64,000 nucleotides of DNA, taken from Methanolinea sp. (lineage in GTDB: Archaea > Halobacteriota > Methanomicrobia > Methanomicrobiales > Methanospirillaceae). Position 1 is the stretch's first letter. Every line of letters starts with the position of its first letter. The stretch lies in NCBI GenBank assembly GCA_030055515.1, contig JASFYI010000001.1, positions 310,001 through 374,000 on the forward strand. The letters are read 5' to 3'. The notes beneath the pieces are model-generated. The model worked only from the letters and a program-made list of their open reading frames with translations. It made no database searches and was not told where the DNA came from. Of this stretch, positions 1 to 64,000 are shown one piece after another. Both the position numbers and the translations under genes were made by a program.

Positions 1-598
1 GTATCAGCCTCTTGCCGGGGAACAGGAGGATGGCGAGGAATAGCGCCGCGGAGAGCGCGCCGAGCAACGCGTCGCCGGTTTTGCCCCCGCCCGAGACGAG
101 GGCAGGGAGGCTCCCGAGGAGCACGATGCCGAGGACATCGTCGATCACCGCTGCATTCACGATGACGAGGCCGATGTCTGTCTTCAGCTTGCGGAGATCG
201 ACGAGGGTCCTCAAGGAGACGCCGATGGAGGTGATCGAGAGGGTGATGCCGGTGACGAGCGACGCGGCAAGGTCAAAACCCCACGCGACCCCCACGGCGA
301 TCCCGGAGAGGAGGGGGATGGCGATACCCGCGACGGCAGCGTATATTCCCGTCTTCAGGGATCTCTGGAGGGCGCGCTGGTTGAGCTGGAGCCCGCTCGC
401 GAAGAGGAGCAGTATGAGGCCGATGTCGGCGAACGTCCCCGTGACGGCATCCACCGAGACGAGGCCGAGAACCGCGGGCCCGAGGAGTATCCCCCCGCCG
501 ATCTCCCCCACGAGCGAGGGATACCCTGCCCGTTCGACGAGTTCGCCGAGGACCTTTGCGACCGCGAGGACGAGGAGCACCGAGATGAGGGGATCCAT
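1..598 (-). CDS. Kef-type cation:proton antiporter, N-terminal part (runs off window)
   Basis: This is the N-terminal 199 residues of a CPA2/Kef-type Na+/H+ or K+/H+ antiporter, an integral membrane protein. Translation from the ATG at 598 gives MDPLISVLLVLAVAKVLGEL, followed by the family pattern of glycine-rich hydrophobic helices: GYPSLVGEIGGGILLGP, then DIGLILLLFASGL, then VNAAVIDDVLGIVLL with the paired acidic residues expected near the ion site. The reading frame is open to position 1, so the C-terminus, including any regulatory domain, is missing. A TATA-like element lies about 27 nt upstream of the ATG, which suggests a leaderless transcript. The family is clear; the transported ion is not. 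Confidence 0.85.
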   Translation of the reverse strand, partial: MDPLISVLLVLAVAKVLGELVERAGYPSLVGEIGGGILLGPAVLGLVSVDAVTGTFADIGLILLLFASGLQLNQRALQRSLKTGIYAAVAGIAIPLLSGIAVGVAWGFDLAASLVTGITLSITSIGVSLRTLVDLRKLKTDIGLVIVNAAVIDDVLGIVLLGSLPALVSGGGKTGDALLGALSAALFLAILLFPGKRLI

Positions 599-618
599 CG
601 AGAGGTGGTTGCAGGGAG

Positions 619-630
619 GCAATATTAAGG
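619..630 (-). promoter_or_regulatory. TATA-like promoter of the antiporter gene
   Basis: On the minus strand the sequence reads CCTTAATATT, an archaeal TATA-like box centred about 27 nt before the antiporter ATG. That spacing would place the transcription start at or next to the start codon. Prediction from sequence only. Confidence 0.45.
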
Positions 631-744
631 GGAGTGGTCACGTGCCGGGAGTGGCCGGCACCGGGGAGTGGGCGGTGGACCCGCGAAACGCGTGACTATC
701 CCCGGATTTGCAGAACGGCGGGTGACCTATGGGGAATTACTGCG

Positions 745-760
745 GGGAGAAAAAAGGGGA
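745..760 (-). terminator. T-run after rpl12
   Basis: On the minus strand six T (complement of 750-755) lie between C-rich stretches shortly after the rpl12 stop. Archaeal RNA polymerase commonly stops at such oligo-T tracts, so this is a plausible end of the ribosomal stalk operon. No strong hairpin was seen. Confidence 0.4.
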
Positions 761-771
761 GAGGCGCGGGA

Positions 772-1089
772 TTACCCGAAGAGGGCACCGAGGCCCGCCA
801 TCCCGCTCTCTTCTTCTTCCTTCTTCTCTTCCTTGCTCGGCTCGGCGGCAGCAGCGGAGGCAGCGGCCGGGGTTGCCGCGGCGGGTGCGGGTGCTGCGGC
901 AACGACGGGTGCGGCGGCGGCCTTCGCGATGGCCTCCTCGATGTTTATCCCCTCGAGGGCGGCAACCATCGCCTTCACCCGGGCGTCGTCGACTGCGATA
1001 CCGGCAGCGCTCAGGACTGCCTTCACGTTCTCTTCCTTGATCTCCTTTCCCGCCTTGTGCAGGAGGAGGGCTGCGTAGATATACTCCAT
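772..1089 (-). CDS. rpl12: 50S ribosomal protein P1 (archaeal L12)
   Basis: This 105-residue acidic stalk protein recruits translation factors to the large ribosomal subunit. The N-terminal helical dimerisation domain begins [18 protein letters not shown] long alanine/proline hinge (about residues 59-88) follows, then a charged tail ending [15 protein letters not shown], the conserved factor-binding C-terminus of archaeal and eukaryal P-proteins. Length is usual for the family. It is the last gene of the rpl11-rpl1-rpl10-rpl12 run and starts 27 bp after the rpl10 stop. The assignment is secure. Confidence 0.97.
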
Positions 1090-1116
1090 CTCAATTACCT
1101 CTCTTTCTCGTTTTCT

Positions 1117-1971
1117 TCAGTGCTCTCCGGTCACTGCCATGAGAGCGAGGGATTCTCTGTAGGCTTTCCCAATGATCGCATCAATGACGTCTTTAGAGTA
1201 GACGCCGGCTTCGATCGCGAGTGCGCGGGCATCGCTCGCGGCCTTCGCGAGGATGTGCGCGGCAGTGTCCCTCGTCGGGATGACCGCGTTCACCGAGAGG
1301 TTGAACGCCTCGATTGCCGCGCGTTGCAGCTGGCTGTAGATCGCGTCCTCGTCGATCGCGAGGATCGACGGCTCGTAGACAGACCCCTCGTAGAGTGCTG
1401 CCTGGAGCGAGAGTCCCACGTCCATGGGTTTTATCCCGAGCTTCGCGAGGACGTCGGCGAGTTTCGCACTGATGACGTCGCCCTTCTTCGCGACGGTACG
1501 GGTCTCCCGGATCTTGACCTTCCCCGCCTCTATCGCGGCAGGGATACCCACCTGCTGCAGTTCACCGACGATCGGGCCGGGCTTGAAACTCGTGGGTCCC
1601 TTCTCCACCACGATGTCTGCCGGCGCAATCTCCCCCGGTTTTGCGGCCATCTTCGTCTTCGTCTTCTCCAGCGCCTTGAAAAGCCTGAAGGGGTTCATGT
1701 TGGTGAAGATGAGGGCCGACTGGCCGGAGATGTGCGGTTTCAGCTGCGCGATCGGTCCTCCCAGCTCGTCGAAGGCGCAGCGGATGAGCGTGTTGCGGGT
1801 CATCCGGATCTTCGCCTCCGACCGGAGGTTGCGCCTGATCTGCTGGAGCTGGCTCGCGGGGATACCGTACATGTCGACGAGGCCGACGAGCGAGTACTTC
1901 TTCGCGTCGGACTTGATCTCCTCGACTTCTCTCCTCTTCCACTCGGGGAGGTGGTGGGTGTACAACGGCAT
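1117..1971 (-). CDS. rpl10: 50S ribosomal protein L10 (P0), short form without acidic tail
   Basis: This is the archaeal P0/L10 protein, base of the ribosomal stalk, which binds 23S rRNA through its N-terminal domain and carries P1 dimers on C-terminal helices. The N-terminus MPLYTHHLPEWKRREVEEI is typical. At 284 residues it ends in helical sequence (SLALMAVTGEH) and lacks the hinge and factor-binding tail that ends many archaeal P0 proteins (about 330-350 residues in several groups). There is no in-frame continuation before the rpl12 start. The gene begins immediately after the rpl1 stop. The short form may be normal for this lineage; that could not be checked. Confidence 0.95.
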   Translation of the reverse strand: MPLYTHHLPEWKRREVEEIKSDAKKYSLVGLVDMYGIPASQLQQIRRNLRSEAKIRMTRNTLIRCAFDELGGPIAQLKPHISGQSALIFTNMNPFRLFKALEKTKTKMAAKPGEIAPADIVVEKGPTSFKPGPIVGELQQVGIPAAIEAGKVKIRETRTVAKKGDVISAKLADVLAKLGIKPMDVGLSLQAALYEGSVYEPSILAIDEDAIYSQLQRAAIEAFNLSVNAVIPTRDTAAHILAKAASDARALAIEAGVYSKDVIDAIIGKAYRESLALMAVTGEH

Positions 1972-2616
1972 CTACACCACCCTCTGGGGGGGCCCCATCG
2001 TCGTCTTGACGTAGACCGACCGGATGTTGTGGGAACCCTGCTCGAGGACCGATTCGACCCTCCGCAGGATTGTCTCGATGTTATCCGCGATCTGCTCAGG
2101 GGTCATCCCCGTCGACCCGACCTTGACGTGGAAGGTCTTCTTGTCCTTCGTCCTGATCTTCACCGAATTGCGGAGACGTTCGATGATGGGCCTGATATCG
2201 GTCCCTGCCGGCACCGGCATGGGCATCCTTCCCCGCGGCCCGAGCCTCGGGCCGAGGTACCGGCCGACCTGCGGCATGACACTCGTCTCGGCCAGGAAGA
2301 AACGGTACGCGTTCGCGATCTTCCTGGCTTCCCGCGGTGCCCCGCCGAGCCGTTCGATCTCTTCGGGTCCGATGATCAGGTCCGCGCCTGCTTCCCTTGC
2401 CTGGGTGGTGATGTCACCCTTCCCGAGGACAGCGATGCTGACTTTCTTGCCAGTACCGTGGGGGAGGAGAATCGTCTCATCGATACGGTTTTTGGGCTGC
2501 GCCATGTCAATGTTCTTGAGATTGACAGTGATATCCACGCTCTCGGCAAACTTGCGTGGAGGCGCCTTCTCGATGGCTGCCTTCACAGCCTCTACGATTT
2601 TCGCCCTATCAACCAT
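1972..2616 (-). CDS. rpl1: 50S ribosomal protein L1
   Basis: L1 forms the mobile stalk near the ribosomal exit site. The 214-residue protein begins MVDRAKIVEAVKAAIEKAPP and contains the conserved LGPRLGPRGRMPMPVP segment and a C-terminal MGPPQRV end typical of archaeal L1. It abuts rpl10 with no gap, so the two are co-transcribed. In Methanococcus, L1 is known to repress its own operon by binding the mRNA; whether an equivalent site exists here was not established. Confidence 0.97.
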   Translation of the reverse strand: MVDRAKIVEAVKAAIEKAPPRKFAESVDITVNLKNIDMAQPKNRIDETILLPHGTGKKVSIAVLGKGDITTQAREAGADLIIGPEEIERLGGAPREARKIANAYRFFLAETSVMPQVGRYLGPRLGPRGRMPMPVPAGTDIRPIIERLRNSVKIRTKDKKTFHVKVGSTGMTPEQIADNIETILRRVESVLEQGSHNIRSVYVKTTMGPPQRVV

Positions 2617-2669
2617 CTGTTTCCTCCATAGTGCGCGACCATTCCTGATCTTCTATGGTTCTCTCCCGT

Positions 2670-3146
2670 CTATTCCACGAGGAGCTTGTCGAAGGTACCC
2701 GCGTCGACGGCCTTCAGGGCGTCTTTTGCCCTCATGCCATTGACGGTGATGCCCATGCTCACGCAGGTCCCGATGACCTCCTTGACCGCGGACTTGAGGT
2801 TGTAGGAGAGCATGTCTGCCTGCTTCATACGGGCAATCCTGACAGCGGCCTCGATGGGAAGGTCCCCGACGATCTTCACGTTGGGCTCCGGGGATCCCTT
2901 CTCGACATTGACCTCCTTCTTGATGAGGGCGGTGGTGGGGGGAATTCCCACGCTCACCGTGAAGTTCTTCTTGTCATCGACCTCGATCCGGACCGGGACC
3001 TGCATGCCGTTGAAGCTCGCGGTCTGCCGGTTGATCTCGTCGACGACGGCCTTCACGTTTATGCCGAGGGGTCCAAGGGCCGGTCCCAGCGGTGGACCTG
3101 CGGTTGCCTTTCCTCCCGCAACTAATACCTCGACCACTTCTGCCAT
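2670..3146 (-). CDS. rpl11: 50S ribosomal protein L11
   Basis: L11 binds the GTPase-associated centre of 23S rRNA. The protein starts MAEVVEVLVAGGKATAGPPL and carries the proline-rich N-terminal binding motif (AGPPLGPALGPLGI) and the helical RNA-binding C-terminal domain. The ATG at 3146 is chosen over an in-frame start at 3170 because it matches the family N-terminus and has a GGTGAT ribosome-binding site just upstream. It is the first gene of the stalk operon, with a candidate promoter in the gap after spt5. Confidence 0.96.
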   Translation of the reverse strand: MAEVVEVLVAGGKATAGPPLGPALGPLGINVKAVVDEINRQTASFNGMQVPVRIEVDDKKNFTVSVGIPPTTALIKKEVNVEKGSPEPNVKIVGDLPIEAAVRIARMKQADMLSYNLKSAVKEVIGTCVSMGITVNGMRAKDALKAVDAGTFDKLLVE

Positions 3147-3210
3147 GCGTGTATCACCAAGCCGTCCCAAGAGGGATCGAGCGTGGGTAAAAAAGGTTTA
3201 CCTCGGCAGA

Positions 3211-3224
3211 CTTAAATCTATACC
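3211..3224 (-). promoter_or_regulatory. Candidate promoter for the rpl11-rpl1-rpl10-rpl12 operon
   Basis: The minus strand reads GGTATAGATTTAAG, an AT-rich TATA-like element in a GC-rich setting about 70 nt upstream of the L11 start. A run of six T on the same strand (complement of 3189-3194) lies between it and the gene, and could instead end the upstream spt5 transcript. Both readings are inference. Confidence 0.4.
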
Positions 3225-3249
3225 AGGGACCAGAACCGGGAAAGAGACC

Positions 3250-3723
3250 TCACTTCTCTTCGCCCCTGTCCACGACCCTCACGTTGTCGCCCCTGACAGT
3301 GATGGGAATCGGGAGAACGCTCTCGTAGAGCTCGACGGTGATCTCCTCCTTTCCCGTGTCTATCCTCTTCACGACGGCCTTCTCACCCTTGAAAGGCCCG
3401 GCGATCAGCTCCACGATCGTCCCCTCCGATATCCCGCTCACCACGGGTTTCGGGACGAGGAAGTGGGCGACCTCGGGGAGGGTCGTCTCACCGCGGACGA
3501 CCGAGCGCGCGTGGGCGATCTTCTCCGCGAGCTGTTCGATCCGCGCGAGGCTCTCGGACGTCTCGACGAGCACGTACCCCTTCAGCTCGTCCGGGACGAT
3601 GATTGCGTACACCTTGATGTCGGTTGCCCCTGACTCGATGGCCTTCTTGATGTTGTCCGCGACTGTCCTCTCCTGCTTCGAGGTCGTCTTGATCGCAAAA
3701 ATCTTGTTTTGTGTCTCTTCCAT
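3250..3723 (-). CDS. spt5: Transcription elongation factor Spt5 (NusG homologue)
   Basis: Spt5 binds the RNA polymerase clamp and increases processivity; it is the universal NusG-family factor. The 157 residues contain an NGN domain (about 5-90, with KTTSKQERTVADNI and PDELKGYVLVE) and a C-terminal KOW domain (about 100-150) with the core GTIVELIAGPFKGEKA. The gene follows secE by 5 bp and precedes rpl11, the conserved secE-spt5-rpl11 order of archaea. The length matches archaeal Spt5. Confidence 0.96.
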   Translation of the reverse strand: MEETQNKIFAIKTTSKQERTVADNIKKAIESGATDIKVYAIIVPDELKGYVLVETSESLARIEQLAEKIAHARSVVRGETTLPEVAHFLVPKPVVSGISEGTIVELIAGPFKGEKAVVKRIDTGKEEITVELYESVLPIPITVRGDNVRVVDRGEEK

Positions 3724-3728
3724 GTCGA

Positions 3729-3923
3729 TCAGAGGAGGAGGAGCATCAACTCATAGATTGTAAAACCGATCAGTCCCACGATGAGCACGCCGACAGCCGC
3801 AACGACCGCGATCTTCTGGAACTCCTCGCGGGTTGGTGTCCTCGCGAGCTTGATCACGCGCCAGTACTTGCGGAAGAGTTCCTCGTTGACATCGAACTTC
3901 AGTTCAGGCCTCGTTATCTCCAT
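3729..3923 (-). CDS. secE: Protein translocase subunit SecE (Sec61 gamma)
   Basis: This 64-residue protein is the small essential subunit of the SecYEG channel. It has an amphipathic cytosolic helix (FRKYWRVIKLARTPTREEF) followed by one transmembrane helix (about residues 40-63, AVVAAVGVLIVGLIGFTIYE). It sits 6 bp after ftsZ and 5 bp before spt5, so all three are probably co-transcribed. Size, topology and context make the call secure despite the short length. Confidence 0.94.
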   Translation of the reverse strand: MEITRPELKFDVNEELFRKYWRVIKLARTPTREEFQKIAVVAAVGVLIVGLIGFTIYELMLLLL

Positions 3924-3929
3924 GGTCTC

Positions 3930-5027
3930 TCACTTCAAAAAGTCGATCTCGAACTGCCTCTGGACTTTCGGGGTAATTTTTTCGTTTCTCCCATATATTT
4001 GTGGCGACCGGACACCGGTGACGACGAGCATCGTCCGCATCTTGTTCTGCATGTTCGGGTCGATCTGTGCACCCCAGATGATCCGCGCGTCCGGCGAGAT
4101 GCGGTTGTAGACCTCCTCGAGGACACCCTCCGCCTCCTCCATCGTCATGTCCGGGCCGCCGACCACGTTGACGAGCGCCGCGTGGGCGCCCGAGATGTCG
4201 ACGTCGAGCAGCGGGGAGCGGATCGCCTTCTTGACAGAGTCCGCGGCCTTCTCCTCGCTATCGCTCTCGCCGACCCCGATCATGGCGACACCTCCCTTCT
4301 CCATGACCGTGCGCACGTCGGCAAAGTCGAGGTTCACGAGTCCCGGGAGGGTGATGAGCTCGGTGATGCCCTTGACGGCCCGCATGAGGACCTCGTCCGC
4401 GACCTTGAACGCCGCGTAGAGCGGGAGTTTCGGGACCACCTCGAGCAGCCTGTCGTTGGGCACCACGATGACGGTGTCCGCGACGTCGCGGAGCCGCTCG
4501 AGGCCGGCCTCCGCGTTCTCCATGCGGATGACACCCTCCGCCGTGAACGGGAGCGTCACGACGCCTATCGTGAGGGCCCCCTCGTCCCTCGCGGCCTTCG
4601 CGACGATCGGCGCGGCGCCCGTCCCGGTCCCGCCGCCGAGCCCGACGGTGATGAAGACCATGTCGCACCCCGCGACCGCCCGCCTTATGTCCTCCTCGTT
4701 CTCGAGCGCGGCCTCCTCGCCAATCTGGGGAATCGACCCGGCCCCGAGGCCCCGCGTCCTCTGCCTCCCGATGAGGATGCGCTGGTCAGCAACCGTGCGC
4801 GAGAGGTGCTGGGCATCCGTGTTGATCGCGATGAGCCGTGCGCCGTGGATACCTTCCTCCTTCATCCGGGTGATGGTGTTCGAGCCGCTCCCCCCGCACC
4901 CGATCACCGCGATCTCGGTCTTGAGCTCCCGAAGTACCTGGTCGAGGTCGTCGTTGTTCTTCCTCGTGTCCTGAAGTTCCTTGCTTGCTCTGGACAGTGC
5001 CTCTTCCACGATGGATGTCATCGCCAT
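3930..5027 (-). CDS. ftsZ: Cell division GTPase FtsZ
   Basis: This tubulin-like GTPase forms the division ring. The 365-residue protein has the nucleotide-binding GCGGSGSNT near residue 45, the tubulin signature [10 protein letters not shown], and the T7-loop region in the [12 protein letters not shown] segment. It ends with a short tail ([12 protein letters not shown]). The start is ATG 5027, or ATG 5021 two codons later; either overlaps the dtdA stop, indicating translational coupling. It heads the ftsZ-secE-spt5 run. Which archaeal FtsZ paralogue it is was not determined. Confidence 0.96.
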
Positions 5028-6337
5028 AGGTATTTCTCCAGTCCCGGGATGTGGATCTTCTTCTCTCTCGTGACAATGACCATTTCCGGCGTGACCTCCC
5101 TGTCCCCCGCGAGGACAGACTCCCCGTTCATCAGCCGGCTGAAGAGGGGTCCCCTTGGAACACCGAGCGCCTCGGCCCTCGCCGCATCGAACCCCCTCTT
5201 CCGGATCACTATGGAATCACCCGCGATCGACGTACTCTCCCCTCTACGTAAGATGTTTACACATAAGCTTATTAAATGATGCAATACCCTCTCCCTGCAT
5301 GATTCTACCGTGATGAACCGGGGCATTGCCTTGCTCCGCGGCGTCACTATCCTTGCGACAGGGATGTTTTCGATGCCTTCGATGAACGCCCGGGAATCGG
5401 ACCTGAGGACTTCCTCGAGCAGGTCGGGGGGGACATCGACGGGCACGGGCGCCCCATCCGGCCATGTCCCGTGGAACGTGACGTTGCTGTCGCCCGCGTA
5501 GTCTCCCGCGAGGGCTTGGACCTTCCTGTACGCGTCGAAAGAGAGGTTCCCCATGCGGATGAAGTCGTTTTCGGGAACGGTGGGGATACCCTCCCGGGAG
5601 AGGAGCTGCTCGAGCCTCCTCGTCTCCGCCGGCGGGAGCGATTTCCGGTCGATGTAGGCGGCGACTGCCCCGGTCCTCTCGACCATGTCCGAGACGAGGT
5701 CCCTGTCGAGGAGGGGGACGTCACGGCTGTGGACGATGTGGCCGAATGCAGCCCTGCTGTGGAGTGCGATGTGGGTCTGCCTCGCCGCGTAGTGGGTGCC
5801 CCCGAAGCCCACGACCGGGATGGTGTCGCCGGGTTCCGCACAGAGGATGCTCCGCGCGACTGCGGCGGCCGCCCCGACGTCCCTCCACTCCCTCTCCGTG
5901 CTCCCCACCTCGACGAAGAACGACGGGGTACCCACCTCGGTGGGCCCGTGGTGGGTAACCTCGTACGCGACCCTGTATCCCGGCGGGGCGTTGCGGGAGA
6001 GGCCGAGGAGGACGGCACGCATCCACGCGGGGGCAGCACGGGCAAGTGACCTCTCGAGACCCCCGAATTCCGCGGGCCCGAAGTTCCCCGTCACGTGGAC
6101 GGTGAGGACCGGCACGGGTTTCTGCGAGGAGTGGCGGGAGAGGAATACGATGAGGTCTGCGTCGACCTCCCTGTCGATGCGGTCATGGAATATCAACCTG
6201 TCCTCGATCCTGTGGTGCACGAGGCGGTGCTCCTCGAGGGGATAGGGAGTGTGGGGTCTAGAGAGGAGCGAGAGGAGGGCGTCGTGGATGGTGCTCCCAC
6301 CGGGATCGGAGAGGGAACTCACAAGGGCGATGTCCAT
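5018..6337 (-). CDS. dtdA: D-aminoacyl-tRNA deacylase, archaeal type
   Basis: DtdA hydrolyses D-amino acids from mischarged tRNA. The protein (439 residues from ATG 6337) begins [17 protein letters not shown] and has the family features of alternating serine/histidine-rich segments ([39 protein letters not shown]) and the [14 protein letters not shown] block expected for its zinc site. An in-frame ATG at 6352 was not chosen: the TATA element at 6366-6375 would put the transcript start near 6345, downstream of that codon. Its end overlaps ftsZ by 10 bp. Confidence 0.93.
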
Positions 6338-6365
6338 TTCTCCCACTAACATGGGGTTCTAGGGT

Positions 6366-6375
6366 CCTATAAAGG
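6366..6375 (-). promoter_or_regulatory. Promoter of dtdA-ftsZ-secE-spt5
   Basis: A near-palindromic CCTTTATAGG on the minus strand lies about 33 nt before the dtdA ATG at 6337. The expected start of transcription, some 25 nt downstream, leaves only a very short leader. This position is what decides between the two possible dtdA starts. Confidence 0.5.
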
Positions 6376-6602
6376 GGAGGCCCCGGCAGGGGACGGGACG
6401 AGGCCACTGCAGTACACACAGGGTAAGCGCGGCGATTTCCCCTGATTCCATTGTGATTCACCGAGGACCCCGGGACGCGGTGTCAACGGGAGTCCGGTGT
6501 GGATTTTGCCGCCCGGGATGTCGCCGGTCTCCCCCCTGCCGGGTACCGGTTCCAAACACCCGTTTTCCCGGCCGGAGACGGGTTTTCCGCCGGTAAAACA
6601 GG

Positions 6603-6617
6603 AAAAATTTATATAAT
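6603..6617 (+). promoter_or_regulatory. Strong orphan promoter (BRE and TATA) with no ORF downstream
   Basis: AAAAATTTATATAAT is among the most TATA-like sequences in the window and is preceded by a purine-rich BRE-like stretch (CAGGAAA). Transcription would start near 6640 on the plus strand. No plausible coding sequence follows: only peptides of about ten codons or fewer begin nearby. The only neighbouring gene downstream is the 3' end of the oppositely directed DUF2070 gene. A small RNA is the natural reading, but it is inference. Confidence 0.55.
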
Positions 6618-6639
6618 GGACTGTGCAACAAGTAAAGTG

Positions 6640-6860
6640 AAACCAGCATGGTCCAGGGCGGGAAATGCTGATACTCCATTTGATCATTGGCTGATACTCT
6701 CATGCATCGATGATCTTGTTCCGCCCGGATCATGGTGGTACTTGTCCTCGGATACCATTTCCCCGGGAAGGGACATCCACCTGTCTTTCGTCCGCGGGTA
6801 GTACTCCCGCACCGTCATTCCCGCAATGGTTTCCCGGGCCTCCCCGTTCCTCTCGCGCTC
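6640..6860 (+). other. Gene-free stretch, candidate small RNA downstream of the orphan promoter
   Basis: The gap from 6338 to 6860 (523 bp) holds no supported protein gene. Its first part is the dtdA promoter region; the second part follows the orphan promoter. Within it the 10-mer GCTGATACTC occurs twice (6667-6676 and 6690-6699), 23 nt apart, each containing CTGA. That recalls D-box spacing of C/D guide RNAs, but no convincing C box in the right order was found, so no RNA class is claimed. Confidence 0.3.
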
Positions 6861-8597
6861 TCACCCGAGGACGAGGTAGGCGATGAGGGAGAGGAGGACG
6901 ACGAGGAGGAGCATCCCCGCGCTCAGGAACGGGATGAAGACGAGCATCGTGTTGACGGTGCTTGCCATCTGCGCTATCCTGTGCGAGCCGAAGATCCGAA
7001 CCCCCTCGCACCACGCGGTGCTCCCCGCCGCCTCGGCGGGAGAGAGGTCGCGGAGGGCCTCCGAGAGGCCCCTGTCGACCCACGGGATGATCTCATCCAC
7101 CGGGACGTGGAGGCCGATCGGGTTCCTGCCCTTCACCGTGTTCACGACGTGGGAGTCGGTTGTCATCAGTTCTGCCTCGTCCACCCGCGAGAGGACGTGG
7201 TCCCGTATCCTCTCCCTCACGCCCGCCTCCATGTTGTTCCCGTCGAAGAGGATGTACGCGGTTGTCTGCCCGTGGACCCTGACAACCGCGACCTGGATAC
7301 CGTTGTCGCCAAAACCCTGCTCGCGGGTGAAGGGGACCTTCACCTGCGATATCCCGAGCTCGAACGGCCCCGTCGCGCTCCCGTGCATCTCTCCTATCGC
7401 CCGCAGCGCGGCCCTGTAGTATTCCATCGCGGGACGCGTTGCAGGGAGGACGTACGAGGCGTTTCCGGCGGAGCAGTTGTGGGCATCGACGAACCCCACG
7501 TTCTCGAAGAACCTGTGCCCTTCCCCCATGATGGTCATGCCGATGTTGAAGTCGATGTCCTCTGTCCTTTCCGGCGACCGCGTGCCCACGATGAGGAGTG
7601 TCCCGTCGAAGGCCTGGCAGAGGAGGGAGACGTGCCCCTCAGAGAACCGCGCCGAGCGCGTCGCGTGCGGGGAGAAGCGGAGGGACCCGCGCGTCCCCCT
7701 CACCGCCTCCACGAGCTTTGCGATCTCCCGCTCCGAGACCGGGTTGAAGTCGTGGGTTGCCGCGCCGTGGGGGACCATCACCATCTCCTCGAACCCCGCC
7801 TGCATGCCCCTCGGGAGGTTTCCCCCTCCGATCTCCCCGACCGGCCCGGGATGGATGTTCGGGATCGTGATGACGAGTCCCCGGCGCTCCCCCCTCCGGA
7901 AGAAGATGCTCACCTGGGGGATAGTGACCTCCTCCCCGATCCTCTCGAAGAACTCCTCGAGCGCCCGTGACCCGTCCGTCAGGTGCGCGAGGAAAGAGTT
8001 TACGAAGTCGAGCCCGCGGACGCGGAACGCCCTGTACATGGGCCTGTCGATGAGCCAGATGAGGAGGGAGAAGCCCCCGAGGAAGAGTACCTGGAGGAGG
8101 AGGGCGAGCGGGAGGAACTGTGGCGGGAGGAGAAAAGTCGCGATGGCGATCCCGGCCGCGCTCTGGATTCCCGCGGGAACGATCATCCGCGCGATCCGGT
8201 AGTCGGCGATCGCGACGAGGACGAGGAGGCGGAGACCGAACATGAACCCGAGCGCGATCGCGTACGAGATCCCGGCGTGGGCGGGCGAGATGAGAATCCC
8301 GCAGAGGACTATCAGGACCCCGAAGATAACGCACGAGAGGGCGAGGAGGGCCGACCTGTTCCACGTCATCGGCCTCCCGAGGAGGCTCACCAGCGGCTTC
8401 GTCGCGACGAACGCGGCGAGGGCGGGGACCGAGAAGAGGAGCGTTCCGAAGAAAGGTACGGTTCCGTGCAGGAGCGGGATGCCGTCGATGAGGAGCCCGG
8501 TGATCGCGATGATGGCGATGGAGTCGGGCCAGGAGGGCGCGTTGAAGAGGAACCGCGCGAGCCTCTCGAGCCTCGCCTCCCCGCCCGCGACAGACAT
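6861..8597 (-). CDS. DUF2070 family membrane protein
   Basis: This 578-residue archaeal protein of unknown function has about seven predicted transmembrane segments in its first 220 residues (for example IAIIAITGLLIDGIPLL and SALLALSCVIFGVLIVL). A large soluble domain follows, and a C-terminal hydrophobic anchor ends LVVLLSLIAYLVLG. The soluble part has conserved-looking polar motifs (NIHPGPVGEIGGGNLP, HGAATHDFNP, FVDAHNC) that could bind a metal. The ATG at 8597 is 2 bp after the pfkB stop. A longer open frame upstream is an artefact of GC-rich sequence over the kinase gene. No reaction is known to me. Confidence 0.85.
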   Translation of the reverse strand: MSVAGGEARLERLARFLFNAPSWPDSIAIIAITGLLIDGIPLLHGTVPFFGTLLFSVPALAAFVATKPLVSLLGRPMTWNRSALLALSCVIFGVLIVLCGILISPAHAGISYAIALGFMFGLRLLVLVAIADYRIARMIVPAGIQSAAGIAIATFLLPPQFLPLALLLQVLFLGGFSLLIWLIDRPMYRAFRVRGLDFVNSFLAHLTDGSRALEEFFERIGEEVTIPQVSIFFRRGERRGLVITIPNIHPGPVGEIGGGNLPRGMQAGFEEMVMVPHGAATHDFNPVSEREIAKLVEAVRGTRGSLRFSPHATRSARFSEGHVSLLCQAFDGTLLIVGTRSPERTEDIDFNIGMTIMGEGHRFFENVGFVDAHNCSAGNASYVLPATRPAMEYYRAALRAIGEMHGSATGPFELGISQVKVPFTREQGFGDNGIQVAVVRVHGQTTAYILFDGNNMEAGVRERIRDHVLSRVDEAELMTTDSHVVNTVKGRNPIGLHVPVDEIIPWVDRGLSEALRDLSPAEAAGSTAWCEGVRIFGSHRIAQMASTVNTMLVFIPFLSAGMLLLVVLLSLIAYLVLG

Positions 8598-8599
8598 CC

Positions 8600-9523
8600 C
8601 TATCCCCCTTCCGGGCTGCCCGATCCCCTCTCCGGGTGGGAGCGCTCGGGGAATTCCCCGAAGGACTCCGTGTACCGCGACTCCACCATCTCCCACGTGG
8701 GAAGGTTCGTCTGGCAGCCGGGGACCTCGATCGCGAAAGAGGCAGTCACGCTCCCCACCCTGCAGCAGTCGGGGAGGGAGTACCCCCTGTAATACGCCGC
8801 GAGGAACCCCGCGCGGTACGCGTCGCCAGCACCGGTCGGGTCCCTCACCTCCCTGTGCACCGCGGGGATGTGAATCCGGCCCGTTTTCGTGTAGAGGTCG
8901 CTCCCCCCTGCACCCGCCGTGAAGACCGCGACGGGAACCCTCGCGGCGAGCGATTCCCTCGATATCCCGAGCATCCTGCACATGGCATCGACCTCGTGCT
9001 GGTTGGCAAAGAGGATCCCGACCCTCGAGAGGATCGCTTCCAGCTGGCCAGGCGTGTACCTGTGGAGGTCTTGTCCCGGGTCGAACGTGCAGAACCCGGC
9101 GTTCGCGGCAACCCTCACGTTGAAATCGGGGTCTGCCGTCGCCATGTGCACGAACGGGAGCGCGGGCGCAGGTGCGGTGGCAAAGATCTCCGATGCACCC
9201 CACTCGAAGAAGGTGATCTGGTCTCCCCTCTCGTTCGTGAACATGAACGCGGTCGGGGTGTGCGCATCCTTCACGTGGAAGAGCTGCTGGCGGACGCCGA
9301 GGGACTTCTGCCACCGGTCGTAGTCACTCCCGGGGAAGTCGTCGCCCACGGCACTCACGAGGGTGCACGGGACCCCCAGCCTCGCGATCCCCGCCGCGAT
9401 GTTCGCTGCCCCCCCGCCGTAGGAGACCCACCGCCTGATGATCGTGACAGAGCTGTTGGGAGGGGGAAAATCCCGTACCGTGCAGATGTGGTCAAACGCC
9501 GTGTGCCCGACGACGTAGATCAC
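8600..9523 (-). CDS. PfkB-family sugar/nucleoside kinase
   Basis: This ribokinase-family enzyme uses ATP to phosphorylate a sugar or nucleoside hydroxyl. The 307-residue protein has the N-terminal family region [16 protein letters not shown] (about residues 34-50) and the C-terminal signature [13 protein letters not shown] with the catalytic aspartate. It resembles archaeal nucleoside kinases in size, but the substrate cannot be fixed from sequence. It overlaps the UPF0212 gene by 4 bp and is followed 2 bp later by DUF2070, so the three are translationally linked. Confidence 0.9.
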
Positions 9524-9858
9524 AGGGGGCAGACCTCCTTTACCTGGAGGGGGACGTCTCTCAGCGCCTTCCCGATGACGGAGCGGGCAATCCGGCTCGC
9601 GTGTTCCGGCGACTCCGCGCGGAAAACCTTCATCTCGAGGAGGAGACCCACGAGCGCGGTCTTCGCGACGACGAGCGCGCTATTGAGTTCCCCGTCGCAG
9701 AACGGGCACGCGAGCATCCCGACCTCGACGTCGACGAAGGACGCGACCGGGTTGAGGCGCTTCCCCGCCTCGGAGATCGCGATGCTCACCGCGTCGTCGA
9801 GCGAATCCACGTCCTTCACGATGAAGGCACCCTCGAGGATGACCGTGTAGTCAGGCAT
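9520..9858 (-). CDS. UPF0212 (DUF555) conserved archaeal protein
   Basis: This 112-residue soluble protein begins [20 protein letters not shown] and contains one CPFC pair near residue 51, suggesting half of a metal site or a redox pair. The pattern matches the UPF0212/DUF555 family found widely in euryarchaeal methanogens; no function is established to my knowledge. Its stop overlaps the kinase start by 4 bp and it begins 9 bp after the nitroreductase gene, placing it in the middle of a five-gene operon. Confidence 0.88.
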
Positions 9859-9867
9859 GCGACCACC

Positions 9868-10395
9868 TCACCATGCGTCGTGGTGGACGTGCTCCTCCAC
9901 CGGGAGCCGCGGAGTGGGTTCCTTCGGGGGATATCCCTTGCCCACGCAGAGGATGGCGATCGGCCGGACGTGGGGAGGCAGCCCGAGGATTGCCTTCACC
10001 TCTTCCTCGTCGAATGCCCCGACCCAGCAGGTGTGGAGCATCCGCGCGTGGGCCGCGAGCATCATGTACGTGCACGCGATGGTGGCATCCTGGATCGCGT
10101 AGAGGATCCCCCTCTCCCCGTACCGCGACATCGACCGCACGTAATTTGCGCAGACGACGAGCAGAACGGGGGCATCCCTCACGTGTTCCTGGCCGAGGGC
10201 AGCGTCCGAGAGGTCTTCCCTTGTGCCCGGCTCCCTCACCACGACGACGTCCCACGCCTCGAGGTTTCCCGCACTCGGGGCAGTGCTCGCGCAGTCGAGC
10301 AGGTAAGCGATGTCCCCCTCGGGAACGGAAACGTTCCCAAAGTCCCTCACCGATGACCGCGTGGCGAGGAATTCGTAGAACCTAGACGAGTCCAT
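9868..10395 (-). CDS. Nitroreductase-family flavoprotein
   Basis: This FMN-dependent oxidoreductase fold protein has 175 residues. It has the phosphate-binding RSSVRDF near the N-terminus, the APSAGNLEAWDVVVV segment, and a C-terminal GKGYPPKEPTPR typical of the family. In methanogens such proteins may act in flavin-dependent redox chemistry; the substrate is unknown. It overlaps the upstream small helical gene by 14 bp and precedes UPF0212 by 9 bp. Confidence 0.9.
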   Translation of the reverse strand: MDSSRFYEFLATRSSVRDFGNVSVPEGDIAYLLDCASTAPSAGNLEAWDVVVVREPGTREDLSDAALGQEHVRDAPVLLVVCANYVRSMSRYGERGILYAIQDATIACTYMMLAAHARMLHTCWVGAFDEEEVKAILGLPPHVRPIAILCVGKGYPPKEPTPRLPVEEHVHHDAW

Positions 10396-10738
10396 GCTCC
10401 CCGAGGACCTGCATTGCCGCCTGCGCGGCCGTCGTGACGGCCGTGATTGCCTCGCTCAGCTTGAGGGAGGCTGCGCCGAAATTCTCGCTCTCGACCGTGC
10501 TGATCGACTCGGAGAGGAGATTGATGGCCTTCCTGAACTCCTGGTTTTCTGTTCCCCTCCACGCGAACTCGAGTTCCGAGCGCACCGCCTCGAGGAGGAG
10601 AATGAGCATCCTCTTGCCCCCCGCCCTCTCATTCGCGGGAAATCCGGCGAGGGAGATCGCGAGCTGGGAACATATGATGAGCTCGCTCTTTGCCCTCTCT
10701 GCGAACTGGAAATTCCTGATCGCGGCCTTCAGATCCAT
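10382..10738 (-). CDS. Small helical protein of unknown function
   Basis: I do not recognise this protein. From the ATG at 10738 it has 118 residues (MDLKAAIRNFQFAERAKSEL), is almost entirely helical by composition, has no cysteines apart from one near the start, and no membrane segment. A longer frame to 10783 adds 15 residues that look non-coding. It is the first gene of the run continuing through nitroreductase, UPF0212, PfkB kinase and DUF2070, and overlaps the nitroreductase by 14 bp. It could be an adaptor, but this is not shown. Confidence 0.7.
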   Translation of the reverse strand: MDLKAAIRNFQFAERAKSELIICSQLAISLAGFPANERAGGKRMLILLLEAVRSELEFAWRGTENQEFRKAINLLSESISTVESENFGAASLKLSEAITAVTTAAQAAMQVLGEHGLV

Positions 10739-10882
10739 ACTCTCAATTCCGTGCCTGGATACATGATACTTCTGCAGGAACACAGGGCAACCCTCCCTGG
10801 ACGAGGAACGTGTCCTTCCGGGTTGGAAATCACGCAGAAAAGGAGAGCTGCCGCGGTCCCGGGGAACGCGTGGAAAAAATAT

Positions 10883-11200
10883 TCAGCGGGAGGATTTCTG
10901 CTTCGTGCCGAGCACCGATGACTTTGACCTGCGCATGTACTTGCGGACCATCGGGTTTCCAACGGGCCCTGATTCTGCCGACCGTCCGCGGCCGCCCCTC
11001 GATCCCCGGCCACCGGAGCGACCCTTGAATCCACCGTGCCCCTCGCCCGATGCCTCGTTGAGCTTCTGCAGGGATGCCCCCGCCTTGAATCTCTGGTTCG
11101 GTCCTGGTTTCTTGTACTCGGCCTCTGACCGGGGCACGAGCCTTATCTGGCCCTTAACACCCTTCACCTGGGCCCATTGCACAGATCCCGTCTTTCCCAT
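10883..11200 (-). CDS. Small basic protein with RGG-type Gly/Arg-rich region (DUF5350-like)
   Basis: This 105-residue, strongly basic protein begins MGKTGSVQWAQVKGVKGQIR. It has a conserved-looking N-terminal part with KPGPNQRFKAGASLQ, then a low-complexity segment around residues 55-75 (KGRSGGRGSRGGRGR), and a basic tail MVRKYMRRSKSS. Gly/Arg repeats of this sort often contact RNA. The N-terminal part resembles what I remember of the methanogen family DUF5350, at low certainty. It stands alone between the helical-protein operon and gatE, 69 bp after the latter's stop region. Confidence 0.75.
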   Translation of the reverse strand: MGKTGSVQWAQVKGVKGQIRLVPRSEAEYKKPGPNQRFKAGASLQKLNEASGEGHGGFKGRSGGRGSRGGRGRSAESGPVGNPMVRKYMRRSKSSVLGTKQKSSR

Positions 11201-11269
11201 ATCCTAGCTCCCTATCTTTTGTATCCCCGTACATTTTAATACTTCCCGCAATCATGCCTCCGCGGCAAG

Positions 11270-13135
11270 TCAATTCCCGAGTGCCCTCCGGATCTCCCCC
11301 CGCAGGATCTCGGAGACCTTCTTCCCGTCGGCTTTCCCGCCGACCTCCTTCATCATGGGTCCCATGAGCGGACCGAGAGCAGATTCCCCCCTCTCGCGGA
11401 CGAACGCGATCCTCTCCCTGACCACGCGTTCCGCGATCGCCCTGAGATCCTCGTCCGAGACGGTCCCTCCCAGTGACGAGAGGACGGACTCGGTATCCGC
11501 TCCCCTGCAGATCGACCGGAGGGCCTCGGGGATTGCCTCCTTCGAGATCTTCCCCTCCGCGACGGCAGAGAGTACCCGGAGGACAGGGGGAACCGCGCGG
11601 GAACCTCCCCCACCCTGTACATCGAGGACTCGGGACGTATCCAGCCCCTCGCGCGAGAGTTCCTTCACTGTCGCAAGGAGCGTCCTTGCCGCGAGGTTGG
11701 GGGCGATCCCGCTCCTCACTGCCTCCTCGAAGAGGGGGAGGTGCTCGGAATACGCGATCTGCTTCGCGAGGGCCCGGTCCAGCTCGAGCTCGTTTGCGAA
11801 CCTCGCGGCGCGCTGCTCGAGGAGCTCGGGGACCTCTATCGAGTCCCAGAGTTCCTCCGTGACCCGGACGGGGAGGACGTCTGTCTCGGGGTACATGCGT
11901 GCCGCGCCGGGGAGTGGGCGCATGTACGAGGTGTTCCCGTCCGGCTCCATCTTCCGGGTCTCCTCGGGCACGCCCTCGAGCGCGATCCTCGCCCTCCGGA
12001 CGACCTGCCGGCAGGCGCACTCGGCCCTCGCGGCATCCGCGGCGACGATGACCACGCAGTCCTGCGCGCCTGCGCCCACCGCCTCCCTGAGTGCCGCGAC
12101 CTCCTCTGCCGCGATGCCATAGGCGGGGAGCTCGTCGGTGTGGAAGATCCCGCCGACACCGCACTTCTTCGCGTAATCTGAGAGTTCGCTGCCGAGCCTC
12201 CTCCCCGGCTGGATCTCCTCCCCGACGAGTCCGGAAAACCCCCTCAGGAGAACGGCGAGGATGCACGGTGCCTTCTTCAGGATGGAAGACTTCGTCCCCT
12301 TGAAGACCGCCGTGACGTCCCTTGGGTCAGGGTCGACCTCTGCCCCCCTCTCCCGGAGGCGGTCCCTGATGGAGAGGAGTCTTTTCTGCCGCGCGACCTC
12401 CCTCTCCACGACCTCGGGTATCATCTCGAGCTCCTGCACACCCTTTATCTCCACGCGTGCACCGCCCGGGATGGAGATATTGATGTCCTGCCTGATCGTC
12501 CCAAGGCCCCTCTTGACCTTCCCCGTGGAGCGCAGCAGCATCCCGAGGTACCGGGCGACCTCGTAGACCTCCCGGGGGGTGTGCATGCAGGGCGCAGTCG
12601 TGATCTCCACGAGGGGAATTCCCAGCCGGTCGAGCGAGAACGTGTCGTCGCTGACCCGCTGGGCAGCCTCTTCCTCGAGGCATATGGTCTCGATCCTCAC
12701 TCCTCCCGGGATAGTTCCGTCAACGGCGACGAGGGCCGTCCTCTGGAAACCGGTCGTGTTCGACCCGTCGATGACGAGCTTTCGCATCGTATGCACCTGG
12801 GGCACGGGCGTCATGCCGCACATCTTCGCGATCTGGAGGCAGACAGAGAGCGCCTCCATGTTCATCGGGGCAGGGGGCTCCTCGTCCTCCTCGACGAGGC
12901 ACGTGGTGTCGTACGCGTAGTAGCAGAAGCGGCGGAGGTTCTTCATCTCCTCTTCTGCGGCCCGGTCTACCTCGCCCAGTTCGCTCTCGGTCGCCCGGAG
13001 GTACCTGTGGAATTCCCCGCTGCGCTGGTCGAAGGGGCGCAGGACCGTCGGGCAGTGACAGAAGAGCTTCTCCCGCGTGTTCAGCTGCTGGTGGATCTCT
13101 ATCCCTGCCGTCAGGGGTGGTTCATCGCCGACCAT
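11270..13135 (-). CDS. gatE: Glutamyl-tRNA(Gln) amidotransferase subunit E
   Basis: GatE binds Glu-tRNA(Gln) and activates it for transamidation with ammonia from GatD, the archaeal route to Gln-tRNA. The 621-residue protein starts MVGDEPPLTAGIEIHQQLNT, includes the GatB/GatE core (EIHQQLNTREKLFC, NTTGFQRT, GLGTIRQDINISI) and ends with a YqeY-like tail (LGPLMGPMMKEVGGKADGK). The ATG at 13135 is preferred over an upstream frame to 13225 because it matches the family N-terminus and has a GAGGT motif upstream. It overlaps gatD by 25 bp. Confidence 0.96.
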   Translation of the reverse strand: MVGDEPPLTAGIEIHQQLNTREKLFCHCPTVLRPFDQRSGEFHRYLRATESELGEVDRAAEEEMKNLRRFCYYAYDTTCLVEEDEEPPAPMNMEALSVCLQIAKMCGMTPVPQVHTMRKLVIDGSNTTGFQRTALVAVDGTIPGGVRIETICLEEEAAQRVSDDTFSLDRLGIPLVEITTAPCMHTPREVYEVARYLGMLLRSTGKVKRGLGTIRQDINISIPGGARVEIKGVQELEMIPEVVEREVARQKRLLSIRDRLRERGAEVDPDPRDVTAVFKGTKSSILKKAPCILAVLLRGFSGLVGEEIQPGRRLGSELSDYAKKCGVGGIFHTDELPAYGIAAEEVAALREAVGAGAQDCVVIVAADAARAECACRQVVRRARIALEGVPEETRKMEPDGNTSYMRPLPGAARMYPETDVLPVRVTEELWDSIEVPELLEQRAARFANELELDRALAKQIAYSEHLPLFEEAVRSGIAPNLAARTLLATVKELSREGLDTSRVLDVQGGGGSRAVPPVLRVLSAVAEGKISKEAIPEALRSICRGADTESVLSSLGGTVSDEDLRAIAERVVRERIAFVRERGESALGPLMGPMMKEVGGKADGKKVSEILRGEIRRALGN

Positions 13136-14361
13136 GGTACCGACCTCGGTGAGTATTCCCCCTTGAGATTCTCCCGCATCAGTGCGCGTGCCTCCTCCGC
13201 GTCCCGCGCGTTCCCGAGAACCCACATCAGCTTGACAAGGGCAGTCTCCGGCAACATGTCCTCCCCCTCGATGACACCGGCCTTGAGGAGGTCACGCCCC
13301 GTGTCGTAGACCCTGTCGCAGACGCGCCCGTGCAGGCACTGGGAGGTCATCACGACCATTACCCCGTCCCTGACGAGGTCCCCGATCACGGGGACAAGGG
13401 CAGAACTCACGTGGCCAAGCCCCGTTCCCGCGATCACGAGTCCCTCGAGGGAATCAAGCTGCCCGAGCGCCTCCGGCGGCATTCCCGGGTAAAACTGCAC
13501 GAGCGCGCACCGGTCTTCGAGCCTGTCGCGGAGCGATGGTTCCGCCTCCCCGCGCTTTTTCACGCCGGGACCGAGCGTCACGCGGAGGTCAGGGTAACTC
13601 ACGTGGCCGAGAGGGGGGGTGCCGATGCTCTTGAACGCGTCCCTCCGGGAGGTGTGCATCTTCCTCACCCGGGTCCCCCTGTGGATCGCGCACCGGTCGT
13701 CGCTCGTCGTCTCGTGCATCACGACGACCACTTCCCCAAGGTCGCTCACAGCAGTCTTCGCGCTGCAGAGCGCATTCATCTGGTTGTCGGAACTCGGGCG
13801 GTCTGCCGACCGCTGGGAACCCACGAAGACGATGGGGACCGGCGTCTCTATCATGAAGCTGAGCGCGGCAGCGGAGTAGGCCATCGTGTCGGTCCCGTGC
13901 GTCACGATGACACCTTCCACGCCGTCCTTTATCTCCGAGAAGACTGCCCTCGCGAGGTCCTGCCAGAGCGATGGCGTCATGTTCTCCGAGAGGATGGTGG
14001 AGATCTTCCTCGTCCTGAACTGTGCGATCTCCGCGAGGCCGGGGATGGCCCGGAGGATGTCCGACGCGTCGAACTGGCTCGTCACCGCGCCTGTCCGGTA
14101 GTCGATCCTGCTCGCGATGGTACCTCCCGTGGAGACTATCGAGAGGCGCGGGAGGGACGGGTTCTGGACGACCTCCTTTGCGGGTACTTGCGGGGAGACT
14201 CCCTTCTCGACGAGCCTGCAATCGCCGGGAGGAATACCCACGTTGTACCCGCTGTCGAGCTTTACGACCGCCATCCCGTCCCGCTCGGTGATGTACGTTG
14301 CCGTCCTCTCGCGCCCCCCGATCGCGAAAGCAACCCGGTCGCCGGGCGAGAACCCTGTCAC
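13111..14361 (-). CDS. gatD: Glutamyl-tRNA(Gln) amidotransferase subunit D (asparaginase-like)
   Basis: GatD releases ammonia from amide donors for GatE. The 416-residue protein has an N-terminal beta-barrel domain (about 1-65) and an L-asparaginase fold with the two catalytic motifs STGGTIAS (77-84) and HGTDT (155-159). The start codon is GTG at 14361, sharing GTGA with the argH stop, so translation is coupled to argH. Gene order argH-gatD-gatE suggests one transcript. Confidence 0.96.
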   Translation of the reverse strand: MTGFSPGDRVAFAIGGRERTATYITERDGMAVVKLDSGYNVGIPPGDCRLVEKGVSPQVPAKEVVQNPSLPRLSIVSTGGTIASRIDYRTGAVTSQFDASDILRAIPGLAEIAQFRTRKISTILSENMTPSLWQDLARAVFSEIKDGVEGVIVTHGTDTMAYSAAALSFMIETPVPIVFVGSQRSADRPSSDNQMNALCSAKTAVSDLGEVVVVMHETTSDDRCAIHRGTRVRKMHTSRRDAFKSIGTPPLGHVSYPDLRVTLGPGVKKRGEAEPSLRDRLEDRCALVQFYPGMPPEALGQLDSLEGLVIAGTGLGHVSSALVPVIGDLVRDGVMVVMTSQCLHGRVCDRVYDTGRDLLKAGVIEGEDMLPETALVKLMWVLGNARDAEEARALMRENLKGEYSPRSVPWSAMNHP

Positions 14362-15848
14362 GTCCCTGCCTCCTTCCTCGCGTCCTCTAGGAGCCTCCTC
14401 TGCGCCTCGGAGAGTGCCGCGCGGCGCCCCTCGAGGAACGCGGAGTCCTCCTCGAGTGCTACCCTCCTCTCCGCGAGGGACACCTTCACCGCGAAGGGCG
14501 AGGGCGCACCCGGTGCCCTCCTCCGGTCGACGGCGGACGTGACGTCGAGGGCAGCCGCGACCTCCTCCTGCGTGAGACCGAGCGCGGATGGTTTCGCGAG
14601 GCCCTCCTCCTCGGCGGCGCGGTCGAGCGCGGGGAGATCGAGGGCTCCCCTCGAGATCGCCTTCCCGACGAGGGTATGCGCCCTCCGGAACGGCATCCCG
14701 TACTTCTGGACGAGGATGTCCGCGAGGTCGGTCGCGGTCGTGTACCCCTTCCCCGCCTCCGCCGCCATCCTCTCCACGTTGAACCTTGCCGTCGCGAGCA
14801 TGTCGACGAGGATGCGCGTGCTATGCTTCGTGTCGTGGATCGCCGCGAGGAGAGCGGGTGTCAGTTCCTGGAGGTCCCTGTTGTAGCTCATCGGGAGGGC
14901 TTTACAGATTGAGAAGGCAGATGCGAGCGCCCCGAAGACGGACCCGGCCTTCGCCCTCATTATCTCGGCGCTGTCGGGGTTCTTCTTCTGCGGCATGATG
15001 GAACTCGTGGAACAGAACGCGTCGTCGAGGTCCACGAACTGCACGAACTGCGAGCTCCACACCACGAGCTCCTCGCAGAGCCTGCTTGCGTGGGACATCA
15101 GGATGGAGAGGTCCGCCATCACCTCGAGCGCGAAGTCCCGGGATGCCACCGCGTCCATCGTGTTCTCGAGGATACCGTCGAACCCGAGGAGGGACGCGAC
15201 GAGGGCGCGGTCGATCGGGTAACTCGTCGATGCGAACGCCGCGGCACCGAGCGGGCAGAGGTTCGTGCGGGCGTACGCGTCCGAGAGCCTCGCGAAGTCG
15301 CGGGCAAACGCGGCCTCGTGGGCGAGGAGGTGGTGCGCGAGCGTCGTCGGCTGGGCATGCTGGAGGTGCGTGAACCCGGGCATCACGGTCCCCACGTGCC
15401 CTTCCGCGTGGTCGAGGAGGACGGTCCGCAGGCTGACGAGGATGGCAAGCTGCCGGGTGATGTCTTCCCTGACCTTCATCCGCAGGCACGTCGCGACCTC
15501 GTCGTTGCGCGATCGCCCGATGTGGAGCCTCCCTCCCGTCTCCTCGCCGAGGACGGAGACGAGGTGGGACTCGATGCCCGCGTGGACGTCTTCGAAGCGA
15601 TCGTCGAAGATCGAGTCCGGGATGCCATCGTCGTACAGCCTGAGGAGTGCCCGCAGCAGGTCGCGGGCCGTCTCCCTCGGGATGATGTGCCTCCTGTAGA
15701 GCATCAGGACGTGGGCGATGTCCACGAGGATGTCTGCATCCGCGATGTAGCGGTCCGCCTTCATGGACGAGAGGAAATGCATCATCTCGCCGGTCCTGTC
15801 CCCCCGGAGCCTTCCCCTCCGGACCACGTCCTCTGGTATCATCTCCAT
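14358..15848 (-). CDS. argH: Argininosuccinate lyase
   Basis: ArgH splits argininosuccinate into arginine and fumarate, the last step of arginine synthesis. The 496 residues carry the superfamily signature SSIMPQKKNPD with the mobile catalytic serine loop, HIGRSRNDEVATCLRM and GFTHLQHAQPT. The length is usual. An AT-rich TATA-like element (minus strand ATTTAATC) about 33 nt upstream, inside the end of the neighbouring regulator gene, may be its promoter. The fumarate it yields could feed the fumarase encoded 5 kb away; that link is inference. Confidence 0.96.
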   Translation of the reverse strand: MEMIPEDVVRRGRLRGDRTGEMMHFLSSMKADRYIADADILVDIAHVLMLYRRHIIPRETARDLLRALLRLYDDGIPDSIFDDRFEDVHAGIESHLVSVLGEETGGRLHIGRSRNDEVATCLRMKVREDITRQLAILVSLRTVLLDHAEGHVGTVMPGFTHLQHAQPTTLAHHLLAHEAAFARDFARLSDAYARTNLCPLGAAAFASTSYPIDRALVASLLGFDGILENTMDAVASRDFALEVMADLSILMSHASRLCEELVVWSSQFVQFVDLDDAFCSTSSIMPQKKNPDSAEIMRAKAGSVFGALASAFSICKALPMSYNRDLQELTPALLAAIHDTKHSTRILVDMLATARFNVERMAAEAGKGYTTATDLADILVQKYGMPFRRAHTLVGKAISRGALDLPALDRAAEEEGLAKPSALGLTQEEVAAALDVTSAVDRRRAPGAPSPFAVKVSLAERRVALEEDSAFLEGRRAALSEAQRRLLEDARKEAGT

Positions 15849-15878
15849 GCCGACCCGTACATTGGGGGAACCGGGAGA

Positions 15879-16415
15879 TTAAATCCACGCCTTCCGCGCG
15901 GCGAGCTCGATCGCCCTCTGGACCGAGTCCCGCGGGATGATCGTCGCGACGGGGATATTCACGATCTGTTCTATCACGCTGCTCACGATCGGTGCGCAGA
16001 CGATGGCGATCGCCCCCTCCCTCTCGGCACGGAGGGCACTGATAATCGCCTCCTCCATCGTGTGGACAGGGTACTCCCTCACGCGGATGCGCCGCCCGTC
16101 GACGACAGCAGTCCTCTCCTGCACGACGTCGAGGACGGGCCGCGCCGCTATCAGGCCGATGAATTCGCCCTCCGGGGTGCGCGAGAATCTCCTGATGGCC
16201 CCGACTATCGCGCGGAGCGTCGAGAGGTTCGGCGACCTCTGCCCCTGCACGATCTTGTAGAGCGTACTTGGCGCGATACCGCTCGCCTCCGCGAGTTCCG
16301 CGACGCTCACGCGCAGGTCCTTCCGCATCACGTCGCGGAGCACGAGCGAGAACTCCTCGTCCGAGAGGAGCGCTGCCCGCACGACCTTGTCGACGGGATC
16401 CGCGATCACGGGCAA
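15879..16415 (-). CDS. XRE-type transcriptional regulator with C-terminal effector domain
   Basis: This 178-residue DNA-binding protein has a helix-turn-helix at about residues 35-65 (VSVAELAEASGIAPSTLYKIVQGQ) followed by a domain of about 100 residues (RIRVREYPVHTMEEAIISAL, then GAIAIVCAPIVSSVIEQIVN) that probably senses a ligand. The frame opens with TTG at 16415; GTG at 16409 has better spacing from a GGAGG motif and may be the true start. It is divergent from the ABC importer operon and separated from it by an AT-rich region with an inverted repeat, so it may control that importer. Confidence 0.85.
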   Translation of the reverse strand: MPVIADPVDKVVRAALLSDEEFSLVLRDVMRKDLRVSVAELAEASGIAPSTLYKIVQGQRSPNLSTLRAIVGAIRRFSRTPEGEFIGLIAARPVLDVVQERTAVVDGRRIRVREYPVHTMEEAIISALRAEREGAIAIVCAPIVSSVIEQIVNIPVATIIPRDSVQRAIELAARKAWI

Positions 16416-16477
16416 TCCCTCCCCGCGACTCCTCCCCTATCCTGTCCCCCTGCCAAAGTCACACCCGGTTTACTCTT

Positions 16478-16500
16478 ATTGTCAATTAATTTTAGACAAT
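16478..16500. promoter_or_regulatory. Inverted repeat, candidate operator between regulator and ABC importer
   Basis: ATTGTC and GACAAT form a perfect 6-bp inverted repeat with an 11-bp AT-rich spacer, in a 100-bp AT-rich island between the divergent XRE regulator and the binding-protein gene. TATA-like stretches follow on the plus strand (16510-16525, 16535-16546 and 16555-16568), so a bound repressor would lie beside the importer promoter. The link to this regulator is inferred from position alone. Confidence 0.4.
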
Positions 16501-16591
16501 AATGTTATTTAAATAATTATATTATCCTAATTGTAAAAATATATTGCGATTTTTAGATAATTTAAAAAGTTCCCGCGACACAGGATGTAGC

Positions 16592-17809
16592 ATGGAATTG
16601 AAACCGATTTCCATCCTCGCAGGGGCCATCATTTGCGCGCTCCTGGTCGCAGGCTGCACCACGCAGACCACGCAGGCACCTCCCGCGACGCGGGATACCG
16701 TAATCGTCACGTACACGAAGGGAACGGGCCCGATGCCCACGCTGCTCGGGACGGAGCAGATCGACGGGTACATCGCGTGGCAACCGTTCGTCGAGGTTGC
16801 CCCCCTCGCGAACATCGGCAGGGTGCTCGTCTACTCCGGCGACATGCCCCCCGAGGGGAGGTGGAAGAACCATCCCTGCTGCGTCTTCACCGCGACCTCG
16901 GATGCCATCGCGGGGAGCCCCGGACTCACGAACGCCCTGACGGCGGCCCTCGTGCTCTCGACGCAGTACATCGGCGAGCACCCCGACGAGGGTGCCGAGA
17001 TCGTGGCAGACTGGCTCGCGGGGAAGGGGAACTTCACGTACGGGAACATCTCCGTCTCTTCCGTGGAAGTCCTGAAGAGGGCGTTTCCCACCGTGAAGTT
17101 CGTCAACGAGCCCACCCCGTCGTGGAAGAAGTCGAACCTCGAATTCGTGTACGCCCAAAGGGAACTCGGCGTCCTCACGGGGGCACTCGCGAACTCGACC
17201 GACGAGGAGACACTCAGGATCCTGTTCGATTCGTCCCCCTACGATGCTGCCGCGGCGATGATCCGCGAGGGCCGGATCGCGACGCCTGCACCCGAAAAGG
17301 ACCCCGTCGGCATCGGGTACCTCATGTCGGACCACCACGCGGCACTCTTCGTCGCCATCAAGAAGTGGGAGTACTTCAACGAGACCTACGGGATCAGCAT
17401 CCGGCCGCGCGACACCACGGCGTCCCGGCCTGACGTTGCGGACCTCGTCGTGAATGGCCAGAAGGTCGCGGAGCTCCGCCTCATCCCTGGCGACGCGGGG
17501 CCGCAGCTCATGCAACTCATGTCCACGGGCAACATCAGGTACGCGCTCGTCGGGAACCCGCCCGCGATCGCGGCGGCGGACAAGGGGACGCCCGTGAAGA
17601 TCATCATGGCGCTCAACGGCGAGGGCTCGGGAATCGTCGTGAACGACGACTCGCCTGCACGCGACTGGGCTGGGTTCGTCACGTGGGCAAAGGAGAGGTC
17701 GGCTGCAGGAAAGCCGGTGAAGATCGCCGCGCCGGGGAAGGGATCCATACAGGATGTCCTGTTGCGGTACTCGCTCGATGCAAGCGGTTTATCTGTGAGG
17801 GAAGGATAA
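16592..17809 (+). CDS. ABC importer substrate-binding lipoprotein, apparently circularly permuted
   Basis: This 405-residue NMT1/SsuA-like binding protein acts at the outer face of the membrane. A lipoprotein signal ends in the lipobox LLVAGC (Cys22). The order of the mature protein is reversed from the family. Residues 36-230 match the usual second half (TKGTGPMPTLLGTEQIDGYI, then NHPCCVF, then YIGEHPDEGAEI). Residues 238-405 match the usual first half (VGIGYLMSDHHAALFVA, then LMSTGNIRYALVGNPP, then GKGSIQDVLLRYSLDASGL). The last residues, SVREG, would join directly onto DTVIVTYTKGTG in a standard protein. The ATG at 16592 is chosen for the signal peptide; an upstream in-frame start adds a non-signal leader. 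The ligand is unknown (taurine, sulfonate, nitrate-like or thiamine precursor). Confidence 0.85.
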   Translation: MELKPISILAGAIICALLVAGCTTQTTQAPPATRDTVIVTYTKGTGPMPTLLGTEQIDGYIAWQPFVEVAPLANIGRVLVYSGDMPPEGRWKNHPCCVFTATSDAIAGSPGLTNALTAALVLSTQYIGEHPDEGAEIVADWLAGKGNFTYGNISVSSVEVLKRAFPTVKFVNEPTPSWKKSNLEFVYAQRELGVLTGALANSTDEETLRILFDSSPYDAAAAMIREGRIATPAPEKDPVGIGYLMSDHHAALFVAIKKWEYFNETYGISIRPRDTTASRPDVADLVVNGQKVAELRLIPGDAGPQLMQLMSTGNIRYALVGNPPAIAAADKGTPVKIIMALNGEGSGIVVNDDSPARDWAGFVTWAKERSAAGKPVKIAAPGKGSIQDVLLRYSLDASGLSVREG

Positions 17810-17822
17810 ACTAGAAGGGATC

Positions 17823-18587
17823 ATGAGGTACCAGCGGGCCCTCCTCCCCCTCTTTCTCGTCGCGGCGTGGGAGGCTGCGGCCTTTCTCATCAACAATCCC
17901 TTCATCCTCCCCTCCCTCGCGACCGTCGTCCCCATCCTCGCGAATCCATTCTCGGCGAGCTACACCCTCGGGACGGGGAGCCTCGCGGAGAATGCCGCGG
18001 TCAGCATCCAGCGCGTCAGCCTCGGGTTCACCATCGCGATGCTGGTGGCGATTCCGCTCGGCGTGATGATGGGACGGTCGCAGGTCCTCAACGAGCTGTT
18101 CGATTCCCTGATAGAAATCCTCCGCCCCATCCCCCCCCTCGCGTGGGTGCCCCTCGCCCTCGCGTGGTTCAAGATAGGGCTCACCTCGATCGTCTTCATC
18201 ATCTTCATCGGCGCGTTCTTCCCCATCCTGCTCAACACGATCGACGGGGTGAAGTCGGTGAAGAAGACGTGGCTTGAGGTCGCAACGACCCTCGGGGCAA
18301 ACGAGAGGCAGATCCTCCTCAAGGTCGTATTCCCCGGCGCCGCGCCGATCATCTGGACAGGGCTCCGCGTGGGATTCGGGATCGCGTGGATGTGCGTCGT
18401 CGCCGCAGAGTGGCTCCCGGGGATCACGCGGGGGCTCGGGTACCTCATCCTCTACGCGTACAACTTCGGCCAGACGAACCTCATCATCGCGGGGATGGTG
18501 GTCATCGGGTTCATCGGCCTCTCGATCGACATAATCTTCAAGAAGGCAGAGAAGCGGTGGTTCTCGTGGCGGGGGCTCGAGCGATGA
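17823..18587 (+). CDS. ABC importer permease (SsuC/TauC family)
   Basis: This is the membrane subunit of a nitrate/sulfonate/taurine-type importer, 254 residues with about six helices. It has the EAA-type coupling segment WLEVATTLGANERQILLKVVFPGAAPII (about residues 150-178), where it docks onto the ATPase. It starts 13 bp after the binding-protein stop with a GAAGGG motif upstream and is followed by the ATPase gene 34 bp later. Confidence 0.93.
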   Translation: MRYQRALLPLFLVAAWEAAAFLINNPFILPSLATVVPILANPFSASYTLGTGSLAENAAVSIQRVSLGFTIAMLVAIPLGVMMGRSQVLNELFDSLIEILRPIPPLAWVPLALAWFKIGLTSIVFIIFIGAFFPILLNTIDGVKSVKKTWLEVATTLGANERQILLKVVFPGAAPIIWTGLRVGFGIAWMCVVAAEWLPGITRGLGYLILYAYNFGQTNLIIAGMVVIGFIGLSIDIIFKKAEKRWFSWRGLER

Positions 18588-18621
18588 ATGGATCTAGGCC
18601 CCGGAAGGGGGGTGGAAGGGA

Positions 18622-19386
18622 GTGACCCTCCTCCTCGAGGATGTCTCCAAGACTTTTCCCACGGGGGACGGTTCCGCGGTGGAAGCCCTCTCGGGAATCA
18701 CCCTCGAGGTGGGAGACAGCGAGTTCGTCTCGGTCCTCGGTCCATCCGGCTGCGGGAAGACGACGCTCCTGCGGATCGTCGCGGGGCTCGAGACCCCGAC
18801 GAAGGGGACGATACGGCTTGACGGCGAGAAGATAGAGGGCCCGAGTCCCCGCATGGCGATGATATTCCAGGAGTACTCGCTCTACCCGTGGAGGACTGTC
18901 ATCCGCAACATCGAGTTCGGGCTCGAGGTAAAGGGTATTTCGAAGGAGGAGAGGAGGAAGAAAGCGGCGGAGTACCTCGAGCTCGTGGGCCTCCGGGATT
19001 TTGCCGACCGTTACCCCTACGAGCTCTCGGGAGGGATGCGCCAGCGCGTCGCCGTCGCGCGGGCCCTCGCCATCGAGCCCCACATCCTGCTCATGGACGA
19101 GCCTTTCGGGGCCCTCGATGCCCAGACCCGGAACAAGCTCCAGCGCGAGCTCCTCGAGCTCTGGGAGAAGACCAAGAAGACGGTCCTCTTCGTGACGCAC
19201 AGCGTCGACGAGGCGGTCTTCCTCTCCGACAGGATCGTCATCCTCTCGCCGCGTCCGGGACGCGTGAGGGAGATCGTGCGGGTCGGCCTCCCGCGCCCGC
19301 GCGACAGGACGGGGATCGAATTCGCACGCATCAGGCGCTACGTCCTCGACCACATGGAGAACATGGCGGTCCCGGAGAAGGCGTAA
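18622..19386 (+). CDS. ABC importer ATP-binding subunit (SsuB/TauB family)
   Basis: This is the nucleotide-binding subunit that powers the importer, 254 residues. Walker A is GPSGCGKTT, the Q-loop is MIFQEYSLYPW, the signature is LSGGMRQR, Walker B is ILLMDEPFGALD, and the switch histidine is in FVTHSVDEA. The start is GTG at 18622, preceded by GGAAGGGA. EYSLYPWRTV is characteristic of the sulfonate/nitrate/taurine subfamily. It closes the three-gene importer operon. Confidence 0.95.
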   Translation: MTLLLEDVSKTFPTGDGSAVEALSGITLEVGDSEFVSVLGPSGCGKTTLLRIVAGLETPTKGTIRLDGEKIEGPSPRMAMIFQEYSLYPWRTVIRNIEFGLEVKGISKEERRKKAAEYLELVGLRDFADRYPYELSGGMRQRVAVARALAIEPHILLMDEPFGALDAQTRNKLQRELLELWEKTKKTVLFVTHSVDEAVFLSDRIVILSPRPGRVREIVRVGLPRPRDRTGIEFARIRRYVLDHMENMAVPEKA

Positions 19387-19412
19387 GCAAGGTTTAATAG
19401 TGACCGTCCCCA

Positions 19413-19422
19413 TTTTATAAAG
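19413..19422 (+). promoter_or_regulatory. Promoter of rpl10e
   Basis: TTTTATAAAG is centred about 34 nt upstream of the L10e start codon, implying a short leader of roughly ten nucleotides. It follows the importer operon by 26 bp, so L10e has its own promoter. Confidence 0.55.
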
Positions 19423-19451
19423 CACAGACAGGACCGAGGAGACAGGTCGCA

Positions 19452-20024
19452 ATGGTCAGAAAGCCAGGCAAGATGTACAGGAACCTCGCGAAGATGGCGT
19501 ACACGAGGAAGGAGTACATGGGGGGTATCCCGGGGAGCAAGGTCGTCCAGTTCGACATGGGGAACCTGACGGAGCCGTTCCCGGTGGAGATCTCGCTCGT
19601 GGCCGAGGAAGCGTGCCAGATCCGGCACATCGCGCTCGAGGCGGCTCGCACGAGCATCAACAGGAGGCTGATGAAGGACATCGGGAGGACGAACTACAGG
19701 CTCAAGCTCCGCGTCTATCCCCACCACGTCCTGCGCGAGAACAAGCAGGCGACGGGGGCGGGTGCCGACCGCGTCTCCGAGGGAATGCGCCTCTCTTTCG
19801 GAAAGCCGGTGGGCACGGCAGCGAGGGTGAAGGAAGGGCAGGAGGTATTCACGGCCTACACGACGCCGCAGTTCGTGGAGAAGGCAAAGCTCGCGCTCCG
19901 GTCCGGGAGCCACAAGCTCCCGACACCCACGCGCATCGTCATCAGGGAGCACCCGGTCCCGGGCGTTCCCCAGGCAGGCGAGGTCTCCCCGGCAGGCCAA
20001 GTAGCCCCGGGAGGCCAGGAATAA
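19452..20024 (+). CDS. rpl10e: 50S ribosomal protein L10e (uL16)
   Basis: This large-subunit protein sits near the peptidyl-transferase centre and 5S rRNA. It begins [20 protein letters not shown] and has the family block [20 protein letters not shown] and the loop [12 protein letters not shown]. At 190 residues it is some 15-20 longer than usual, because of a low-complexity C-terminal tail ([18 protein letters not shown]) with quasi-repeated PxAGxV units. The gene stands alone after the ABC importer. Confidence 0.95.
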
Positions 20025-20095
20025 TCCCTTTATCCCCATATCCCTTTATCCCCCAATCCCCCCATACCTCTGTCCCGGACTCCCCTTTTTCCCGG
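20025..20095 (+). other. Pyrimidine-rich tract after rpl10e
   Basis: Immediately after the L10e stop the plus strand is almost pure C/T/A, with repeated units of the type ATCCC and TTTATCCCC, ending in a CTTTTT run near 20086-20091. It may serve as a transcript end for rpl10e. No gene is seen in 20025-20220 beyond this tract and the promoter of the next operon; a TATA-like GTATATT lies near 20183. Confidence 0.35.
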
Positions 20096-20220
20096 CCCAT
20101 GAACCGGTGCGGATTCGCATTTTCCCCGAGGATGCCGGGGGACGTCGCGGAGGGGACCGCGCGCCCGGAAAACCACAATCACAATGTATATTCCCTTTTG
20201 TCGGTACATTTTAAGCGAAT

Positions 20221-21057
20221 ATGATTTCACCCCCGGATCCTGCCCTCTGCGAGGCCATCACCCGTGCGACCGCGAGGGCTCTCGAACAGGCGGAAATCAC
20301 CCTCCCCCCCGACGTCGTCCGGGCACTCGAGGCCGCGAGGGACCGCGAGACGAGCGGTATCGCCCGGGGGGAGATCGAGAACATCCTCGCCAACATCAGG
20401 CTGGCAGAGTCCCTCCGCGTCCCGATCTGCCAGGATACCGGCATCCCGGTAGTCTACCTCACCCTCCCCCCGTCCGTTCCGCTCTCCCAACATATCCTCG
20501 ATGCCGTTGCCGAGGGCGTGCGGCGTGCGACGCGCGAGGTCCCCCTCCGTCCGAACGTCGTCGACCCGCTCACGCGTGAAAATACGGGTGACAATACCGG
20601 CCCGGGGATGCCCGTCGTCCACGCGAGGCCGGGGGAGAAGCTCTCCGTGACGGTCCTCCCGAAAGGGGCGGGATCGGAGAACATGTCCCGCGTCGCGATG
20701 ATGCTCCCCACGGAGGTGGAGAACATCCCCCGGTTCGTTGCAGAGACGGTCCTCATCGCGGGGGGGAAACCCTGCCCGCCGGTCATCCTGGGGGTCGGCA
20801 TCGGGGGGACGTTCGACTGGGCGGCAGCCGCGGCAAAGGAGGCACTCCTCGAGCCCATCGACGCGATGAGCCCGTACGAGCGGGAACTCCTCGACGCCGT
20901 CAACGACCTCTGCATCGGGCCCATGGGGCTCGGGGGGAAGACGACCGCGCTCGCGGTCAAGGTGAAGACGGCGGGCTGCCACACGGCCTCCCTGCCCGTC
21001 GCCGTGAATGTCCAGTGCTGGGCGTGCCGGCGCGCGACCGTGGAGGTGGAGTGGTGA
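20221..21057 (+). CDS. Fumarate hydratase, alpha subunit (class I, [4Fe-4S])
   Basis: This is the alpha half of a two-subunit class I fumarase, interconverting malate and fumarate (tartrate dehydratase subunits are close relatives). The 278-residue protein has the cluster cysteine motif CQDTG at 70-74, the TGDNTGPGMPV segment, PKGAGSENMS and a late cysteine region (CIGPMGLGGKTTAL, KTAGCHTASLPV). It is first in an eight-gene operon; the stop overlaps the beta-subunit start by 4 bp. Confidence 0.94.
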   Translation: MISPPDPALCEAITRATARALEQAEITLPPDVVRALEAARDRETSGIARGEIENILANIRLAESLRVPICQDTGIPVVYLTLPPSVPLSQHILDAVAEGVRRATREVPLRPNVVDPLTRENTGDNTGPGMPVVHARPGEKLSVTVLPKGAGSENMSRVAMMLPTEVENIPRFVAETVLIAGGKPCPPVILGVGIGGTFDWAAAAAKEALLEPIDAMSPYERELLDAVNDLCIGPMGLGGKTTALAVKVKTAGCHTASLPVAVNVQCWACRRATVEVEW

Positions 21058-21620
21058 GCGTCATCCACCTCTGCACCCCCCTCTCCCACGAGATCCTGAT
21101 GCTGCGCGCGGGCGACCACGTGACACTCTCCGGGACGGTCTACACCGCCCGCGACGAGGCCCACGTCAGGATGCGGGACGAGGGTATCCCCTTCGACCCG
21201 CACGGTGCCGCGATCTACCACTGCGGCCCCGTGGTCCACGGGGGGAAGATCATCGCGGCGGGTCCCACGACCTCGGCACGGATGAACTCCCTCTCCGGTT
21301 TCCTCCTCGATCGCGGTGTCCGCGCACTGGTCGGCAAGGGTGGGATGGGCAGGCAGGTCGCAGAGCAGATGCGGGGGCGGGCCGTGTACCTCGCGTTCAC
21401 GGGAGGGTGCGCTGCGCTCGCCGCGTCGAGGATGACGCTGCGGCGGGTCTACTTCGAGGATCTCGGGATGGCAGAGGCGGTGTACGAGATCGACCTCGAC
21501 CACCTCCCGCTCGTCGTCGGGATAGACGCGGCGGGAAACGACCTCTTCGAGGGCGTGAACAGGAACGCGCTGGCGAGGTTCAAGAAGAGGTTCTCCACGC
21601 CGCGGGAGGTTGCCCCGTGA
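21054..21620 (+). CDS. Fumarate hydratase, beta subunit
   Basis: This is the beta half of class I fumarase, 188 residues from GTG at 21054. It has HLCTPLSHEILMLRAGDHV near the start, CGPVVHGGKIIAAGPTTSARM, and VGKGGMGRQ, all typical of the C-terminal domain of single-chain FumA. The start is set by the GTGA overlap with the alpha subunit and the family N-terminus; a longer frame from 21015 adds non-family residues. It overlaps the following ferredoxin gene by 4 bp. Confidence 0.93.
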   Translation: MSVIHLCTPLSHEILMLRAGDHVTLSGTVYTARDEAHVRMRDEGIPFDPHGAAIYHCGPVVHGGKIIAAGPTTSARMNSLSGFLLDRGVRALVGKGGMGRQVAEQMRGRAVYLAFTGGCAALAASRMTLRRVYFEDLGMAEAVYEIDLDHLPLVVGIDAAGNDLFEGVNRNALARFKKRFSTPREVAP

Positions 21621-21889
21621 AGCTCCACGTCGACGAGAAGCGGTGCAAGGGGTGCAATCTCTGCACGCTGGTGTGCCCCTACAGGATATTCAGGCCCGGG
21701 AAGAGACCCAACCAGAAGGGGGTATTCGTCCCCGAGCTCGACCGCCCCGAGCGGTGCCCGAACACGAGGCTGCAAGCCCTGTACGGCAGGACGCTGTGCG
21801 GGATGTGCCAGATGATCTGCCCTGACCAGGCAATCTCGTGGGAAGAGGAGAAGAAGGGGGAGAAGAGGAAGGTGGCGATAGAGTTTTGA
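21617..21889 (+). CDS. korD: 2-oxoglutarate:ferredoxin oxidoreductase, ferredoxin (delta) subunit
   Basis: This small 90-residue 4Fe-4S protein starts at GTG 21617 (VKLHVDEKRCKGCNLCTLVC). Two cysteine clusters are visible: CKGCNLCTLVCP near the start and CGMCQMICP near residue 70, fitting two [4Fe-4S] centres. The position directly before korA identifies it as the electron-transfer subunit of 2-oxoglutarate oxidoreductase rather than a free ferredoxin. Both ends overlap neighbours by 4 bp. Confidence 0.92.
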   Translation: MKLHVDEKRCKGCNLCTLVCPYRIFRPGKRPNQKGVFVPELDRPERCPNTRLQALYGRTLCGMCQMICPDQAISWEEEKKGEKRKVAIEF

Positions 21890-22986
21890 CCCGGATAGAG
21901 TTCATGCAGGGCAACGTGGCGAGCGCGGAGGGGGCACTCGCCGCGGGCTGCACGTTCTTCGCGGGATACCCGATCACGCCGTCGACGGAAGTCGCGGAGC
22001 ACATGGCCGCGAAGCTCCCGAAGAGGGGTGGCGTCTTCATCCAGATGGAGGACGAGATCGCGAGCATTGCCGCCGTCATCGGGGCATCGTGGACCGGCGC
22101 ACGCGCGATGACCGCGACGAGCGGCCCCGGGTTCTCCCTCATGATGGAGAACATCGGGTATGCCGTCATGACCGAGACCCCCTGCGTCATCGTGAATATC
22201 CAGAGGGGCGGGCCCTCGACGGGCCAGCCCACGATGTCGGCCCAGGCGGACATGCTCCAGTGCCGCTTCGGCTCGCACGGGGATTACAGCATCATCGCGC
22301 TCGCTCCCGCGAGTGTCCAGGAGATGTACGAGCTCACAGCCGAGGCCTTCAACCTCGCCGACAGGTTCAGGGTACCCGTTTTCGTCATGGCAGACGAGAT
22401 CGTCGGGCACATGCGCGAGAGAATCGAGATCCCGGAATCGGTCCCCGTGGTGGGGAGGAGGCCGCTCGAGCCGGGGATGCTCCCCTTTCGCCCCGGCGAA
22501 GACCTCGTCCCAGGGTTCCCGCGTTTCGGAAGCGGGTTTGGCGTCCACGTGACGGGACTCACCCACGACGAGAGGGGGTACCCGTGCGCGACGAGCCCGA
22601 AGGTCCACGAGGACCTCGTGAAGAGGCTGGTCGAGAAGGTCGAGTCGAAGAGGCACGAGATCGCGGACTACAGGGTCACAAACCCCGACGCGGAGATCGT
22701 CTTCGTCACCTACGGTTCGCCGGCACGGAGCGTGGAGCAGGCCATCCACGACAACCCGGGACTGGACATCGGGCACTTACGGTTCCGCGTCGTCTGGCCA
22801 TTCCCTGAAAAAGCCCTCGGCGAATTCCGCAACGCGAGGGCTTTCATCGTGCCCGAGCAGAACCTCGGCCAGATGGCGCGCGAGATCGAGAGGCACACGC
22901 GCGTCCCGGTCATCAGGCTGCCCCGCTTCGGGGGGGCTCTCCACACCCCCGAGGAACTCGTCGCCGCGGTGGAGGGGGTCAGGTGA
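21886..22986 (+). CDS. korA: 2-oxoglutarate:ferredoxin oxidoreductase, alpha subunit
   Basis: KorA and its partners interconvert succinyl-CoA plus CO2 and 2-oxoglutarate with ferredoxin. The protein (366 residues) carries the subunit hallmark GNVASAEGALAAGCTFFAGYPITPSTEVAE and the later GPSTGQPT motif. The start is a TTG at 21886, chosen because it gives the family N-terminus TRIEFMQGN and shares TTGA with the korD stop; ATG 21904 is the fallback. It is followed by korB with a 4-bp overlap. Confidence 0.94.
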   Translation: MTRIEFMQGNVASAEGALAAGCTFFAGYPITPSTEVAEHMAAKLPKRGGVFIQMEDEIASIAAVIGASWTGARAMTATSGPGFSLMMENIGYAVMTETPCVIVNIQRGGPSTGQPTMSAQADMLQCRFGSHGDYSIIALAPASVQEMYELTAEAFNLADRFRVPVFVMADEIVGHMRERIEIPESVPVVGRRPLEPGMLPFRPGEDLVPGFPRFGSGFGVHVTGLTHDERGYPCATSPKVHEDLVKRLVEKVESKRHEIADYRVTNPDAEIVFVTYGSPARSVEQAIHDNPGLDIGHLRFRVVWPFPEKALGEFRNARAFIVPEQNLGQMAREIERHTRVPVIRLPRFGGALHTPEELVAAVEGVR

Positions 22987-23771
22987 CGTTCTCGGACTGG
23001 CTCAGGGTCGATCGCCTCCCCCACATCTACTGCGCGGGATGCGGCAACGGGACGGTGATCAATTGCACCCTCTCCGCGGTCGACCAGATGGGGTGGAAGA
23101 AGGAGGAGACGGTCTTTGTCTCGGGGATTGGGTGCTCATCCCGTGCACCCGGCTACATCGTCACGGACTCCCTCCACACCACGCACGGCCGGGCACTCGC
23201 CTTCGCGACCGGCATAAAACTCGCGAATCCCTCCCTCAACGTCGTTGTTTTCACCGGGGACGGGGATCTCGCGGCGATCGGGGGAAACCACTTCATCCAC
23301 GCCTGCCGGAGGAACATCGACATCACGGTCGTCTGCATGAACAACATGATCTACGGGATGACCGGCGGGCAGGGGAGCCCGACGACGCCGCGGATGGCTC
23401 TCTCGACGACCACGCCGTACGGCTCCGTCGAACCCGCGTTCGACCTCTGCGAGCTCGCGATCGCGGCTGGCGCAAATTACGTCTCCCGGTGGACCTCGTA
23501 CCACGTCAAGGAGCTGACGCGGGCCATCCTCGCGGGACTCCGGACCCCCGGCCTCTCGTTCATCGAGGCACTGGTCCAGTGCCCGACGAACTACGGCCGG
23601 CGGAACCGCTACAGGCAGGCCATCGACCAGATAGAGTATTTCAAGGAGCACGGGATGCTCGTCGAGAAGGCGAGGAGGCTGCGCGAGGAGGGGAAGGAGA
23701 TCCCGCCGGACACCATCATCCTGGGCGAGCTCGCGAGGAGGAACAGACCCGCGATGGGGGTGAAGGCGTGA
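22983..23771 (+). CDS. korB: 2-oxoglutarate:ferredoxin oxidoreductase, beta subunit (TPP-binding)
   Basis: This is the thiamine-diphosphate subunit, 262 residues from GTG 22983. It has CAGCGNGTVIN (pyrophosphate side and cluster cysteines), GIGCSSRAPGY, and the TPP-binding GDGDLAAIGGNHFIHACRRN followed by NNMIYGMTGGQ. The similar pyruvate oxidoreductase subunit is distinguished by the korD-A-B-C order and the sucCD neighbours. Coupled at both ends by 4-bp overlaps. Confidence 0.95.
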   Translation: MTFSDWLRVDRLPHIYCAGCGNGTVINCTLSAVDQMGWKKEETVFVSGIGCSSRAPGYIVTDSLHTTHGRALAFATGIKLANPSLNVVVFTGDGDLAAIGGNHFIHACRRNIDITVVCMNNMIYGMTGGQGSPTTPRMALSTTTPYGSVEPAFDLCELAIAAGANYVSRWTSYHVKELTRAILAGLRTPGLSFIEALVQCPTNYGRRNRYRQAIDQIEYFKEHGMLVEKARRLREEGKEIPPDTIILGELARRNRPAMGVKA

Positions 23772-24307
23772 GGCACGAGGTGCGGTTCTCTGGGTTCGGA
23801 GGCCAGGGGATCATCCTGTCCGCGGTGATCCTCGGGAGGGCCGCGGTGATGTACGACGGGAACTACGCGGTCCAGACACAGGTCTACGGGCCCGAGGCGC
23901 GCGGGGGCGCCTCGATGAGCTCGGTGATCATCGACGAATCCCCTATCCTCTACCCCAAGGTGAGGGACCCGGACATCCTCGTGATCATGTCGCAGGAAGG
24001 TTTCGAGAAGTACGGGGTGCAGGTGAAGGAGAGTGCCCTGATGATCCTCGATTCGACCCTCGTGCGGTCGCGCCCGAGGTGCCGTTACATCGAGGTCCCC
24101 GCCACTGCCGAGGCCAAGAATACCCTCGGGAGGGAGATCGTCGCGAACATCATCATGCTCGGCGCGCTCGTCAGGGCGACGGGAATCGTGAGGGAGGAAT
24201 CCCTCGAGAAGGCAATCCTCGACAGCGTCCCGAAAGGAACGGAAACGCTCAACATGAAGGCGATGAAGAGAGGCATGGAACTTGTAGGAGCAGGGGGAAC
24301 AAAATGA
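23768..24307 (+). CDS. korC: 2-oxoglutarate:ferredoxin oxidoreductase, gamma subunit
   Basis: This is the 179-residue gamma subunit. It begins (GTG 23768) RHEVRFSGFGGQGIILSAVI, the family N-terminus, and has YGPEARGGASMSSVI. It completes the four-subunit enzyme. The GTGA overlap with korB fixes the start even though the reading frame is open far upstream, and the stop shares ATGA with sucC. Confidence 0.94.
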   Translation: MRHEVRFSGFGGQGIILSAVILGRAAVMYDGNYAVQTQVYGPEARGGASMSSVIIDESPILYPKVRDPDILVIMSQEGFEKYGVQVKESALMILDSTLVRSRPRCRYIEVPATAEAKNTLGREIVANIIMLGALVRATGIVREESLEKAILDSVPKGTETLNMKAMKRGMELVGAGGTK

Positions 24308-25389
24308 AACTCCTCGAGCACGAGGCAAGGAAGTTACTCGCAGAAGAGGGCATACGGGTCCCCGACGGGGAAGTCATCAGGTCGCCCGACGAGGTCCCCG
24401 CCGCGATGGAGAGGCTCGGGGACCGGGTCGTCCTGAAGGCACTCGTGGAGGTCGGCGGCCGAGGGAAGAAGGGGGGGATCCTCGTCGCCGACAGGTCGAA
24501 CGCGGTCGAACTCGCGGCCCGGCTCTTCGGGAAGGAAATAGGGGGGATTCCCGTCAGGGAGATCCTCGCGGTCCGCTATCTCGACATCGAGAGGGAATAC
24601 TACCTCTCGATCTCGATCGACAGGTCGAGGAAGTGCCCGGTCATCCTCTTCTCTGGCGAGGGCGGTGTCGACATCGAGACCCTCGCGAGGGAGAAGCCCG
24701 AGGCGCTCCGGAGGGCGGCCCTCCCGGCCCTCATGGACCGCGTCCCCCCGTTCATGGTCCGCGATCTCCTCTCCGGGGCACCGCCGGAGATCGGGGAGGT
24801 CATGAACCGGCTCTACACCGTGTTCCGCAAGAAGGACGCGGTCCTCGCGGAGATCAACCCGCTCGTCTCCACCCCGGACGGGATATACGCTGCCGACGCG
24901 AAGATCGTGGTCGACGACAACGCCCTCCGGAGGCAGGGGATCACCCAGAACAGGGACCTCACGGAGAGGGAGAGGGAGGCAGAGAAGCACGGGTTCTCGT
25001 ACGTCGAGCTCGAGGGGAACATCGGGGTCATAGGGAACGGTGCGGGCCTCACGATGGCAACCCTCGACCTCATCCGCTACTACGGCGGGAGCGCCGCGAA
25101 CTTCCTCGACGTCGGGGGTGGTGCCGACCAGGAGAGGGTGATGCATGCCGTCAGGCTGGTCGCAGGTGACCCCTCGGTGAAGGTGATCGTCGTGAACCTC
25201 CTCGGCGGGATCACGCGGTGCGACGACGTCGCGAGGGGGATCATCGCAGCAGGAGTCGCGCAACCCGTCATCGTCCGGCTCGCGGGGACCAACGAGAGGG
25301 AAGGCAGGGAGATCCTCGGCGCGTCCGGTTACCGGATGCTCGACAGCATGGAAGAGGCCGTGAAGGCCGCGGTGGAGGCGGCACGATGA
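24304..25389 (+). CDS. sucC: Succinyl-CoA synthetase, beta subunit
   Basis: The beta subunit binds nucleotide and succinate. The 361-residue protein begins MKLLEHEARKLLAEEGIRVP and has an ATP-grasp domain (VLKALVEVGGRGKKGG) and the C-terminal ligase domain with GNIGVIGNGAGLTMATLDL and LDVGGGADQERV. It starts at ATG 24304, sharing ATGA with korC, and shares ATGA with sucD at its end. Confidence 0.95.
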   Translation: MKLLEHEARKLLAEEGIRVPDGEVIRSPDEVPAAMERLGDRVVLKALVEVGGRGKKGGILVADRSNAVELAARLFGKEIGGIPVREILAVRYLDIEREYYLSISIDRSRKCPVILFSGEGGVDIETLAREKPEALRRAALPALMDRVPPFMVRDLLSGAPPEIGEVMNRLYTVFRKKDAVLAEINPLVSTPDGIYAADAKIVVDDNALRRQGITQNRDLTEREREAEKHGFSYVELEGNIGVIGNGAGLTMATLDLIRYYGGSAANFLDVGGGADQERVMHAVRLVAGDPSVKVIVVNLLGGITRCDDVARGIIAAGVAQPVIVRLAGTNEREGREILGASGYRMLDSMEEAVKAAVEAAR

Positions 25390-26252
25390 TCTACGCGGAC
25401 AAGGACTGCGGCGTGATCGTGACGGGGGCCACGGGCAAGCAGGGTGTCTTCCACATCGCGCTCATGAACCAGTACGCGCGAGAAGTCGGCGGCAAGGGTG
25501 TCGTCGCGGGCGTGACGCCCGGCAAGGGGGGACAGGAGGTCGCGGGGGTCCCGGTCTACAACAGCGTGAGGGAGGCCCTGAAAGAGCACGACGCGACCGC
25601 GAGCGTCATTTTCGTCCCGGCGGCCGCCGCGGCAGACTCGATCATGGAGTCGGCGAGCGCGGGCCTCTCGCTCGCGGTTGCCATCACGGAGCACATCCCG
25701 GTCCACGACACCATGAAGGCGATCGAGTTCGCCCGCCTCCACGACTGCACCGTCATCGGGCCCAACTGCCCCGGCCTCCTCTCGCCCGGCGAGATCAAGC
25801 TCGGGATCATGCCAGTCCACCTCGCAGCGCGCGGCCACGTGGGAGTCGTCTCCCGGAGCGGGACACTCACCTACGAGGTCGTGGACCAGCTGACGAGGGC
25901 AGGCCTCGGGCAGAGCACGATCGTGGGAATCGGGGGAGACCCGGTCATCGGGCAGACCTTCACGGACGTCCTCCGGCGGTTCGAGGAGGACGACCAGACG
26001 CGCGCGGTCGTCATCATCGGGGAGGTGGGGGGGTCCCTCGAGGAGGAGGGGGCGAGGTCCACCGACCTCCCCGTCGCCGCGTACATCGCCGGGGTGACCG
26101 CCCCCCCAGAGAAGAGGATGGGCCACGCGGGGGCCATCATCGAGGGGGGCGAGGGCGATGCACGCACGAAGATCGAAAGATTGAAAAAGATGGGCGTCCC
26201 GGTGGCAGAACGCCCCTCCGAGATCCCCGGGCTTATAAAAAAACTCCTCTGA
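25386..26252 (+). CDS. sucD: Succinyl-CoA synthetase, alpha subunit
   Basis: The alpha subunit carries the phosphohistidine and binds CoA. The 288 residues contain VTGATGKQGVFHI (CoA-binding loop), IGPNCPGLLSPGE, SRSGTLTYEV, and the active-site histidine in GHAGAIIEGGEGDA. It starts at ATG 25386 in a 4-bp overlap with sucC and is the last gene of the operon. A stem-loop with a T8 run follows the stop. Confidence 0.95.
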   Translation: MIYADKDCGVIVTGATGKQGVFHIALMNQYAREVGGKGVVAGVTPGKGGQEVAGVPVYNSVREALKEHDATASVIFVPAAAAADSIMESASAGLSLAVAITEHIPVHDTMKAIEFARLHDCTVIGPNCPGLLSPGEIKLGIMPVHLAARGHVGVVSRSGTLTYEVVDQLTRAGLGQSTIVGIGGDPVIGQTFTDVLRRFEEDDQTRAVVIIGEVGGSLEEEGARSTDLPVAAYIAGVTAPPEKRMGHAGAIIEGGEGDARTKIERLKKMGVPVAERPSEIPGLIKKLL

Positions 26253-26257
26253 CATGC

Positions 26258-26286
26258 CGAGGAGAAACCTCGTCTCCCTTTTTTTT
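26258..26286 (+). terminator. Terminator of the fumarase-kor-suc operon
   Basis: CGAGG (26258-26262) and CCTCG (26268-26272) form a five-pair stem with a five-base loop, followed six bases later by eight T (26279-26286). It begins six bases after the sucD stop and precedes a separate promoter region. One of the clearest termination signals in the window. Confidence 0.6.
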
Positions 26287-26347
26287 CAAAGAAACCATTT
26301 AACATCTTGGTTACCACCATTTCTGTAGCTGATCGCCCGGAGGAATA

Positions 26348-27181
26348 ATGACCGACAGGAAGACCGAACTGACAGATGCCTTCGAGGGGGACGAGGCCCC
26401 TGCGGGGCCCGCGAGATACCTGAGGCCTGGCGAGGAACTCCTCGCGTACTCCCCGGGAGTCCAGATAAAGAAGTTCAGGTTCGACGCGTACCTGACCGAC
26501 ACGAGGCTTTTCCTCACCGATCCCGGCGAGATTGCCGGCGGCGTGACGGCAAAGGAGATCCCAAGGGAGTCTATCGTCGACTGCTACATCGAGCATTCAC
26601 CCTTACAGGAACCCATCCTCGTCCTCTCGGTGAGAACCTCGGAGGACGAAGTCCGGACAATGAAGATGACATTCGTCCACACAGGGAAGGACCGGGTCAC
26701 GGAGGCAGAGGAATGGATGCACCTCGTCAAGCACAGCAGGCCGCACCTTCCCGGGGGCTTGGACACGAGGGAACGCGCGCAACCCCTCTCTGCCGAGGCA
26801 CGCGCCCTCTCCGAGACGGTGGTGTTCCCGCCGCAAAGGCCACAGGAGGTCCCTAGGCCGGCCGCAAGCAACGTTGCTCCACGGGACACGAGGATGAAGG
26901 AGAAGGACGTTCCCGCCGCCCGCCCCACCCCGCCACCCCCACCTCCGAGGGTGGATAGTTCGCCGACCCAGATACAGTTCTGCTACCACTGCGGCCACCG
27001 GATTCCCCCCGTCGCGAACTATTGCCCGTACTGCGGGACCCGCATGGTGCACGTCCACGGCCAACCGGCAGCCGCACCGCCCCGCGCCGAGCACGTGCAG
27101 GGGGACATGGCACCGCAGGACTCCAAGACGAAGAAACGGGGTATCTGGGACATATTCCGCAGGCTGAGGCGCGGGTCGTGA
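26348..27181 (+). CDS. PH-like domain and zinc-ribbon protein, function unknown
   Basis: This 277-residue protein has an N-terminal domain (about 25-130: LRPGEELLAYSPGVQIKKFR, LTDTRLFLTDPGE) that looks like a bacterial PH-type fold. A disordered proline-rich linker (ARPTPPPPPPRVD) follows, then a zinc ribbon (about 213-235) with CYHCGHRIPPVANYCPYCG. The C-terminus is basic (KRGIWDIFRRLRRGS). The ATG is preceded by CGGAGGAATA. It stands alone. The layout suggests an adaptor, but no function is known to me. Confidence 0.8.
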   Translation: MTDRKTELTDAFEGDEAPAGPARYLRPGEELLAYSPGVQIKKFRFDAYLTDTRLFLTDPGEIAGGVTAKEIPRESIVDCYIEHSPLQEPILVLSVRTSEDEVRTMKMTFVHTGKDRVTEAEEWMHLVKHSRPHLPGGLDTRERAQPLSAEARALSETVVFPPQRPQEVPRPAASNVAPRDTRMKEKDVPAARPTPPPPPPRVDSSPTQIQFCYHCGHRIPPVANYCPYCGTRMVHVHGQPAAAPPRAEHVQGDMAPQDSKTKKRGIWDIFRRLRRGS

Positions 27182-27298
27182 GACGGCGATGGCACGGGCG
27201 AGGGGACGATTCCCTCCGCGGGGCGACCCGTCCGGTTCCACGGCGGACCACCACAGCGGCGAACGCGGTGAAAGGAATGATTATGAGCAATCCCGACA

Positions 27299-27307
27299 TT
27301 TATATAC
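27299..27307 (+). promoter_or_regulatory. Promoter of the S-adenosylmethionine synthetase gene
   Basis: TTTATATAC lies about 37 nt before the TTG start at 27340; the predicted transcript would begin near 27330. A GGGGGATAA ribosome-binding motif sits just before the TTG and supports that unusual start codon. Confidence 0.6.
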
Positions 27308-27339
27308 TGGTTACCCAGCACTCCACCGGGGGATAACGA

Positions 27340-28542
27340 TTGAAGAGGAACATCAGGGTCGAGGAACTCCACCAGATCCCGCTCGAGCGGCAGGAGATCG
27401 AGCTCGTGGAGAGGAAGTGCATTGGACATCCCGACAGTCTCGCCGACGGTATCGCCGAGTCCATAAGCAGGGCTCTCTCCCTCGCCTATCTTGAAGAGTG
27501 CGGTGCGATCCTGCACCACAACACGGACCAGGGAGAGATCGTGGCAGGAGAATCGCGACCGAAGTACGGCGGCGGGAAGGTCATCCGGCCGATCTACATC
27601 CTGATCGACGGGAGGGCAACGAAGCAATTCAACGGGATAAGCATCCCCACGGACGCGATAGCCATCGAGGCCGCGAGGAATTACCTCCGCAAGACCCTGA
27701 CGAACCTCAACCTCGAGAGAGACGTCATCGTGGATTGCCGCCTCGGGACGGGTTCTACAGACCTCCGGGAAGTCTTCAAGCCCTGCCAGAACATGCCCCC
27801 GAGGGCGAACGACACGTCCTTCGGCGTGGGCCACGCACCCTTCTCCGAGACGGAGACCATCGTCCTTGCCCTGAGTGACTACATCGACCAGACCCTCCGG
27901 CCGAAGTACCCGGTCATCGGCCAGGACATAAAGATCATGGGGCTCCGGGAGGGCAACACGATCACCCTCACGCTCGCGTGCGCGATGGTCGACAAGTACT
28001 GCGCGGGCCTCGCGGACTACATCGAGTACCGCGACAAGCTCCAGGAGGAAGCGCTCGCGCTCGCGAAGAGGTTCACCCCGAGGAAGGTCCACGTGTACGT
28101 CAACACGGCAGACGACATCGACAGCGGGAGCGTGTACCTCACGGTCACGGGAACCTCCGCCGAGATGGGCGACGACGGGTCGGTCGGCCGAGGGAACCGC
28201 TGCAACGGCCTCATCACGCCGAATAGGCCGATGAGCATGGAGGCGACGAGCGGGAAGAACCCGATCAACCACATCGGCAAGATATACAATATCCTTTCCA
28301 CGGAGCTCGCGAAGGAGTGCGTCCGGTCGGTCGAGGGAATCGAGGAGATCTACATCAGGCTCCTCTCGCAGATCGGCAAACCGATCGACCAGCCGCTCGT
28401 CGCGAGTGTCCAGGTCCTCCCGAAACCGGGGTTCGAGCTGAAGACCATGAGGCCGGACATCGAGGCCATCGTGGACCATGGCCTTTCGGAAATCACGTGC
28501 ATCACCGAGAAGATCATCCGTGGCGAGGTCAGGACGTTCTAG
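27340..28542 (+). CDS. mat: S-adenosylmethionine synthetase, archaeal type
   Basis: This enzyme makes S-adenosylmethionine from methionine and ATP. The 400-residue protein has the archaeal-class features [39 protein letters not shown] and [18 protein letters not shown], and ends [16 protein letters not shown]. It is unrelated in detail to bacterial MetK. The start is TTG at 27340, supported by the family N-terminus and a GGGGGAT motif. Its 3' end overlaps the likely hisG start. Confidence 0.96.
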
Positions 28543-29437
28543 CGAAGGGGGAGCAGGTTCGCCCGGAGCGGACCCCCGCGTCGTCCGTCTCGCCATTCCC
28601 AACAAGGGCCGGATCGCGGCCCCTGTGAGGGAACTCCTCGAGAGGAGCGGCCTGCACCTCGACGAGGGTCCCGAGAGGCGCCTCTTCGCGCGGACACTGG
28701 ATCCTAACCTCGAGATACTCTTCGCGCGGCCGGTGGACATCCCCGAGTACGTGGGCCTCGGCGCGGCGGACCTTGGAATCACGGGGCACGACATGGTGCT
28801 CGAGCGCCGCGCGGATGTCGCCGAGCTCCTCGATCTCGGGTTCGGGAGGGCGACCCTCGTGCTCGCCGTGCAGGAGGATTCCCCCTACGAGTCGCCGGCT
28901 GACCTCGCGGGGGCGCGGGTCGCGACCGAGTTCCCCGTCATCGCGGAGAGGTACTTCAGGGAAAAGGGAATTCCCGTGACACTCGTCCCGGTGGGAGGTG
29001 CCTGCGAGGCAACGCCGTACCTCGGGATCGCGGACGCGATCGTCGACCTCTCGAGCTCGGGGAACACGCTCCGCTCAAACCGGCTCCGCGTGATCGACCG
29101 CGTGCTCGAGACGGGCACGGTGCTGATAGCGAACCGTGCCTCGCTCGCCTCCAAGAAGACGAGGATCGAGGAGATCCAGGTCGCGCTCGAGAGCGTGATC
29201 CGGGCTCGGGGCCAGTGTTACCTGATGATGAACGCGCCGAGGGACCGCGTCCCCGAGATATCGTCGATCATCCCCGGCCTCTCCGGGCCAACAGTCATGG
29301 AGATCGCCTCCCGGGGAGACATGGTCGCGGTCCACGCTGTGGTGTCGGAAGACCGCGTCTACCAGCTCATCCACCTCCTGAAGAGGGCGGGGGCGCGCGA
29401 CATCCTCGTGATGTCCATCCAGAGGATGATCCCGTAG
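28520..29437 (+). CDS. hisG: ATP phosphoribosyltransferase
   Basis: HisG catalyses the first step of histidine synthesis, joining ATP and PRPP. The domain begins around [20 protein letters not shown], with GVGITGHDM-type (here [12 protein letters not shown]) and [14 protein letters not shown] motifs and a C-terminal ACT-like regulatory region ending [12 protein letters not shown]. The start is uncertain: no ATG or GTG stands at the domain edge. GTG 28520 (23-bp overlap with the previous gene) is the best candidate; ATG 28478 is possible. First of hisG-hisA-hisB. Confidence 0.92.
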
Positions 29438-29438
29438 T

Positions 29439-30149
29439 ATGCGCGTCATTCCCGCAGTCGATATCCTCGGGGGAAAGTGCGTCCAGCTCGTCCAGGGGAG
29501 GCGGGAGACCGCGACAATCTACGGGAGGCCCATCGACTGCGCGCGCAGGTGGCTCTCCCTCGGTGCCGACTGCCTCCACGTGGTGAACCTCGACGGCGCG
29601 TTCGGCCAGTCCGGGGAGAACGTGCAGCTCATCGGGGAGATCGTGAGGGAGACGGGAGCAGAGATCCAGCTCGGCGGGGGGATACGGTCGTTTTTTGATG
29701 CCGCGGCCTGGCTCGACGCAGGAGTCGCGCGCGTCATCATCGGCACGCTGGCCACGAGGGACCCGGGCGTCCTCGGGAGGCTCGCCGCGGAATTCGGGAG
29801 GGAGAGGGTGATGGCGGGACTCGACACGCGCGGGGGCGAGGTCGCTATCGAGGGCTGGCGAAAGGGCGCCGGGAACTACCTCGACTGGGCACGTCGCTTC
29901 GAGGAGTGCGGCGCGGGATCGCTCCTCTTCACGAACGTCGATGTGGAGGGCCTGCAGGGGGGCGTGGACCCCCGGCCGGTGGAAGCGCTCCTGCGCGTCA
30001 CCCGCCTCCCGGTCACCGTGGCGGGGGGCATCTCGACGACGGGGGACGTGAGGACCCTGAAAGCACTCGGCGTCTCGGCCGTCGTCCTTGGGTCAGCGCT
30101 ATATAGCGGGAAGCTCGACTTAGTGGCAGCGATGGAGGCGGCACGGTGA
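29439..30149 (+). CDS. hisA: ProFAR isomerase (1-(5-phosphoribosyl)-AICAR aldose-ketose isomerase)
   Basis: HisA is a (beta/alpha)8-barrel enzyme of histidine synthesis. The 236 residues contain [17 protein letters not shown] with the catalytic aspartate, [10 protein letters not shown], and the phosphate-binding loops QLGGGIRS and [11 protein letters not shown]. It starts one base after the hisG stop and overlaps hisB by 4 bp. The pattern excludes HisF, which has a different N-terminus. Confidence 0.94.
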
Positions 30150-30727
30150 GGAAGGCGAGCGTGAAGAGGGAGACCCGGGAGACGCGGGTGACGGTCGACC
30201 TCGACCTCGACGACGCGGGTCCCGGCGAGATCGCGACCGGGATACCATTCCTCGACCACATGCTCGCCTCGATGGCCCGCCACGGGTACTTCTCCCTCAC
30301 CTGCAGCGCGGAGGGCGACCTCGGCGTCGACGTCCACCACACCACCGAGGATGTCGGCATCGTCCTTGGCCAGGCGCTCCGGGAGGCAATCGGGGACGGG
30401 AGGGGGATCGTCCGATTCGCCCACGCCCTCGTTCCCATGGACGAGGCACTCGCCTGTGCCGCGCTCGACTGCGGGGGCAGGGGCTACCTCGTCTTCCGCG
30501 GCGAGTTCGCGCACCCGCGCGTCGGCGGCATCGAGCGGGAGCTCTTCGAGCATTTCTTCTACAGCGTCTGCATCCGCGGCGGGATCACCGCCCACCTCTC
30601 GGTCGAGGGGAAAAACGACCACCACAAGTGCGAGGCCCTCTTCAAGGCATTCGGGATAGCGCTCGGACAGGCGACGCGGCCGGGGCCGCGGCCCGGGGCG
30701 ATCCCGAGCACGAAGGGGACGCTGTGA
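30146..30727 (+). CDS. hisB: Imidazoleglycerol-phosphate dehydratase
   Basis: HisB removes water from imidazole glycerol phosphate. The 193-residue enzyme starts at GTG 30146 (GTGA overlap with hisA) and shows the manganese-binding histidine motifs [27 protein letters not shown] and [15 protein letters not shown]. Length is standard for a monofunctional enzyme without a phosphatase domain. It ends the his cluster; the next gene is on the other strand. Confidence 0.95.
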
Positions 30728-30783
30728 TCCTGAGGACGGGCGGGGAGGCAGGCCCGCCGGGGTCTCTAGGGGTCACACTCCCT

Positions 30784-31176
30784 TTAGGGCATCATCTCCC
30801 TGCACGCCGGGCACTTCACGAGGAGGTACTCGCTCCCGGAGCATCTCCACGGCGAGTACTCCCTGCACACGGCCGGGCGGACCGGGTGGATCGCGCAGGA
30901 AGCGCGCCCGTCACGTTCCCTGCGGAGGAACGGGCAACTGCGGAGGGGATGGCCGCCCGGGTCCCGCCAGTACAGGACGCGGTTGACCGCCGGGATATCC
31001 TCCATCCGCAACCCGTCGCCGCGCCTCCACTCCCCGCCGGCCAGCTGCACCGCGACGTGCACGAGGATGTCCTTTCTCTCTTCGGCCACCCACGGGACGA
31101 GGTCCCCTGCGCGTCCCTCCTGTTCCCAGCCCCAGCGCTCGCAGCAGCGCCCGCACTGCCTGCAGTCCTGAGCCAT
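30784..31176 (-). CDS. YkgJ-type cysteine-cluster protein (putative Zn/Fe-binding)
   Basis: This 130-residue soluble protein from ATG 31176 begins MAQDCRQCGRCCERWG. It has the N-terminal CxxCxxCC cluster and later cysteines in SCPFL, CAIHPVRPAVCREYSPW and KCPACREM, the arrangement of YkgJ/UPF0153-type putative metal chelators. An in-frame start at 31230 adds residues unlike the family. It is monocistronic in appearance. A second family member is encoded at 49243-49725. Confidence 0.82.
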   Translation of the reverse strand: MAQDCRQCGRCCERWGWEQEGRAGDLVPWVAEERKDILVHVAVQLAGGEWRRGDGLRMEDIPAVNRVLYWRDPGGHPLRSCPFLRRERDGRASCAIHPVRPAVCREYSPWRCSGSEYLLVKCPACREMMP

Positions 31177-31357
31177 CTCCCGTTCCCTGTTTGGAGCGCC
31201 CCGTGATGAGGGTTTCTGTCGCCGCTCCATTGTGCGCCGGAGTGGTATGGTCTCTCTTCAAGCACGGATGCTGCCGGTTACAATGGAGAATGGATCTTGC
31301 AGGGGGACGCAGGTACAGCGGGGGAAAGAGAGTGAAAATGGGATATTATTCTGATTT

Positions 31358-33187
31358 TCAGATGTATCGCGCCTTTTTCGAGAGGTTCATCGGCGTGTAG
31401 AGGGGGCGGAACGGTTTTTCCCCGATCTCGGCGCGAATCGTGTCGATGAGCTCCTCGAGGGTGAGGACCTCCTTCCACGGCTTTCCCGCGGCCGACCGTG
31501 ACCGGACCGTCACGGTGAGCCGGCCGCTCTCGACCTCCTTGTCGCCGACAACGACGACGAACGGGATCCAGTCCACGGCGGCCTCCCGCACCTTCTTTGA
31601 GACGCTCTCGTCCCGGTCGTCGAGGTCCGCGCGGATGCGCGCCGCGTTCAGCGCGAGCGCGACCCTCGTCGCGTGCTCGAGGTGCCGCTCGGCGACGGGG
31701 ATCACCCTCGCCTGGACCGGGGAGAGCCACGTGGGGAGGCGGGGGACTTCCTGCTTCGCACAGCTCTCGAGGATGGCGCAGATCACCCTCTCGAGGGACC
31801 CCGTGGGGGAGCAGTGGAGGATCGGCGGGAACACCTCTTTCCCGTCCATGTGGTACTTGATGTTGAAGCGCGTGGAGCTCTCGACGTCGATCTGGACCGT
31901 CGGGTTCTCGATGGGCCTGCCCTGCCCGTCGATTGCCGCGAGGTCCACCTTCGCAACCCAGTAGTGGACCCGCTCGGAGAGTATCTCGATGAGCATCGGC
32001 CGGCCCGAGAGGGCGACCATCCGGGCGACCCACTCGGCGTGCGCGTTGTAGAAGTCCTTCGTGCAGCGGATCACGCCGACGAGCTCGGTCCCGAAGTCCC
32101 TCCCCGTCTCCCACCCCATCTTCAGCTGCTCCTCGAAGCACCGGAGGGCCTCGGGCATGTCGGTGCAGAGGGTGTGCATGTCCGGCATCGTGAATGCCCG
32201 GAGCCTCTTCAGCCCGATGACTTCTCCCTTCTGCTCGTGGCGGAAGGAGTACGTGGAGAGCTCATACATCTTGAGGGGGAGGGTGTTTGGCGAGATGTGC
32301 ATGTCCCGCATGATCGAGAACATCCCGAAGCACGCGGCGAACCGGAGCATCATGTTCCTGTTCCCGCTCTTGAACCTGTACTGCCTCTCCCCGAACTTGT
32401 CGGCATGCTCGAAGATCGCGGTGTCCGAAAGGTCGTACATGACGGGCGTCTCCACGGGGGTCGCCCCGTAGGGCAGGACGAGCGAGAGGACGTAGTCCGC
32501 GAGGAGGTCGCGTATTATCTTTCCCTTCGGCATCCACCGGAGGTGCCCGACGTCCGAGACAGGCTCGTAGTCGACGAGTTCCTTGCCCCGCATCAGTTCC
32601 ACGTGGGCAGGCTCCCCGCCGCCCGCGGACGGCTCCCCCAGCTCCTTCCGGACGAGGCACCCGAACGGCGAGTCATCCATGAACTCCTTTGGGTCCCTGC
32701 GGGTCCCGTCGGGCGTGAGGACGAAGAACTCGTGCGTGACCTCCCTCTTCTCTTTCTTCTTCTCCCCTTCTCGGGGAACTATCGTCCTCGAGAGCTCGGA
32801 GAGAGGGTGCCCCTTGCAGGAGAGGCGGAACGACTTGTACCACCCGAACGGTGCCCTCGTCACCTCGAACCCGATGTCGACGAGGAGGTGCTCGAGCATC
32901 TTGAGGGCACCGACCGCCGTGTCGGGCCGCGCGAGGTCGCTTGAGAGGTGGGCGTACGGGTAGAGGACGATATTTTCCACCGAGAGCTGGTCTGCTGCCC
33001 TTGATATCTCCTCCCCCGCCTGCTCCACGACGTCCTCGATGTCGTCCTCGTCGCCGGATTCGACCGCGCAGAAGACCACGAGGGCTTCCTCGGCGAATCC
33101 CTTGAGGGGATGGTCTTCTTCTGCCATGCCCGTCTTCTGTTTTGCCTCGAACTCGATAAAATCGGAGTGAATCAGGAGAAGCCGCAT
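31358..33187 (-). CDS. thrS: Threonyl-tRNA synthetase, archaeal type
   Basis: ThrRS attaches threonine to tRNA(Thr). The 609-residue protein starts [20 protein letters not shown], the N-terminal editing domain specific to archaea (D-aminoacyl-tRNA deacylase fold, about 1-145). The class II core follows, with [47 protein letters not shown] and the zinc-ligand histidine/cysteine region, then an anticodon-binding domain (residues about 500-600). Complete and unremarkable in length. Confidence 0.96.
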
Positions 33188-33251
33188 GTTATCGCTCCGT
33201 TGCCCTCAGCATCGTCCCAGATAATTCTGGTTTCATCGCGTATATACCCAC

Positions 33252-33809
33252 TCAGGCGCCCGCAACATTCCTGTAGTACCGCGAGAGGGTCGCCTGGCGC
33301 TGGTCCATGTACTTTGCATCTTTTTTCTGGTTGTAGGGGACGAGGGCTTTTTCCGTCGGGTAGAAGACGAGCTGGCCGACCGGCATTCCCGCGTACATCC
33401 TGACCGGCCGGGCGTTCACGTTGCACATCTCGAGGGTGATGGAGCCCCGGAAACCCGCGTCTATCCATCCCCCCGTCTGGTGGAGTTCGATCCCGAGCCT
33501 CGCGATGCTGCTCTTCCCCTCGATGCTCGCGACGATGTTGTCGGGCAGGCCGATGACCTCGAGCGTCTCGGCGAGCACGAACTGTCCCGGCCGGATGACG
33601 ATAGAATCCGCGGTCATCTCCGCCGTACCCTCGGTGATGGTCTCGGAACGGAACGGGTCGATGACGCTCTCCCCCGGTTCGTACCAGACGAAGTGGTTCC
33701 CGAGGCGGATATCGAGGGAGTTAGGCTGGACGAGGGACGGGTCGAACGGGTCCACCGAGATGAATCCCCTCTGGATCCTGTCGAGGATCTGCCAGTCCAC
33801 GAGGATCAT
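33252..33809 (-). CDS. dcd: dCTP deaminase
   Basis: Dcd belongs to the dUTPase superfamily and deaminates dCTP; some archaeal forms are bifunctional and yield dUMP. The 185-residue protein has [13 protein letters not shown], the [25 protein letters not shown] active-site block and [10 protein letters not shown]. Whether it is the mono- or bifunctional form cannot be decided here. A TATA-like CCTAATACGG lies about 24 nt upstream of the ATG, suggesting a nearly leaderless transcript. Confidence 0.93.
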
Positions 33810-33909
33810 AGGTGAATGTGTACGCGAAATCCGTATTAGGGCTTCTCACAGCTCCTCCCCGGTGTTCCCCGCGCGGGGAGCAAGGGATCCTTTCGCAGTG
33901 TCCTGCTGT

Positions 33910-34668
33910 TCAGGCTTTCCGGCCCTCCCCGCATCCCCCGTCGTCCTCGTTCCCGCGGGAGTCCCGGCCGCCCGCGGCCTGCCTGATGTGCCACTCGGAC
34001 CTCCGCAGAAGCCCGTGGAGGGTCGAAGCCTCCCTCGCGGTGAGCATTGCCCTCCCCAGTATCCTCCGGATCATGAGCATCGTTGCCTTTCTCTTGAAGG
34101 GCGGGTGGCCGATGAGCGTGAGGTAATCGTCGATGTGCCTGTAGAGGTATTCCATCTGGGTCCTGCCGGCGAGCAGGTATTCCCCCCTCGGGAGGTTTGA
34201 CAGCTCGTACGCGATGACCGCGACAGCGTGGGAGAGGTTCATGATGGGGTAATCCGGAGACGTCGGGATCGTGCACACCATGTCGGAGCGTCGTATCTCC
34301 TCGTTGTTCAGCCCCCAGTTCTCGCGGCCAAAGAGGATCGAGATCCTCCCTTCAAACCCGGAAATCCTCTCCTTGAGCTCGCGGGGCGAGTAGTACGGCA
34401 TCCTCATAGGATGGCAGACGGTCTTTCCCACCTCCCCCGTGGTCGCGACGGTGAGGTCGCTCTCCGAGAAGACTTCCTCCAGCGTGCAGACCCGTGCCGC
34501 TCTGAGGACGTCGGATGCGTGGGCAGCCCTCGCGAGGGCATCGTCGCCGAGGGGACAAGGGTCCACGAGCACGAGCCGAGAAAAACCGAAGTTCTTGATT
34601 GCCCGTGCAGAAAACCCCACGTTCCCCTCGTAGAGCGGCTGTACCAGGACAAAGGAGATATCAGGCAT
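33910..34668 (-). CDS. trmJ: tRNA/rRNA 2'-O-methyltransferase, TrmJ/SpoU family
   Basis: This SPOUT methyltransferase probably modifies the ribose of tRNA position 32. It starts MPDISFVLVQPLYEGNVGFS and has the three SpoU motifs: NVGFSARAIKNFG, LFGRENWGLNNEE and IPTSPDYPIMNLSHAVAV. The ATG at 34668 matches the family N-terminus; a GTG at 34689 shares GTGA with the upstream gene and would couple translation. The last 25 residues are a glycine-rich low-complexity tail. It is last in the gatC to trmJ gene run. Confidence 0.88.
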   Translation of the reverse strand: MPDISFVLVQPLYEGNVGFSARAIKNFGFSRLVLVDPCPLGDDALARAAHASDVLRAARVCTLEEVFSESDLTVATTGEVGKTVCHPMRMPYYSPRELKERISGFEGRISILFGRENWGLNNEEIRRSDMVCTIPTSPDYPIMNLSHAVAVIAYELSNLPRGEYLLAGRTQMEYLYRHIDDYLTLIGHPPFKRKATMLMIRRILGRAMLTAREASTLHGLLRRSEWHIRQAAGGRDSRGNEDDGGCGEGRKA

Positions 34669-34685
34669 TCCCGCCCTGTCGTTTC

Positions 34686-35372
34686 TCACGAGATTGCCTG
34701 TACCGTTGCCCTAAGAATATCTATCCCCTTCTCGTACACCGCGTTCCCGACAACGATTGTGTCCGCGTACCGGGCCATCTCGGCCGCCCTCTCGGGCGAG
34801 TCGATTCCCCCGCCGTAGTAGAGGACGGCGGATTCGATGGCCTCGCTCACTGCCCTGACGAGTTCGGGGTCGCCGTACATCCCGGAATATTCGATGTACA
34901 CGATGGGAAAGTGGAAGTACCGGTCCGCGACCGTCGCGTACGCGGCGGCGGCCTTGGGCGAGAGGGTGCAGTCAGCAGCAGTCACCCTTCCAACCGAAGA
35001 GTTCGGGTTGAGGACGATGTATGCCTCGGGGATGACCCTCTCCCAGTCGATCTCCTGCTGGGCGACCCACTGCGTGTGTTTCCCGACGATCCACTCGACG
35101 TTCCGGGTATTCAGGACGCTCGGGACGAAGAGGAGGTCGACACCCTCCGAGACGACTGCCTCGGGCCCCGACGGCTCGACGACGAGGGGGAGGTCATATT
35201 CCGCGACCTGCCGCAGGAGTTCGCGCATGTTCTCCCTCGTCACGTTCAGCGTCCCCGAGAGCATCAGGGCATCGGTCCCGCTCGTGACGACCCCCTGCAC
35301 CTGCTCGGGCGTGAGATGCCGGTCGGGGTCAAGCTTCGTCACGTGGGTCCAGCTCTTCCAATTGACGTGCAT
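34686..35372 (-). CDS. Geranylgeranylglyceryl phosphate synthase
   Basis: GGGP synthase forms the first ether bond of archaeal membrane lipids, from sn-glycerol-1-phosphate and geranylgeranyl diphosphate. The 228-residue barrel enzyme starts MHVNWKSWTHVTKLDPDRHL and contains the family blocks VVEPSGPEA, FVPSVLNT, YIEYSGMYGDPE and VLYYGGGIDSPERA (phosphate binding). It follows topA by 21 bp and overlaps the possible trmJ GTG start by 4 bp. Confidence 0.94.
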   Translation of the reverse strand: MHVNWKSWTHVTKLDPDRHLTPEQVQGVVTSGTDALMLSGTLNVTRENMRELLRQVAEYDLPLVVEPSGPEAVVSEGVDLLFVPSVLNTRNVEWIVGKHTQWVAQQEIDWERVIPEAYIVLNPNSSVGRVTAADCTLSPKAAAAYATVADRYFHFPIVYIEYSGMYGDPELVRAVSEAIESAVLYYGGGIDSPERAAEMARYADTIVVGNAVYEKGIDILRATVQAIS

Positions 35373-35393
35373 GGACGGCCTCCTCCCTCCTCG

Positions 35394-38234
35394 CTATATC
35401 TGTATAATGTCTCCGCCAGACCTTTTCTTCTTTGTGAGGGGCGCAGCCTCCCTGAACGCGCGGATGACCCCGACCGGGAGACCCGTCCTCGCCGAGGCGA
35501 GCGTTTCGTCAACGCCGTGGAGCGTCTCCCTGTCGTAGACCCCCGCGGAGAGCAGCCGCGCGTAGATCTCTGGCGTCATCCCGGGGAGGGAGAGGAGATC
35601 CTCCCTGCCCTTCCTGAATCTCGCCGCGGTCACCCTTGCCGGCACCGGCTTGCCGAGCCTCTGTGCGATAGCCTCCACGTGCCTGTAGACGGTATCGGGG
35701 GATATCCCGGTCTTCTCGGCGACGGCGAGCGGGTGTTCTGACAGGAGGGATTCGGGCGAGAAATACCCTGCGTCGAGGTACTTCTTGAGGCTCGCGGGCG
35801 GGATGCCGATGTCCTTCAGCGCCCGCTCGCCGAGTTCGCGGCGCGCCTCCGACAGGAGGGATTCCACCTCTTTCTGCCCAAGCCCGGTCCCGCGGAGGAC
35901 TTCCGGGTCGGCCCTCGCGAGGTCGTCGATCCCGTTGATACCGGCCTCCGAGAGCTTCCTTAAGATCCCTCCCACGTTGCGCCCCCTCCGGGGGACGATC
36001 CGCGCCCTGATGAACTTCCTGCAGTCCGATCTCCGCCGGAGGAGGTCCATTGCCCTCGCCGCCTCGGCTTGGATCTGGCTTGCCCGCTCGGGGGGAATGC
36101 CGAGGATTTCCGAGAGTCTCCCGGGGGGCAGTTCGAGCAGGCTCTGGACGGAATAGAGGCGGCAGTTTCCCATCCTCTCCGCGAGGTCCTCTCCCGCGGA
36201 GGGCACGAGGGCGAGCGTTTCCCGCAGGGATGTAAGTTGGTGGCAGAGCGGGCACCCGATCTCCCACGGGCGGGCGCCCTTCCTGACGAGTCTCACGTGG
36301 TGGAGGCCGTGCGCGGGGCACACCTCGTCCGTCCTGACGGCGTATCCCCACGCCGACCCGGGAAGCCCGATGTTGAACGTGCACTCGGGGTAGTGCGTGC
36401 AGCCCACGAACTGGGTCTGGTTCCTCGCGTGGCGGATCCTGATGTCGTGCCCGCAGACGGGGCATGGCCCGAGTTTCAGTTCCTCCGCGGTCTGTTCCCT
36501 AATTTCTTCCCCTATCTCTTCCTCGTGCGCCTCGAGCTCGTCGAAGACCCGGTGGAGCATCCCCCTCGATTCCTGCACGACGTCCTCGCTCTCCCTCACC
36601 CTCTCCTTTATCTGTTGCATGTGCTCCTCGAGGGTCCGCGTCATCTCGGGGCGGGTGATCGTGCCGGCATGGTTCTCGAGGCTCTCGATCACTGCCCTCC
36701 CGACGAGGGTGGGCCTGAGGGGATTCCCCTCGACGTACTTCCGCGAGATGAGCTTCTGGATGACCTCGTGCCGCGTGCTCTTCGTCCCGAGGCCGAGCTC
36801 CTCCATCCTCTGGATGAGCCGTGCCTGCGTGAACCGCGGGGGTGGCTGCGTCTCCTTCTCGTCGACCTTCACCTCCCTGATGGGGAGAACCTCTCCCTCG
36901 GCGAGCGGGGGCAGGATGGTCTCCGTCGCCGCGCTGAACGGGTATACCTTCCTCCACCCGGGCTCGACGATCTGGCCGCCGGTCACGGTGTAGGGTTCCC
37001 CGCCCGCGGAGAGCATCACTTTCATCGTCTTCCACCGGGCATCGGGGGAGAGGGTCGCAAGGAACCTCCGCACGACGAGCTCGTAGACCTTCCACCGCTC
37101 CTCGCCGAGCTCCTCGCGCGTGGCTGCCCCTGTCGGGTGGATGGGGGGGTGGTCGGTGCTCGTCTTCTGCCCCCGCGTCGGGATCGGCCGCCTGTGTGTC
37201 ATCACCCATTCCACGTCCCCGCGGAATGCCGTCGGGAGGAGTGTTTTGAGGATGGACGAGAGGTCGAGGGTCGGGGGGTAGACGGTGTTGTCGGTGCGAG
37301 GGTAGGAGATGTACCCGTTCATGTAGAGGTCCTCTGCGATACGCATCGCGTTCGCCGCGGAGAAGCCGAGGCGGGCTGCCGCGACGATGAAGGTCGTCGT
37401 GTCGAACGGCGAGGGGGCGCGGTCCACCTTCTCGCCCTCCTTCACGCCCGTGACGACGAGGGGCGGAATACTCCTCTCCTTCGCCGCGAGGGCTTCTCTC
37501 CTGTCGTGGAACCTCGACGTGGCGTGGCGGGCCTCTATCTCCTCGCCGTTCTTCTCGGTGATCAGGCGTAACTGCCAGTACTTCTCGGGACGGAACGCCT
37601 CTATCTCCCTCTCCCTGTCGACGATCATCGCGAGGGTGGGGCTCTGGACCCTCCCGACCGAGAGGATGTTGGATCCCCCCCTCCTCGCGGCGAGGGAGAG
37701 GAACCGCGTCAGGGAAGCCCCCCACATGAGGTCGACGATCTGCCGCGTCTCCCCGGCGGACGCGAGGGCAAAGTCGATCCCGGTCGGCGAGGCGAAGGCC
37801 TGCGTGATCTCGCCCGGGGTGATCGCGGAGAACCTCACCCTGTCGACGGGGACCGTCGGGTTGACGGCCCTCACGAGCTCGTACGCCTCCTTCCCGATGA
37901 GCTCGCCCTCCGTGTCGAAGTCCGTCGCGATGGTGACCCGGGTCGCCTTCCTCGCGAGCTGCTGGAGGAGCGCGACGATCTTCTTCTCGGTCGGGACCTT
38001 GACGGTCGGGGCATCGATGAGGCTCCGGGGTTTGCGGGACTCGCTGCGCCAATCCGAGTACCCTTCCGCGAAATCGACTTCGACCACGTGACCCTTCAGC
38101 CCTATGACGCACGTGCCGTCGAAGCAGTACTGCGAGATGCCTCCCACTTTCGACTCGTGGACCTTCCTCTTCCCCGCGAGGATGGACGCGATCCGCCTCG
38201 CGGATATGTTCTTCTCGGCCACGATGAGGTGCAT
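35394..38234 (-). CDS. topA: DNA topoisomerase I (type IA) with C-terminal HhH repeats
   Basis: Type IA topoisomerase that cuts one strand to relax negative supercoils. The 946-residue protein starts MHLIVAEKNISARRIASILA, has the Toprim acidic motif DFDTEGE (105-111) and the catalytic tyrosine in YISYPRTDNT (Tyr311). Two zinc-ribbon segments follow (CPVCGHDI and CTHYPEC, then CPAHG and CPLCH). The last 250 residues hold several helix-hairpin-helix-like units, an extension beyond the usual core. The ATG at 38234 is chosen over a frame to 38303 by family match. It follows gatB by 8 bp. Confidence 0.95.
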   Translation of the reverse strand: MHLIVAEKNISARRIASILAGKRKVHESKVGGISQYCFDGTCVIGLKGHVVEVDFAEGYSDWRSESRKPRSLIDAPTVKVPTEKKIVALLQQLARKATRVTIATDFDTEGELIGKEAYELVRAVNPTVPVDRVRFSAITPGEITQAFASPTGIDFALASAGETRQIVDLMWGASLTRFLSLAARRGGSNILSVGRVQSPTLAMIVDREREIEAFRPEKYWQLRLITEKNGEEIEARHATSRFHDRREALAAKERSIPPLVVTGVKEGEKVDRAPSPFDTTTFIVAAARLGFSAANAMRIAEDLYMNGYISYPRTDNTVYPPTLDLSSILKTLLPTAFRGDVEWVMTHRRPIPTRGQKTSTDHPPIHPTGAATREELGEERWKVYELVVRRFLATLSPDARWKTMKVMLSAGGEPYTVTGGQIVEPGWRKVYPFSAATETILPPLAEGEVLPIREVKVDEKETQPPPRFTQARLIQRMEELGLGTKSTRHEVIQKLISRKYVEGNPLRPTLVGRAVIESLENHAGTITRPEMTRTLEEHMQQIKERVRESEDVVQESRGMLHRVFDELEAHEEEIGEEIREQTAEELKLGPCPVCGHDIRIRHARNQTQFVGCTHYPECTFNIGLPGSAWGYAVRTDEVCPAHGLHHVRLVRKGARPWEIGCPLCHQLTSLRETLALVPSAGEDLAERMGNCRLYSVQSLLELPPGRLSEILGIPPERASQIQAEAARAMDLLRRRSDCRKFIRARIVPRRGRNVGGILRKLSEAGINGIDDLARADPEVLRGTGLGQKEVESLLSEARRELGERALKDIGIPPASLKKYLDAGYFSPESLLSEHPLAVAEKTGISPDTVYRHVEAIAQRLGKPVPARVTAARFRKGREDLLSLPGMTPEIYARLLSAGVYDRETLHGVDETLASARTGLPVGVIRAFREAAPLTKKKRSGGDIIQI

Positions 38235-38242
38235 GCGCGGAA

Positions 38243-39679
38243 TCACTTGCCCTTGTCGAGGAGGCGGAGGAGCACCCTGTGCACGTCGGCAGGTTTCGCG
38301 CACCCCCTCGTCTTCTTCATGACCTGTCCCACGAGGTAGTTGAGCGCCTCTTTCCGGCCGTTCCTGTAATCCTCCGCGGCCTGAGGGTTCTCCTCGATCG
38401 CTTCACGGGCGGCCCTCGTGACCGGGTCGTCACCGCCCTCCTCCCCCGAAGCGGAGATCACCCGCAACCCGAGCCGCCCGACGCACGCCTCCGGTGTCTC
38501 GCAGGTCCCCGTCTCTTTCAGCTCGTCGAGGATGACGCGGAGGACCTCGACGCCACTCCTGTCGGTGATCGCGCGATCCTTGAGGAGGGAGAGGAGCCCC
38601 GCGAAGATCTCGGGGGGGACCGCGGAGATGGACATGTCCCTGTAGTTGAGCTCCCCAAGGAGCGTGTCGGCGACCCACGTTGCCGCGAGGGCAGGATCGA
38701 TTCCCGCGACCTTCTCGTAGAATTCCGCGATGCGGATGTCCCCTGTGAGGGTGCGGGCATGGATCGGCGAGCACCCGTACTGGTCCATGAACCTCTGGCG
38801 CCTCGCGTCCGGGAGTTCGGGGAGGACGATCCCGTCGACCCAGTCCGAGACCCGGAGCGGCGGGAGGTCCGGCTCGGGGAAGTACCGGTAGTCCTGTTCC
38901 ATCTCCTTGCTCCGGGCGGACGTGGTCACGCCCCTCGCCTCCACGAAGTGCCGCGTCTCGCGCACGACTTTCTGGCCCCGGCGGATAGCGTTCTTCTGGC
39001 GCGTGATCTCGAAGGTGAGGGCTTTCTCGACCCCCTTGTAGGACGTGATGTTCTTGATCTCCACCCTCTCGCTCCCCTCGAGGGAGACGTTCGCGTCGAC
39101 ACGCAGCGACCCTTCCTTCTCGCTGTCGAAGACGCCGAGGTACTCGAGGGTTGCCCGGAGCTTGTTGAGGAACCGCCGCGCTTCCTGCGGGGACCGGAGA
39201 TCCGGCTCGGTCACGATCTCGATGAGGGGAATCCCTGCCCTGTTGTAGTCCACGAGCGAGTACCTCGGCCTGTCCGACCCGCCCTTGTGGACGAGGCGCC
39301 CGGGATCTTCCTCGATGTGGACCCGGGCGATCCTGACCCTCTTTTCCCCGTCGTCTCCCTCGATGTCGAGGTAGCCGGAGACCGCGAGCGGCTTATCGTA
39401 CTGCGTGATCTGGAACCCCTTGTTCAGGTCGGGGTAGAAGTAGTTCTTCCTCGCGAATACCGATTCCTCGGGCACGCTGCAGTGGAGTGCCTTTGCGACG
39501 CGCAGCGCGTACTCGACGGCCCTCCTGTTCAGGACGGGCAGTGCACCCGGCAGGCCGAGGCATACCGGGCAGACGTGGGTGTTGGGCGCGTCGTCCCTGT
39601 AATCCGTCGAGCACCCGCAGAAGAGCTTCGTTGCCGTGTCGAGCTGGCAGTGGATCTCGAGTCCCACGATGACGTTCAC
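38243..39679 (-). CDS. gatB: Asp/Glu-tRNA amidotransferase subunit B
   Basis: GatB binds the misacylated tRNA and its kinase-like core activates the amino acid for amidation. The 478-residue protein begins (GTG 39679) NVIVGLEIHCQLDTATKLFC and has zinc cysteines in CGCSTDYRDDAPNTHVCPVC, the core NKGFQITQYDKPL and IEEDPGRLVH, and a C-terminal YqeY-like domain. The open frame upstream to 40561 is not a fusion: gatA occupies that stretch in another frame. It overlaps gatA by 4 bp. Confidence 0.96.
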   Translation of the reverse strand: MNVIVGLEIHCQLDTATKLFCGCSTDYRDDAPNTHVCPVCLGLPGALPVLNRRAVEYALRVAKALHCSVPEESVFARKNYFYPDLNKGFQITQYDKPLAVSGYLDIEGDDGEKRVRIARVHIEEDPGRLVHKGGSDRPRYSLVDYNRAGIPLIEIVTEPDLRSPQEARRFLNKLRATLEYLGVFDSEKEGSLRVDANVSLEGSERVEIKNITSYKGVEKALTFEITRQKNAIRRGQKVVRETRHFVEARGVTTSARSKEMEQDYRYFPEPDLPPLRVSDWVDGIVLPELPDARRQRFMDQYGCSPIHARTLTGDIRIAEFYEKVAGIDPALAATWVADTLLGELNYRDMSISAVPPEIFAGLLSLLKDRAITDRSGVEVLRVILDELKETGTCETPEACVGRLGLRVISASGEEGGDDPVTRAAREAIEENPQAAEDYRNGRKEALNYLVGQVMKKTRGCAKPADVHRVLLRLLDKGK

Positions 39680-40983
39680 TGGCCTGCCCCCTGCTCGTAC
39701 GCGTAGGCAACGTCCACGACCCTCTCGTCCTCTAGCCAGCGCCCCATGATTTGGAGTCCCACCGGGAGGCCCTCCACCTTCCCGCAGGGGACCGATATCG
39801 CGGGGATCCCCGCGAGGTTCGCGGGGACCGTGAGGATGTCCGACAGGTACATGGAGAGGGGGTCGCTCTTCTCCCCGAAGCGGAACGCGACGGTCGGCAT
39901 CGTCGGCCCGGCGATAACGTCGACCTCGGAGAAGAGCCGGAGGAAATCCCTCCGCACGTTCCTCCGCGCGGCCTGCGCCTTCGCGTAGTACTTCCCGTAG
40001 TACCCCGACGAGAGGGCAAACGTCCCGATCAGGATCCTCCTCCTCACCTCCACGCCGAACCCTTCCCTCCGCCTCTCCTGGAACGCCTCGTGCCACGGTT
40101 TCCGGTGGTCGGGCGGGGGACCGTACCTGACCCCGTCGAACCGCGCGAGGTTGGAGCTCGCCTCGCTCATGCACGTGACGTAGTACGCCGCGAGCGCGTA
40201 CTCCATCGAGGGCATCCGGCACGTGACGACCTCGGCCCCCTTCCGCTCGAGGAGGGATATCGCGTCCCACACGACGGAGGCGACCCTCGGTTCTACCCCC
40301 TCCCCGAAGAATTCCTCGGGGACTCCCACCCGTGTCCCCCGTATGTCCATGGTGGGCGTGTGCGAGTACGGGGCGTCGAGCGACGTAGAGTCGCGGGGAT
40401 CGTGCCTGCAGATCACGCTCATCAGGAGGTTCACACCGCTCACCGTCGCGGCCATGGGCCCGACCTGTTCCAGCGAGTTCCCGTAGGCGATCAACCCGTA
40501 CCGGGAGACGCGTCCGTACGTGGGCTTGAGCCCCACGATCCCGCAGAATGCCGCCGGGCACCGGATCGACCCGCCCGTGTCCGTGCCGAGCGCGAGGGGG
40601 ACGAGGCCGGCCGCGACCGCGGCAGCACTCCCCCCCGAGGACCCGCCCGGGACGCGCCCGGGGTCACGGGGGTTCAACGTCGGGCCGAACGCCGAGTTCT
40701 CGGTGGTGCTCCCCATCCCGAACTCGTCCATGTTCGTCTTCCCGACGATCGCGGCCCCCTCCGCCTTGAGGAGGGATACGACCGTCGCGTCGTACGGGGG
40801 GACGTAGCCGGAGAGGATGCGCGACGCGCACGTCGTCTCGATTCCCGCCGTCGAGATGTTGTCCTTCACCGCGACGGGCACGCCGGAGAGTCTCCCGGGC
40901 CCGTACTGTGCTTCCGGGACGATCTTCAGGAACGCGTGGTACTTGTCGTCCGGGCGGAAGTCGAGGGTTTCCGCACCCATCAC
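39676..40983 (-). CDS. gatA: Asp/Glu-tRNA amidotransferase subunit A (amidase)
   Basis: GatA is the glutaminase that supplies ammonia to GatB. The 435-residue protein shows the amidase triad region: Lys40 in VAVKDNI, Ser116 in GGSSGGSAAAVAAG and Ser139 in TDTGGSIRCP. It is somewhat shorter than many GatA proteins at the N-terminus. Start: GTG 40983 shares GTGA with gatC; the next codon is ATG (40980). Its stop overlaps gatB by 4 bp. Confidence 0.95.
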   Translation of the reverse strand: MMGAETLDFRPDDKYHAFLKIVPEAQYGPGRLSGVPVAVKDNISTAGIETTCASRILSGYVPPYDATVVSLLKAEGAAIVGKTNMDEFGMGSTTENSAFGPTLNPRDPGRVPGGSSGGSAAAVAAGLVPLALGTDTGGSIRCPAAFCGIVGLKPTYGRVSRYGLIAYGNSLEQVGPMAATVSGVNLLMSVICRHDPRDSTSLDAPYSHTPTMDIRGTRVGVPEEFFGEGVEPRVASVVWDAISLLERKGAEVVTCRMPSMEYALAAYYVTCMSEASSNLARFDGVRYGPPPDHRKPWHEAFQERRREGFGVEVRRRILIGTFALSSGYYGKYYAKAQAARRNVRRDFLRLFSEVDVIAGPTMPTVAFRFGEKSDPLSMYLSDILTVPANLAGIPAISVPCGKVEGLPVGLQIMGRWLEDERVVDVAYAYEQGAGQ

Positions 40984-41252
40984 ATCACCCTCGGCGCCCG
41001 GAAGAATCCATCCTCCGTCTCCCCCGCGTTCGAGAGGGCCTCTTCCGGCGAGAGCGATGGGACAACGTCATCTTCCCTGAAGACATTGACGATCGCGCTG
41101 TCCCCCCCGTCCTCCTCCACGGTGACCTTGTCGAGAATGTCGAAGTACTCGAGGATCCTGTTGAAACTCGCGGTGAATTCCGCCAGCTCCCCGCGGTCAA
41201 TCGCGATGTCCGCAAGCATGCCGATGTATTCCACGTCCCTTTCTGTCACCAT
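40980..41252 (-). CDS. gatC: Asp/Glu-tRNA amidotransferase subunit C
   Basis: GatC is the small belt subunit that holds GatA and GatB together. From ATG 41252 it has 90 residues, starting MVTERDVEYIGMLADIAIDR and ending FFRAPRVM, the family pattern (ELAEFTASFNRILEYFDIL; late FREDDVVPSLSPEEAL). A GGAGGAGG motif lies upstream of the ATG. It is the first gene of the run gatC-gatA-gatB-topA-GGGP synthase-trmJ. Confidence 0.93.
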   Translation of the reverse strand: MVTERDVEYIGMLADIAIDRGELAEFTASFNRILEYFDILDKVTVEEDGGDSAIVNVFREDDVVPSLSPEEALSNAGETEDGFFRAPRVM

Positions 41253-41319
41253 CCCTGCGTGCCTCCTCCCTCCCGGAGGTCTCTGTTCGCGTATGAGAAT
41301 AAGTACCCTCTGCATTGCC

Positions 41320-41327
41320 TTTTAAAA
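41320..41327 (-). promoter_or_regulatory. Promoter of the gatC-gatA-gatB-topA operon
   Basis: TTTTAAAA on the minus strand, about 70 nt before the gatC ATG, lies in an otherwise GC-rich intergenic gap. Transcription would start near 41298, giving a leader of roughly 45 nt that includes the GGAGGAGG motif. Confidence 0.5.
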
Positions 41328-41474
41328 TCATTGCCGCGCGTTGCTCGCCGCGGCGCCCTCTCCCTCCCGCACCCCGCGAGATGGAATGCGGGGAGGAAAA
41401 GTCCTTGCAATCGATCCCCCGTGACCGGGAGACTTCCCCGGCGATTTCCCCCGCGCGCGCGTCGAGGATCGGTA

Positions 41475-42467
41475 TCAGGGGATCCGCGCGAGGTACTCTC
41501 CCACGGAGCCAACCCCCTCCCTCCTCGCGAGGCGCCGGAGTTCCTTCCATATCCCGCTCCCGTACTGCATCGCCTTCTTCTCGCGCCGCGCGACGGCAGG
41601 GGGGAGGAACTTCTCGGCGACGGCGCGGAGGGCGCGCTTCCGGGTCCCGCCCGCGACCTTCTCGTGCGCGGGGATCGCGCTTGCGACGCGAACGACCCTC
41701 CCGTCGAGGTAGGGGTAGGAGAGGAAGACGCCGTGTGACGCTGCGACTGCCTGGTCCCGCGCCACCTGCCGGGGGAGACCGGAGAGGTCGGCCGCGAGGA
41801 GTGCCTCCGTGTCCGGGTTATCGAGGTACCGCCTGTACCCGCCGAAGAGCTCGTCTGCGCCCTGGCCGGTGAGGACCCTGCGGAACCCCGCGTCGCGCGC
41901 CGCCCGCGCGACGAAGTACCAGCAGAGCGCGATCGAGGTGTCGAGCGGGCTTGCCCCGCAGACGATCGACGCTACCTCCGGAAGTGCCTCCCCGATTTCA
42001 GCCGGGGCGATTTCGGCCGGTATCCACTCGAGGTCGAGGAGGGACGCGACCTCCCGTCCCGCCTCGAGGTCGGGACTCCCCCGTATCCCCGCGGTGATGC
42101 AGGGGCAGCGGGCGATCGCGGCGACGAGCGAGGAGTCGACCCCGCCCGAGAGGGCAACCGCGCTTTCGTCCCTCCGGAGTGCAACCGACGCGACGATCGC
42201 GTCCGCGAGTGTCGTTTCGGGAAATCGAGGGTTCACCTCGCCTATCACGCGCCCGTCCTTGAGTATCTTTCCCGGTGGTCCCCTCCCGATCGCGATGCCG
42301 AAGGGATCCCTCGCGGTGTACCCGTCCCACTCGATGGAGAATTCCCCGCCGAATTCCGCGGCGGCGAGAGGATCCCTTGCGAGACGCAGGGCGATCTCCT
42401 CTTCCCGGAGGATCCGCCCCTCGACCTCCACCCATCCGGCGAGGGAGAACGTCACAGGCCCTGTCAT
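41475..42467 (-). CDS. Asparagine-synthetase-like ATP-pyrophosphatase lacking the glutaminase nucleophile
   Basis: This 330-residue protein resembles the synthetase half of AsnB. It has the PP-loop SGGVDSSLVAAIA and TGQGADELFGGYRRYL. Its first 100 residues look like the tail of a glutaminase domain (FGGEFSIEWDGYTARDPFGI) but begin MTGPVTFSLAGW, without the N-terminal Cys nucleophile. It may therefore use free ammonia, act on another substrate, or be regulatory. The ATG at 42467 overlaps the upstream membrane-protein stop by 4 bp. An upstream frame to 42569 was rejected as read-through of that gene's region. Confidence 0.85.
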   Translation of the reverse strand: MTGPVTFSLAGWVEVEGRILREEEIALRLARDPLAAAEFGGEFSIEWDGYTARDPFGIAIGRGPPGKILKDGRVIGEVNPRFPETTLADAIVASVALRRDESAVALSGGVDSSLVAAIARCPCITAGIRGSPDLEAGREVASLLDLEWIPAEIAPAEIGEALPEVASIVCGASPLDTSIALCWYFVARAARDAGFRRVLTGQGADELFGGYRRYLDNPDTEALLAADLSGLPRQVARDQAVAASHGVFLSYPYLDGRVVRVASAIPAHEKVAGGTRKRALRAVAEKFLPPAVARREKKAMQYGSGIWKELRRLARREGVGSVGEYLARIP

Positions 42468-42814
42468 TTCTGGAGGCGCTTTGCGCGGGGGACGTAGGTC
42501 TCCCGGCGCCTGATGAAGTAAAGGGCGGCGATTGCCACGACAATCATGGAGAACCCTACGATGGTCCACGCGTAGAGCGGGACGGTGGGCGTGCCCCCTT
42601 GAGTGGTGGTACTACCGGGTTGTTCCTGAACGGCCGCGGTGCCCATTGTCGGCAGTGGTTCCACGAAGTCCGGTGCACCCGGCGGGACGAGTGCGACCGC
42701 TGTGGTTGCGAGTATCCACGGAATGGCAAGGCTCGCCGCGAGGACAGCACGGAACAATGCCCTCTCTGTCCCGGCGGCCGGTCTCATCGGGGAGGAATTC
42801 AAGGGACTCACCAT
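42464..42814 (-). CDS. Small secreted or membrane protein with N-terminal signal and C-terminal anchor
   Basis: I do not recognise this 116-residue protein. It has a hydrophobic N-terminal segment (about 22-43, FRAVLAASLAIPWILATTAV), a short extracytoplasmic Thr/Gly/Pro stretch (EQPGSTTTQGGTPTVP), a second membrane helix (about 80-100, YAWTIVGFSMIVVAIAALYF) and a basic tail (RRRETYVPRAKRLQK). It precedes and overlaps the asparagine-synthetase-like gene by 4 bp, and is divergent from the pilin-like gene across a shared promoter. Confidence 0.72.
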   Translation of the reverse strand: MVSPLNSSPMRPAAGTERALFRAVLAASLAIPWILATTAVALVPPGAPDFVEPLPTMGTAAVQEQPGSTTTQGGTPTVPLYAWTIVGFSMIVVAIAALYFIRRRETYVPRAKRLQK

Positions 42815-42844
42815 CGCTTTTCATAACTCTTTTCATGCTCCCGC

Positions 42845-42852
42845 GTATAAAT
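42845..42852. promoter_or_regulatory. Shared TATA element between divergent genes
   Basis: GTATAAAT reads as a TATA box on the plus strand and as ATTTATAC on the minus strand. It lies about 24 nt before ATG 42872 of the pilin-like gene and about 34 nt before the membrane-protein start at 42814, so it could serve both. The plus-strand spacing argues for ATG 42872, since the ATG at 42857 is too close to the box. Confidence 0.45.
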
Positions 42853-42871
42853 GTGAATGCCGGGGGTTTCC

Positions 42872-44131
42872 ATGGGAAAAATCTCTCGCAGCGAATCGGG
42901 AATCAGCGCCACTGTCAGCATCTTCTTGCTGGTCATCCTCGTCATCGGGATCGCGATTGTCCTCTGGTCTGTCTTCATGGGGTATCCCTCGATCCTCCAC
43001 CACACCGTGTACATCGCGAGCGAGGCAAAGGCAGAGGAGTTCATGCAGCCCGGGGGAATACCGATGGAGATCGTGACCCTCCGCATCAAGGAAGCAGAGC
43101 CATTCCACTTCTCGGGCCAGGAGCCGCCTGTCGCGGGGAAGGAGGTCGTGATAAAGGTCGTCACGCCGGACGGGAGGACCCTCTACCCCGTGCCGTTCAT
43201 CAAGGGTGGCAGCCTCGAGGGGAAGACCCTCTACATCTACCCCAACTCGACGGGTTTTTCCTCGTACTGCGACTACGTAGTCTCCGACATGCCCCCGACG
43301 GGGCGTCTCAAGCCCTTCACGACCGGGACGTGGCTCATCCAGCTGATCGACCCGGAAGCAAACCTCCTCGTCTCGAGCGATGACCGCGCGCGGATCACGA
43401 AGGGTGCATCGTCCTACGCGGTGGCGGGAGGCACTCCGGGGAGCGGCGTCTACAGGACAGACTGCACTCCCCTCTCCTTCTCCGTGCACGGGAACCCCGT
43501 TAGGGGGAACACCGGGCCGCCGATGAACATGAGTTACCTCTCCTTCGACGGCAACGACTGGTTGGAGTTCGCCGACGACCCCACGCTCACGTTCACGGGT
43601 GCGCTCACGATCTCGATGTGGCTCAAGCCGCAGGACGTGGGGACACCCTCCCAGTACACGAATTCCCAGTACTGGAAGCAGGTGATCGGCAAGGGGCTCC
43701 AGATCAGCTCGAACAAGGAAGACAAGAATTACGACCTCTACCTCATCGGCGACCGGATCTACTTCGAGTGGGACGACAGGGTGACGGGGACGCACTACCA
43801 CATCATGACCGACTCGACCGCGGTCTATGGGAACACGTGGCAGTACGTGAACCTCGTCGTGGAGGGTGGAAAACCGAAGATCTACGTGAACGGGGTATCG
43901 AGGCCGTTCAGCTACTACCAGTCGAACGTTCCCGGGAATAACAAGATCACGAATCCCGCCCTGTACCCCGAGGTGAGGCTGAAAGACAACAACCATCCCA
44001 TGACGATGGGCAAGCAGGCATCGAGCGTGTATCCCTTCTACTACAAGGGGGAGATCGGCTCTTTCGCCCTCTACAACCGCGGGCTCACCGAGCAGGAGAT
44101 CCTCGAGAATTACCAGTCGTACGGCGTCTGA
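42872..44131 (+). CDS. Pilin-like surface protein with C-terminal LamG/concanavalin-type domain
   Basis: This 419-residue secreted protein starts MGKISRSESGISATVSIFLL: a short basic leader, a SESG-type processing region and one hydrophobic helix, as in archaeal type IV pilin-like proteins. A beta-rich middle part follows. The C-terminal 200 residues (FDGNDWLEFADDPTLTFTGA, ISMWLKPQD, GEIGSFALYNRGLTEQEI) match the LamG/Laminin_G_3 lectin-like fold. Adhesion or sugar binding at the cell surface is the likely role. ATG 42857 is an alternative start but lies only about nine bases from the TATA centre. Confidence 0.82.
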   Translation: MGKISRSESGISATVSIFLLVILVIGIAIVLWSVFMGYPSILHHTVYIASEAKAEEFMQPGGIPMEIVTLRIKEAEPFHFSGQEPPVAGKEVVIKVVTPDGRTLYPVPFIKGGSLEGKTLYIYPNSTGFSSYCDYVVSDMPPTGRLKPFTTGTWLIQLIDPEANLLVSSDDRARITKGASSYAVAGGTPGSGVYRTDCTPLSFSVHGNPVRGNTGPPMNMSYLSFDGNDWLEFADDPTLTFTGALTISMWLKPQDVGTPSQYTNSQYWKQVIGKGLQISSNKEDKNYDLYLIGDRIYFEWDDRVTGTHYHIMTDSTAVYGNTWQYVNLVVEGGKPKIYVNGVSRPFSYYQSNVPGNNKITNPALYPEVRLKDNNHPMTMGKQASSVYPFYYKGEIGSFALYNRGLTEQEILENYQSYGV

Positions 44132-44149
44132 ATTTTGACGGCAGGATCC

Positions 44150-44157
44150 TTTTTTTT
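44150..44157 (+). terminator. T8 run after the pilin-like gene
   Basis: Eight consecutive T begin 18 bases after the stop codon at 44131, matching the oligo-T termination signals of archaea. No strong stem was seen. Confidence 0.5.
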
Positions 44158-44230
44158 AGCAGGTTTCCGCCCGTCACGACTGCCGTGTGGAGTTTAATAC
44201 ACGTGCATTCAGATATAGTGGTGATCCGGC

Positions 44231-44716
44231 ATGCGGACCAACCGCCACCAATACTTCCTCGACCTCGCCCTGCGGTGCGCCCACCAGGGAACGTGCCTCC
44301 GGAGGAACTTCGGGGCGATCATCGTGGACGAGTTCCACACCATCGTCTCGACGGGGTACACCGGCGCGCCGCGCAAGCAGATGGACTGCACGGAGCTCGG
44401 CCGGTGCTGGAGGAGGGAGCACAACATCCCCTCCGGCTCGCACTACGAGCGGTGCCGGAGCGTCCACGCAGAGATGAACGCCCTCCTGCAGGCCGGGAAA
44501 CTCGCGCGGAACTGCACGCTCTACCTCGCGGGATTCGAGGTCGAGACCGGGGAACTGACCAAGATATGGCCCTGTTTCCTCTGCTCGAAGATGATCGTGA
44601 ACAGCGGGATAAAAACCGTCATCATGAGGACGGCCCCAGAGTCGTTCCAGGAGATGGACCCGATGGTCCTCTACCAGATGAGGAGCAGGGAGGCACTGGG
44701 GGATTTCGGCTCCTGA
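44231..44716 (+). CDS. dCMP deaminase family protein
   Basis: This zinc-dependent deaminase is likely to act on dCMP. The 161 residues include the zinc site HAEMNALLQAG (His and catalytic Glu) and PCFLCSKMIVNSG (paired Cys), preceded by GTCLRRNFGAIIVDE and STGYTGAPR. The extra cysteines and histidines between the two motifs are usual in the dCMP deaminase branch. It could supply dUMP for thymidylate synthesis, alongside dcd elsewhere in the window. Monocistronic. Confidence 0.88.
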   Translation: MRTNRHQYFLDLALRCAHQGTCLRRNFGAIIVDEFHTIVSTGYTGAPRKQMDCTELGRCWRREHNIPSGSHYERCRSVHAEMNALLQAGKLARNCTLYLAGFEVETGELTKIWPCFLCSKMIVNSGIKTVIMRTAPESFQEMDPMVLYQMRSREALGDFGS

Positions 44717-44799
44717 AAAATACAGAGTCCGCCGTCCCAGGCTACCCGCGTTTCCAGCCCCCCCCTTTCTGCCGCCTTTCCAGGGATATTTTCCTTCCT

Positions 44800-45042
44800 T
44801 CAATCCCTCCAGGCCACCGCGACTTTCCATCCCGTGGTGCGCTCTATCGTGAAGACGGCCCGGAAGTCCGTGCCCGCGTACCTGGAGGAAAACTCGCCCT
44901 CACCTGCCGAGAGGAGGGTGTTGCGCGTCGCCGGGTCGTCCGCGAGCGAGAAGACCGTGCCCGGCAGCGAGTCGAGCACGACGGAACCATCCCGCGCGAG
45001 AATGGCAGGAACCTTCGCTGGGGAAAATGTCGTTTCACACAC
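44800..45042 (-). CDS. Small hypothetical protein
   Basis: This 80-residue frame with GTG start at 45042 has a GGTGAT ribosome-binding motif about a dozen bases upstream. The product (MCETTFSPAKVPAILARDGS to the C-terminus TGWKVAVAWRD) looks like a compact beta-rich domain and has no membrane segment or recognisable motif. It is unrelated to any family I know. The ribosome-binding site and balanced composition favour a real gene, but it could be chance. Confidence 0.5.
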   Translation of the reverse strand: MCETTFSPAKVPAILARDGSVVLDSLPGTVFSLADDPATRNTLLSAGEGEFSSRYAGTDFRAVFTIERTTGWKVAVAWRD

Positions 45043-45148
45043 GGTCCTATGGCATCACCTGTGGCCGGGCCGCTAAAAAAGATTTCTTCGTGTCGTTTTT
45101 CAGAGGAAACACATTGGAATGGAGAGCTTTATGGCCTTTTTGGGTTTT

Positions 45149-45484
45149 TTAGAATTCGACGTCTCCCTCCCTGACGACGAGCCCCGTTCCCTCGATGTAG
45201 GGGAGTCTCGCCCAGAGGTACCCGTTCTCCGACCTGTACCCTTCCCTGAGGACCATCTTCACCGGGGCGGCGACGACGAACCTCTCGGGCGGTTCCCCGT
45301 GGCGGTACTCGTTCTCGAGCACGACGAGGAGAGAGTGGCCCCCGTCGCGGGTGTAGCAGTGAAATTTGCGGACACCCTCCGGGAGCACGCCGGGATAGTC
45401 CCTCCCGGGGATTACCCAGCCCTCCAGTCCCGCCGCCCTGATGATGTGCGATGCGTCAGGCATGGGGAAGGCGTCTGCTTCCAC
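45149..45484 (-). CDS. Small hypothetical protein divergent from the PAS kinase
   Basis: This 111-residue soluble protein starts with GTG at 45484; ATG at 45463 (MPDASHIIRAAGLEGWVIP) is an alternative. The sequence (FHCYTRDGGHSLLVVLENEY, RFVVAAPVKMVLREGYRSE) suggests a small alpha/beta domain, but I recognise no family. It is transcribed away from the sensor kinase, with a TATA-like island between them, and could share its control. Confidence 0.6.
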   Translation of the reverse strand: MEADAFPMPDASHIIRAAGLEGWVIPGRDYPGVLPEGVRKFHCYTRDGGHSLLVVLENEYRHGEPPERFVVAAPVKMVLREGYRSENGYLWARLPYIEGTGLVVREGDVEF

Positions 45485-45533
45485 GCGGATAAAGGTGATT
45501 ATCGGGGATGGCGCGTTTGCCGTGGGAGATCCA

Positions 45534-45543
45534 TTTATAAAAC
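45534..45543 (+). promoter_or_regulatory. Promoter of the PAS sensor kinase operon
   Basis: TTTATAAAAC is centred about 28 nt before the kinase ATG at 45567, so the transcript is probably leaderless. The box is nearly symmetrical and could also drive the divergent small gene ending at 45149. Confidence 0.55.
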
Positions 45544-45566
45544 TTTAAGAACGATTCTCAGCAGGA

Positions 45567-48500
45567 ATGATCCCTCCCGAGAAGTACACTATCCTCTACG
45601 TGGATGATGACCGGGATCTCCTCTCCCTCGGGAAAATCTACCTCGAGCGACTGGGCGACTTCTCGATCGAGACGGTCGAATCGGCCCATGCAGCCCTCGC
45701 CCTCCTCGGGGAGAAGCACTACGACGCGGTGATCTCGGACTACCAGATGCCGTCCATGAACGGCATCGAGCTCCTCAAGGCGATCCGATCCGCGGGGAAC
45801 AACATCCCCTTCATCATATTCACGGGCAAGGGGCGGGAGGAGGTCGTCATAGAGGCGCTCAACGCGGGCGCGGACTTTTACCTCCAGAAAGGGGGTGACC
45901 CGAGGACCCAGTTCGTCGAGCTCGTCCACAAGGTCCGGCAGGCGGTAGCCAAGAAGAGAGCCGAGACGATGCTTGTCGAGTCGCAGAAGCGGCTCGCGGA
46001 CATCATCGATTTCCTCCCCGACGCGACATTCGCAATCGACAGGGACGGGCGCGTGATTGCGTGGAACAGGGCGATGGAAGAGATGACAGGCGTGAAGGCA
46101 CAGGAGATCCTCGGCGAGGGAAATTACCAGTACGGCGTCGCGTTCTACGGGGAGCCCAGGCCCATGCTGGTCGACCTGGTGCTCGCCCCGCACGAGGAGT
46201 TCGAGAGGGAGAAGTACCTCTTCACGCGCCGCGAGGGGACGACGCTCACCGCGGAGACGCGCCTCGTCGACAGGAACGGAAAGGTCCGCCACTTCTGGGG
46301 GAAAGCGAGCCGCCTGTACGACGAGAACGGGGAAATTGCAGGCGCGATCGAGTCGATCCGCGACATCACGGACCGCGTGGCCATTGAAGAGCAGTCGCAG
46401 ATCCTCGCGCAGATCATCGACATCGCCCCCGCGGCAATCACGATCCACGACCGGGATGGCAACCTGATCTATGCGAACCAGGAGAACTTCGATCTCCATG
46501 GGTATACCCGCGAGGAATTCATGGCCCTGAACCTCCGCGAGATCGATACCCCCGAGAGCGCGGCACTCATCGAGCCCCGGATGCAGGAGTTATTCAGGAA
46601 AGGCGAGGCCTCCTTCACGGTGACCCACAGGAAGAAAAATGACGGCACCGTTCCGCTCCACGTGACGGCGAAGGTGACCAGCTGGCAGGGGAAACCCGTC
46701 GTCCTCTCCATTGCAACCGACCTCTCCGAACGGATCGCGGCGGAAGAGATGGTGCGGAAGAGCGAGGAGAAGTTCCGGCGGATCGTGGAGACGGCACACG
46801 AGGGCATATGGGAGATGGACGAGAACTTCGTGACGACCTACGTCAACCCGCGGATGGCATCGCTCCTCGGGTACAGGCCGGAGGAGATGCTCGGCCGCCC
46901 GATCACATCCTTCATGCCGGAGAGCGAACTCGAGGACAACGCCCGGAAACTGGAAGAGAGAATGGCAGGGAAACCCGGGGAGTACGAGCGGAAGTTCCTC
47001 CACAGGGACGGGTCGGTTCGCACCATGCACGTCTCCGCGACGCCCATCATCGACCTAAACGGCACCTTCCGGGGATCCTTCACGATGCTCTCGGACATCA
47101 CCGAGAAGAAGCGGATCGAGGATGAGTTCCAGAGGGAACACCTCGAGCTCCTCGCCGCGTACGAGCAGATCACCGCGACGGAGGAGGAACTGCGCAAGAT
47201 GCTCGACGAGATCGTCGGGTACCAGGAGTCCCTCGAGGAGAGCGAGGCGAGGTTCCGGCGGATCGTGGAGACGGCACACGAGGGCATCTGGGAACTGGAC
47301 GAGAACTTCGTGACGACCTACGTCAACCCGCGGATGGCATCGCTCCTCGGGTACAGGCCGGAAGAGATGGTCGGCCGCCCGATCACCTCCTTCATGCCGG
47401 AGAGCGAACTCGAGGACAACGCGAGGAAGGTGGAGGACAGGCTCGCGGGAAAGTCCGGGGAGTACGAGCGGAAGTTCCTCCACAGGGACGGGTCGGTTCG
47501 CACCATGCACGTCTCTGCAACCCCGGTTATCGACGCGAACGGCGCTTTCCGGGGATCCTTCACGATGCTCTCGGACATCACCGAGAAGAAGCGGATCGAG
47601 GAGGAGTTCCAGAGGGAACACCTCGAGCTCCTCGCCGCGTACGAGCAGATCACCGCGACGGAAGAGGAACTGCGCAAGATGCTCGACGAGCTCCGGGCTT
47701 TCCAGGAGTCCCTCGAGGAGAGCGAGGAGAGGTACAGGCGGATCGTCTCGAGCACGTTCGACACGATGGTCATCCACAGGGAAGGAAAGATCGCGTGGGC
47801 CAACAGGAGGGCACTCGAGATCCTCGGGGCCGCGGATATCACGGAGATTCTCGGCCGGGACGTCCTCGACTTCGTCCACCCGGACTCCCGGCGCGTGGTG
47901 ACGGAGAGGGTCTCCCGCATGGCGGGGGACCCCAACGCAGTGATGCCGCCGGTCGAAGAGAAGTTCGTCCGGCTCGACGGATCACCCGTCGACGTGGAAG
48001 TCGTTGCAACACCGCTGCGCGAGAGGGGGAACACTGCAATCCTCGTCGTCTTCAGGGATATCACGGAGCGCAGGAGGATGCAGGAAGCACTCGTGAACGC
48101 GAACCGGAAGCTGAATATCCTCAACACGATCACGCGGCACGACATCCAGAACAAGGTCACCGTCCTCTCGGGCTACATCCAGCTCCTGAAAGAGAACCTC
48201 GGGAAGACCGACATTGCGAGGTGCTTCGAGTCGGTCGAGAACGCCCTCCAGACCATCCGGCACATCATCGAGTTCACGAGGAATTACCAGGATCTCGGCA
48301 TCCGCACGCCGGAGTGGCAGCCTCTCACGGACGTCATCGGGCGCACCGCGGGCCAGTTCGAGCTGGATGGAGTCGCTCTCGATATCCCGGATTGTTCCCT
48401 CGAGGTCTTCGCGGACCCGATGCTCGAGAAGGTCTTCTTCACCCTCTTTGACAATGCACTCCGGCACGGCGGCGGCGTGTCGAGGATACGGGTCACCTGC

Positions 48501-48749
48501 GAGAAATCAGGCGGCGACCTCCTCATCCGATTCGGTGACAACGGGATCGGCATCCCGGCAGACCGGAAGGAGAAGGTGTTCGAGCGCGGGTACGGGACGG
48601 GGACGGGTCTAGGACTCTTCCTCTCGCGCGAGATCCTCTCGATCACGGGCCTCTCGATCCGCGAGTGCGGCGTTCCCGGGAACGGCGCCCTCTTCGAGAT
48701 TAGGGTCCCCGAGGGGCTCTGGAGGGAGAGACTCGAGTGCGGGGCATGA
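45567..48749 (+). CDS. Hybrid sensor histidine kinase: receiver, five PAS domains, HATPase
   Basis: This 1060-residue soluble signalling protein opens with a receiver domain (7-125) that has the acidic cluster DDD at 13-15, phospho-acceptor Asp58 in VISDYQMP and Lys88. Five PAS domains follow (about 140-270, 275-395, 400-525, 562-690, 722-845). The H-box is atypical (ITRHDIQNKVTVLSG, about 855), then an ATPase domain with FDNALRHGG (about 965), DNGIGIP and GTGLGLFLS. PAS3 and PAS4 with their linkers are a near-identical tandem duplication. No membrane segment is present, so it senses internal signals. It shares ATGA with trmO. Confidence 0.92.
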   Translation: MIPPEKYTILYVDDDRDLLSLGKIYLERLGDFSIETVESAHAALALLGEKHYDAVISDYQMPSMNGIELLKAIRSAGNNIPFIIFTGKGREEVVIEALNAGADFYLQKGGDPRTQFVELVHKVRQAVAKKRAETMLVESQKRLADIIDFLPDATFAIDRDGRVIAWNRAMEEMTGVKAQEILGEGNYQYGVAFYGEPRPMLVDLVLAPHEEFEREKYLFTRREGTTLTAETRLVDRNGKVRHFWGKASRLYDENGEIAGAIESIRDITDRVAIEEQSQILAQIIDIAPAAITIHDRDGNLIYANQENFDLHGYTREEFMALNLREIDTPESAALIEPRMQELFRKGEASFTVTHRKKNDGTVPLHVTAKVTSWQGKPVVLSIATDLSERIAAEEMVRKSEEKFRRIVETAHEGIWEMDENFVTTYVNPRMASLLGYRPEEMLGRPITSFMPESELEDNARKLEERMAGKPGEYERKFLHRDGSVRTMHVSATPIIDLNGTFRGSFTMLSDITEKKRIEDEFQREHLELLAAYEQITATEEELRKMLDEIVGYQESLEESEARFRRIVETAHEGIWELDENFVTTYVNPRMASLLGYRPEEMVGRPITSFMPESELEDNARKVEDRLAGKSGEYERKFLHRDGSVRTMHVSATPVIDANGAFRGSFTMLSDITEKKRIEEEFQREHLELLAAYEQITATEEELRKMLDELRAFQESLEESEERYRRIVSSTFDTMVIHREGKIAWANRRALEILGAADITEILGRDVLDFVHPDSRRVVTERVSRMAGDPNAVMPPVEEKFVRLDGSPVDVEVVATPLRERGNTAILVVFRDITERRRMQEALVNANRKLNILNTITRHDIQNKVTVLSGYIQLLKENLGKTDIARCFESVENALQTIRHIIEFTRNYQDLGIRTPEWQPLTDVIGRTAGQFELDGVALDIPDCSLEVFADPMLEKVFFTLFDNALRHGGGVSRIRVTCEKSGGDLLIRFGDNGIGIPADRKEKVFERGYGTGTGLGLFLSREILSITGLSIRECGVPGNGALFEIRVPEGLWRERLECGA
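46761..47720 (+). repeat. 480-bp tandem duplication inside the PAS kinase gene
   Basis: Two head-to-tail copies of exactly 480 bp (46761-47240 and 47241-47720; residues 399-558 and 559-718) encode PAS plus linker. Long blocks are identical at the DNA level, including around VTTYVNPRMASLLGYRPEE and FLHRDGSVRTMHVSA; differences are scattered single bases. A diverged partial third copy begins at 47721. The unit length in whole codons keeps the frame. Confidence 0.95.
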
Positions 48750-49246
48750 CGGGAAGGGAACACTACGTAATCGTCCCTATCGGGTACGTGCACTCGCCGT
48801 TCCGGTCGAGGGGCGATGCCCCGCGCCAGGGGAGGCTCTCCCCCGCCGTCTCCACAATCGAGGTGAGACCGGAATTCAGGGACGGCCTCTACAGGATAGG
48901 AGAATCGAGACACCTCTTTGTCCTCTGCTGGCTTGACCGGGCCGACCGGGATACCCTGAGAGTCGTCCCGCCCCACGACCCCGTGGAGAAGGGTGTCTTT
49001 GCAACCCGGTCCCCCGACAGGCCGAACCCGATCTCGCTCTCCCTCGTCGATTTACTCGGCGTTGAGGGATGCACGCTCACCGTGCGGGGACTCGATGCCC
49101 TCGACGGCACGCCCGTGGTCGACATAAAACCATACTCGGCGGAGATCGACGCGCCGGGAGAAGGCGGAGGCGGGTCGCGCGGGTTTCCGGGCCGGTCCAC
49201 GGCGAGCCCGCGGGAAGTGCACGGTGGTCGCCCCGCGGGACCATGA
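48746..49246 (+). CDS. trmO: tRNA (N6-threonylcarbamoyl-A37) N6-methyltransferase
   Basis: TrmO adds a methyl group to t6A37 in some tRNAs. The 166-residue protein starts MTGREHYVIVPIGYVHSPFR and has the family blocks FVLCWLDRADR, GVFATRSPDRPNPISLSLV and DALDGTPVVDIKPY. The last 25 residues are a Gly/Pro/Arg tail without family match. The ATG at 48746 shares ATGA with the kinase stop; its own stop shares ATGA with the next gene. The coupling of a tRNA modifier to a sensor kinase is unusual. Confidence 0.9.
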   Translation: MTGREHYVIVPIGYVHSPFRSRGDAPRQGRLSPAVSTIEVRPEFRDGLYRIGESRHLFVLCWLDRADRDTLRVVPPHDPVEKGVFATRSPDRPNPISLSLVDLLGVEGCTLTVRGLDALDGTPVVDIKPYSAEIDAPGEGGGGSRGFPGRSTASPREVHGGRPAGP

Positions 49247-49725
49247 CGTTCTTTTGCCAGCAGTGCGGGGAATGCTGCAGCGTGATGGGAGGGGTATTTG
49301 CGGTCCGCGAAAGGGTGGGCCCGTTCCTGTTCGTCCTCGAGAATGTCTATACCGGCGAGAGAACGGAGGTCGAGGTCCATTCCTCCCTGCGGGACCTCTT
49401 CTCGTCGGGGGCGACCCTCCCCGGCTGGGAAGACCCCTGCGCATTCCTCCGTTTCGATGCCGCGTCGGGGAAGTCCGTGTGCACCGTGCACGGCACGAGG
49501 CCTTCCACCTGCCGGGATTACCAGTGCTGGAGGGTGCTCATCCTCGACGGGGCGGGGAGGCGCGTCGGGCGGGTCATGGAGCCGAGATTCCTCCACCTCG
49601 AGGACGAAAGGCTCGCCCGCGATTGGGAATCATTCAGGGACTGCCTCGACGGCCTGCCGGACGGGGAATGGGAAAGGGCCGTCGCCCGGTTCTTCCGCGG
49701 GAAGAACTACTCTGTTTTCACGTGA
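49243..49725 (+). CDS. YkgJ-type cysteine-cluster protein (second copy)
   Basis: This 160-residue protein starts MTFFCQQCGECCSVMGGVFA, with the CxxCxxCC cluster followed by CAFLRF, CTVHGTRPSTCRDYQCW, the YkgJ/UPF0153-type putative zinc or iron site. The ATG shares ATGA with trmO. It is longer than and clearly diverged from the other family member at 30784-31176. Function unknown; a metal-linked role in the kinase-trmO operon is possible but unproven. Confidence 0.85.
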   Translation: MTFFCQQCGECCSVMGGVFAVRERVGPFLFVLENVYTGERTEVEVHSSLRDLFSSGATLPGWEDPCAFLRFDAASGKSVCTVHGTRPSTCRDYQCWRVLILDGAGRRVGRVMEPRFLHLEDERLARDWESFRDCLDGLPDGEWERAVARFFRGKNYSVFT

Positions 49726-49830
49726 GGGACCATGGCCCCTCTCCATCGGAATCCCTTGCGGCCTCCCATCCACCGCTCACACGGGTGACGGTACCTGGCT
49801 CGATCTCCCCGCGTGGACGGGGCACTCGGT

Positions 49831-49838
49831 ATTTATAT
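49831..49838 (+). promoter_or_regulatory. Promoter of the UPF0114 membrane-protein gene
   Basis: ATTTATAT lies about 40 nt before the GTG at 49875, placing the transcript start near 49860. An AGGAGG ribosome-binding motif (49865-49870) stands between them, so the gene has its own promoter despite lying behind the kinase operon. Confidence 0.55.
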
Positions 49839-49874
49839 CCGGGGAGGGAAAGGTTATGGATTGCAGGAGGACCG

Positions 49875-50420
49875 GTGCACGTGGCAGGAGAGGGGGGGAA
49901 AGTATCTGCTTCGCCCGCGGGAGACGAGGGGACCCATCCCGGGGGTGGGGGGAGAGGAACCCACTTTGTAGGCCGCGCGAGCAGGATCATCTTCCTCCTC
50001 GCGGTGGTAGGATCCGGCCTCCTCTCCATCGCCCTCTTCGTCTATGGATTCGTCATCACGCTCTCGAGCATCTCGTACGCGGTGTCCCACTTCTCGATCG
50101 ATATTGCGGCCATGAAGGAAGCGATGGCCATCGCGGTGGAGATCGTGGACCTCTTCCTCGTCGCAACGGTCTTCTACATCATCTCGCTCGGGCTCTTTGA
50201 GCTCTTCGTCGCGAAGGCACCTCTCCCCGGCTGGCTCAAGATCAGCAACGTCGACGAGCTGAAGGAGAAGCTCCTCGGCCTCGTCGTCATCGCGCTCGCG
50301 GTCCTGTTCCTCGGGGAATCGCTCGTGTGGCCGGCGAGCCCGGGCGATCTCCTCGCCTACGGGATCGCGAACGCCGCGGTCATCGGGGCCATATCCCTCT
50401 ACTTCATGACGAAGCACTAG
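49875..50420 (+). CDS. UPF0114 (YqhA-like) membrane protein
   Basis: This 181-residue protein has about four transmembrane helices (IIFLLAVVGSGLLSIALFVYG; VDLFLVATVFYIISLGLFEL; LLGLVVIALAVLFLG; the last near the C-terminus). The family pattern GLFELFVAKAPLPGWLKISNVDELKEKL identifies UPF0114. The start is GTG 49875, four bases after AGGAGG; GTG 49881 is possible. The open frame extends upstream to 49224 but is out of family there. Function unknown. Confidence 0.85.
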   Translation: MHVAGEGGKVSASPAGDEGTHPGGGGRGTHFVGRASRIIFLLAVVGSGLLSIALFVYGFVITLSSISYAVSHFSIDIAAMKEAMAIAVEIVDLFLVATVFYIISLGLFELFVAKAPLPGWLKISNVDELKEKLLGLVVIALAVLFLGESLVWPASPGDLLAYGIANAAVIGAISLYFMTKH

Positions 50421-50513
50421 CCACCGGGCCACCTCCAACGGCGGGATTACGATTTTTCACCTTCCGCGGGGCCCGGGAATACCTTATTTTCCCAGGGGAT
50501 CCCACTCTGGATC

Positions 50514-51089
50514 ATGCGCGTGGTTGCATTCAACGGGAGCCCGCGGAAGGGCGGGAACACGGAGAGACTCTTGAAGCGCGTCCTCTCTGTCCTCGAGGAC
50601 GAGGGCATGGAGACCCTGCTCGTCCAGGTCGGTGGCGAGAAGATCCACGGGTGCACTGCCTGCGGGAAGTGCTTCGCGAACCAGGACCGGAAATGCATCT
50701 TTGACGACGACATCGTCAACGACTGCATCCGCGAGATGGCCGATTCCGACGGCATCCTGATCGGTTCCCCCACGTACTTCGCCGACGTCTCGCCGGAGAC
50801 AAAGGCCCTCATCGACAGGGCGGGGTTCGTCGCAATGGCAAACGGGAGGCTTTTTTCCCGGAAGGTGGGTGCAGCCGTCGTCGCGGTTCGGCGGGCAGGA
50901 GGAATCCATGCCTTCGATACCATCAACCACTTCTTTGGCATCAGCAACATGTTCATCGTCGGGTCCACGTACTGGAACATCGGGGTCGGGTTGGACCCGG
51001 GGGACGTCGAGAGGGACCTCGAAGGGATGAAGACGATGGAGGTCCTCGGGCAGAACATGGCGTGGATCCTCAGGAAGATCCACTCGTGA
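50514..51089 (+). CDS. Iron-sulfur flavoprotein (NADPH-dependent FMN reductase fold)
   Basis: This 191-residue flavodoxin-like protein has the FMN phosphate-binding FNGSPRKGGNTE near the start and GSPTYFADVSPETKALIDR. Four cysteines (47, 50, 53, 61) follow the spacing C-x2-C-x2-C-x7-C (CTACGKCFANQDRKC), the compact [4Fe-4S] motif of methanogen iron-sulfur flavoproteins, which pass electrons from ferredoxin and help detoxify O2 or H2O2. It is a single gene. Confidence 0.9.
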   Translation: MRVVAFNGSPRKGGNTERLLKRVLSVLEDEGMETLLVQVGGEKIHGCTACGKCFANQDRKCIFDDDIVNDCIREMADSDGILIGSPTYFADVSPETKALIDRAGFVAMANGRLFSRKVGAAVVAVRRAGGIHAFDTINHFFGISNMFIVGSTYWNIGVGLDPGDVERDLEGMKTMEVLGQNMAWILRKIHS

Positions 51090-51207
51090 TCCCGCTTCGC
51101 GGGGAGAGGGGAGGTCCCCCCGACCGGCATCTCACACCATCCCTCATTTCGCGGGGGATACCCGGGGGGTCAAACAGCCTGGCGATCGCAGGACGTGTAG
51201 CGAGAAT

Positions 51208-51230
51208 CCCGGCGCTTTCTGCACGCCGGG
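51208..51230. terminator. GC-rich hairpin between convergent genes
   Basis: CCCGGCG (51208-51214) and CGCCGGG (51224-51230) form a perfect seven-pair stem with a nine-base loop, lying between the convergent flavoprotein and Rmd1-like genes. A smaller stem CCCGC/GCGGG lies just after the flavoprotein stop. No T-run follows on either strand, so a role in termination or RNA stability is only suggested. The gap 51090-51263 shows nothing else. Confidence 0.35.
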
Positions 51231-51263
51231 AGAGGAGTATCGCCGGTCGCGGCAGCCCTGCCG

Positions 51264-52328
51264 TCAGTGACCGGTAAATGGCCACGTGAAGATGATGATC
51301 TCGAGCGCGATGAGGAGGATGATGATCCACTCGAGGAAGTGGGCGTGCTGGACGTTCACCTCGTCGGAGAGCATGCGGTACGTCTCCCTGATGATCGAGA
51401 GTTTCCTGTTGACGCTCTGGCTCCACGAGTCGCTCCGGAGCGCCTGCAGGGCTGCAGCGTAGACCCGGGCGTAGTAGATGTCGTCCGTGACCTTGATGAG
51501 GTTGTTGATGTCCTCGAGGATCTCCGAGACCTCGGCCTGCTCGCTCATGAGAACCTTCATGAGCGTCCGGTAGTGGAGGGAACGGATGATCCACCACTGG
51601 CGGTCCGCGTTCTCGATGTCCTCGTACATCCTGTCCATCTGGCGCGAGAGCTCCCTGTCGTAGAACCGCAGCTCGAGGACCTGGACGGCTGCAAACTCGA
51701 TGAGCTCGATCAGGTCGACGGGGGGCTCGGGCGATATGATGAGGGCGCCACCCCACGAGATGATGGCCTTCTCGTTCGGGTAGTACGAGAACGAGTGCTG
51801 GAGGGTCTCCCTCCGGATCTCGGGGGAGAACTCCCCTCTCTCCCCGAGCAGGACGGCGACGGGGTCGAGGGACGGGTCGTCCCGGTCGGTGAGGTAGATA
51901 GTGTAGTCGTCGTAGAACTCGGGGTCGACGGGCCTTGAGCCGATGTGAACCGAGAGTATGCTGCGCAGCTCGGCGAGTGCCGCGTCGAAGAGGTGCCCGA
52001 GCCGGTCGTGGCCGGAGAAAGAGAGTGCCATATCCTGGAGGACCAAAGGGGGGGCATCCATCTCCTCGAGGGAGAGGCAGAGGGAGAACGCCCCGAATTC
52101 GTAGATGCGGGCCATCGCCTTGAGGGGCAGGGTGCCACGCACGGTGTCCACGGTCATCCCCGGGAGCCTGATGAGGAGGGGCGGCTGGTCGATCATGATG
52201 GAAGTGGGGTTGACCCTCTGGAACCGGAAACGGGAGGTCGTCATGTTCGCCGCGAGGCCCTCCTCGAGCTCCCCGAGGTCGATCTCCTCGCCGATATCGA
52301 ATATCCGGTAGAAACGTATGGAATACAT
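51264..52328 (-). CDS. Rmd1/YagE (DUF155)-like membrane-anchored protein
   Basis: From ATG 52328 this is a 354-residue protein starting MYSIRFYRIFDIGEEIDLGE. The C-terminal third is a helical domain (DRQWWIIRSLHYRTLMKVLM and RKLSIIRETYRMLSDEVNV) ending in one transmembrane anchor (EWIIILLIALEIIIFTW), the layout of the Rmd1/YagE family. A frame to 52367 adds 13 residues; the later ATG has a GAGGAT motif upstream. Function in archaea is unknown. Divergent from the HdeD-like gene. Confidence 0.8.
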   Translation of the reverse strand: MYSIRFYRIFDIGEEIDLGELEEGLAANMTTSRFRFQRVNPTSIMIDQPPLLIRLPGMTVDTVRGTLPLKAMARIYEFGAFSLCLSLEEMDAPPLVLQDMALSFSGHDRLGHLFDAALAELRSILSVHIGSRPVDPEFYDDYTIYLTDRDDPSLDPVAVLLGERGEFSPEIRRETLQHSFSYYPNEKAIISWGGALIISPEPPVDLIELIEFAAVQVLELRFYDRELSRQMDRMYEDIENADRQWWIIRSLHYRTLMKVLMSEQAEVSEILEDINNLIKVTDDIYYARVYAAALQALRSDSWSQSVNRKLSIIRETYRMLSDEVNVQHAHFLEWIIILLIALEIIIFTWPFTGH

Positions 52329-52474
52329 GTGCCGCGATCCTCCCCTTCTCTCCCCTAGTGTGTGCATGCCGCGAGACGATTAAGCCTTCCCGGAGGACGG
52401 GGGGATCCCGGAATGCGCGACACGGGCTTTCGGAAACGAAGGCCCTTTTGTTCGCCCGGGACACACGATCTGGC

Positions 52475-53062
52475 ATGGAGTTCCCGTTCTGCACCCGCGT
52501 GTCCGGTTCGTGGCTCCGCTCCCTCACTGCGGGCATGCTCCTCCTCCTCGTCGGCCTCCTCCTCGTCCTCGAGCCCGCCCTCTCCCTCACGCTCGCCCTC
52601 TATTCACTCGGTATCGTCTCCCTGCTCGTGGCTCTCCTGTGCCTCGCGGTCGCTGCCCTCCTCTCCCGGGGCGGAGGATTGCCCTTCTTTTTCCCCCTCT
52701 CGCTCGGCCTCCTCCTCCTGGCCGTGTCGATCGTGGCATTCGTCTCGCCGGGAATCCTCGGCGGGGTGATCGCGACCCTCGCCGGGGCCATCCTCGTCCT
52801 CGTCGGCCTCGGGCTCGCGGCCACCGCGGCGTTCTCGGCTGCTTCCCCGGGGAGGCGGGCACTCTCCATCCTCCTCGGGATCTCATTCCTCGCCGCCGGG
52901 ATCCTCGCGATCCTGGACCCGCGGTCGGTCTCTTTCGTCGCGGCGAGGATCGCCGGGGTTGTCACCGCCGGCATCGGTCTCCTCCTCGTCGCGGGCGCCA
53001 TATCCGCGTGGTGGAGGGAGAGGCACGCGGGGCCGGGGACGACGGACCTCGCAACCCGGTGA
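52475..53062 (+). CDS. HdeD/DUF308-like membrane protein
   Basis: This 195-residue protein has about six short transmembrane helices in three pairs (SLTAGMLLLLVGLLLVLEPA, GIVSLLVALLCLAVAALL, PLSLGLLLLAVSIVAFVSPG and so on). The internal repetition of helix pairs with SPGxLGG-like turns fits the DUF308/HdeD family. The ATG at 52475 is preferred; an open frame upstream to 52358 is not membrane-like. No function assigned. Confidence 0.75.
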   Translation: MEFPFCTRVSGSWLRSLTAGMLLLLVGLLLVLEPALSLTLALYSLGIVSLLVALLCLAVAALLSRGGGLPFFFPLSLGLLLLAVSIVAFVSPGILGGVIATLAGAILVLVGLGLAATAAFSAASPGRRALSILLGISFLAAGILAILDPRSVSFVAARIAGVVTAGIGLLLVAGAISAWWRERHAGPGTTDLATR

Positions 53063-53130
53063 GAACGGGGGGTTTATGCCATCTACCGGCGACCTTTTTG
53101 CCCGGTGACGTCACAATACTCTCATGTCAC

Positions 53131-53215
53131 GCGAGGGTAGGCAAGCCAGGCCAAAACCGGCGGACTTAAGATCCGTTCTCGAAGGAGTCCGTGGGTTCGA
53201 ATCCCACCCCTCGCA
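53131..53215 (+). tRNA. tRNA-Leu (anticodon UAA)
   Basis: An 85-nt class II tRNA. The acceptor stem GCGAGGG (53131-53137) pairs with CCCTCGC (53208-53214), the anticodon stem flanks the loop CTTAAGA (53165-53171) with anticodon TAA, a long variable arm follows, and the T arm is GTGGGTTCGAATCCCAC. The discriminator base is A, as for leucine. No intron and no encoded CCA. It reads the rare TTA/TTG codons of this GC-rich genome. Confidence 0.95.
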
Positions 53216-53241
53216 TCCACCCCTCCTGCCTTTCTCCCCCG

Positions 53242-53673
53242 TCAGAGGTGGATTACCTCGAACGGCCCGAGGTGCTTGTCGAGAAACTCCGCGAGTACCT
53301 TCCTGTGGCAGTGCTTCGCGTCCGCCTCGTAGCAGAGGAGGCAGGAACCCACGAGGTCGCCCCGCGTCAGGAGGGAGGCGACATCCCGCCCGGCGAGGAG
53401 TTTCCTGTACCCTGCCTTGAACTTTGTCCAGGTGATCTCCCCCCTCTTCATCTTCCCGAACAATTCCGGCGTCGGGGCACACTCCGGGACGTGGCGGTAC
53501 CCAATCTTGCCGAGACCGGAGAGGAGGTAGGGGAGATTCTTCTTGCTCGCGAAACCACCGCCGCTCGGTTTCAGCCTCACGTCAATGACCTCCTTTACCT
53601 TGTGCGTGAGGAGGGGCGAGAAGAACTCCTCGGCGGTGCACCCCTCGTACCCTATCGTGAACAGTCTTGCCAT
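53242..53673 (-). CDS. DUF488 family protein
   Basis: This 143-residue soluble protein from ATG 53673 starts MARLFTIGYEGCTAEEFFSP and has the DUF488 hallmarks EVIDVRLKPSG near the start and a late LLCYEADAKHCHRKVLAEFL. Conserved Arg/Cys/His residues suggest a catalytic or nucleic-acid-related role, but none is established. An upstream in-frame start at 53691 adds six residues; GAGGATC is positioned for the ATG at 53673. Confidence 0.88.
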   Translation of the reverse strand: MARLFTIGYEGCTAEEFFSPLLTHKVKEVIDVRLKPSGGGFASKKNLPYLLSGLGKIGYRHVPECAPTPELFGKMKRGEITWTKFKAGYRKLLAGRDVASLLTRGDLVGSCLLCYEADAKHCHRKVLAEFLDKHLGPFEVIHL

Positions 53674-53751
53674 GGTAATGACGATCCTCACCTATTCTGT
53701 CGTGCCCGGTCAGGTAATTTAACGTCGGCATCGACATAGTACTCGTTGCGA

Positions 53752-54693
53752 ATGCCCGGAGACGAGAGTCGGAAGGACGATCGCAGTTCCCCCTCGCTGA
53801 AGGCGAAGGTCTACTCCCTCCTCGAGGGTGACCCGGAGAGGGGCGGGACCGCTGCCCGGGTGACCGGACTCTTCCTCGTCCTCCTCATCGTCGCGAACGT
53901 CGCGGCGACCGTGCTCGAATCCGTGGAGAGTATCTCGGCGGCATTCCCCGTGTTCTTTGCCACTTTCGAGGCATTCTCCATCGGCGTCTTCACGGTCGAG
54001 TACGTCCTCCGGCTCTGGACATGCACCGAGAACGCGGCGTTCTCCCGCGTGGTGTCCGGCAGGATCCGGTACATGGCGACACCCCTCGCGGTCGTCGACC
54101 TCCTCGCCTTCCTCCCCTTCTACGTCCCGTTCCTCGTCCCCCTCGACCTGCGGTTCCTGCGGGTCATCCGCGTGATGAGGATCCTGCGGCTCTTCAAGCT
54201 GGGACGGCACCTCGAGGCCCTGCGGTTCATGGAGAAAGCCGTCAGGAGGGGGAAGGACGCCCTCGCGATCGCGGCACTCGTGGTCGTCATCCTCGTCGTC
54301 TTCTCCTCGTGCCTGATGTACGCCCTCGAGCACGAGGTCCAGCCCGGGGCATTCGAGAGCATCCCTGCCACGATGTGGTGGGCGATCGTGACCCTGACGA
54401 CGGTCGGGTACGGCGACATCTATCCTGTCACCCCTGCGGGAAAGATCGTCGCGTCATTCATCGCCGTCCTCGGGATCGCGATGTTCGCGGTCATGACGAG
54501 CATCCTCGCCACCGCGTTCATCGAGGAGATGGAGGCGAGGCTGGACCGGAGGGGGAGGAGGGATCTCTCCCCCGGGGAGACCATCGCCCTCCTCGAACGA
54601 CTCGAGGGGCTGCGGGAGAGGGGAGTCATCACGGGGGAAGAGTTCGAGGAACAGAAGGGGAGGATACTCGGGCCGGGAAAGAGGGGGGAGTGA
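53752..54693 (+). CDS. Voltage-gated potassium channel
   Basis: This six-helix channel subunit has 313 residues. S1-S4 run from about 37 to 150, with S4 showing regularly spaced arginines (LRFLRVIRVMRILRLFKLGRH, 133-153). The pore loop carries the selectivity filter TVGYGD (217-222). S6 follows and ends at about 260, and a short charged cytosolic tail (LERLEGLRERGVITGEEFEEQK) ends the protein. The ATG at 53752 is preferred to TTG 53746. Expected to tetramerise; no ligand-binding domain is fused. Confidence 0.93.
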   Translation: MPGDESRKDDRSSPSLKAKVYSLLEGDPERGGTAARVTGLFLVLLIVANVAATVLESVESISAAFPVFFATFEAFSIGVFTVEYVLRLWTCTENAAFSRVVSGRIRYMATPLAVVDLLAFLPFYVPFLVPLDLRFLRVIRVMRILRLFKLGRHLEALRFMEKAVRRGKDALAIAALVVVILVVFSSCLMYALEHEVQPGAFESIPATMWWAIVTLTTVGYGDIYPVTPAGKIVASFIAVLGIAMFAVMTSILATAFIEEMEARLDRRGRRDLSPGETIALLERLEGLRERGVITGEEFEEQKGRILGPGKRGE

Positions 54694-54770
54694 GTTCCCG
54701 GCGGGGCGGGGAGGCGCCCCGGGGGCCTGGCAACGGTTCCATTGCCGCGTCCACCGCGCGCGGGGCGGTA

Positions 54771-55163
54771 TCAGATGAGGTTGCCATAGCGCGAGGCGCA
54801 CGCGTCGCGGTACGCACTCTCGACGTCGGAATCGGGGGGCGTGTAGCGGCGCGGGACGTACCCGAGGATCTTCCGAATCTTTAGCGAGATGGCTTCGCTC
54901 CTCCCCCTCACGATCGCCGCCTGCCCGTGGACCGGCACTTGCCTCGAGTGGATCTCCTCGTGACAGCGCGGGCAGAGCACGAGCAGGTACCTCTCGAGAT
55001 CTTCGGGGGAAGCGAGGGCTTCTTCCCCCGGGTCGCAGAACGAGTGGATCACGAATGCGTCGTCGGTGAGGGTGCTGCCGCACACCTCGCACAGCGACCC
55101 TACCGCCCTCCTCACGGCCCCTGCCTTCTCGGGGTGCACGAGCAGGAAATGGCACACCGACAT
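54771..55163 (-). CDS. HNH-like zinc-ribbon protein
   Basis: This 130-residue protein from ATG 55163 (MSVCHFLLVHPEKAGAVRRA) has two CxxC knuckles, CEVCG (about 25-29) and CPRCHEEIH (about 64-72), with histidines after the second, as in HNH-type or zinc-ribbon nuclease-like domains. The basic C-terminal part (GRSEAISLKIRKILGYVPRR) could contact nucleic acid. A perfect GGTGAT motif precedes the ATG and sets the start; a long open frame upstream is not coding. The activity is unproven. Confidence 0.75.
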   Translation of the reverse strand: MSVCHFLLVHPEKAGAVRRAVGSLCEVCGSTLTDDAFVIHSFCDPGEEALASPEDLERYLLVLCPRCHEEIHSRQVPVHGQAAIVRGRSEAISLKIRKILGYVPRRYTPPDSDVESAYRDACASRYGNLI

Positions 55164-55243
55164 CGTGGCGATCACCCCCTCACGAGGGGATCGCGCGTCC
55201 GGCCATATAATGGTCGCGCACCGAATGGTCGCGCACCGCGAGA

Positions 55244-55654
55244 TCACTGCGCGTCTGCCCCGCGACCCGCGGGCATCGTCCCCCGTGCCCCGAGAACGGA
55301 CCGCCCGAGTGGGCTGATGCGGTAGATGATGTACGTGCCCTGTGCCTCTCCCTCGATGAGCCCTGCCCTCCGGAGGACGTGGAGGTGGTACGAGAGGCGG
55401 GAATCGGCGATACCGAGCACGTGCTTGATCACGCAGACGCAGAGGGGGTGCTCCTCGAGGAGGAAGAGGATCTTCAGGCGGACCCGGTCTGCGCAGGCCC
55501 TGTGCACCTCCTCGAGGGCGGCGATCTCCGGCTCGGGGGGGAGGGCCGCGACGATCCCGCCGATTCCTCCCCACACTTCGAGTGCCTTTTCGATCTCCGC
55601 GGGGATCGCGGGAGATCCGTCGCCGCGCACCCTTCCCCCTCTCTTGCCGGGCAT
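55244..55654 (-). CDS. ArsR-family metal-sensing transcriptional regulator
   Basis: This 136-residue protein has a winged helix-turn-helix at about 45-115 (ADRVRLKILFLLEEHPLCVC, then IADSRLSYHLHVLRRAGLI). The CVC in HPLCVCVI matches the alpha-3 metal-binding motif of ArsR/SmtB repressors that sense arsenite, cadmium or lead. It is not next to arsenic or efflux genes, so its target is unclear. A TATA-like element lies about 25 nt upstream of the ATG, suggesting a leaderless transcript. Confidence 0.87.
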   Translation of the reverse strand: MPGKRGGRVRGDGSPAIPAEIEKALEVWGGIGGIVAALPPEPEIAALEEVHRACADRVRLKILFLLEEHPLCVCVIKHVLGIADSRLSYHLHVLRRAGLIEGEAQGTYIIYRISPLGRSVLGARGTMPAGRGADAQ

Positions 55655-55670
55655 CTCACAAGAGGTGGGA

Positions 55671-55690
55671 CCTTTACATTTTTAACACGT
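55671..55690 (-). promoter_or_regulatory. Promoter of the ArsR-type gene
   Basis: The minus strand reads ACGTGTTAAAAATGTAAAGG; the AT-rich core is centred about 26 nt before the ATG at 55654. A CACGTG palindrome (55686-55691) overlaps its upstream edge and could be an autoregulatory site. The remainder of the gap to groEL (55692-55857) shows only GC-rich short inverted repeats. Confidence 0.4.
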
Positions 55691-55857
55691 GCTGAGACCC
55701 GGGGTGGCGGGGTGCCGGGAACCCGGAAGAACGGCGTCCCGTCGCACGCTGGACCGGGACACCGTCCCGGTTTTCGCATGGGCCGTGCGGGGATGCACCC
55801 GGTAGCCGGCCGCCACCTGCACCCCGGTCTCTCCCGTTCTTGCCCCGTGCCCGGGGA

Positions 55858-57757
<1,900 letters not shown>

Positions 57758-57800
57758 CGTGCATCCGCACCTCCTGGAATGTACCTACACTTATCGCCGA

Positions 57801-57820
57801 AAAAATATTTAATAATTATC
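57801..57820 (-). promoter_or_regulatory. groS-groL promoter
   Basis: The minus strand reads GATAATTATTAAATATTTTT, an AT-rich stretch about 50 nt before the groS ATG. The expected start near 57785 gives a leader of about 28 nt containing AGGAGGTG (complement of 57768-57775). A second TATA-like run (complement of 57822-57836) lies further up. The whole 57790-57890 gap is strikingly AT-rich for this genome. Confidence 0.5.
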
Positions 57821-57856
57821 AAAATTGTATATATGATTTCGATAAAATACAATAAG

Positions 57857-57873
57857 TTTATATTTTATATAAC
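57857..57873 (+). promoter_or_regulatory. Promoter of the winged-helix regulator divergent from groS
   Basis: TTTATATTTTATATAAC contains overlapping TATA-like boxes about 28 nt before the GTG at 57896. Together with the groS promoter it forms a compact bidirectional control region in which a single regulator could act on both sides. Confidence 0.5.
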
Positions 57874-57895
57874 TTGAATTTATTTTCGGCACGAG

Positions 57896-58342
57896 GTGGT
57901 GGCAGTGGGACGAGAGATCATCCTCCGGCAGGAGGACCGCCCCGTCGAGGGCGGCGTGGAAGGGGAAGTGATATGGTTCTGCCGGTGCCTCGGGATCGCG
58001 CAGGGCCGCGACATCGAGAGGGTGGCATCGCGGATCATCATCGCCCTCCTCTCCGCGGGTTCGCAGGGAGAGGGCATCACCGTCGAAGAGATCGCGCACG
58101 AGCTTGCAGTCTCCCCTGCACGCGTCAACCACCACATAAGGAGACTCTCGAGCGCGGGCATCGTCTACAGGGAGAGGAAGCGGATTTTCATCCGGGGCAG
58201 GAGCCTCGTCGCACTCGTGCGCGAGATACGGAAGGATGCGCTCAGGATTCTCGACGACCTCGAGGTCGCGGCAGGCGAGATTGACAGGGAATACGGGATC
58301 CTCCACCGCGAGGCGCGGAAGCCGGAGGTGCGCGGTCCATGA
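57896..58342 (+). CDS. Winged-helix transcriptional regulator divergent from groSL
   Basis: This 148-residue protein starts at GTG 57896 (GTG 57899 and 57905 are alternatives). The helix-turn-helix is at about 60-100 (GITVEEIAHELAVSPARVNH, then HIRRLSSAGIVYRERKRIFI with the wing), followed by a helical C-terminus (LVREIRKDALRILDDLEVAA) that could form a dimer. Its position suggests it controls groSL, possibly as a heat-shock repressor; this is inference. It shares ATGA with the PsiE-like gene. Confidence 0.82.
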   Translation: MVAVGREIILRQEDRPVEGGVEGEVIWFCRCLGIAQGRDIERVASRIIIALLSAGSQGEGITVEEIAHELAVSPARVNHHIRRLSSAGIVYRERKRIFIRGRSLVALVREIRKDALRILDDLEVAAGEIDREYGILHREARKPEVRGP

Positions 58343-58815
58343 CGGAGAGGTCCTACCACCACATTCACGATATATTCAGGCGCCTGCTCGAGAACATCCA
58401 GGATATCATCGTGATCGTCATCTGCGCGCTCCTCTTCGCGCTGATGATCAGGATACTGGCCGGTCTCTACGAGGCACTCGCGGGGCCGATTGATTTCAAG
58501 TTCATCGCCTCGGAGCTGATCTACATCCTCGTCCTCGTCGAGATCTACCGCCTCCTCATCATCTACATCCGCGAGCACCGCATCGCCGTCGACATCATGA
58601 TCGAGGTCGGGATAGTCTCCATACTCCGCGAGGTGATCCTGCACGGGGTCCTCGAGGTAAATCCCCTCTCACTCCTCGCGATCTCCTTCTTCCTCTTTTC
58701 GCTGATGCTCCTCCTCAGGTACGGCGCCGTGAGGAAGGAGGAGAAAGAGAGGATACCGAGCGAGGGATTCATCGCCGAGCTGAGGAAGAGCCTCGGGAAG
58801 AACAGAATCACCTGA
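58339..58815 (+). CDS. PsiE-family membrane protein
   Basis: This 158-residue protein has about four transmembrane helices (IIVIVICALLFALMIRILAG; FIASELIYILVLVEIYRLLI; VGIVSILREVIL; LAISFFLFSLMLLLRYG) and the family-like VLVEIYRLLIIYIREHRIAVD. It matches phosphate-starvation-inducible PsiE proteins, whose role is unknown. It overlaps the winged-helix regulator by 4 bp, so they are one unit. A T6 run at about 58831-58837 follows. Confidence 0.85.
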   Translation: MTERSYHHIHDIFRRLLENIQDIIVIVICALLFALMIRILAGLYEALAGPIDFKFIASELIYILVLVEIYRLLIIYIREHRIAVDIMIEVGIVSILREVILHGVLEVNPLSLLAISFFLFSLMLLLRYGAVRKEEKERIPSEGFIAELRKSLGKNRIT

Positions 58816-58863
58816 TTCCGGGCACCCCATCTTTTTTCTGAAGGGGAGGTGGATACTCTATGC

Positions 58864-59628
58864 ATGCGGATCGAAGTGGAGGGGATACGGGGGCTTCCCC
58901 TGATAAAGAAGGGAGACGACCTCGCGGCCCTCATCTGCGAGAAGTACTCGTTCTCGGACGGTGACATCCTCTGCATCGCGTCGTCGGTCTATTCCAAGGC
59001 GAAGGGTTACACCCGGTCTCTCAAGGACATCGTGCCCTCCGCGCGGGCGAGGCGAATTGCGGAGAGAACGCGCGAAGACCCCCGGTTCATCCAGGCAGTC
59101 CTCGACGCGTCGAGCGAGGTCCTCCTCGAGTACCCCTTCGTCCTCTCCGAGGTCTCCTGCGGCCACGTCGGCGTGCGCGCCGGCGTCGACCAGAGCAACA
59201 TCGAGGACGACATGGTCATCCTCCTCCCCCCCGACCCGATGGGAGCGGCAAGGGAAGTGAGGGAGAGGATAAGGGAACTCACCGGCAGGGACGTCGGGGT
59301 TATCATCACGGACACCTGCGGGAGATCCTTCCGCCGGGGCCAGACGGGCCACGCCATCGGGTGGAGCGGGATGGTGGCAATCCGCGACTTCCGCGGGGAC
59401 ACGGACCTCTTCGGCCACGTCCTGAAGATCACCGAGGAGGCAGTCGTGGACGAGATCGCGGGGTTTGCAAACTACGTGATGGGGGAGAGCAACAACGGTG
59501 TTCCCGCGGTGGTATTCCGCGGGTGCGCGCCGTGGCAGGGTCACGACAACCTCTACTTCAACAGGGACGAGGATATCATCCGGGCCCTCCTCGTGCGCGA
59601 AATATCCGGGCAGGGCAACCCCTCCTGA
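58864..59628 (+). CDS. cofE: Coenzyme F420-0:L-glutamate ligase
   Basis: CofE adds glutamates to F420-0 using GTP, completing the deazaflavin cofactor of methanogens. The 254-residue protein begins MRIEVEGIRGLPLIKKGDDL and has the family blocks ILCIASSVYSKAKGYTRSL, RFIQAVLDASSEVLLEYP, GVDQSNIEDDMVILLP and VIITDTCGRSFRRGQTGHAIG. The ATG at 58864 is chosen because a GGGGAGGTGG ribosome-binding stretch lies just upstream; the GTG at 58849 falls inside that stretch. Confidence 0.95.
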   Translation: MRIEVEGIRGLPLIKKGDDLAALICEKYSFSDGDILCIASSVYSKAKGYTRSLKDIVPSARARRIAERTREDPRFIQAVLDASSEVLLEYPFVLSEVSCGHVGVRAGVDQSNIEDDMVILLPPDPMGAAREVRERIRELTGRDVGVIITDTCGRSFRRGQTGHAIGWSGMVAIRDFRGDTDLFGHVLKITEEAVVDEIAGFANYVMGESNNGVPAVVFRGCAPWQGHDNLYFNRDEDIIRALLVREISGQGNPS

Positions 59629-59651
59629 TTCCCCCAGCCCCTCTGCGCATT

Positions 59652-60275
59652 TCAGCGGCCGCCGCACTCCTGGACGAGGCGGGCCAGCGCCCGGAAATCG
59701 CACTCGAGTTCCCGCGCCATCGCCGGGTTGTGGGTGACCACCGCGGGGTGGAAAACCGGGAACACGGCGATCGCACCCCCCGCGTCCCGCGGGTGCACGG
59801 CGTGCCTCCTCCTCCTTGCCTCGCGGAAGGAGGAGAACGGGATGCCGAAAAGCGAAAAGACGGCCTGCGTTGCGATCCTTCCCATCGGGACCACGACCGC
59901 GGGGGAGAGGATATGCACCTCCTCTCTTAAGTACGGGAGGCACGACGCAATCTCTCCCTTCTTCGGCACCCTGTTGCGTGGCGGGCGGCACTTCACGACG
60001 CTCGTGACGAATACTTCCTCCCTCGAGAGACCGGAGATCGCGAGCATTCCCGAGAGTACCTTTCCCGCCCTCCCCGCAAACGGCCTCCCCGTCTCGTCTT
60101 CCGTCCTCCCCGGTGCCTCCCCGACGAAGAGGTAGGTGCAGGGGACCGGCCCTTCCCCCGGGACTGTCCGGGTCCTCGAGAGCGAGAGGGCGCAGCGCGT
60201 GCACCCGGCGATCTCTCCCGCGAGGATATCCATCAGGACGCCGGGCGACACCGTGGAATCCGCATCCCTGTCCAT
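59652..60275 (-). CDS. Uracil-DNA glycosylase, family 4 ([4Fe-4S])
   Basis: This enzyme removes uracil from DNA. The 207-residue protein has the family-4 features: CTRCALS and later cysteines in VVKCRPP and ASCLPYL for the iron-sulfur cluster, the uracil-binding GEAPGRTEDETGRPFAGRAG and the late VFPVFHPAVVTHNP. ATG at 60275 is annotated; ATG 60233 (MDILAGEIAGC) is a fallback. A TATA-like TTGAATAATC lies about 38 nt upstream. Divergent from the Trm5-like gene. Confidence 0.93.
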   Translation of the reverse strand: MDRDADSTVSPGVLMDILAGEIAGCTRCALSLSRTRTVPGEGPVPCTYLFVGEAPGRTEDETGRPFAGRAGKVLSGMLAISGLSREEVFVTSVVKCRPPRNRVPKKGEIASCLPYLREEVHILSPAVVVPMGRIATQAVFSLFGIPFSSFREARRRRHAVHPRDAGGAIAVFPVFHPAVVTHNPAMARELECDFRALARLVQECGGR

Positions 60276-60418
60276 GGAAGATGCCCAATACTTTTCAGGT
60301 GGCGGGGAGATTATTCAATCGGAATAAAACCGGCCCACCCGGGGAAGCGCTCCGCGGTGGCCGGCAGGGCGTTATGCCCGCGTCGTTTTCGGGCAGGGGA
60401 GCGAGAGGAGGGTGCGCC

Positions 60419-61228
60419 ATGGCAAGGGGATCGCGACGGGGAACCCGATCCGGCGGGAGAACTCCCCCCGAAAACGCCCGCCTTGTTCCCGCAGGGTACC
60501 GCATCGTCGGGGACATTGCGGTCGTCTCGACCCACCCCGGCACGGCGGAGGGGGCAAGAGAACTTGCGGGCGCGATTGTGGCGCGGCACAGGAATGTCAG
60601 GACAGTCCTCTCCCGGGAGCCCATCCCGAGGGGCGATTGCCGCGTCCCGGGGTATGCAGTCATCTCCGGCAGGGGCACGGAGACGGTGCACAGGGAGTTT
60701 GGATTCACGTACCACCTCGATCTCTCGAAGGTCTTCTTCGATTCGCGGCTCGCGTCCGAGCGTGCGCGGGTCGCGGCCACGGTCGAGCCCGGCGAGAGGG
60801 TACTTGTCCCGTTCGCGGGTATCGGGCCCTTCGTCGTGCCGGTCGCGGCCCGGGGAGCGTTCGTCACCGCGGTAGAGAATAACCCGCACGCGGTGGGATT
60901 CCTGCGCGGGAACTGCGAGAAAAACGGTGTCTCGAGCCACGTCACCATCCGCGAGGGGGACTTCTTCTCACTCCTCCCCGCCCTCCCGCGCGACTTTGAC
61001 CGCGCGATAGTCCCCGCACCCTACGGCAGGGACGATGCTCTCCCCCTCACCGCGGCCCTCGTGGGGAGCGGGGGAAAAATACACTTCTACACCTTCAAGA
61101 AGGGGCACGAAATAGGGGAATTTACGCGGCGGTTTGAGGACCGTGGCCTCGTTTTGCGCGCCGCCAGGGCATGCGGGAACGTTGCCCCGGGAGTCTCCCG
61201 GTACTGCCTGGAATTCGAGAAAAGGTGA
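60419..61228 (+). CDS. Trm5/Met-10-like tRNA (guanine-N1) methyltransferase
   Basis: This class I SAM-dependent methyltransferase is of the Trm5 type (m1G37 or a related position). The 269 residues from ATG 60419 include DLSKVFFDSRLASERARVAA, the SAM-binding FAGIGPFVVPVAARGAFVTA with VENNPHAVGFLRGNC, and a proline motif reading VPAPYGRD rather than the usual NLP. It lacks an obvious N-terminal D1 domain of full Trm5. The start is supported by GGAGG upstream; the open frame extends to 60113 but is not coding there. Confidence 0.8.
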   Translation: MARGSRRGTRSGGRTPPENARLVPAGYRIVGDIAVVSTHPGTAEGARELAGAIVARHRNVRTVLSREPIPRGDCRVPGYAVISGRGTETVHREFGFTYHLDLSKVFFDSRLASERARVAATVEPGERVLVPFAGIGPFVVPVAARGAFVTAVENNPHAVGFLRGNCEKNGVSSHVTIREGDFFSLLPALPRDFDRAIVPAPYGRDDALPLTAALVGSGGKIHFYTFKKGHEIGEFTRRFEDRGLVLRAARACGNVAPGVSRYCLEFEKR

Positions 61229-61261
61229 TCCCGCGGCCCGCGGGACGTCGCTCCCCCTGCC

Positions 61262-61714
61262 TCACCGCTCTATCTTCCTGATGTGCTCCGACGCGGCGAG
61301 GGCGAGGGCGGGGCGGTTCTCGATCCGCGCGATGTCCTCCACCGCCTCGAGGACGTGGACCGAGTCCTCGAGGAAGGAGAGGATGTCGGCCGGGTAGATG
61401 TCGATCCCGTATTCCTCGAGGAGATACTGGCTGATCTGGCGGTGGTCGAGGCCGTTTTCCCGAAGTTCGAGTATCTCGCGGGTGAATTTCCTCTCCGGGC
61501 ACCCGCAGAGGGGAGCGTCCCTGCACCTGCAGTCGAGGAAGGAGTGGACGAACGAGACGAGGTTCTCGCGGAGGGTATGGCCGAGCCTGTCGAAGTTGAT
61601 GCGGGACGAGACCGCCTCGAGTGTTGCCGCGTGGAATGCCTGGTCGGGAATGCGGAATCCCGCGACCCTCTCGAGCCGCCGCGCGTGGCGAAAACGGGCC
61701 TTCTCGGCTATCAC
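61262..61714 (-). CDS. Conserved archaeal cysteine-rich protein (DUF5814-like)
   Basis: This 150-residue protein from GTG 61714 (VIAEKARFRHARRLERVAGF) shares GTGA with the upstream DUF2150 gene. A middle segment LDCRCRDAPLCGCPERKFTR has four closely spaced cysteines, a likely metal site, followed by EILELRENGLDHRQISQYLL, which looks like a small helical DNA- or protein-binding unit. The Cys block resembles what I remember of archaeal DUF5814 proteins, at low certainty. Function unknown. Confidence 0.72.
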   Translation of the reverse strand: MIAEKARFRHARRLERVAGFRIPDQAFHAATLEAVSSRINFDRLGHTLRENLVSFVHSFLDCRCRDAPLCGCPERKFTREILELRENGLDHRQISQYLLEEYGIDIYPADILSFLEDSVHVLEAVEDIARIENRPALALAASEHIRKIER

Positions 61715-62361
61715 ACCTCTCCTGCCTCTTCGTCGAAGTCCTTGAGCGAAGCGACGGCTTCTGCCATGCTCTCGATCTCTATCAGCCACTCGTCAAAAAG
61801 GGTGGGTTGCTCGAGGTCTTCCTTGATGTACTTGCCGCAGCAGGATGCCCCGGCGATGACGTTCGCGGCGATGTCGGCCGCGATATCGAGCGCTTTTTCC
61901 ATGTCCGTGTCGATTACCTTCCTCCCCTCGTTCACGAGTCCCTTGATGTCTTTCTGGTATTCGCCCGCGAGGAATTTCCTGCACCCCGCGAAGAGCACGA
62001 GGAGGGAGAGCTGCAGGGACTCGATGTAGTCCTCGAGGTCGTCACTCGGCGCGTCCCCCATCACGATTGCCTCCACCTCGCCGAGCTTCTCGAGGGCCTC
62101 CTCCTTCGTGTATCGCCCGTTCTGGTACAGCTTGATGATCTTCAAGACGGAGAGCGTGATGTCCATTGCAAAGTTATAGAGGACGGTATACCCCTCGGGC
62201 ATCTCCTCGCTCCCGGGTTCCGGCTCGAACCTCGACTCCCGGAGGGTCTTTATCCAGTTGTCCCACCGGTCCTTGTTGTAGAATATGTAGAAGAGTTTGA
62301 GCGGTTCTTCCTTTGCCACTCCCTTCTTCTCCGCCTTTTCTCTCTTTTTTGCCATTGCCAT
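61711..62361 (-). CDS. DUF2150 family archaeal protein
   Basis: This 216-residue soluble, helix-rich protein starts MAMAKKREKAEKKGVAKEEP (ATG 62361; ATG 62355 two codons later is equivalent). The block FYIFYNKDRWDNWIKTLRES and the helical remainder (AMDITLSVLKIIKLYQNGRY) fit DUF2150, a family of unknown function in methanogens. Residues before this start in the open frame (to 62409) are not family-like. It is translationally coupled by GTGA to the cysteine-rich gene that follows. Confidence 0.82.
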   Translation of the reverse strand: MAMAKKREKAEKKGVAKEEPLKLFYIFYNKDRWDNWIKTLRESRFEPEPGSEEMPEGYTVLYNFAMDITLSVLKIIKLYQNGRYTKEEALEKLGEVEAIVMGDAPSDDLEDYIESLQLSLLVLFAGCRKFLAGEYQKDIKGLVNEGRKVIDTDMEKALDIAADIAANVIAGASCCGKYIKEDLEQPTLFDEWLIEIESMAEAVASLKDFDEEAGEV

Positions 62362-62478
62362 ACAGGTAATCGCCCCCATGATAAAGGTGTATCGGATTGT
62401 CGCGCGCAAGGAGTTCGCAAAATGGAGAGTTTTTCCCGCGGGGGCGGTCCCGGCAACCCCGGCAACGGTTGGTGGCCT

Positions 62479-64000
62479 TCAGGTTTTCCGGCAGAGCCGT
62501 GCAGTCTTCCTCATCTCCCGCACCGTGGCGCCGATCCCCTCGATGTAGAACAGCATCCTTGACCCGATGCTCCAGAACGGGCTCCTCCTCGTGGCGTGGT
62601 TGATGAGGTAATGGTGGTAGAACCTCGTGATCTCCACGCGGAGCGACTCGTCCACCGATCGCATGGCTGCATCCACGTCGTCGGGGACGTCCGGGAATAC
62701 CTTCGAGAGCCTCGAGAGATTCTCCGCGGACGCGACGAGGAAGTCCCTCATCACCGTCACCATCTCCTGGGGGAGATCTATTTCCCTCTCCCGCGCGAGG
62801 GAGAGCACGGAGACGAGGTCCCTTGACTCGTCGGCGAGAACCCGCCCGAGGCTCGATATCCTCGCGAGGCACGCGAGTTTCTCTGCATCGCCCTTCCCTA
62901 GTTCCCGCGTGGACACGTCGAGGATGGCCGCCGAGATCTCGTCGTAGAGGAAACGGACGTAGTCCTGCAGGAGTGTAATCCTCCCCGTGTCGAATTTCGG
63001 CGCGTCGATGAGGCCGCAGATGCACGAGAGGGCTTCCCCTGCCGTGGTCATGAGGTGGGTCACCTCGCGGCTCACGAGGGCAATCGCCTCCCCCGTGTCC
63101 CCCGGGAGGGGTTTTCCCAGGTATCTGGGTGAAAAGACGATCTCCTCCTCCTGCCCCGGGACCGTCATCTTGACGAGCGACGCGAACGGCTGAAGGGCGG
63201 CGAGGAAGACGATGCCGCACACGAGGTTGAATATCAGGTGCGCGTTGGCGACCTGCTGGGCGGGATCTCCGCCGAGCATGCGCACGAGGTCCGCAAACGG
63301 CCCGAGGAACGGCAGGAAAAGGAGGACGCCGAGGAAATTGAAGAGGAAGTGGGCACTCGCAACCCTCTTTGCCGGCATGTTCATCCTCCATGCGACGAGG
63401 AGAGCCGTCGTGGGAGTCCCGAGGTTTGCGCCGAGGAGGATGGGGATCGCGGTTCCGGGAGAAAGGAGGCCGTTCTGGGCCATCACGACGACGAGCCCCG
63501 TGGTGACAGAACTCGACTGGAACAGCGTCGTGACGAGGAAGCCGAAACCGATCTGGAGGAAGGGATTGTCGAGGGCAGCGAGGATCGAGACGAGGGAGGG
63601 ATCGTACCGGTAAGGTTCGAGGATTGTCGATATCAGCGAGAGGCTGAAGAAGACGAGGCCGAAGTAGAACAGGGGACGGCCGAGCACCCTGTACTTCCCG
63701 CCCGCTATCCCGATCGCAAAACCGGCCACGATGAGGAACGGCGCAAAGGACGTGAGCTTCAGTGCAACGAGCTGCGACGTCACCGTCGTCCCGATGTTGG
63801 ACCCGATGATGATCCCGAGTGAAGACGAGAACGAGATGATCCCGGCGTTCACGAGCCCGACCGTGATGACGGTCGTCGCGGTGCTGGACTGGATGACCGC
63901 GGTGACGAGGGTTCCCGCGAGGACTCCCCGGGCCGGGGTGCAGGTCACTTTCTGGATGAAGGAGCGGAAGTGCTCCCCCGCAGCCTGCTGGATCTCGCGG
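62479..64000 (-). CDS. Na+/phosphate symporter with PhoU-like tail, N-terminus beyond window
   Basis: This NptA/YjbB-type sodium-phosphate cotransporter is seen from inside its first repeat to the C-terminus (about 507 residues). It has the duplicated family motifs AVIQSSTATTVITVGLVNAG with GSNIGTT, and LFQSSSVTTGLVVVMAQNG with GANLGTP, in about eight membrane helices. A cytosolic helical PhoU-like domain (about the last 220 residues) follows. The frame is open to position 64000, so the start lies outside. An internal GTG at 63948 is not the true start. Confidence 0.9.
   Translation of the reverse strand, partial: REIQQAAGEHFRSFIQKVTCTPARGVLAGTLVTAVIQSSTATTVITVGLVNAGIISFSSSLGIIIGSNIGTTVTSQLVALKLTSFAPFLIVAGFAIGIAGGKYRVLGRPLFYFGLVFFSLSLISTILEPYRYDPSLVSILAALDNPFLQIGFGFLVTTLFQSSSVTTGLVVVMAQNGLLSPGTAIPILLGANLGTPTTALLVAWRMNMPAKRVASAHFLFNFLGVLLFLPFLGPFADLVRMLGGDPAQQVANAHLIFNLVCGIVFLAALQPFASLVKMTVPGQEEEIVFSPRYLGKPLPGDTGEAIALVSREVTHLMTTAGEALSCICGLIDAPKFDTGRITLLQDYVRFLYDEISAAILDVSTRELGKGDAEKLACLARISSLGRVLADESRDLVSVLSLAREREIDLPQEMVTVMRDFLVASAENLSRLSKVFPDVPDDVDAAMRSVDESLRVEITRFYHHYLINHATRRSPFWSIGSRMLFYIEGIGATVREMRKTARLCRKT

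Follow-up and report, generated by a model that had tools for sequence, protein, structure and literature searches.

A short stretch of the window (the whole 64,000-nucleotide piece of Methanolinea sp. DNA analysed here), from 6637 to about 6750 on the + strand, reads as a discrete and conserved small-RNA gene with its own promoter. With a probability of roughly 0.78, we consider its product to be a trans-acting sRNA with two seeds that regulates the synthesis of the archaeal sheath by base pairing, as judged from sequence. The sheath is an amyloid tube that surrounds the cells of these methanogens, and its regulation is described as open in the available part of the published account (PMC10593813). 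The predicted transcript has the features of the sRNA class, namely its own promoter, a discrete structured unit encoded away from its targets and a conserved, accessible seed whose complementary target sites are conserved as well. The preliminary description of this stretch had suggested either an independent small RNA with base-pairing repeat arms or an RNA antisense to the 3' end of the DUF2070 operon; the first suggestion is backed by conservation, structure, promoter and target complementarity, whereas the second did not survive. The coordinates of the features are collected in Table 1.

Table 1. The sRNA gene, its predicted parts and its neighbours in the window.
Feature	Position	Strand	Basis or remark
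BRE/TATA promoter of sRNA	6603..6617	+	sequence and conserved TTTATA core
sRNA gene (predicted)	6637..6750	+	CM R1 match 6638-6749; fold z -4.4
Closing stem, 5' arm	6642..6664	+	one mismatch position, 6646
Closing stem, 3' arm, TTCCGCCCGGATCATGGTGGT	6719..6739	+	
Seed 1, TGCTGATACTCC	6666..6677	+	antisense of GGAGUAUCAGCA
Seed 2, CTGATACTC-TCAT-GCATC	6691..6708	+	antisense of SH mRNA 5'-terminal hairpin
DUF2070 membrane protein gene	6861..9314	-	PF09843, E 5.9e-180; convergent with sRNA
D-aminoacyl-tRNA deacylase gene	5018..6352	-	PF04414; neighbour on the other side of sRNA

The BRE/TATA element of the preliminary description is borne out: in the promoter sequence AAAAATTTATATAATGG (6603-6619) the TTTATA core is kept across relatives in an alignment of 20 genomes, in which the start block TGAA[AG]CCA and the stem ends are conserved as well. 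The predicted start, GTGAAACC, lies at 6637/6638, about 26 nt past the TATA centre, and the predicted 5' end of the Methanolinea sRNA is GUGAAACC; the 3' end is uncertain between 6740 and 6750, and the predicted transcript would be roughly 110 nt long. The CM R1 match in the window genome (locus G000:C1:316638) has an E-value of 1.2e-22, obtained with a model built partly from that very sequence. The earlier statement that the stretch holds no ORF fails mechanically, with ORFs crossing it (e.g., 6499-6801, +), but stands biologically, as length changes among relatives ignore the reading frame.

In the predicted fold, (U)GAAACCAGCAUGGUCCAGGGCGG ... CCGCCCGGAUCAUGGUGGU forms a long closing stem that encloses GCUGAUACUC twice and displays two copies of CUGAUACUC. 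The 10-mer that had been reported to recur 23 nt apart is indeed found at 6667-6676 and 6690-6699 (GCTGATACTC). The + strand from 6635 to 6740 folds with a z of -4.4, none of 200 shuffles being equally stable, and the opposite strand folds more weakly (z -3.1). In a 20-sequence alignment (19 distinct sequences), 97.9% of the cells of the closing stem and hairpins are paired, and sliding the stem partners lowers the pairing to 25-45%. Covariance, proposed earlier as a check, is seen in 9 cells with two-sided changes, compared with an average of 3.2 after shuffling (none of 500 shuffles reaches 9), and the pairs that carry these changes are few, 3 of 23 and all in the closing stem, a number also reached by 70 of 500 shuffles. 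Position 6646/6735 of the closing stem is mismatched in 20 of 20 aligned sequences though both sides vary, and may therefore be a required kink. The helices drift among relatives; the two loops and GCAUC stay fixed.

The sRNA was recognized in 30 of the 108 genomes of the family, spread over 10 of its 17 genera (three of these genomes were found only with a second model, two of them weakly), and a search of 232 genomes of the order gave it in no further family. A DNA search of 101 genomes (the window genome and 100 relatives) detected the region at E <= 6e-9 in 21 genomes, and the conservation in sister species that had been asked for is found in 11 of the 12 same-genus genomes (E <= 5e-12), the twelfth being 76% complete. 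The covariance model, built from 20 sequences, matches 27 of the 108 genomes in 7 of the 17 genera, and an order-wide search returned the same 27 among the 232 genomes. Four of these matches, in genera g14 and g16, score only 28-34 bits; there the helices are almost wholly changed, and the fold plan and both loops are intact. In L045, the second loop reads CCGG-CUGAUACUC-CCGG. The second model, a sequence profile over 23 sequences, added G014 of g3 (E 5.3e-9) and two further cases that are weak yet plausible, G138 of g12 (E 0.001) and G018 of g7 (E 0.003), at a level at which G047 gives a match of similar E-value without the loops. By eye, G138 and G018 have a promoter and a long stem around one CUGAUACUC and one GGUACUCUC...CAUCAAC, and the places of g7 and g12 in the ten-genus total rest on the reading of these single sequences. 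Over 23 sequences from 8 genera, 30 columns are invariant, 24 of them within GCTGATACTC, CTGATACTC and GCATC; loop invariance is partly by construction, some of these sequences having been found via the double loop word, and GCATC was outside that word. This pattern is more in keeping with an sRNA that base-pairs than with a pure scaffold. A scan of 84,980 species for the double word returned 48 stretches, from Methanolinea, Methanoregula(ceae), Methanomicrobiales and one Euryarchaeota record, together with scattered bacterial matches that were taken as chance, since the pattern allows some. A genome that already has an sRNA contains a second double-word match, of the wobble type (L298, G043:C25:3659-3694).

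The principal predicted targets are the leaders of genes for SH sheath proteins. In the window genome, one of the 28 sites of the 8-mer GAGTATCA outside the sRNA falls in a leader that precedes the gene of a secreted protein (GGTTGATGCTGAGAGTATCAGCATGAAATGTAGGAGGAAAAAAATG), and this SH target (G000:C5:31266) is located away from the sRNA gene. The word GAGTATCAGCA is present in 86 of the 108 family genomes, in some of them clustered about 1 kb apart; these clusters are tandem arrays of a single gene family whose members share this type of leader. In 49 distinct SH leaders the element stands just upstream of the Shine-Dalgarno sequence (SD). These leaders were found with GAGTATCAGC(A), the seed complement, and conservation inside this word is by construction; columns outside it are conserved as well (T in 42 of 49 at -9, G in 45 of 49 at -8), and the conservation of TTGATGCTGA, which precedes the word, is likewise not by construction. 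The hairpin complementary to seed 2 reads GAUGC-UGA-GAGUAUCAG. A TATA-like box lies roughly 35-45 nt upstream of GAGTATC, from which the hairpin AUGCUGA-GAGUA-UCAGCAU is expected at the mRNA 5' end, where it should sit in SH transcripts. The mRNA hairpin shows a compensatory change in the leaders of L099 and L125, which have GUGCUG/CAGCAC at this place.

The 18-mer GATGCTGAGAGTATCAGC occurs at 51 places in 35 of the 232 order genomes (control: 0), one place being the antisense of an sRNA; it is found only in the family of the sRNA, in 12 of 40 genera, which include all ten sRNA-bearing genera as well as g9 and g17, where the sRNA was not found. One 18-mer match and five double-word matches on viral contigs were rejected, none resembling the sRNA or an SH leader. 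The 18-mer is found in 0 of the 39 genomes of genus g5, which we take to be Methanoregula. According to the available part of the published survey, SH proteins are present in all Methanospirillum and Methanolinea and in no Methanoregula (PMC11576556). The element-bearing gene of M. hungatei (G034) encodes a protein of 377 aa and 40.5 kDa with C257, C271, D43 and K363, the same features as given in the available portions of the reports on MspA/SH of M. hungatei JF-1 (PMC6242892, PMC10593813). MspA is the experimentally identified sheath amyloid of M. hungatei, and by these matching features L258 would be the published protein. The window-genome protein L078 matches L258 with 45.7 bits in phmmer and with 100% probability in profile comparison, and the element-bearing genes encode proteins of the SH (MspA-type) sheath family. 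The strongest doubt about the link between sRNA and sheath comes from Methanospirillum (g12), in which the target element occurs widely (8 of 12 genomes) and the sRNA was recognizable in G138 only, 1 of 12 genomes searched; in M. hungatei itself, the element is present and the sRNA was not found.

In 19 of 19 genomes with both parts (one leader each, from those in hand), seed 2 is predicted to pair with the SH leader of the same genome at -26.0 to -38.0 kcal/mol (z -4.4 to -10.7), and in G024 and G025 the match is uninterrupted over 18 and 20 bp, respectively. A seed change in G043 keeps the pairing by turning U-A into C-G, and in G018, G138 and one G024 leader it is kept by G-U wobbles; in G018 and G138, GCAUCAAC or CAUCAAC stands opposite GUUGAUG(C), outside the search word. 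These pairing-preserving changes would be supportive of a duplex, not proof of it, because they are few events in related sequences. In the proposed mechanism, the long closing helix displays the two copies of CUGAUACUC, and seed 2, extended in the 3' direction (CUGAUACUC, then a few nt and GCAUC), would pair over about 18-20 bp with the SH mRNA 5' hairpin. First contact is probably made loop to loop, between UACUC of the sRNA and GAGUA of the mRNA, and would then open the mRNA hairpin.

The SH duplex ends upstream of the SD, and simple SD blocking therefore does not apply. Covering the 5' end could either open a protective hairpin, with less SH made, or shield the end, with more SH made, and repression or destabilization is only slightly favored. 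The opposite sign, in which the sRNA stabilizes SH mRNA against 5'-to-3' decay and represses the second target, is a possibility to be taken seriously, though we hold it to be less probable than not; it is the preferred explanation with the SH effect reversed, and the confidences in the two are not additive. It would agree with the location of the element at the predicted extreme 5' end and off the SD, and with the two-loop sRNA154, which, in the available part of its description, stabilizes some targets and blocks the ribosome-binding site (RBS) of another (PMC5867862). Among the SH genes of M. hungatei, Mhun_2271 is transcribed most according to the survey as available (PMC11576556), and we infer that this is the element gene of G034, another point in favor of stabilization. 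Against it, the leader already forms a stable hairpin that could protect the message unaided, and paralogues keep the stem without the seed site.

Of the 45 SH matches in G000, G024 and G034, 26 loci were inspected. The exact element is present at four, a wobble form (GGGTATC) at one and the core alone, in another hairpin, at one (G000:C5:38144); the other 20 have no site, and most SH paralogues therefore escape. In two of these 20, the G024 paralogues L328 and L330, the stem TGCTGA/TCAGCA is kept and a GAAA loop replaces the GAGTA site, and this leader stem may have a role of its own. Only a few of up to about 30 SH paralogues have the seed site, and others keep the leader stem alone. A rather doubtful extension of the sheath-regulator reading is that the sRNA switches the composition of the coat, silencing the major sheath subunit when its level rises, while minor paralogues with other caps are used and the 167-aa protein discussed below is tuned alongside; if so, an RNA would decide the composition of an archaeal amyloid coat.

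The second predicted target is the mRNA of a 167-aa protein (MADFVQ...) present in five genera, in some genomes in more than one copy. Its gene begins 0-6 nt past GAGUAUCAGC, which contains or adjoins its SD, and GGAGUAUCAGCA comprises the SD and spacer; the site in the window genome is at G000:C2:402395. In each of 9 genomes, seed 1 is predicted to pair with the gene start (-19.3 to -24.3 kcal/mol), and in 6 of them it pairs more strongly than seed 2. Pairing of seed 1 (UGCUGAUACUCY) over 10-14 bp with SD and spacer should block ribosome binding, and repression of the 167-aa protein is the favored outcome. The predicted fold of the protein is confident (pLDDT 91.7), with no confident match in PDB or viral models and no Pfam, NCBIfam or PHROG family above noise. 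Downstream of the 167-aa gene, two genera encode a short protein that contains a hydrophobic stretch (MENEFVQIFEMLVALVAAIAAYWQHRQK...) and for which no Pfam family was found (L097:2182-2658, L109:2187-2672). The 8-mer GAGTATCA has 30 sites in the window genome against 4 for the reversed word, an enrichment set aside as evidence, most sites lying outside leaders and codon bias being able to explain it. The complement AGAGUAUCA covers codons 2-4 of the FtsZ gene (L058, G000:C1:604338-604345), which could link sheath and division or be due to chance, about one such site being expected by chance on our estimate. A dispersed repeat of the window genome, up to 1.2 kb long and of 94-98% identity (L056, L060, L068), probably a mobile element, has GAGTATCA near one end.

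It is improbable that the shared words are DNA operators, bound by a transcription factor at GATGCTGAGAGTATCAGC-like sites in the SH and sRNA genes, with the RNA likeness incidental. In favor of an operator, the SH element is an imperfect palindrome near a promoter and the sRNA gene has a similar site on its opposite strand, but in both genes the site is at or downstream of the predicted start, its orientation is constant (sense in SH, antisense in the sRNA) and it lies within a conserved RNA fold, whereas the site of the 167-aa gene is not palindromic and overlaps the SD. The changes in G018, G138 and one G024 leader, moreover, are of the kind tolerated by G-U wobble. Even less credence is given to an RNA whose two identical loops serve to bind a protein dimer, the mRNA match being secondary. 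The RNAs 6S and CsrB offer the comparison for protein binding, and two identical displayed loops, invariant over 8 genera, would suit such a role; the word extends asymmetrically, however, with TGC before seed 1 and GCATC after seed 2, as complementarity to the mRNAs requires.

The genomic setting bears on the DUF2070 antisense proposal. The convergent neighbor named in the preliminary description is confirmed as DUF2070, and all 23 strong CM matches are convergent and syntenic with it. In g3, g14 and g16 the sRNA gene adjoins adenine deaminase, several having a response-regulator gene on the opposite side, and in g7 and g12 it adjoins dihydroorotate dehydrogenase (neighbor identities come from Pfam on one or two loci per kind, the rest from matching translations). 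The sRNA gene moves while the seeds stay, and DUF2070, although syntenic in 23 genomes, would be a neighbor and not a target. A cis-antisense role toward the 3' end of the DUF2070 transcript, for which the synteny would speak, is very improbable, as the structured RNA stops about 120 nt short of the DUF2070 stop codon and the homologues in five other genera adjoin other genes. Rfam, at gathering and relaxed thresholds, gave nothing credible at the locus, the best sub-threshold match being SNORD111 (18.6 vs. 46 bits); a C/D or H/ACA guide role on rRNA or tRNA gained no support, with no family reaching its Rfam threshold, and the CUGA and GAUGA words that are present have, by eye, an order and spacing unfit for C/D.

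Base-pairing archaeal sRNAs are known as a kind, and comparisons by description place the trans-acting sheath sRNA proposed here among them. In the available part of its account, sRNA154 of Methanosarcina mazei (M. mazei) is likewise a discrete, lineage-conserved intergenic sRNA of a methanogen, with two displayed loops and several target mRNAs, of which one is bound at the RBS (PMC5867862). It serves nitrogen regulation with nif and gln targets, whereas the window sRNA has identical loop copies directed mainly at sheath-protein leaders. Similarly, sRNA162 of M. mazei combines two targeting domains with RBS masking and 5' UTR pairing, as far as its published account is available (PMC3510493). 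As described there, it differs from the window sRNA in using a single-stranded linker and its 5' end, in targeting a transcription factor operon and in acting partly as a cis-antisense RNA. The predicted targets belong to the SH/MspA proteins of Methanospirillum and Methanolinea; in the open-licence literature searched, no regulator of a sheath gene is described, no sRNA for the sheath or for Methanolinea was found, and neither this sRNA family nor its sheath targets were found. The sRNA is a concrete candidate for such a regulator, with named seeds and targets, and among archaeal sRNAs it would be one of the rare cases whose target set is predicted for many genera. In bacteria, the trans-acting sRNAs MicA, RybB and MicC use a short seed against the leaders of outer-membrane protein mRNAs. 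The window sRNA would work in a like manner, with a seed against the leaders of abundant envelope proteins, no homology being claimed; unlike them, it is archaeal and its predicted target is an amyloid sheath protein. It would thereby provide, in Archaea, a parallel to the bacterial sRNAs that control envelope proteins.

Follow-up and report, generated by a model that had tools for sequence, protein, structure and literature searches.

The open reading frame at positions 16592–17809 (+) of the window, the 64,000-nucleotide stretch of DNA analyzed here, encodes a 405-residue lipoprotein that is, virtually beyond doubt, a natural circular permutant of the NMT1/SsuA binding-protein family. The best overall explanation, to which we assign a probability of about 0.66, is that it is the permuted binding lipoprotein of an SsuABC-type importer, that it arose through gene duplication and that it serves the import of coenzyme M (CoM) or a close sulfonate. 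The permuted order, its conservation and recurrence, the predicted fold, the mutual exclusion with CoM-type SsuA and the lack of CoM genes were all established computationally; the duplication route, the substrate and the regulation are inferred, and no ligand was measured. The gene and its neighbors are laid out as follows:

16592–17809, + strand: circularly permuted NMT1/SsuA-like substrate-binding lipoprotein (SBP), 405 aa (from the ORF, profile matches, rotation and predicted model)
16592–16657, + strand: signal peptide with its lipobox (LVAGC, Cys22), N-terminal as usual (sequence)
16697–17275, + strand: canonical C-terminal half, residues 36–228, with the second part of lobe 2, the return to lobe 1 and the helical tail (TIGR01728 positions 137–271 at residues 43–189; DSSP elements)
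17276–17299, + strand: linker of about residues 229–236 that connects the canonical C-terminus with the canonical N-terminus (sequence and model)
17300–17806, + strand: canonical N-terminal half, residues 237–405, with the first part of lobe 1 and the first β-α unit of lobe 2, ending after the GSIQDVLLRYSL helix (NMT1_2 positions 2–150 at residues 233–402; model)
17823–18587, + strand: ABC permease (BPD_transp_1; nearest NCBIfam SaoP/TauC/NtrB, below cut-offs; profile search and locus comparison)
18622–19386, + strand: ABC ATPase with a GTG start (nearest NCBIfam SaoA/TauB, below cut-offs; profile search and locus comparison)
15879–16415, − strand: divergent HTH_3 regulator with a weak PrpR_N-like sensor match, kept beside permuted and some canonical systems (profile search and locus comparison)

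Profile searches aligned residues 43–189 of the protein with positions 137–271 of the 290 in TIGR01728 (SsuA_fam) and residues 233–402 with positions 2–150 of the 252 in PF13379 (NMT1_2). Each half of the chain therefore matches the opposite half of the same HMMs, and the collinear order of PF13379 proteins, N-terminal half before C-terminal half, is not met, the two profile stretches being reversed. When residues 233–405 were set in silico ahead of residues 36–232, the two NMT1_2 stretches became one (positions 8–251 of 252) and the score rose from 97.4 to 105.2 bits, both values passing the gathering cut-off of 24.7 bits. TIGR01728 likewise gave a single stretch (38–271 of 290) and rose from 67.8 to 78.7 bits, short in either form of its curated cut-off of 163.5 bits. 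This merging of two partial matches into one, with higher scores, indicates that the halves are swapped. The motifs WKNHPCCV, IDGYIAWQPF, GYLMSDHHAALF and GSIQDVLLRY are family motifs that stand in the normal order in three relatives (L078, L079 and L091). Matches to the SsuA, SaoX and NMT1 families are only broad, below equivalog cut-offs, and a PDB sequence search with the protein returned nothing significant. The lipobox cysteine is present in at least 90% of 44 aligned members and, as expected of PF13379 proteins, a signal with lipobox and an adjoining ABC permease and ATPase are all present. The sequence-only reading had proposed swapped halves behind an intact lipoprotein signal, with intact permease and ATPase genes. 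Both proposals hold, the two downstream genes being full length and conserved; its half boundaries of 36–230 and 238–405 were roughly right and are corrected to about 36–228 and 237–405.

We found the permuted order in 59 of 101 Methanomicrobiales genomes (relatives with at least 40% identity, full-length or partial). More distant permuted members occur in Methanothermococcus, Methanothrix, Archaeoglobaceae, Thermoplasmata and one Bacillota MAG. When a separate profile was used for each half, 133 ORFs of the fetched loci fell into the same permuted type; most of them end at the end of the N-half profile or a few residues from it, and homologs in normal order were also found among relatives in other genomes. 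The permutation is thus an old clade character across Methanomicrobiales, and a private event in one genome is ruled out by the 59 carriers and the other lineages. The source genome (1.76 Mb, 99.1% complete) holds a single copy of the gene. In most loci with enough flanking sequence, the divergent HTH gene, the SBP, the permease and the ATPase stay together. The HTH_3 gene (15879–16415, −) is a candidate regulator of sulfonate or CoM uptake.

The ssuA and ssuC genes of Methanosarcina acetivorans are described as belonging to a CoM-specific ABC transporter and as upregulated with cs and comDE on CoM starvation (PMC12068725), and for almost all methanogens ssuABC has been named as the CoM transporter (PMC10658910). 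A genome that is likely M. acetivorans (G422) carries the normal-order CoM-type SsuA at 58% identity. This subfamily (L174-like), which has the normal order and a GYQPSTHQ motif, occurs in 38 of the same 101 Methanomicrobiales genomes and never together with the permuted protein: 59 genomes have the permuted form, 38 the CoM type, none both and four neither, against an expected overlap of about 22. None of the four genomes with neither importer is more than 80% complete. The 78 near-complete genomes divide into 43 with the permuted and 35 with the normal form (expected overlap about 19). Both states occur in different species of three genera (g5, g11 and g15) and of one family (f3), so the exclusion does not reflect one deep split; it is nevertheless partly phylogenetic. 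By this complementary distribution, the permuted importer meets a criterion for a CoM-specific SsuABC and resembles, as a homologous importer, both the M. acetivorans system and its canonical relatives (L174, L118 and L244). The ATPase of L118 is 66% identical to that of the window, the highest value.

The source genome contains mcrA, whereas ComDE and ComA were not found in it and MMP16 did not rise above cut-off. CoM import is therefore probably needed and the organism is a predicted CoM auxotroph, for which the permuted importer is the best candidate CoM importer. ComDE is missing from 31 near-complete genomes, and each of these has one of the two systems: 21 the permuted and 10 the normal type. 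Taken together, the exclusion with CoM-type SsuA and the missing CoM genes lead us to infer, with reasonable though far from full confidence and without ligand-binding data, a CoM-type function. The window gene would then encode the extracytoplasmic lipoprotein of an SsuABC-type importer that most likely binds CoM (2-mercaptoethanesulfonate) or a close sulfonate and passes it to the permease and ATPase, the HTH repressor-like gene putatively regulating the importer. On this explanation, the permuted form spread in Methanomicrobiales and replaced the normal-order CoM-type SsuA. Most genomes of the same genus also lack ComDE.

The permuted protein may instead bind a ligand other than CoM, such as taurine, isethionate, sulfolactate or a small anion like nitrate, which we regard as possible though distinctly less probable. 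The broad, sub-equivalog matches to SsuA, SaoX and NMT1 leave room for it, as do permuted relatives in lineages not known for methanogenesis and the absence of any CoM biosynthesis gene less than about 5 kb away from the window gene or from its close relatives; some canonical CoM-type systems are, by contrast, linked to ComDE or cysteate synthase. Permutation as such does not imply CoM use, since it is also found in Archaeoglobaceae and Thermoplasmata MAG members, whose need for CoM is not shown, and in a paralogous clade (L113–L116 and L119). Another ligand would not, however, readily account for zero overlap with CoM-type SsuA in 101 genomes, for one of the two systems in 31 of 31 near-complete genomes without ComDE, or for a source genome with mcrA and without ComDE, ComA or an above-cut-off MMP16.

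Import of CoM or a close sulfonate remains the preferred function. Two further proteins, L169 (G135:C93:10364-11452) and L168 (G369:C13:144935-146122), each from one genome, are permuted with their breakpoint elsewhere, at the hinge that precedes lobe 2 (type B). L169 corresponds to the normal-order protein L172 with the cut exactly at residue 152/153. The N-terminal part of L169 is 69% identical to L172 residues 153–355 and its C-terminal part 84% identical to residues 55–152; its signal region also matches L172. These identities to swapped segments demonstrate, at the sequence level, a recent permutation in the family. Trees of rotated sequences placed L169 as sister to L172 (support 100/99) and L168 among normal-order f10 proteins, and the permease and ATPase trees agree with those of the rotated SBPs. 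The window clade (Methanomicrobiales and Methanothermococcus) forms one strongly supported group whose nearest relatives are normal-order f14 proteins (96/88), and Archaeoglobaceae-type permutants fall separately. A single origin of all type A permutants was not supported (AU p = 0.043, 0% of bootstrap trees). The simplest reading of the tree is at least four order changes, with direction not always certain and L168 and L169 each known from one genome; since reversal to normal order cannot be excluded, we claim only the number of changes. That permutation recurs within the NMT1/SsuA-like family is accordingly held with good confidence. We lean only slightly towards the wider proposal that it is a recurrent, tolerated switch in an archaeal sulfonate/CoM-binding family (at least four changes at two breakpoints, one of them recent, with 69–84% identity to a normal-order sister and exact junctions readable), and that the permuted importer was repeatedly swapped with the normal CoM importer in Methanomicrobiales, where it likely supplies CoM when biosynthesis genes are missing. 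Judging from gene names assigned by sequence reading, normal-order f10 relatives often adjoin a ComDE-like gene, and the neighbors of the permuted L168 (L192) include a cysteate-synthase-like and a ComDE-like gene. L168 ends in a PGF-CTERM-like C-terminal anchor.

The most likely origin, which is inferred, would begin with an in-frame tandem duplication of a normal ssuA gene, after which the first copy would have lost the N-half that followed its signal peptide and the second would have been cut short after its own N-half. L169 retains a relic of the post-lipobox linker before its internal N-half (SGTPKVKD, compared with TGTPGVKD in L172), which supports this route. Tandem duplication with loss of the outer halves had been suggested from the sequence alone; the relic favors the duplication, yet the pattern of loss was incompletely drawn because the N-terminal signal of the first copy was kept, so that the first N-half must have been deleted between the signal and the C-half. 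The same product could come from fission of the gene and re-fusion of its halves the other way round, and the lack of any tandem intermediate (an ORF with two C-halves) among 240 family ORFs is compatible with this, but no split-gene relatives were noticed and the linker relic is what a duplicated gene would leave; we consider this route unlikely. Frames of 819, 938 and 1170 aa were rejected as tandem SBPs. Canonical CoM-type SBPs lie in two very long frames, L233 2142–4598 (+) and L234 3818–7327 (−), of 819 and 1170 aa, which seem to carry additional extracellular domains.

AlphaFold2 gave a confident, complete model of the permuted protein (pLDDT 91.9, pTM 0.86; 44-member alignment), and the normal-order L172 was modeled likewise for comparison (pLDDT 89.4). 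Foldseek, which respects chain order, returned no PDB match for the permuted model at E ≤ 0.001 and 1321 matches at E ≤ 1e-3 for L172, the best being SsuA (2x26; E 1.5e-19; VIA Z 32.3, rmsd 2.2, 283 residues). The absence of SsuA from this order-dependent list is no evidence of a different fold. Hits of the permuted model above E 1e-3, NMDA receptors and others, were discarded as meaningless. Its best in-order PDB match is OpuAC (Z 9.2, rmsd 4.5, 207 residues). If its secondary structure elements are listed from residue 239 onwards and those of residues 36–226 are appended, they parallel those of L172 almost one-to-one (element lists compared by eye, without superposition), with the break falling inside lobe 2 between helix 386–397 (L172 164–175) and strand 36–41 (L172 185–187). 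A type II topology is predicted through this relation to L172. In the model, the chain would start inside lobe 2, after the first β-α unit, and run to the canonical C-terminus, from which the short linker would carry it into the canonical N-terminus and on to its end at the lobe 2 breakpoint, with the fold and ligand cleft presumably kept.

Given the pseudo-symmetry of type II binding proteins and the 207-residue in-order alignment of the permuted chain with OpuAC, one could suppose two unrelated domains, or look-alike lobes in normal order, and no permutation at all; this has next to no support, because the halves match opposite halves of the same HMMs with the family motifs, rotation yields one continuous match, and two segments of the normal-order L172 recur in swapped order in L169, at 69% and 84% identity. 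Nor is there any realistic prospect of an assembly chimera, even though most members derive from metagenome assemblies, since order and breakpoint are conserved in 133 ORFs, which excludes chance as well, with identical junctions in 59 Methanomicrobiales species, including single-contig genomes (among them G015, G016 and G088) and a complete Methanoregula record (L060, CP121470.1), and with flanking HTH, permease and ATPase genes conserved; misassembly can still be imagined only for L168 and L169, the type B cases known from one genome each.

The circularly permuted protein is related to SsuA, TauA and NrtA-CmpA (PF13379 NMT1_2, TIGR01728) by superfamily after rotation and by the permease-plus-ATPase importer type, and differs from them in its swapped halves, for which an order-dependent structure search misses SsuA at E ≤ 1e-3. 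The sequence-only reading had held that natural circular permutation is rarely described in periplasmic-type binding proteins. Known cases exist. TpMglB-2 (Tp0684; Type Ic, Cluster Bc) is a naturally circularly permuted ABC binding lipoprotein that binds ligand and changes conformation; it is a Type I glucose binder whose permuted part is too divergent for sequence proof of homology (PMC4990184). This Type I (Cluster B) sugar binder differs from the window protein in breakpoint and family, and its MglB-like sugar-binding fold is not met in the window protein, which matches NMT1_2/SsuA only. The glycine-betaine proteins OpuAC and ProX are reported circular permutants, also with respect to molybdate-binding proteins and CysB, at sequence identities under 24% (PMC2395249). 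OpuAC shares a permuted binding-protein topology with the window protein, although the OpuAC family gave no Pfam match in it at E ≤ 1, leaving only the structural resemblance. OpuAC and ProX differ in family and ligand, and the relation of the window protein to its canonical family is direct at the sequence level. We found no description of permutation in the NMT1/SsuA-like family in the literature searched, which did not cover most subscription journals.

Natural circular permutation is seldom both clear and backed by sequence-level proof. Its recurrence in a single functional family that holds old as well as recent cases would make permutation by duplication directly testable. HMM-based and order-dependent fold searches under-call permuted importer genes. 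CoM is a cofactor of methanogenesis, and its importers, a route by which the inhibitor bromoethanesulfonate also enters, may consequently go unnoticed in many methanogens that rely on taking CoM up.

Two minor observations concern other permuted systems. One Bacillota MAG (L075, JAJZQD010000038.1) encodes a permuted SBP together with a permease and an ATPase, either through transfer from archaea or as contamination. The second permuted, paralogous clade (L113, L114, L115, L116 and L119; about 30% identity) has its own permease and ATPase and co-occurs with either CoM-type system.
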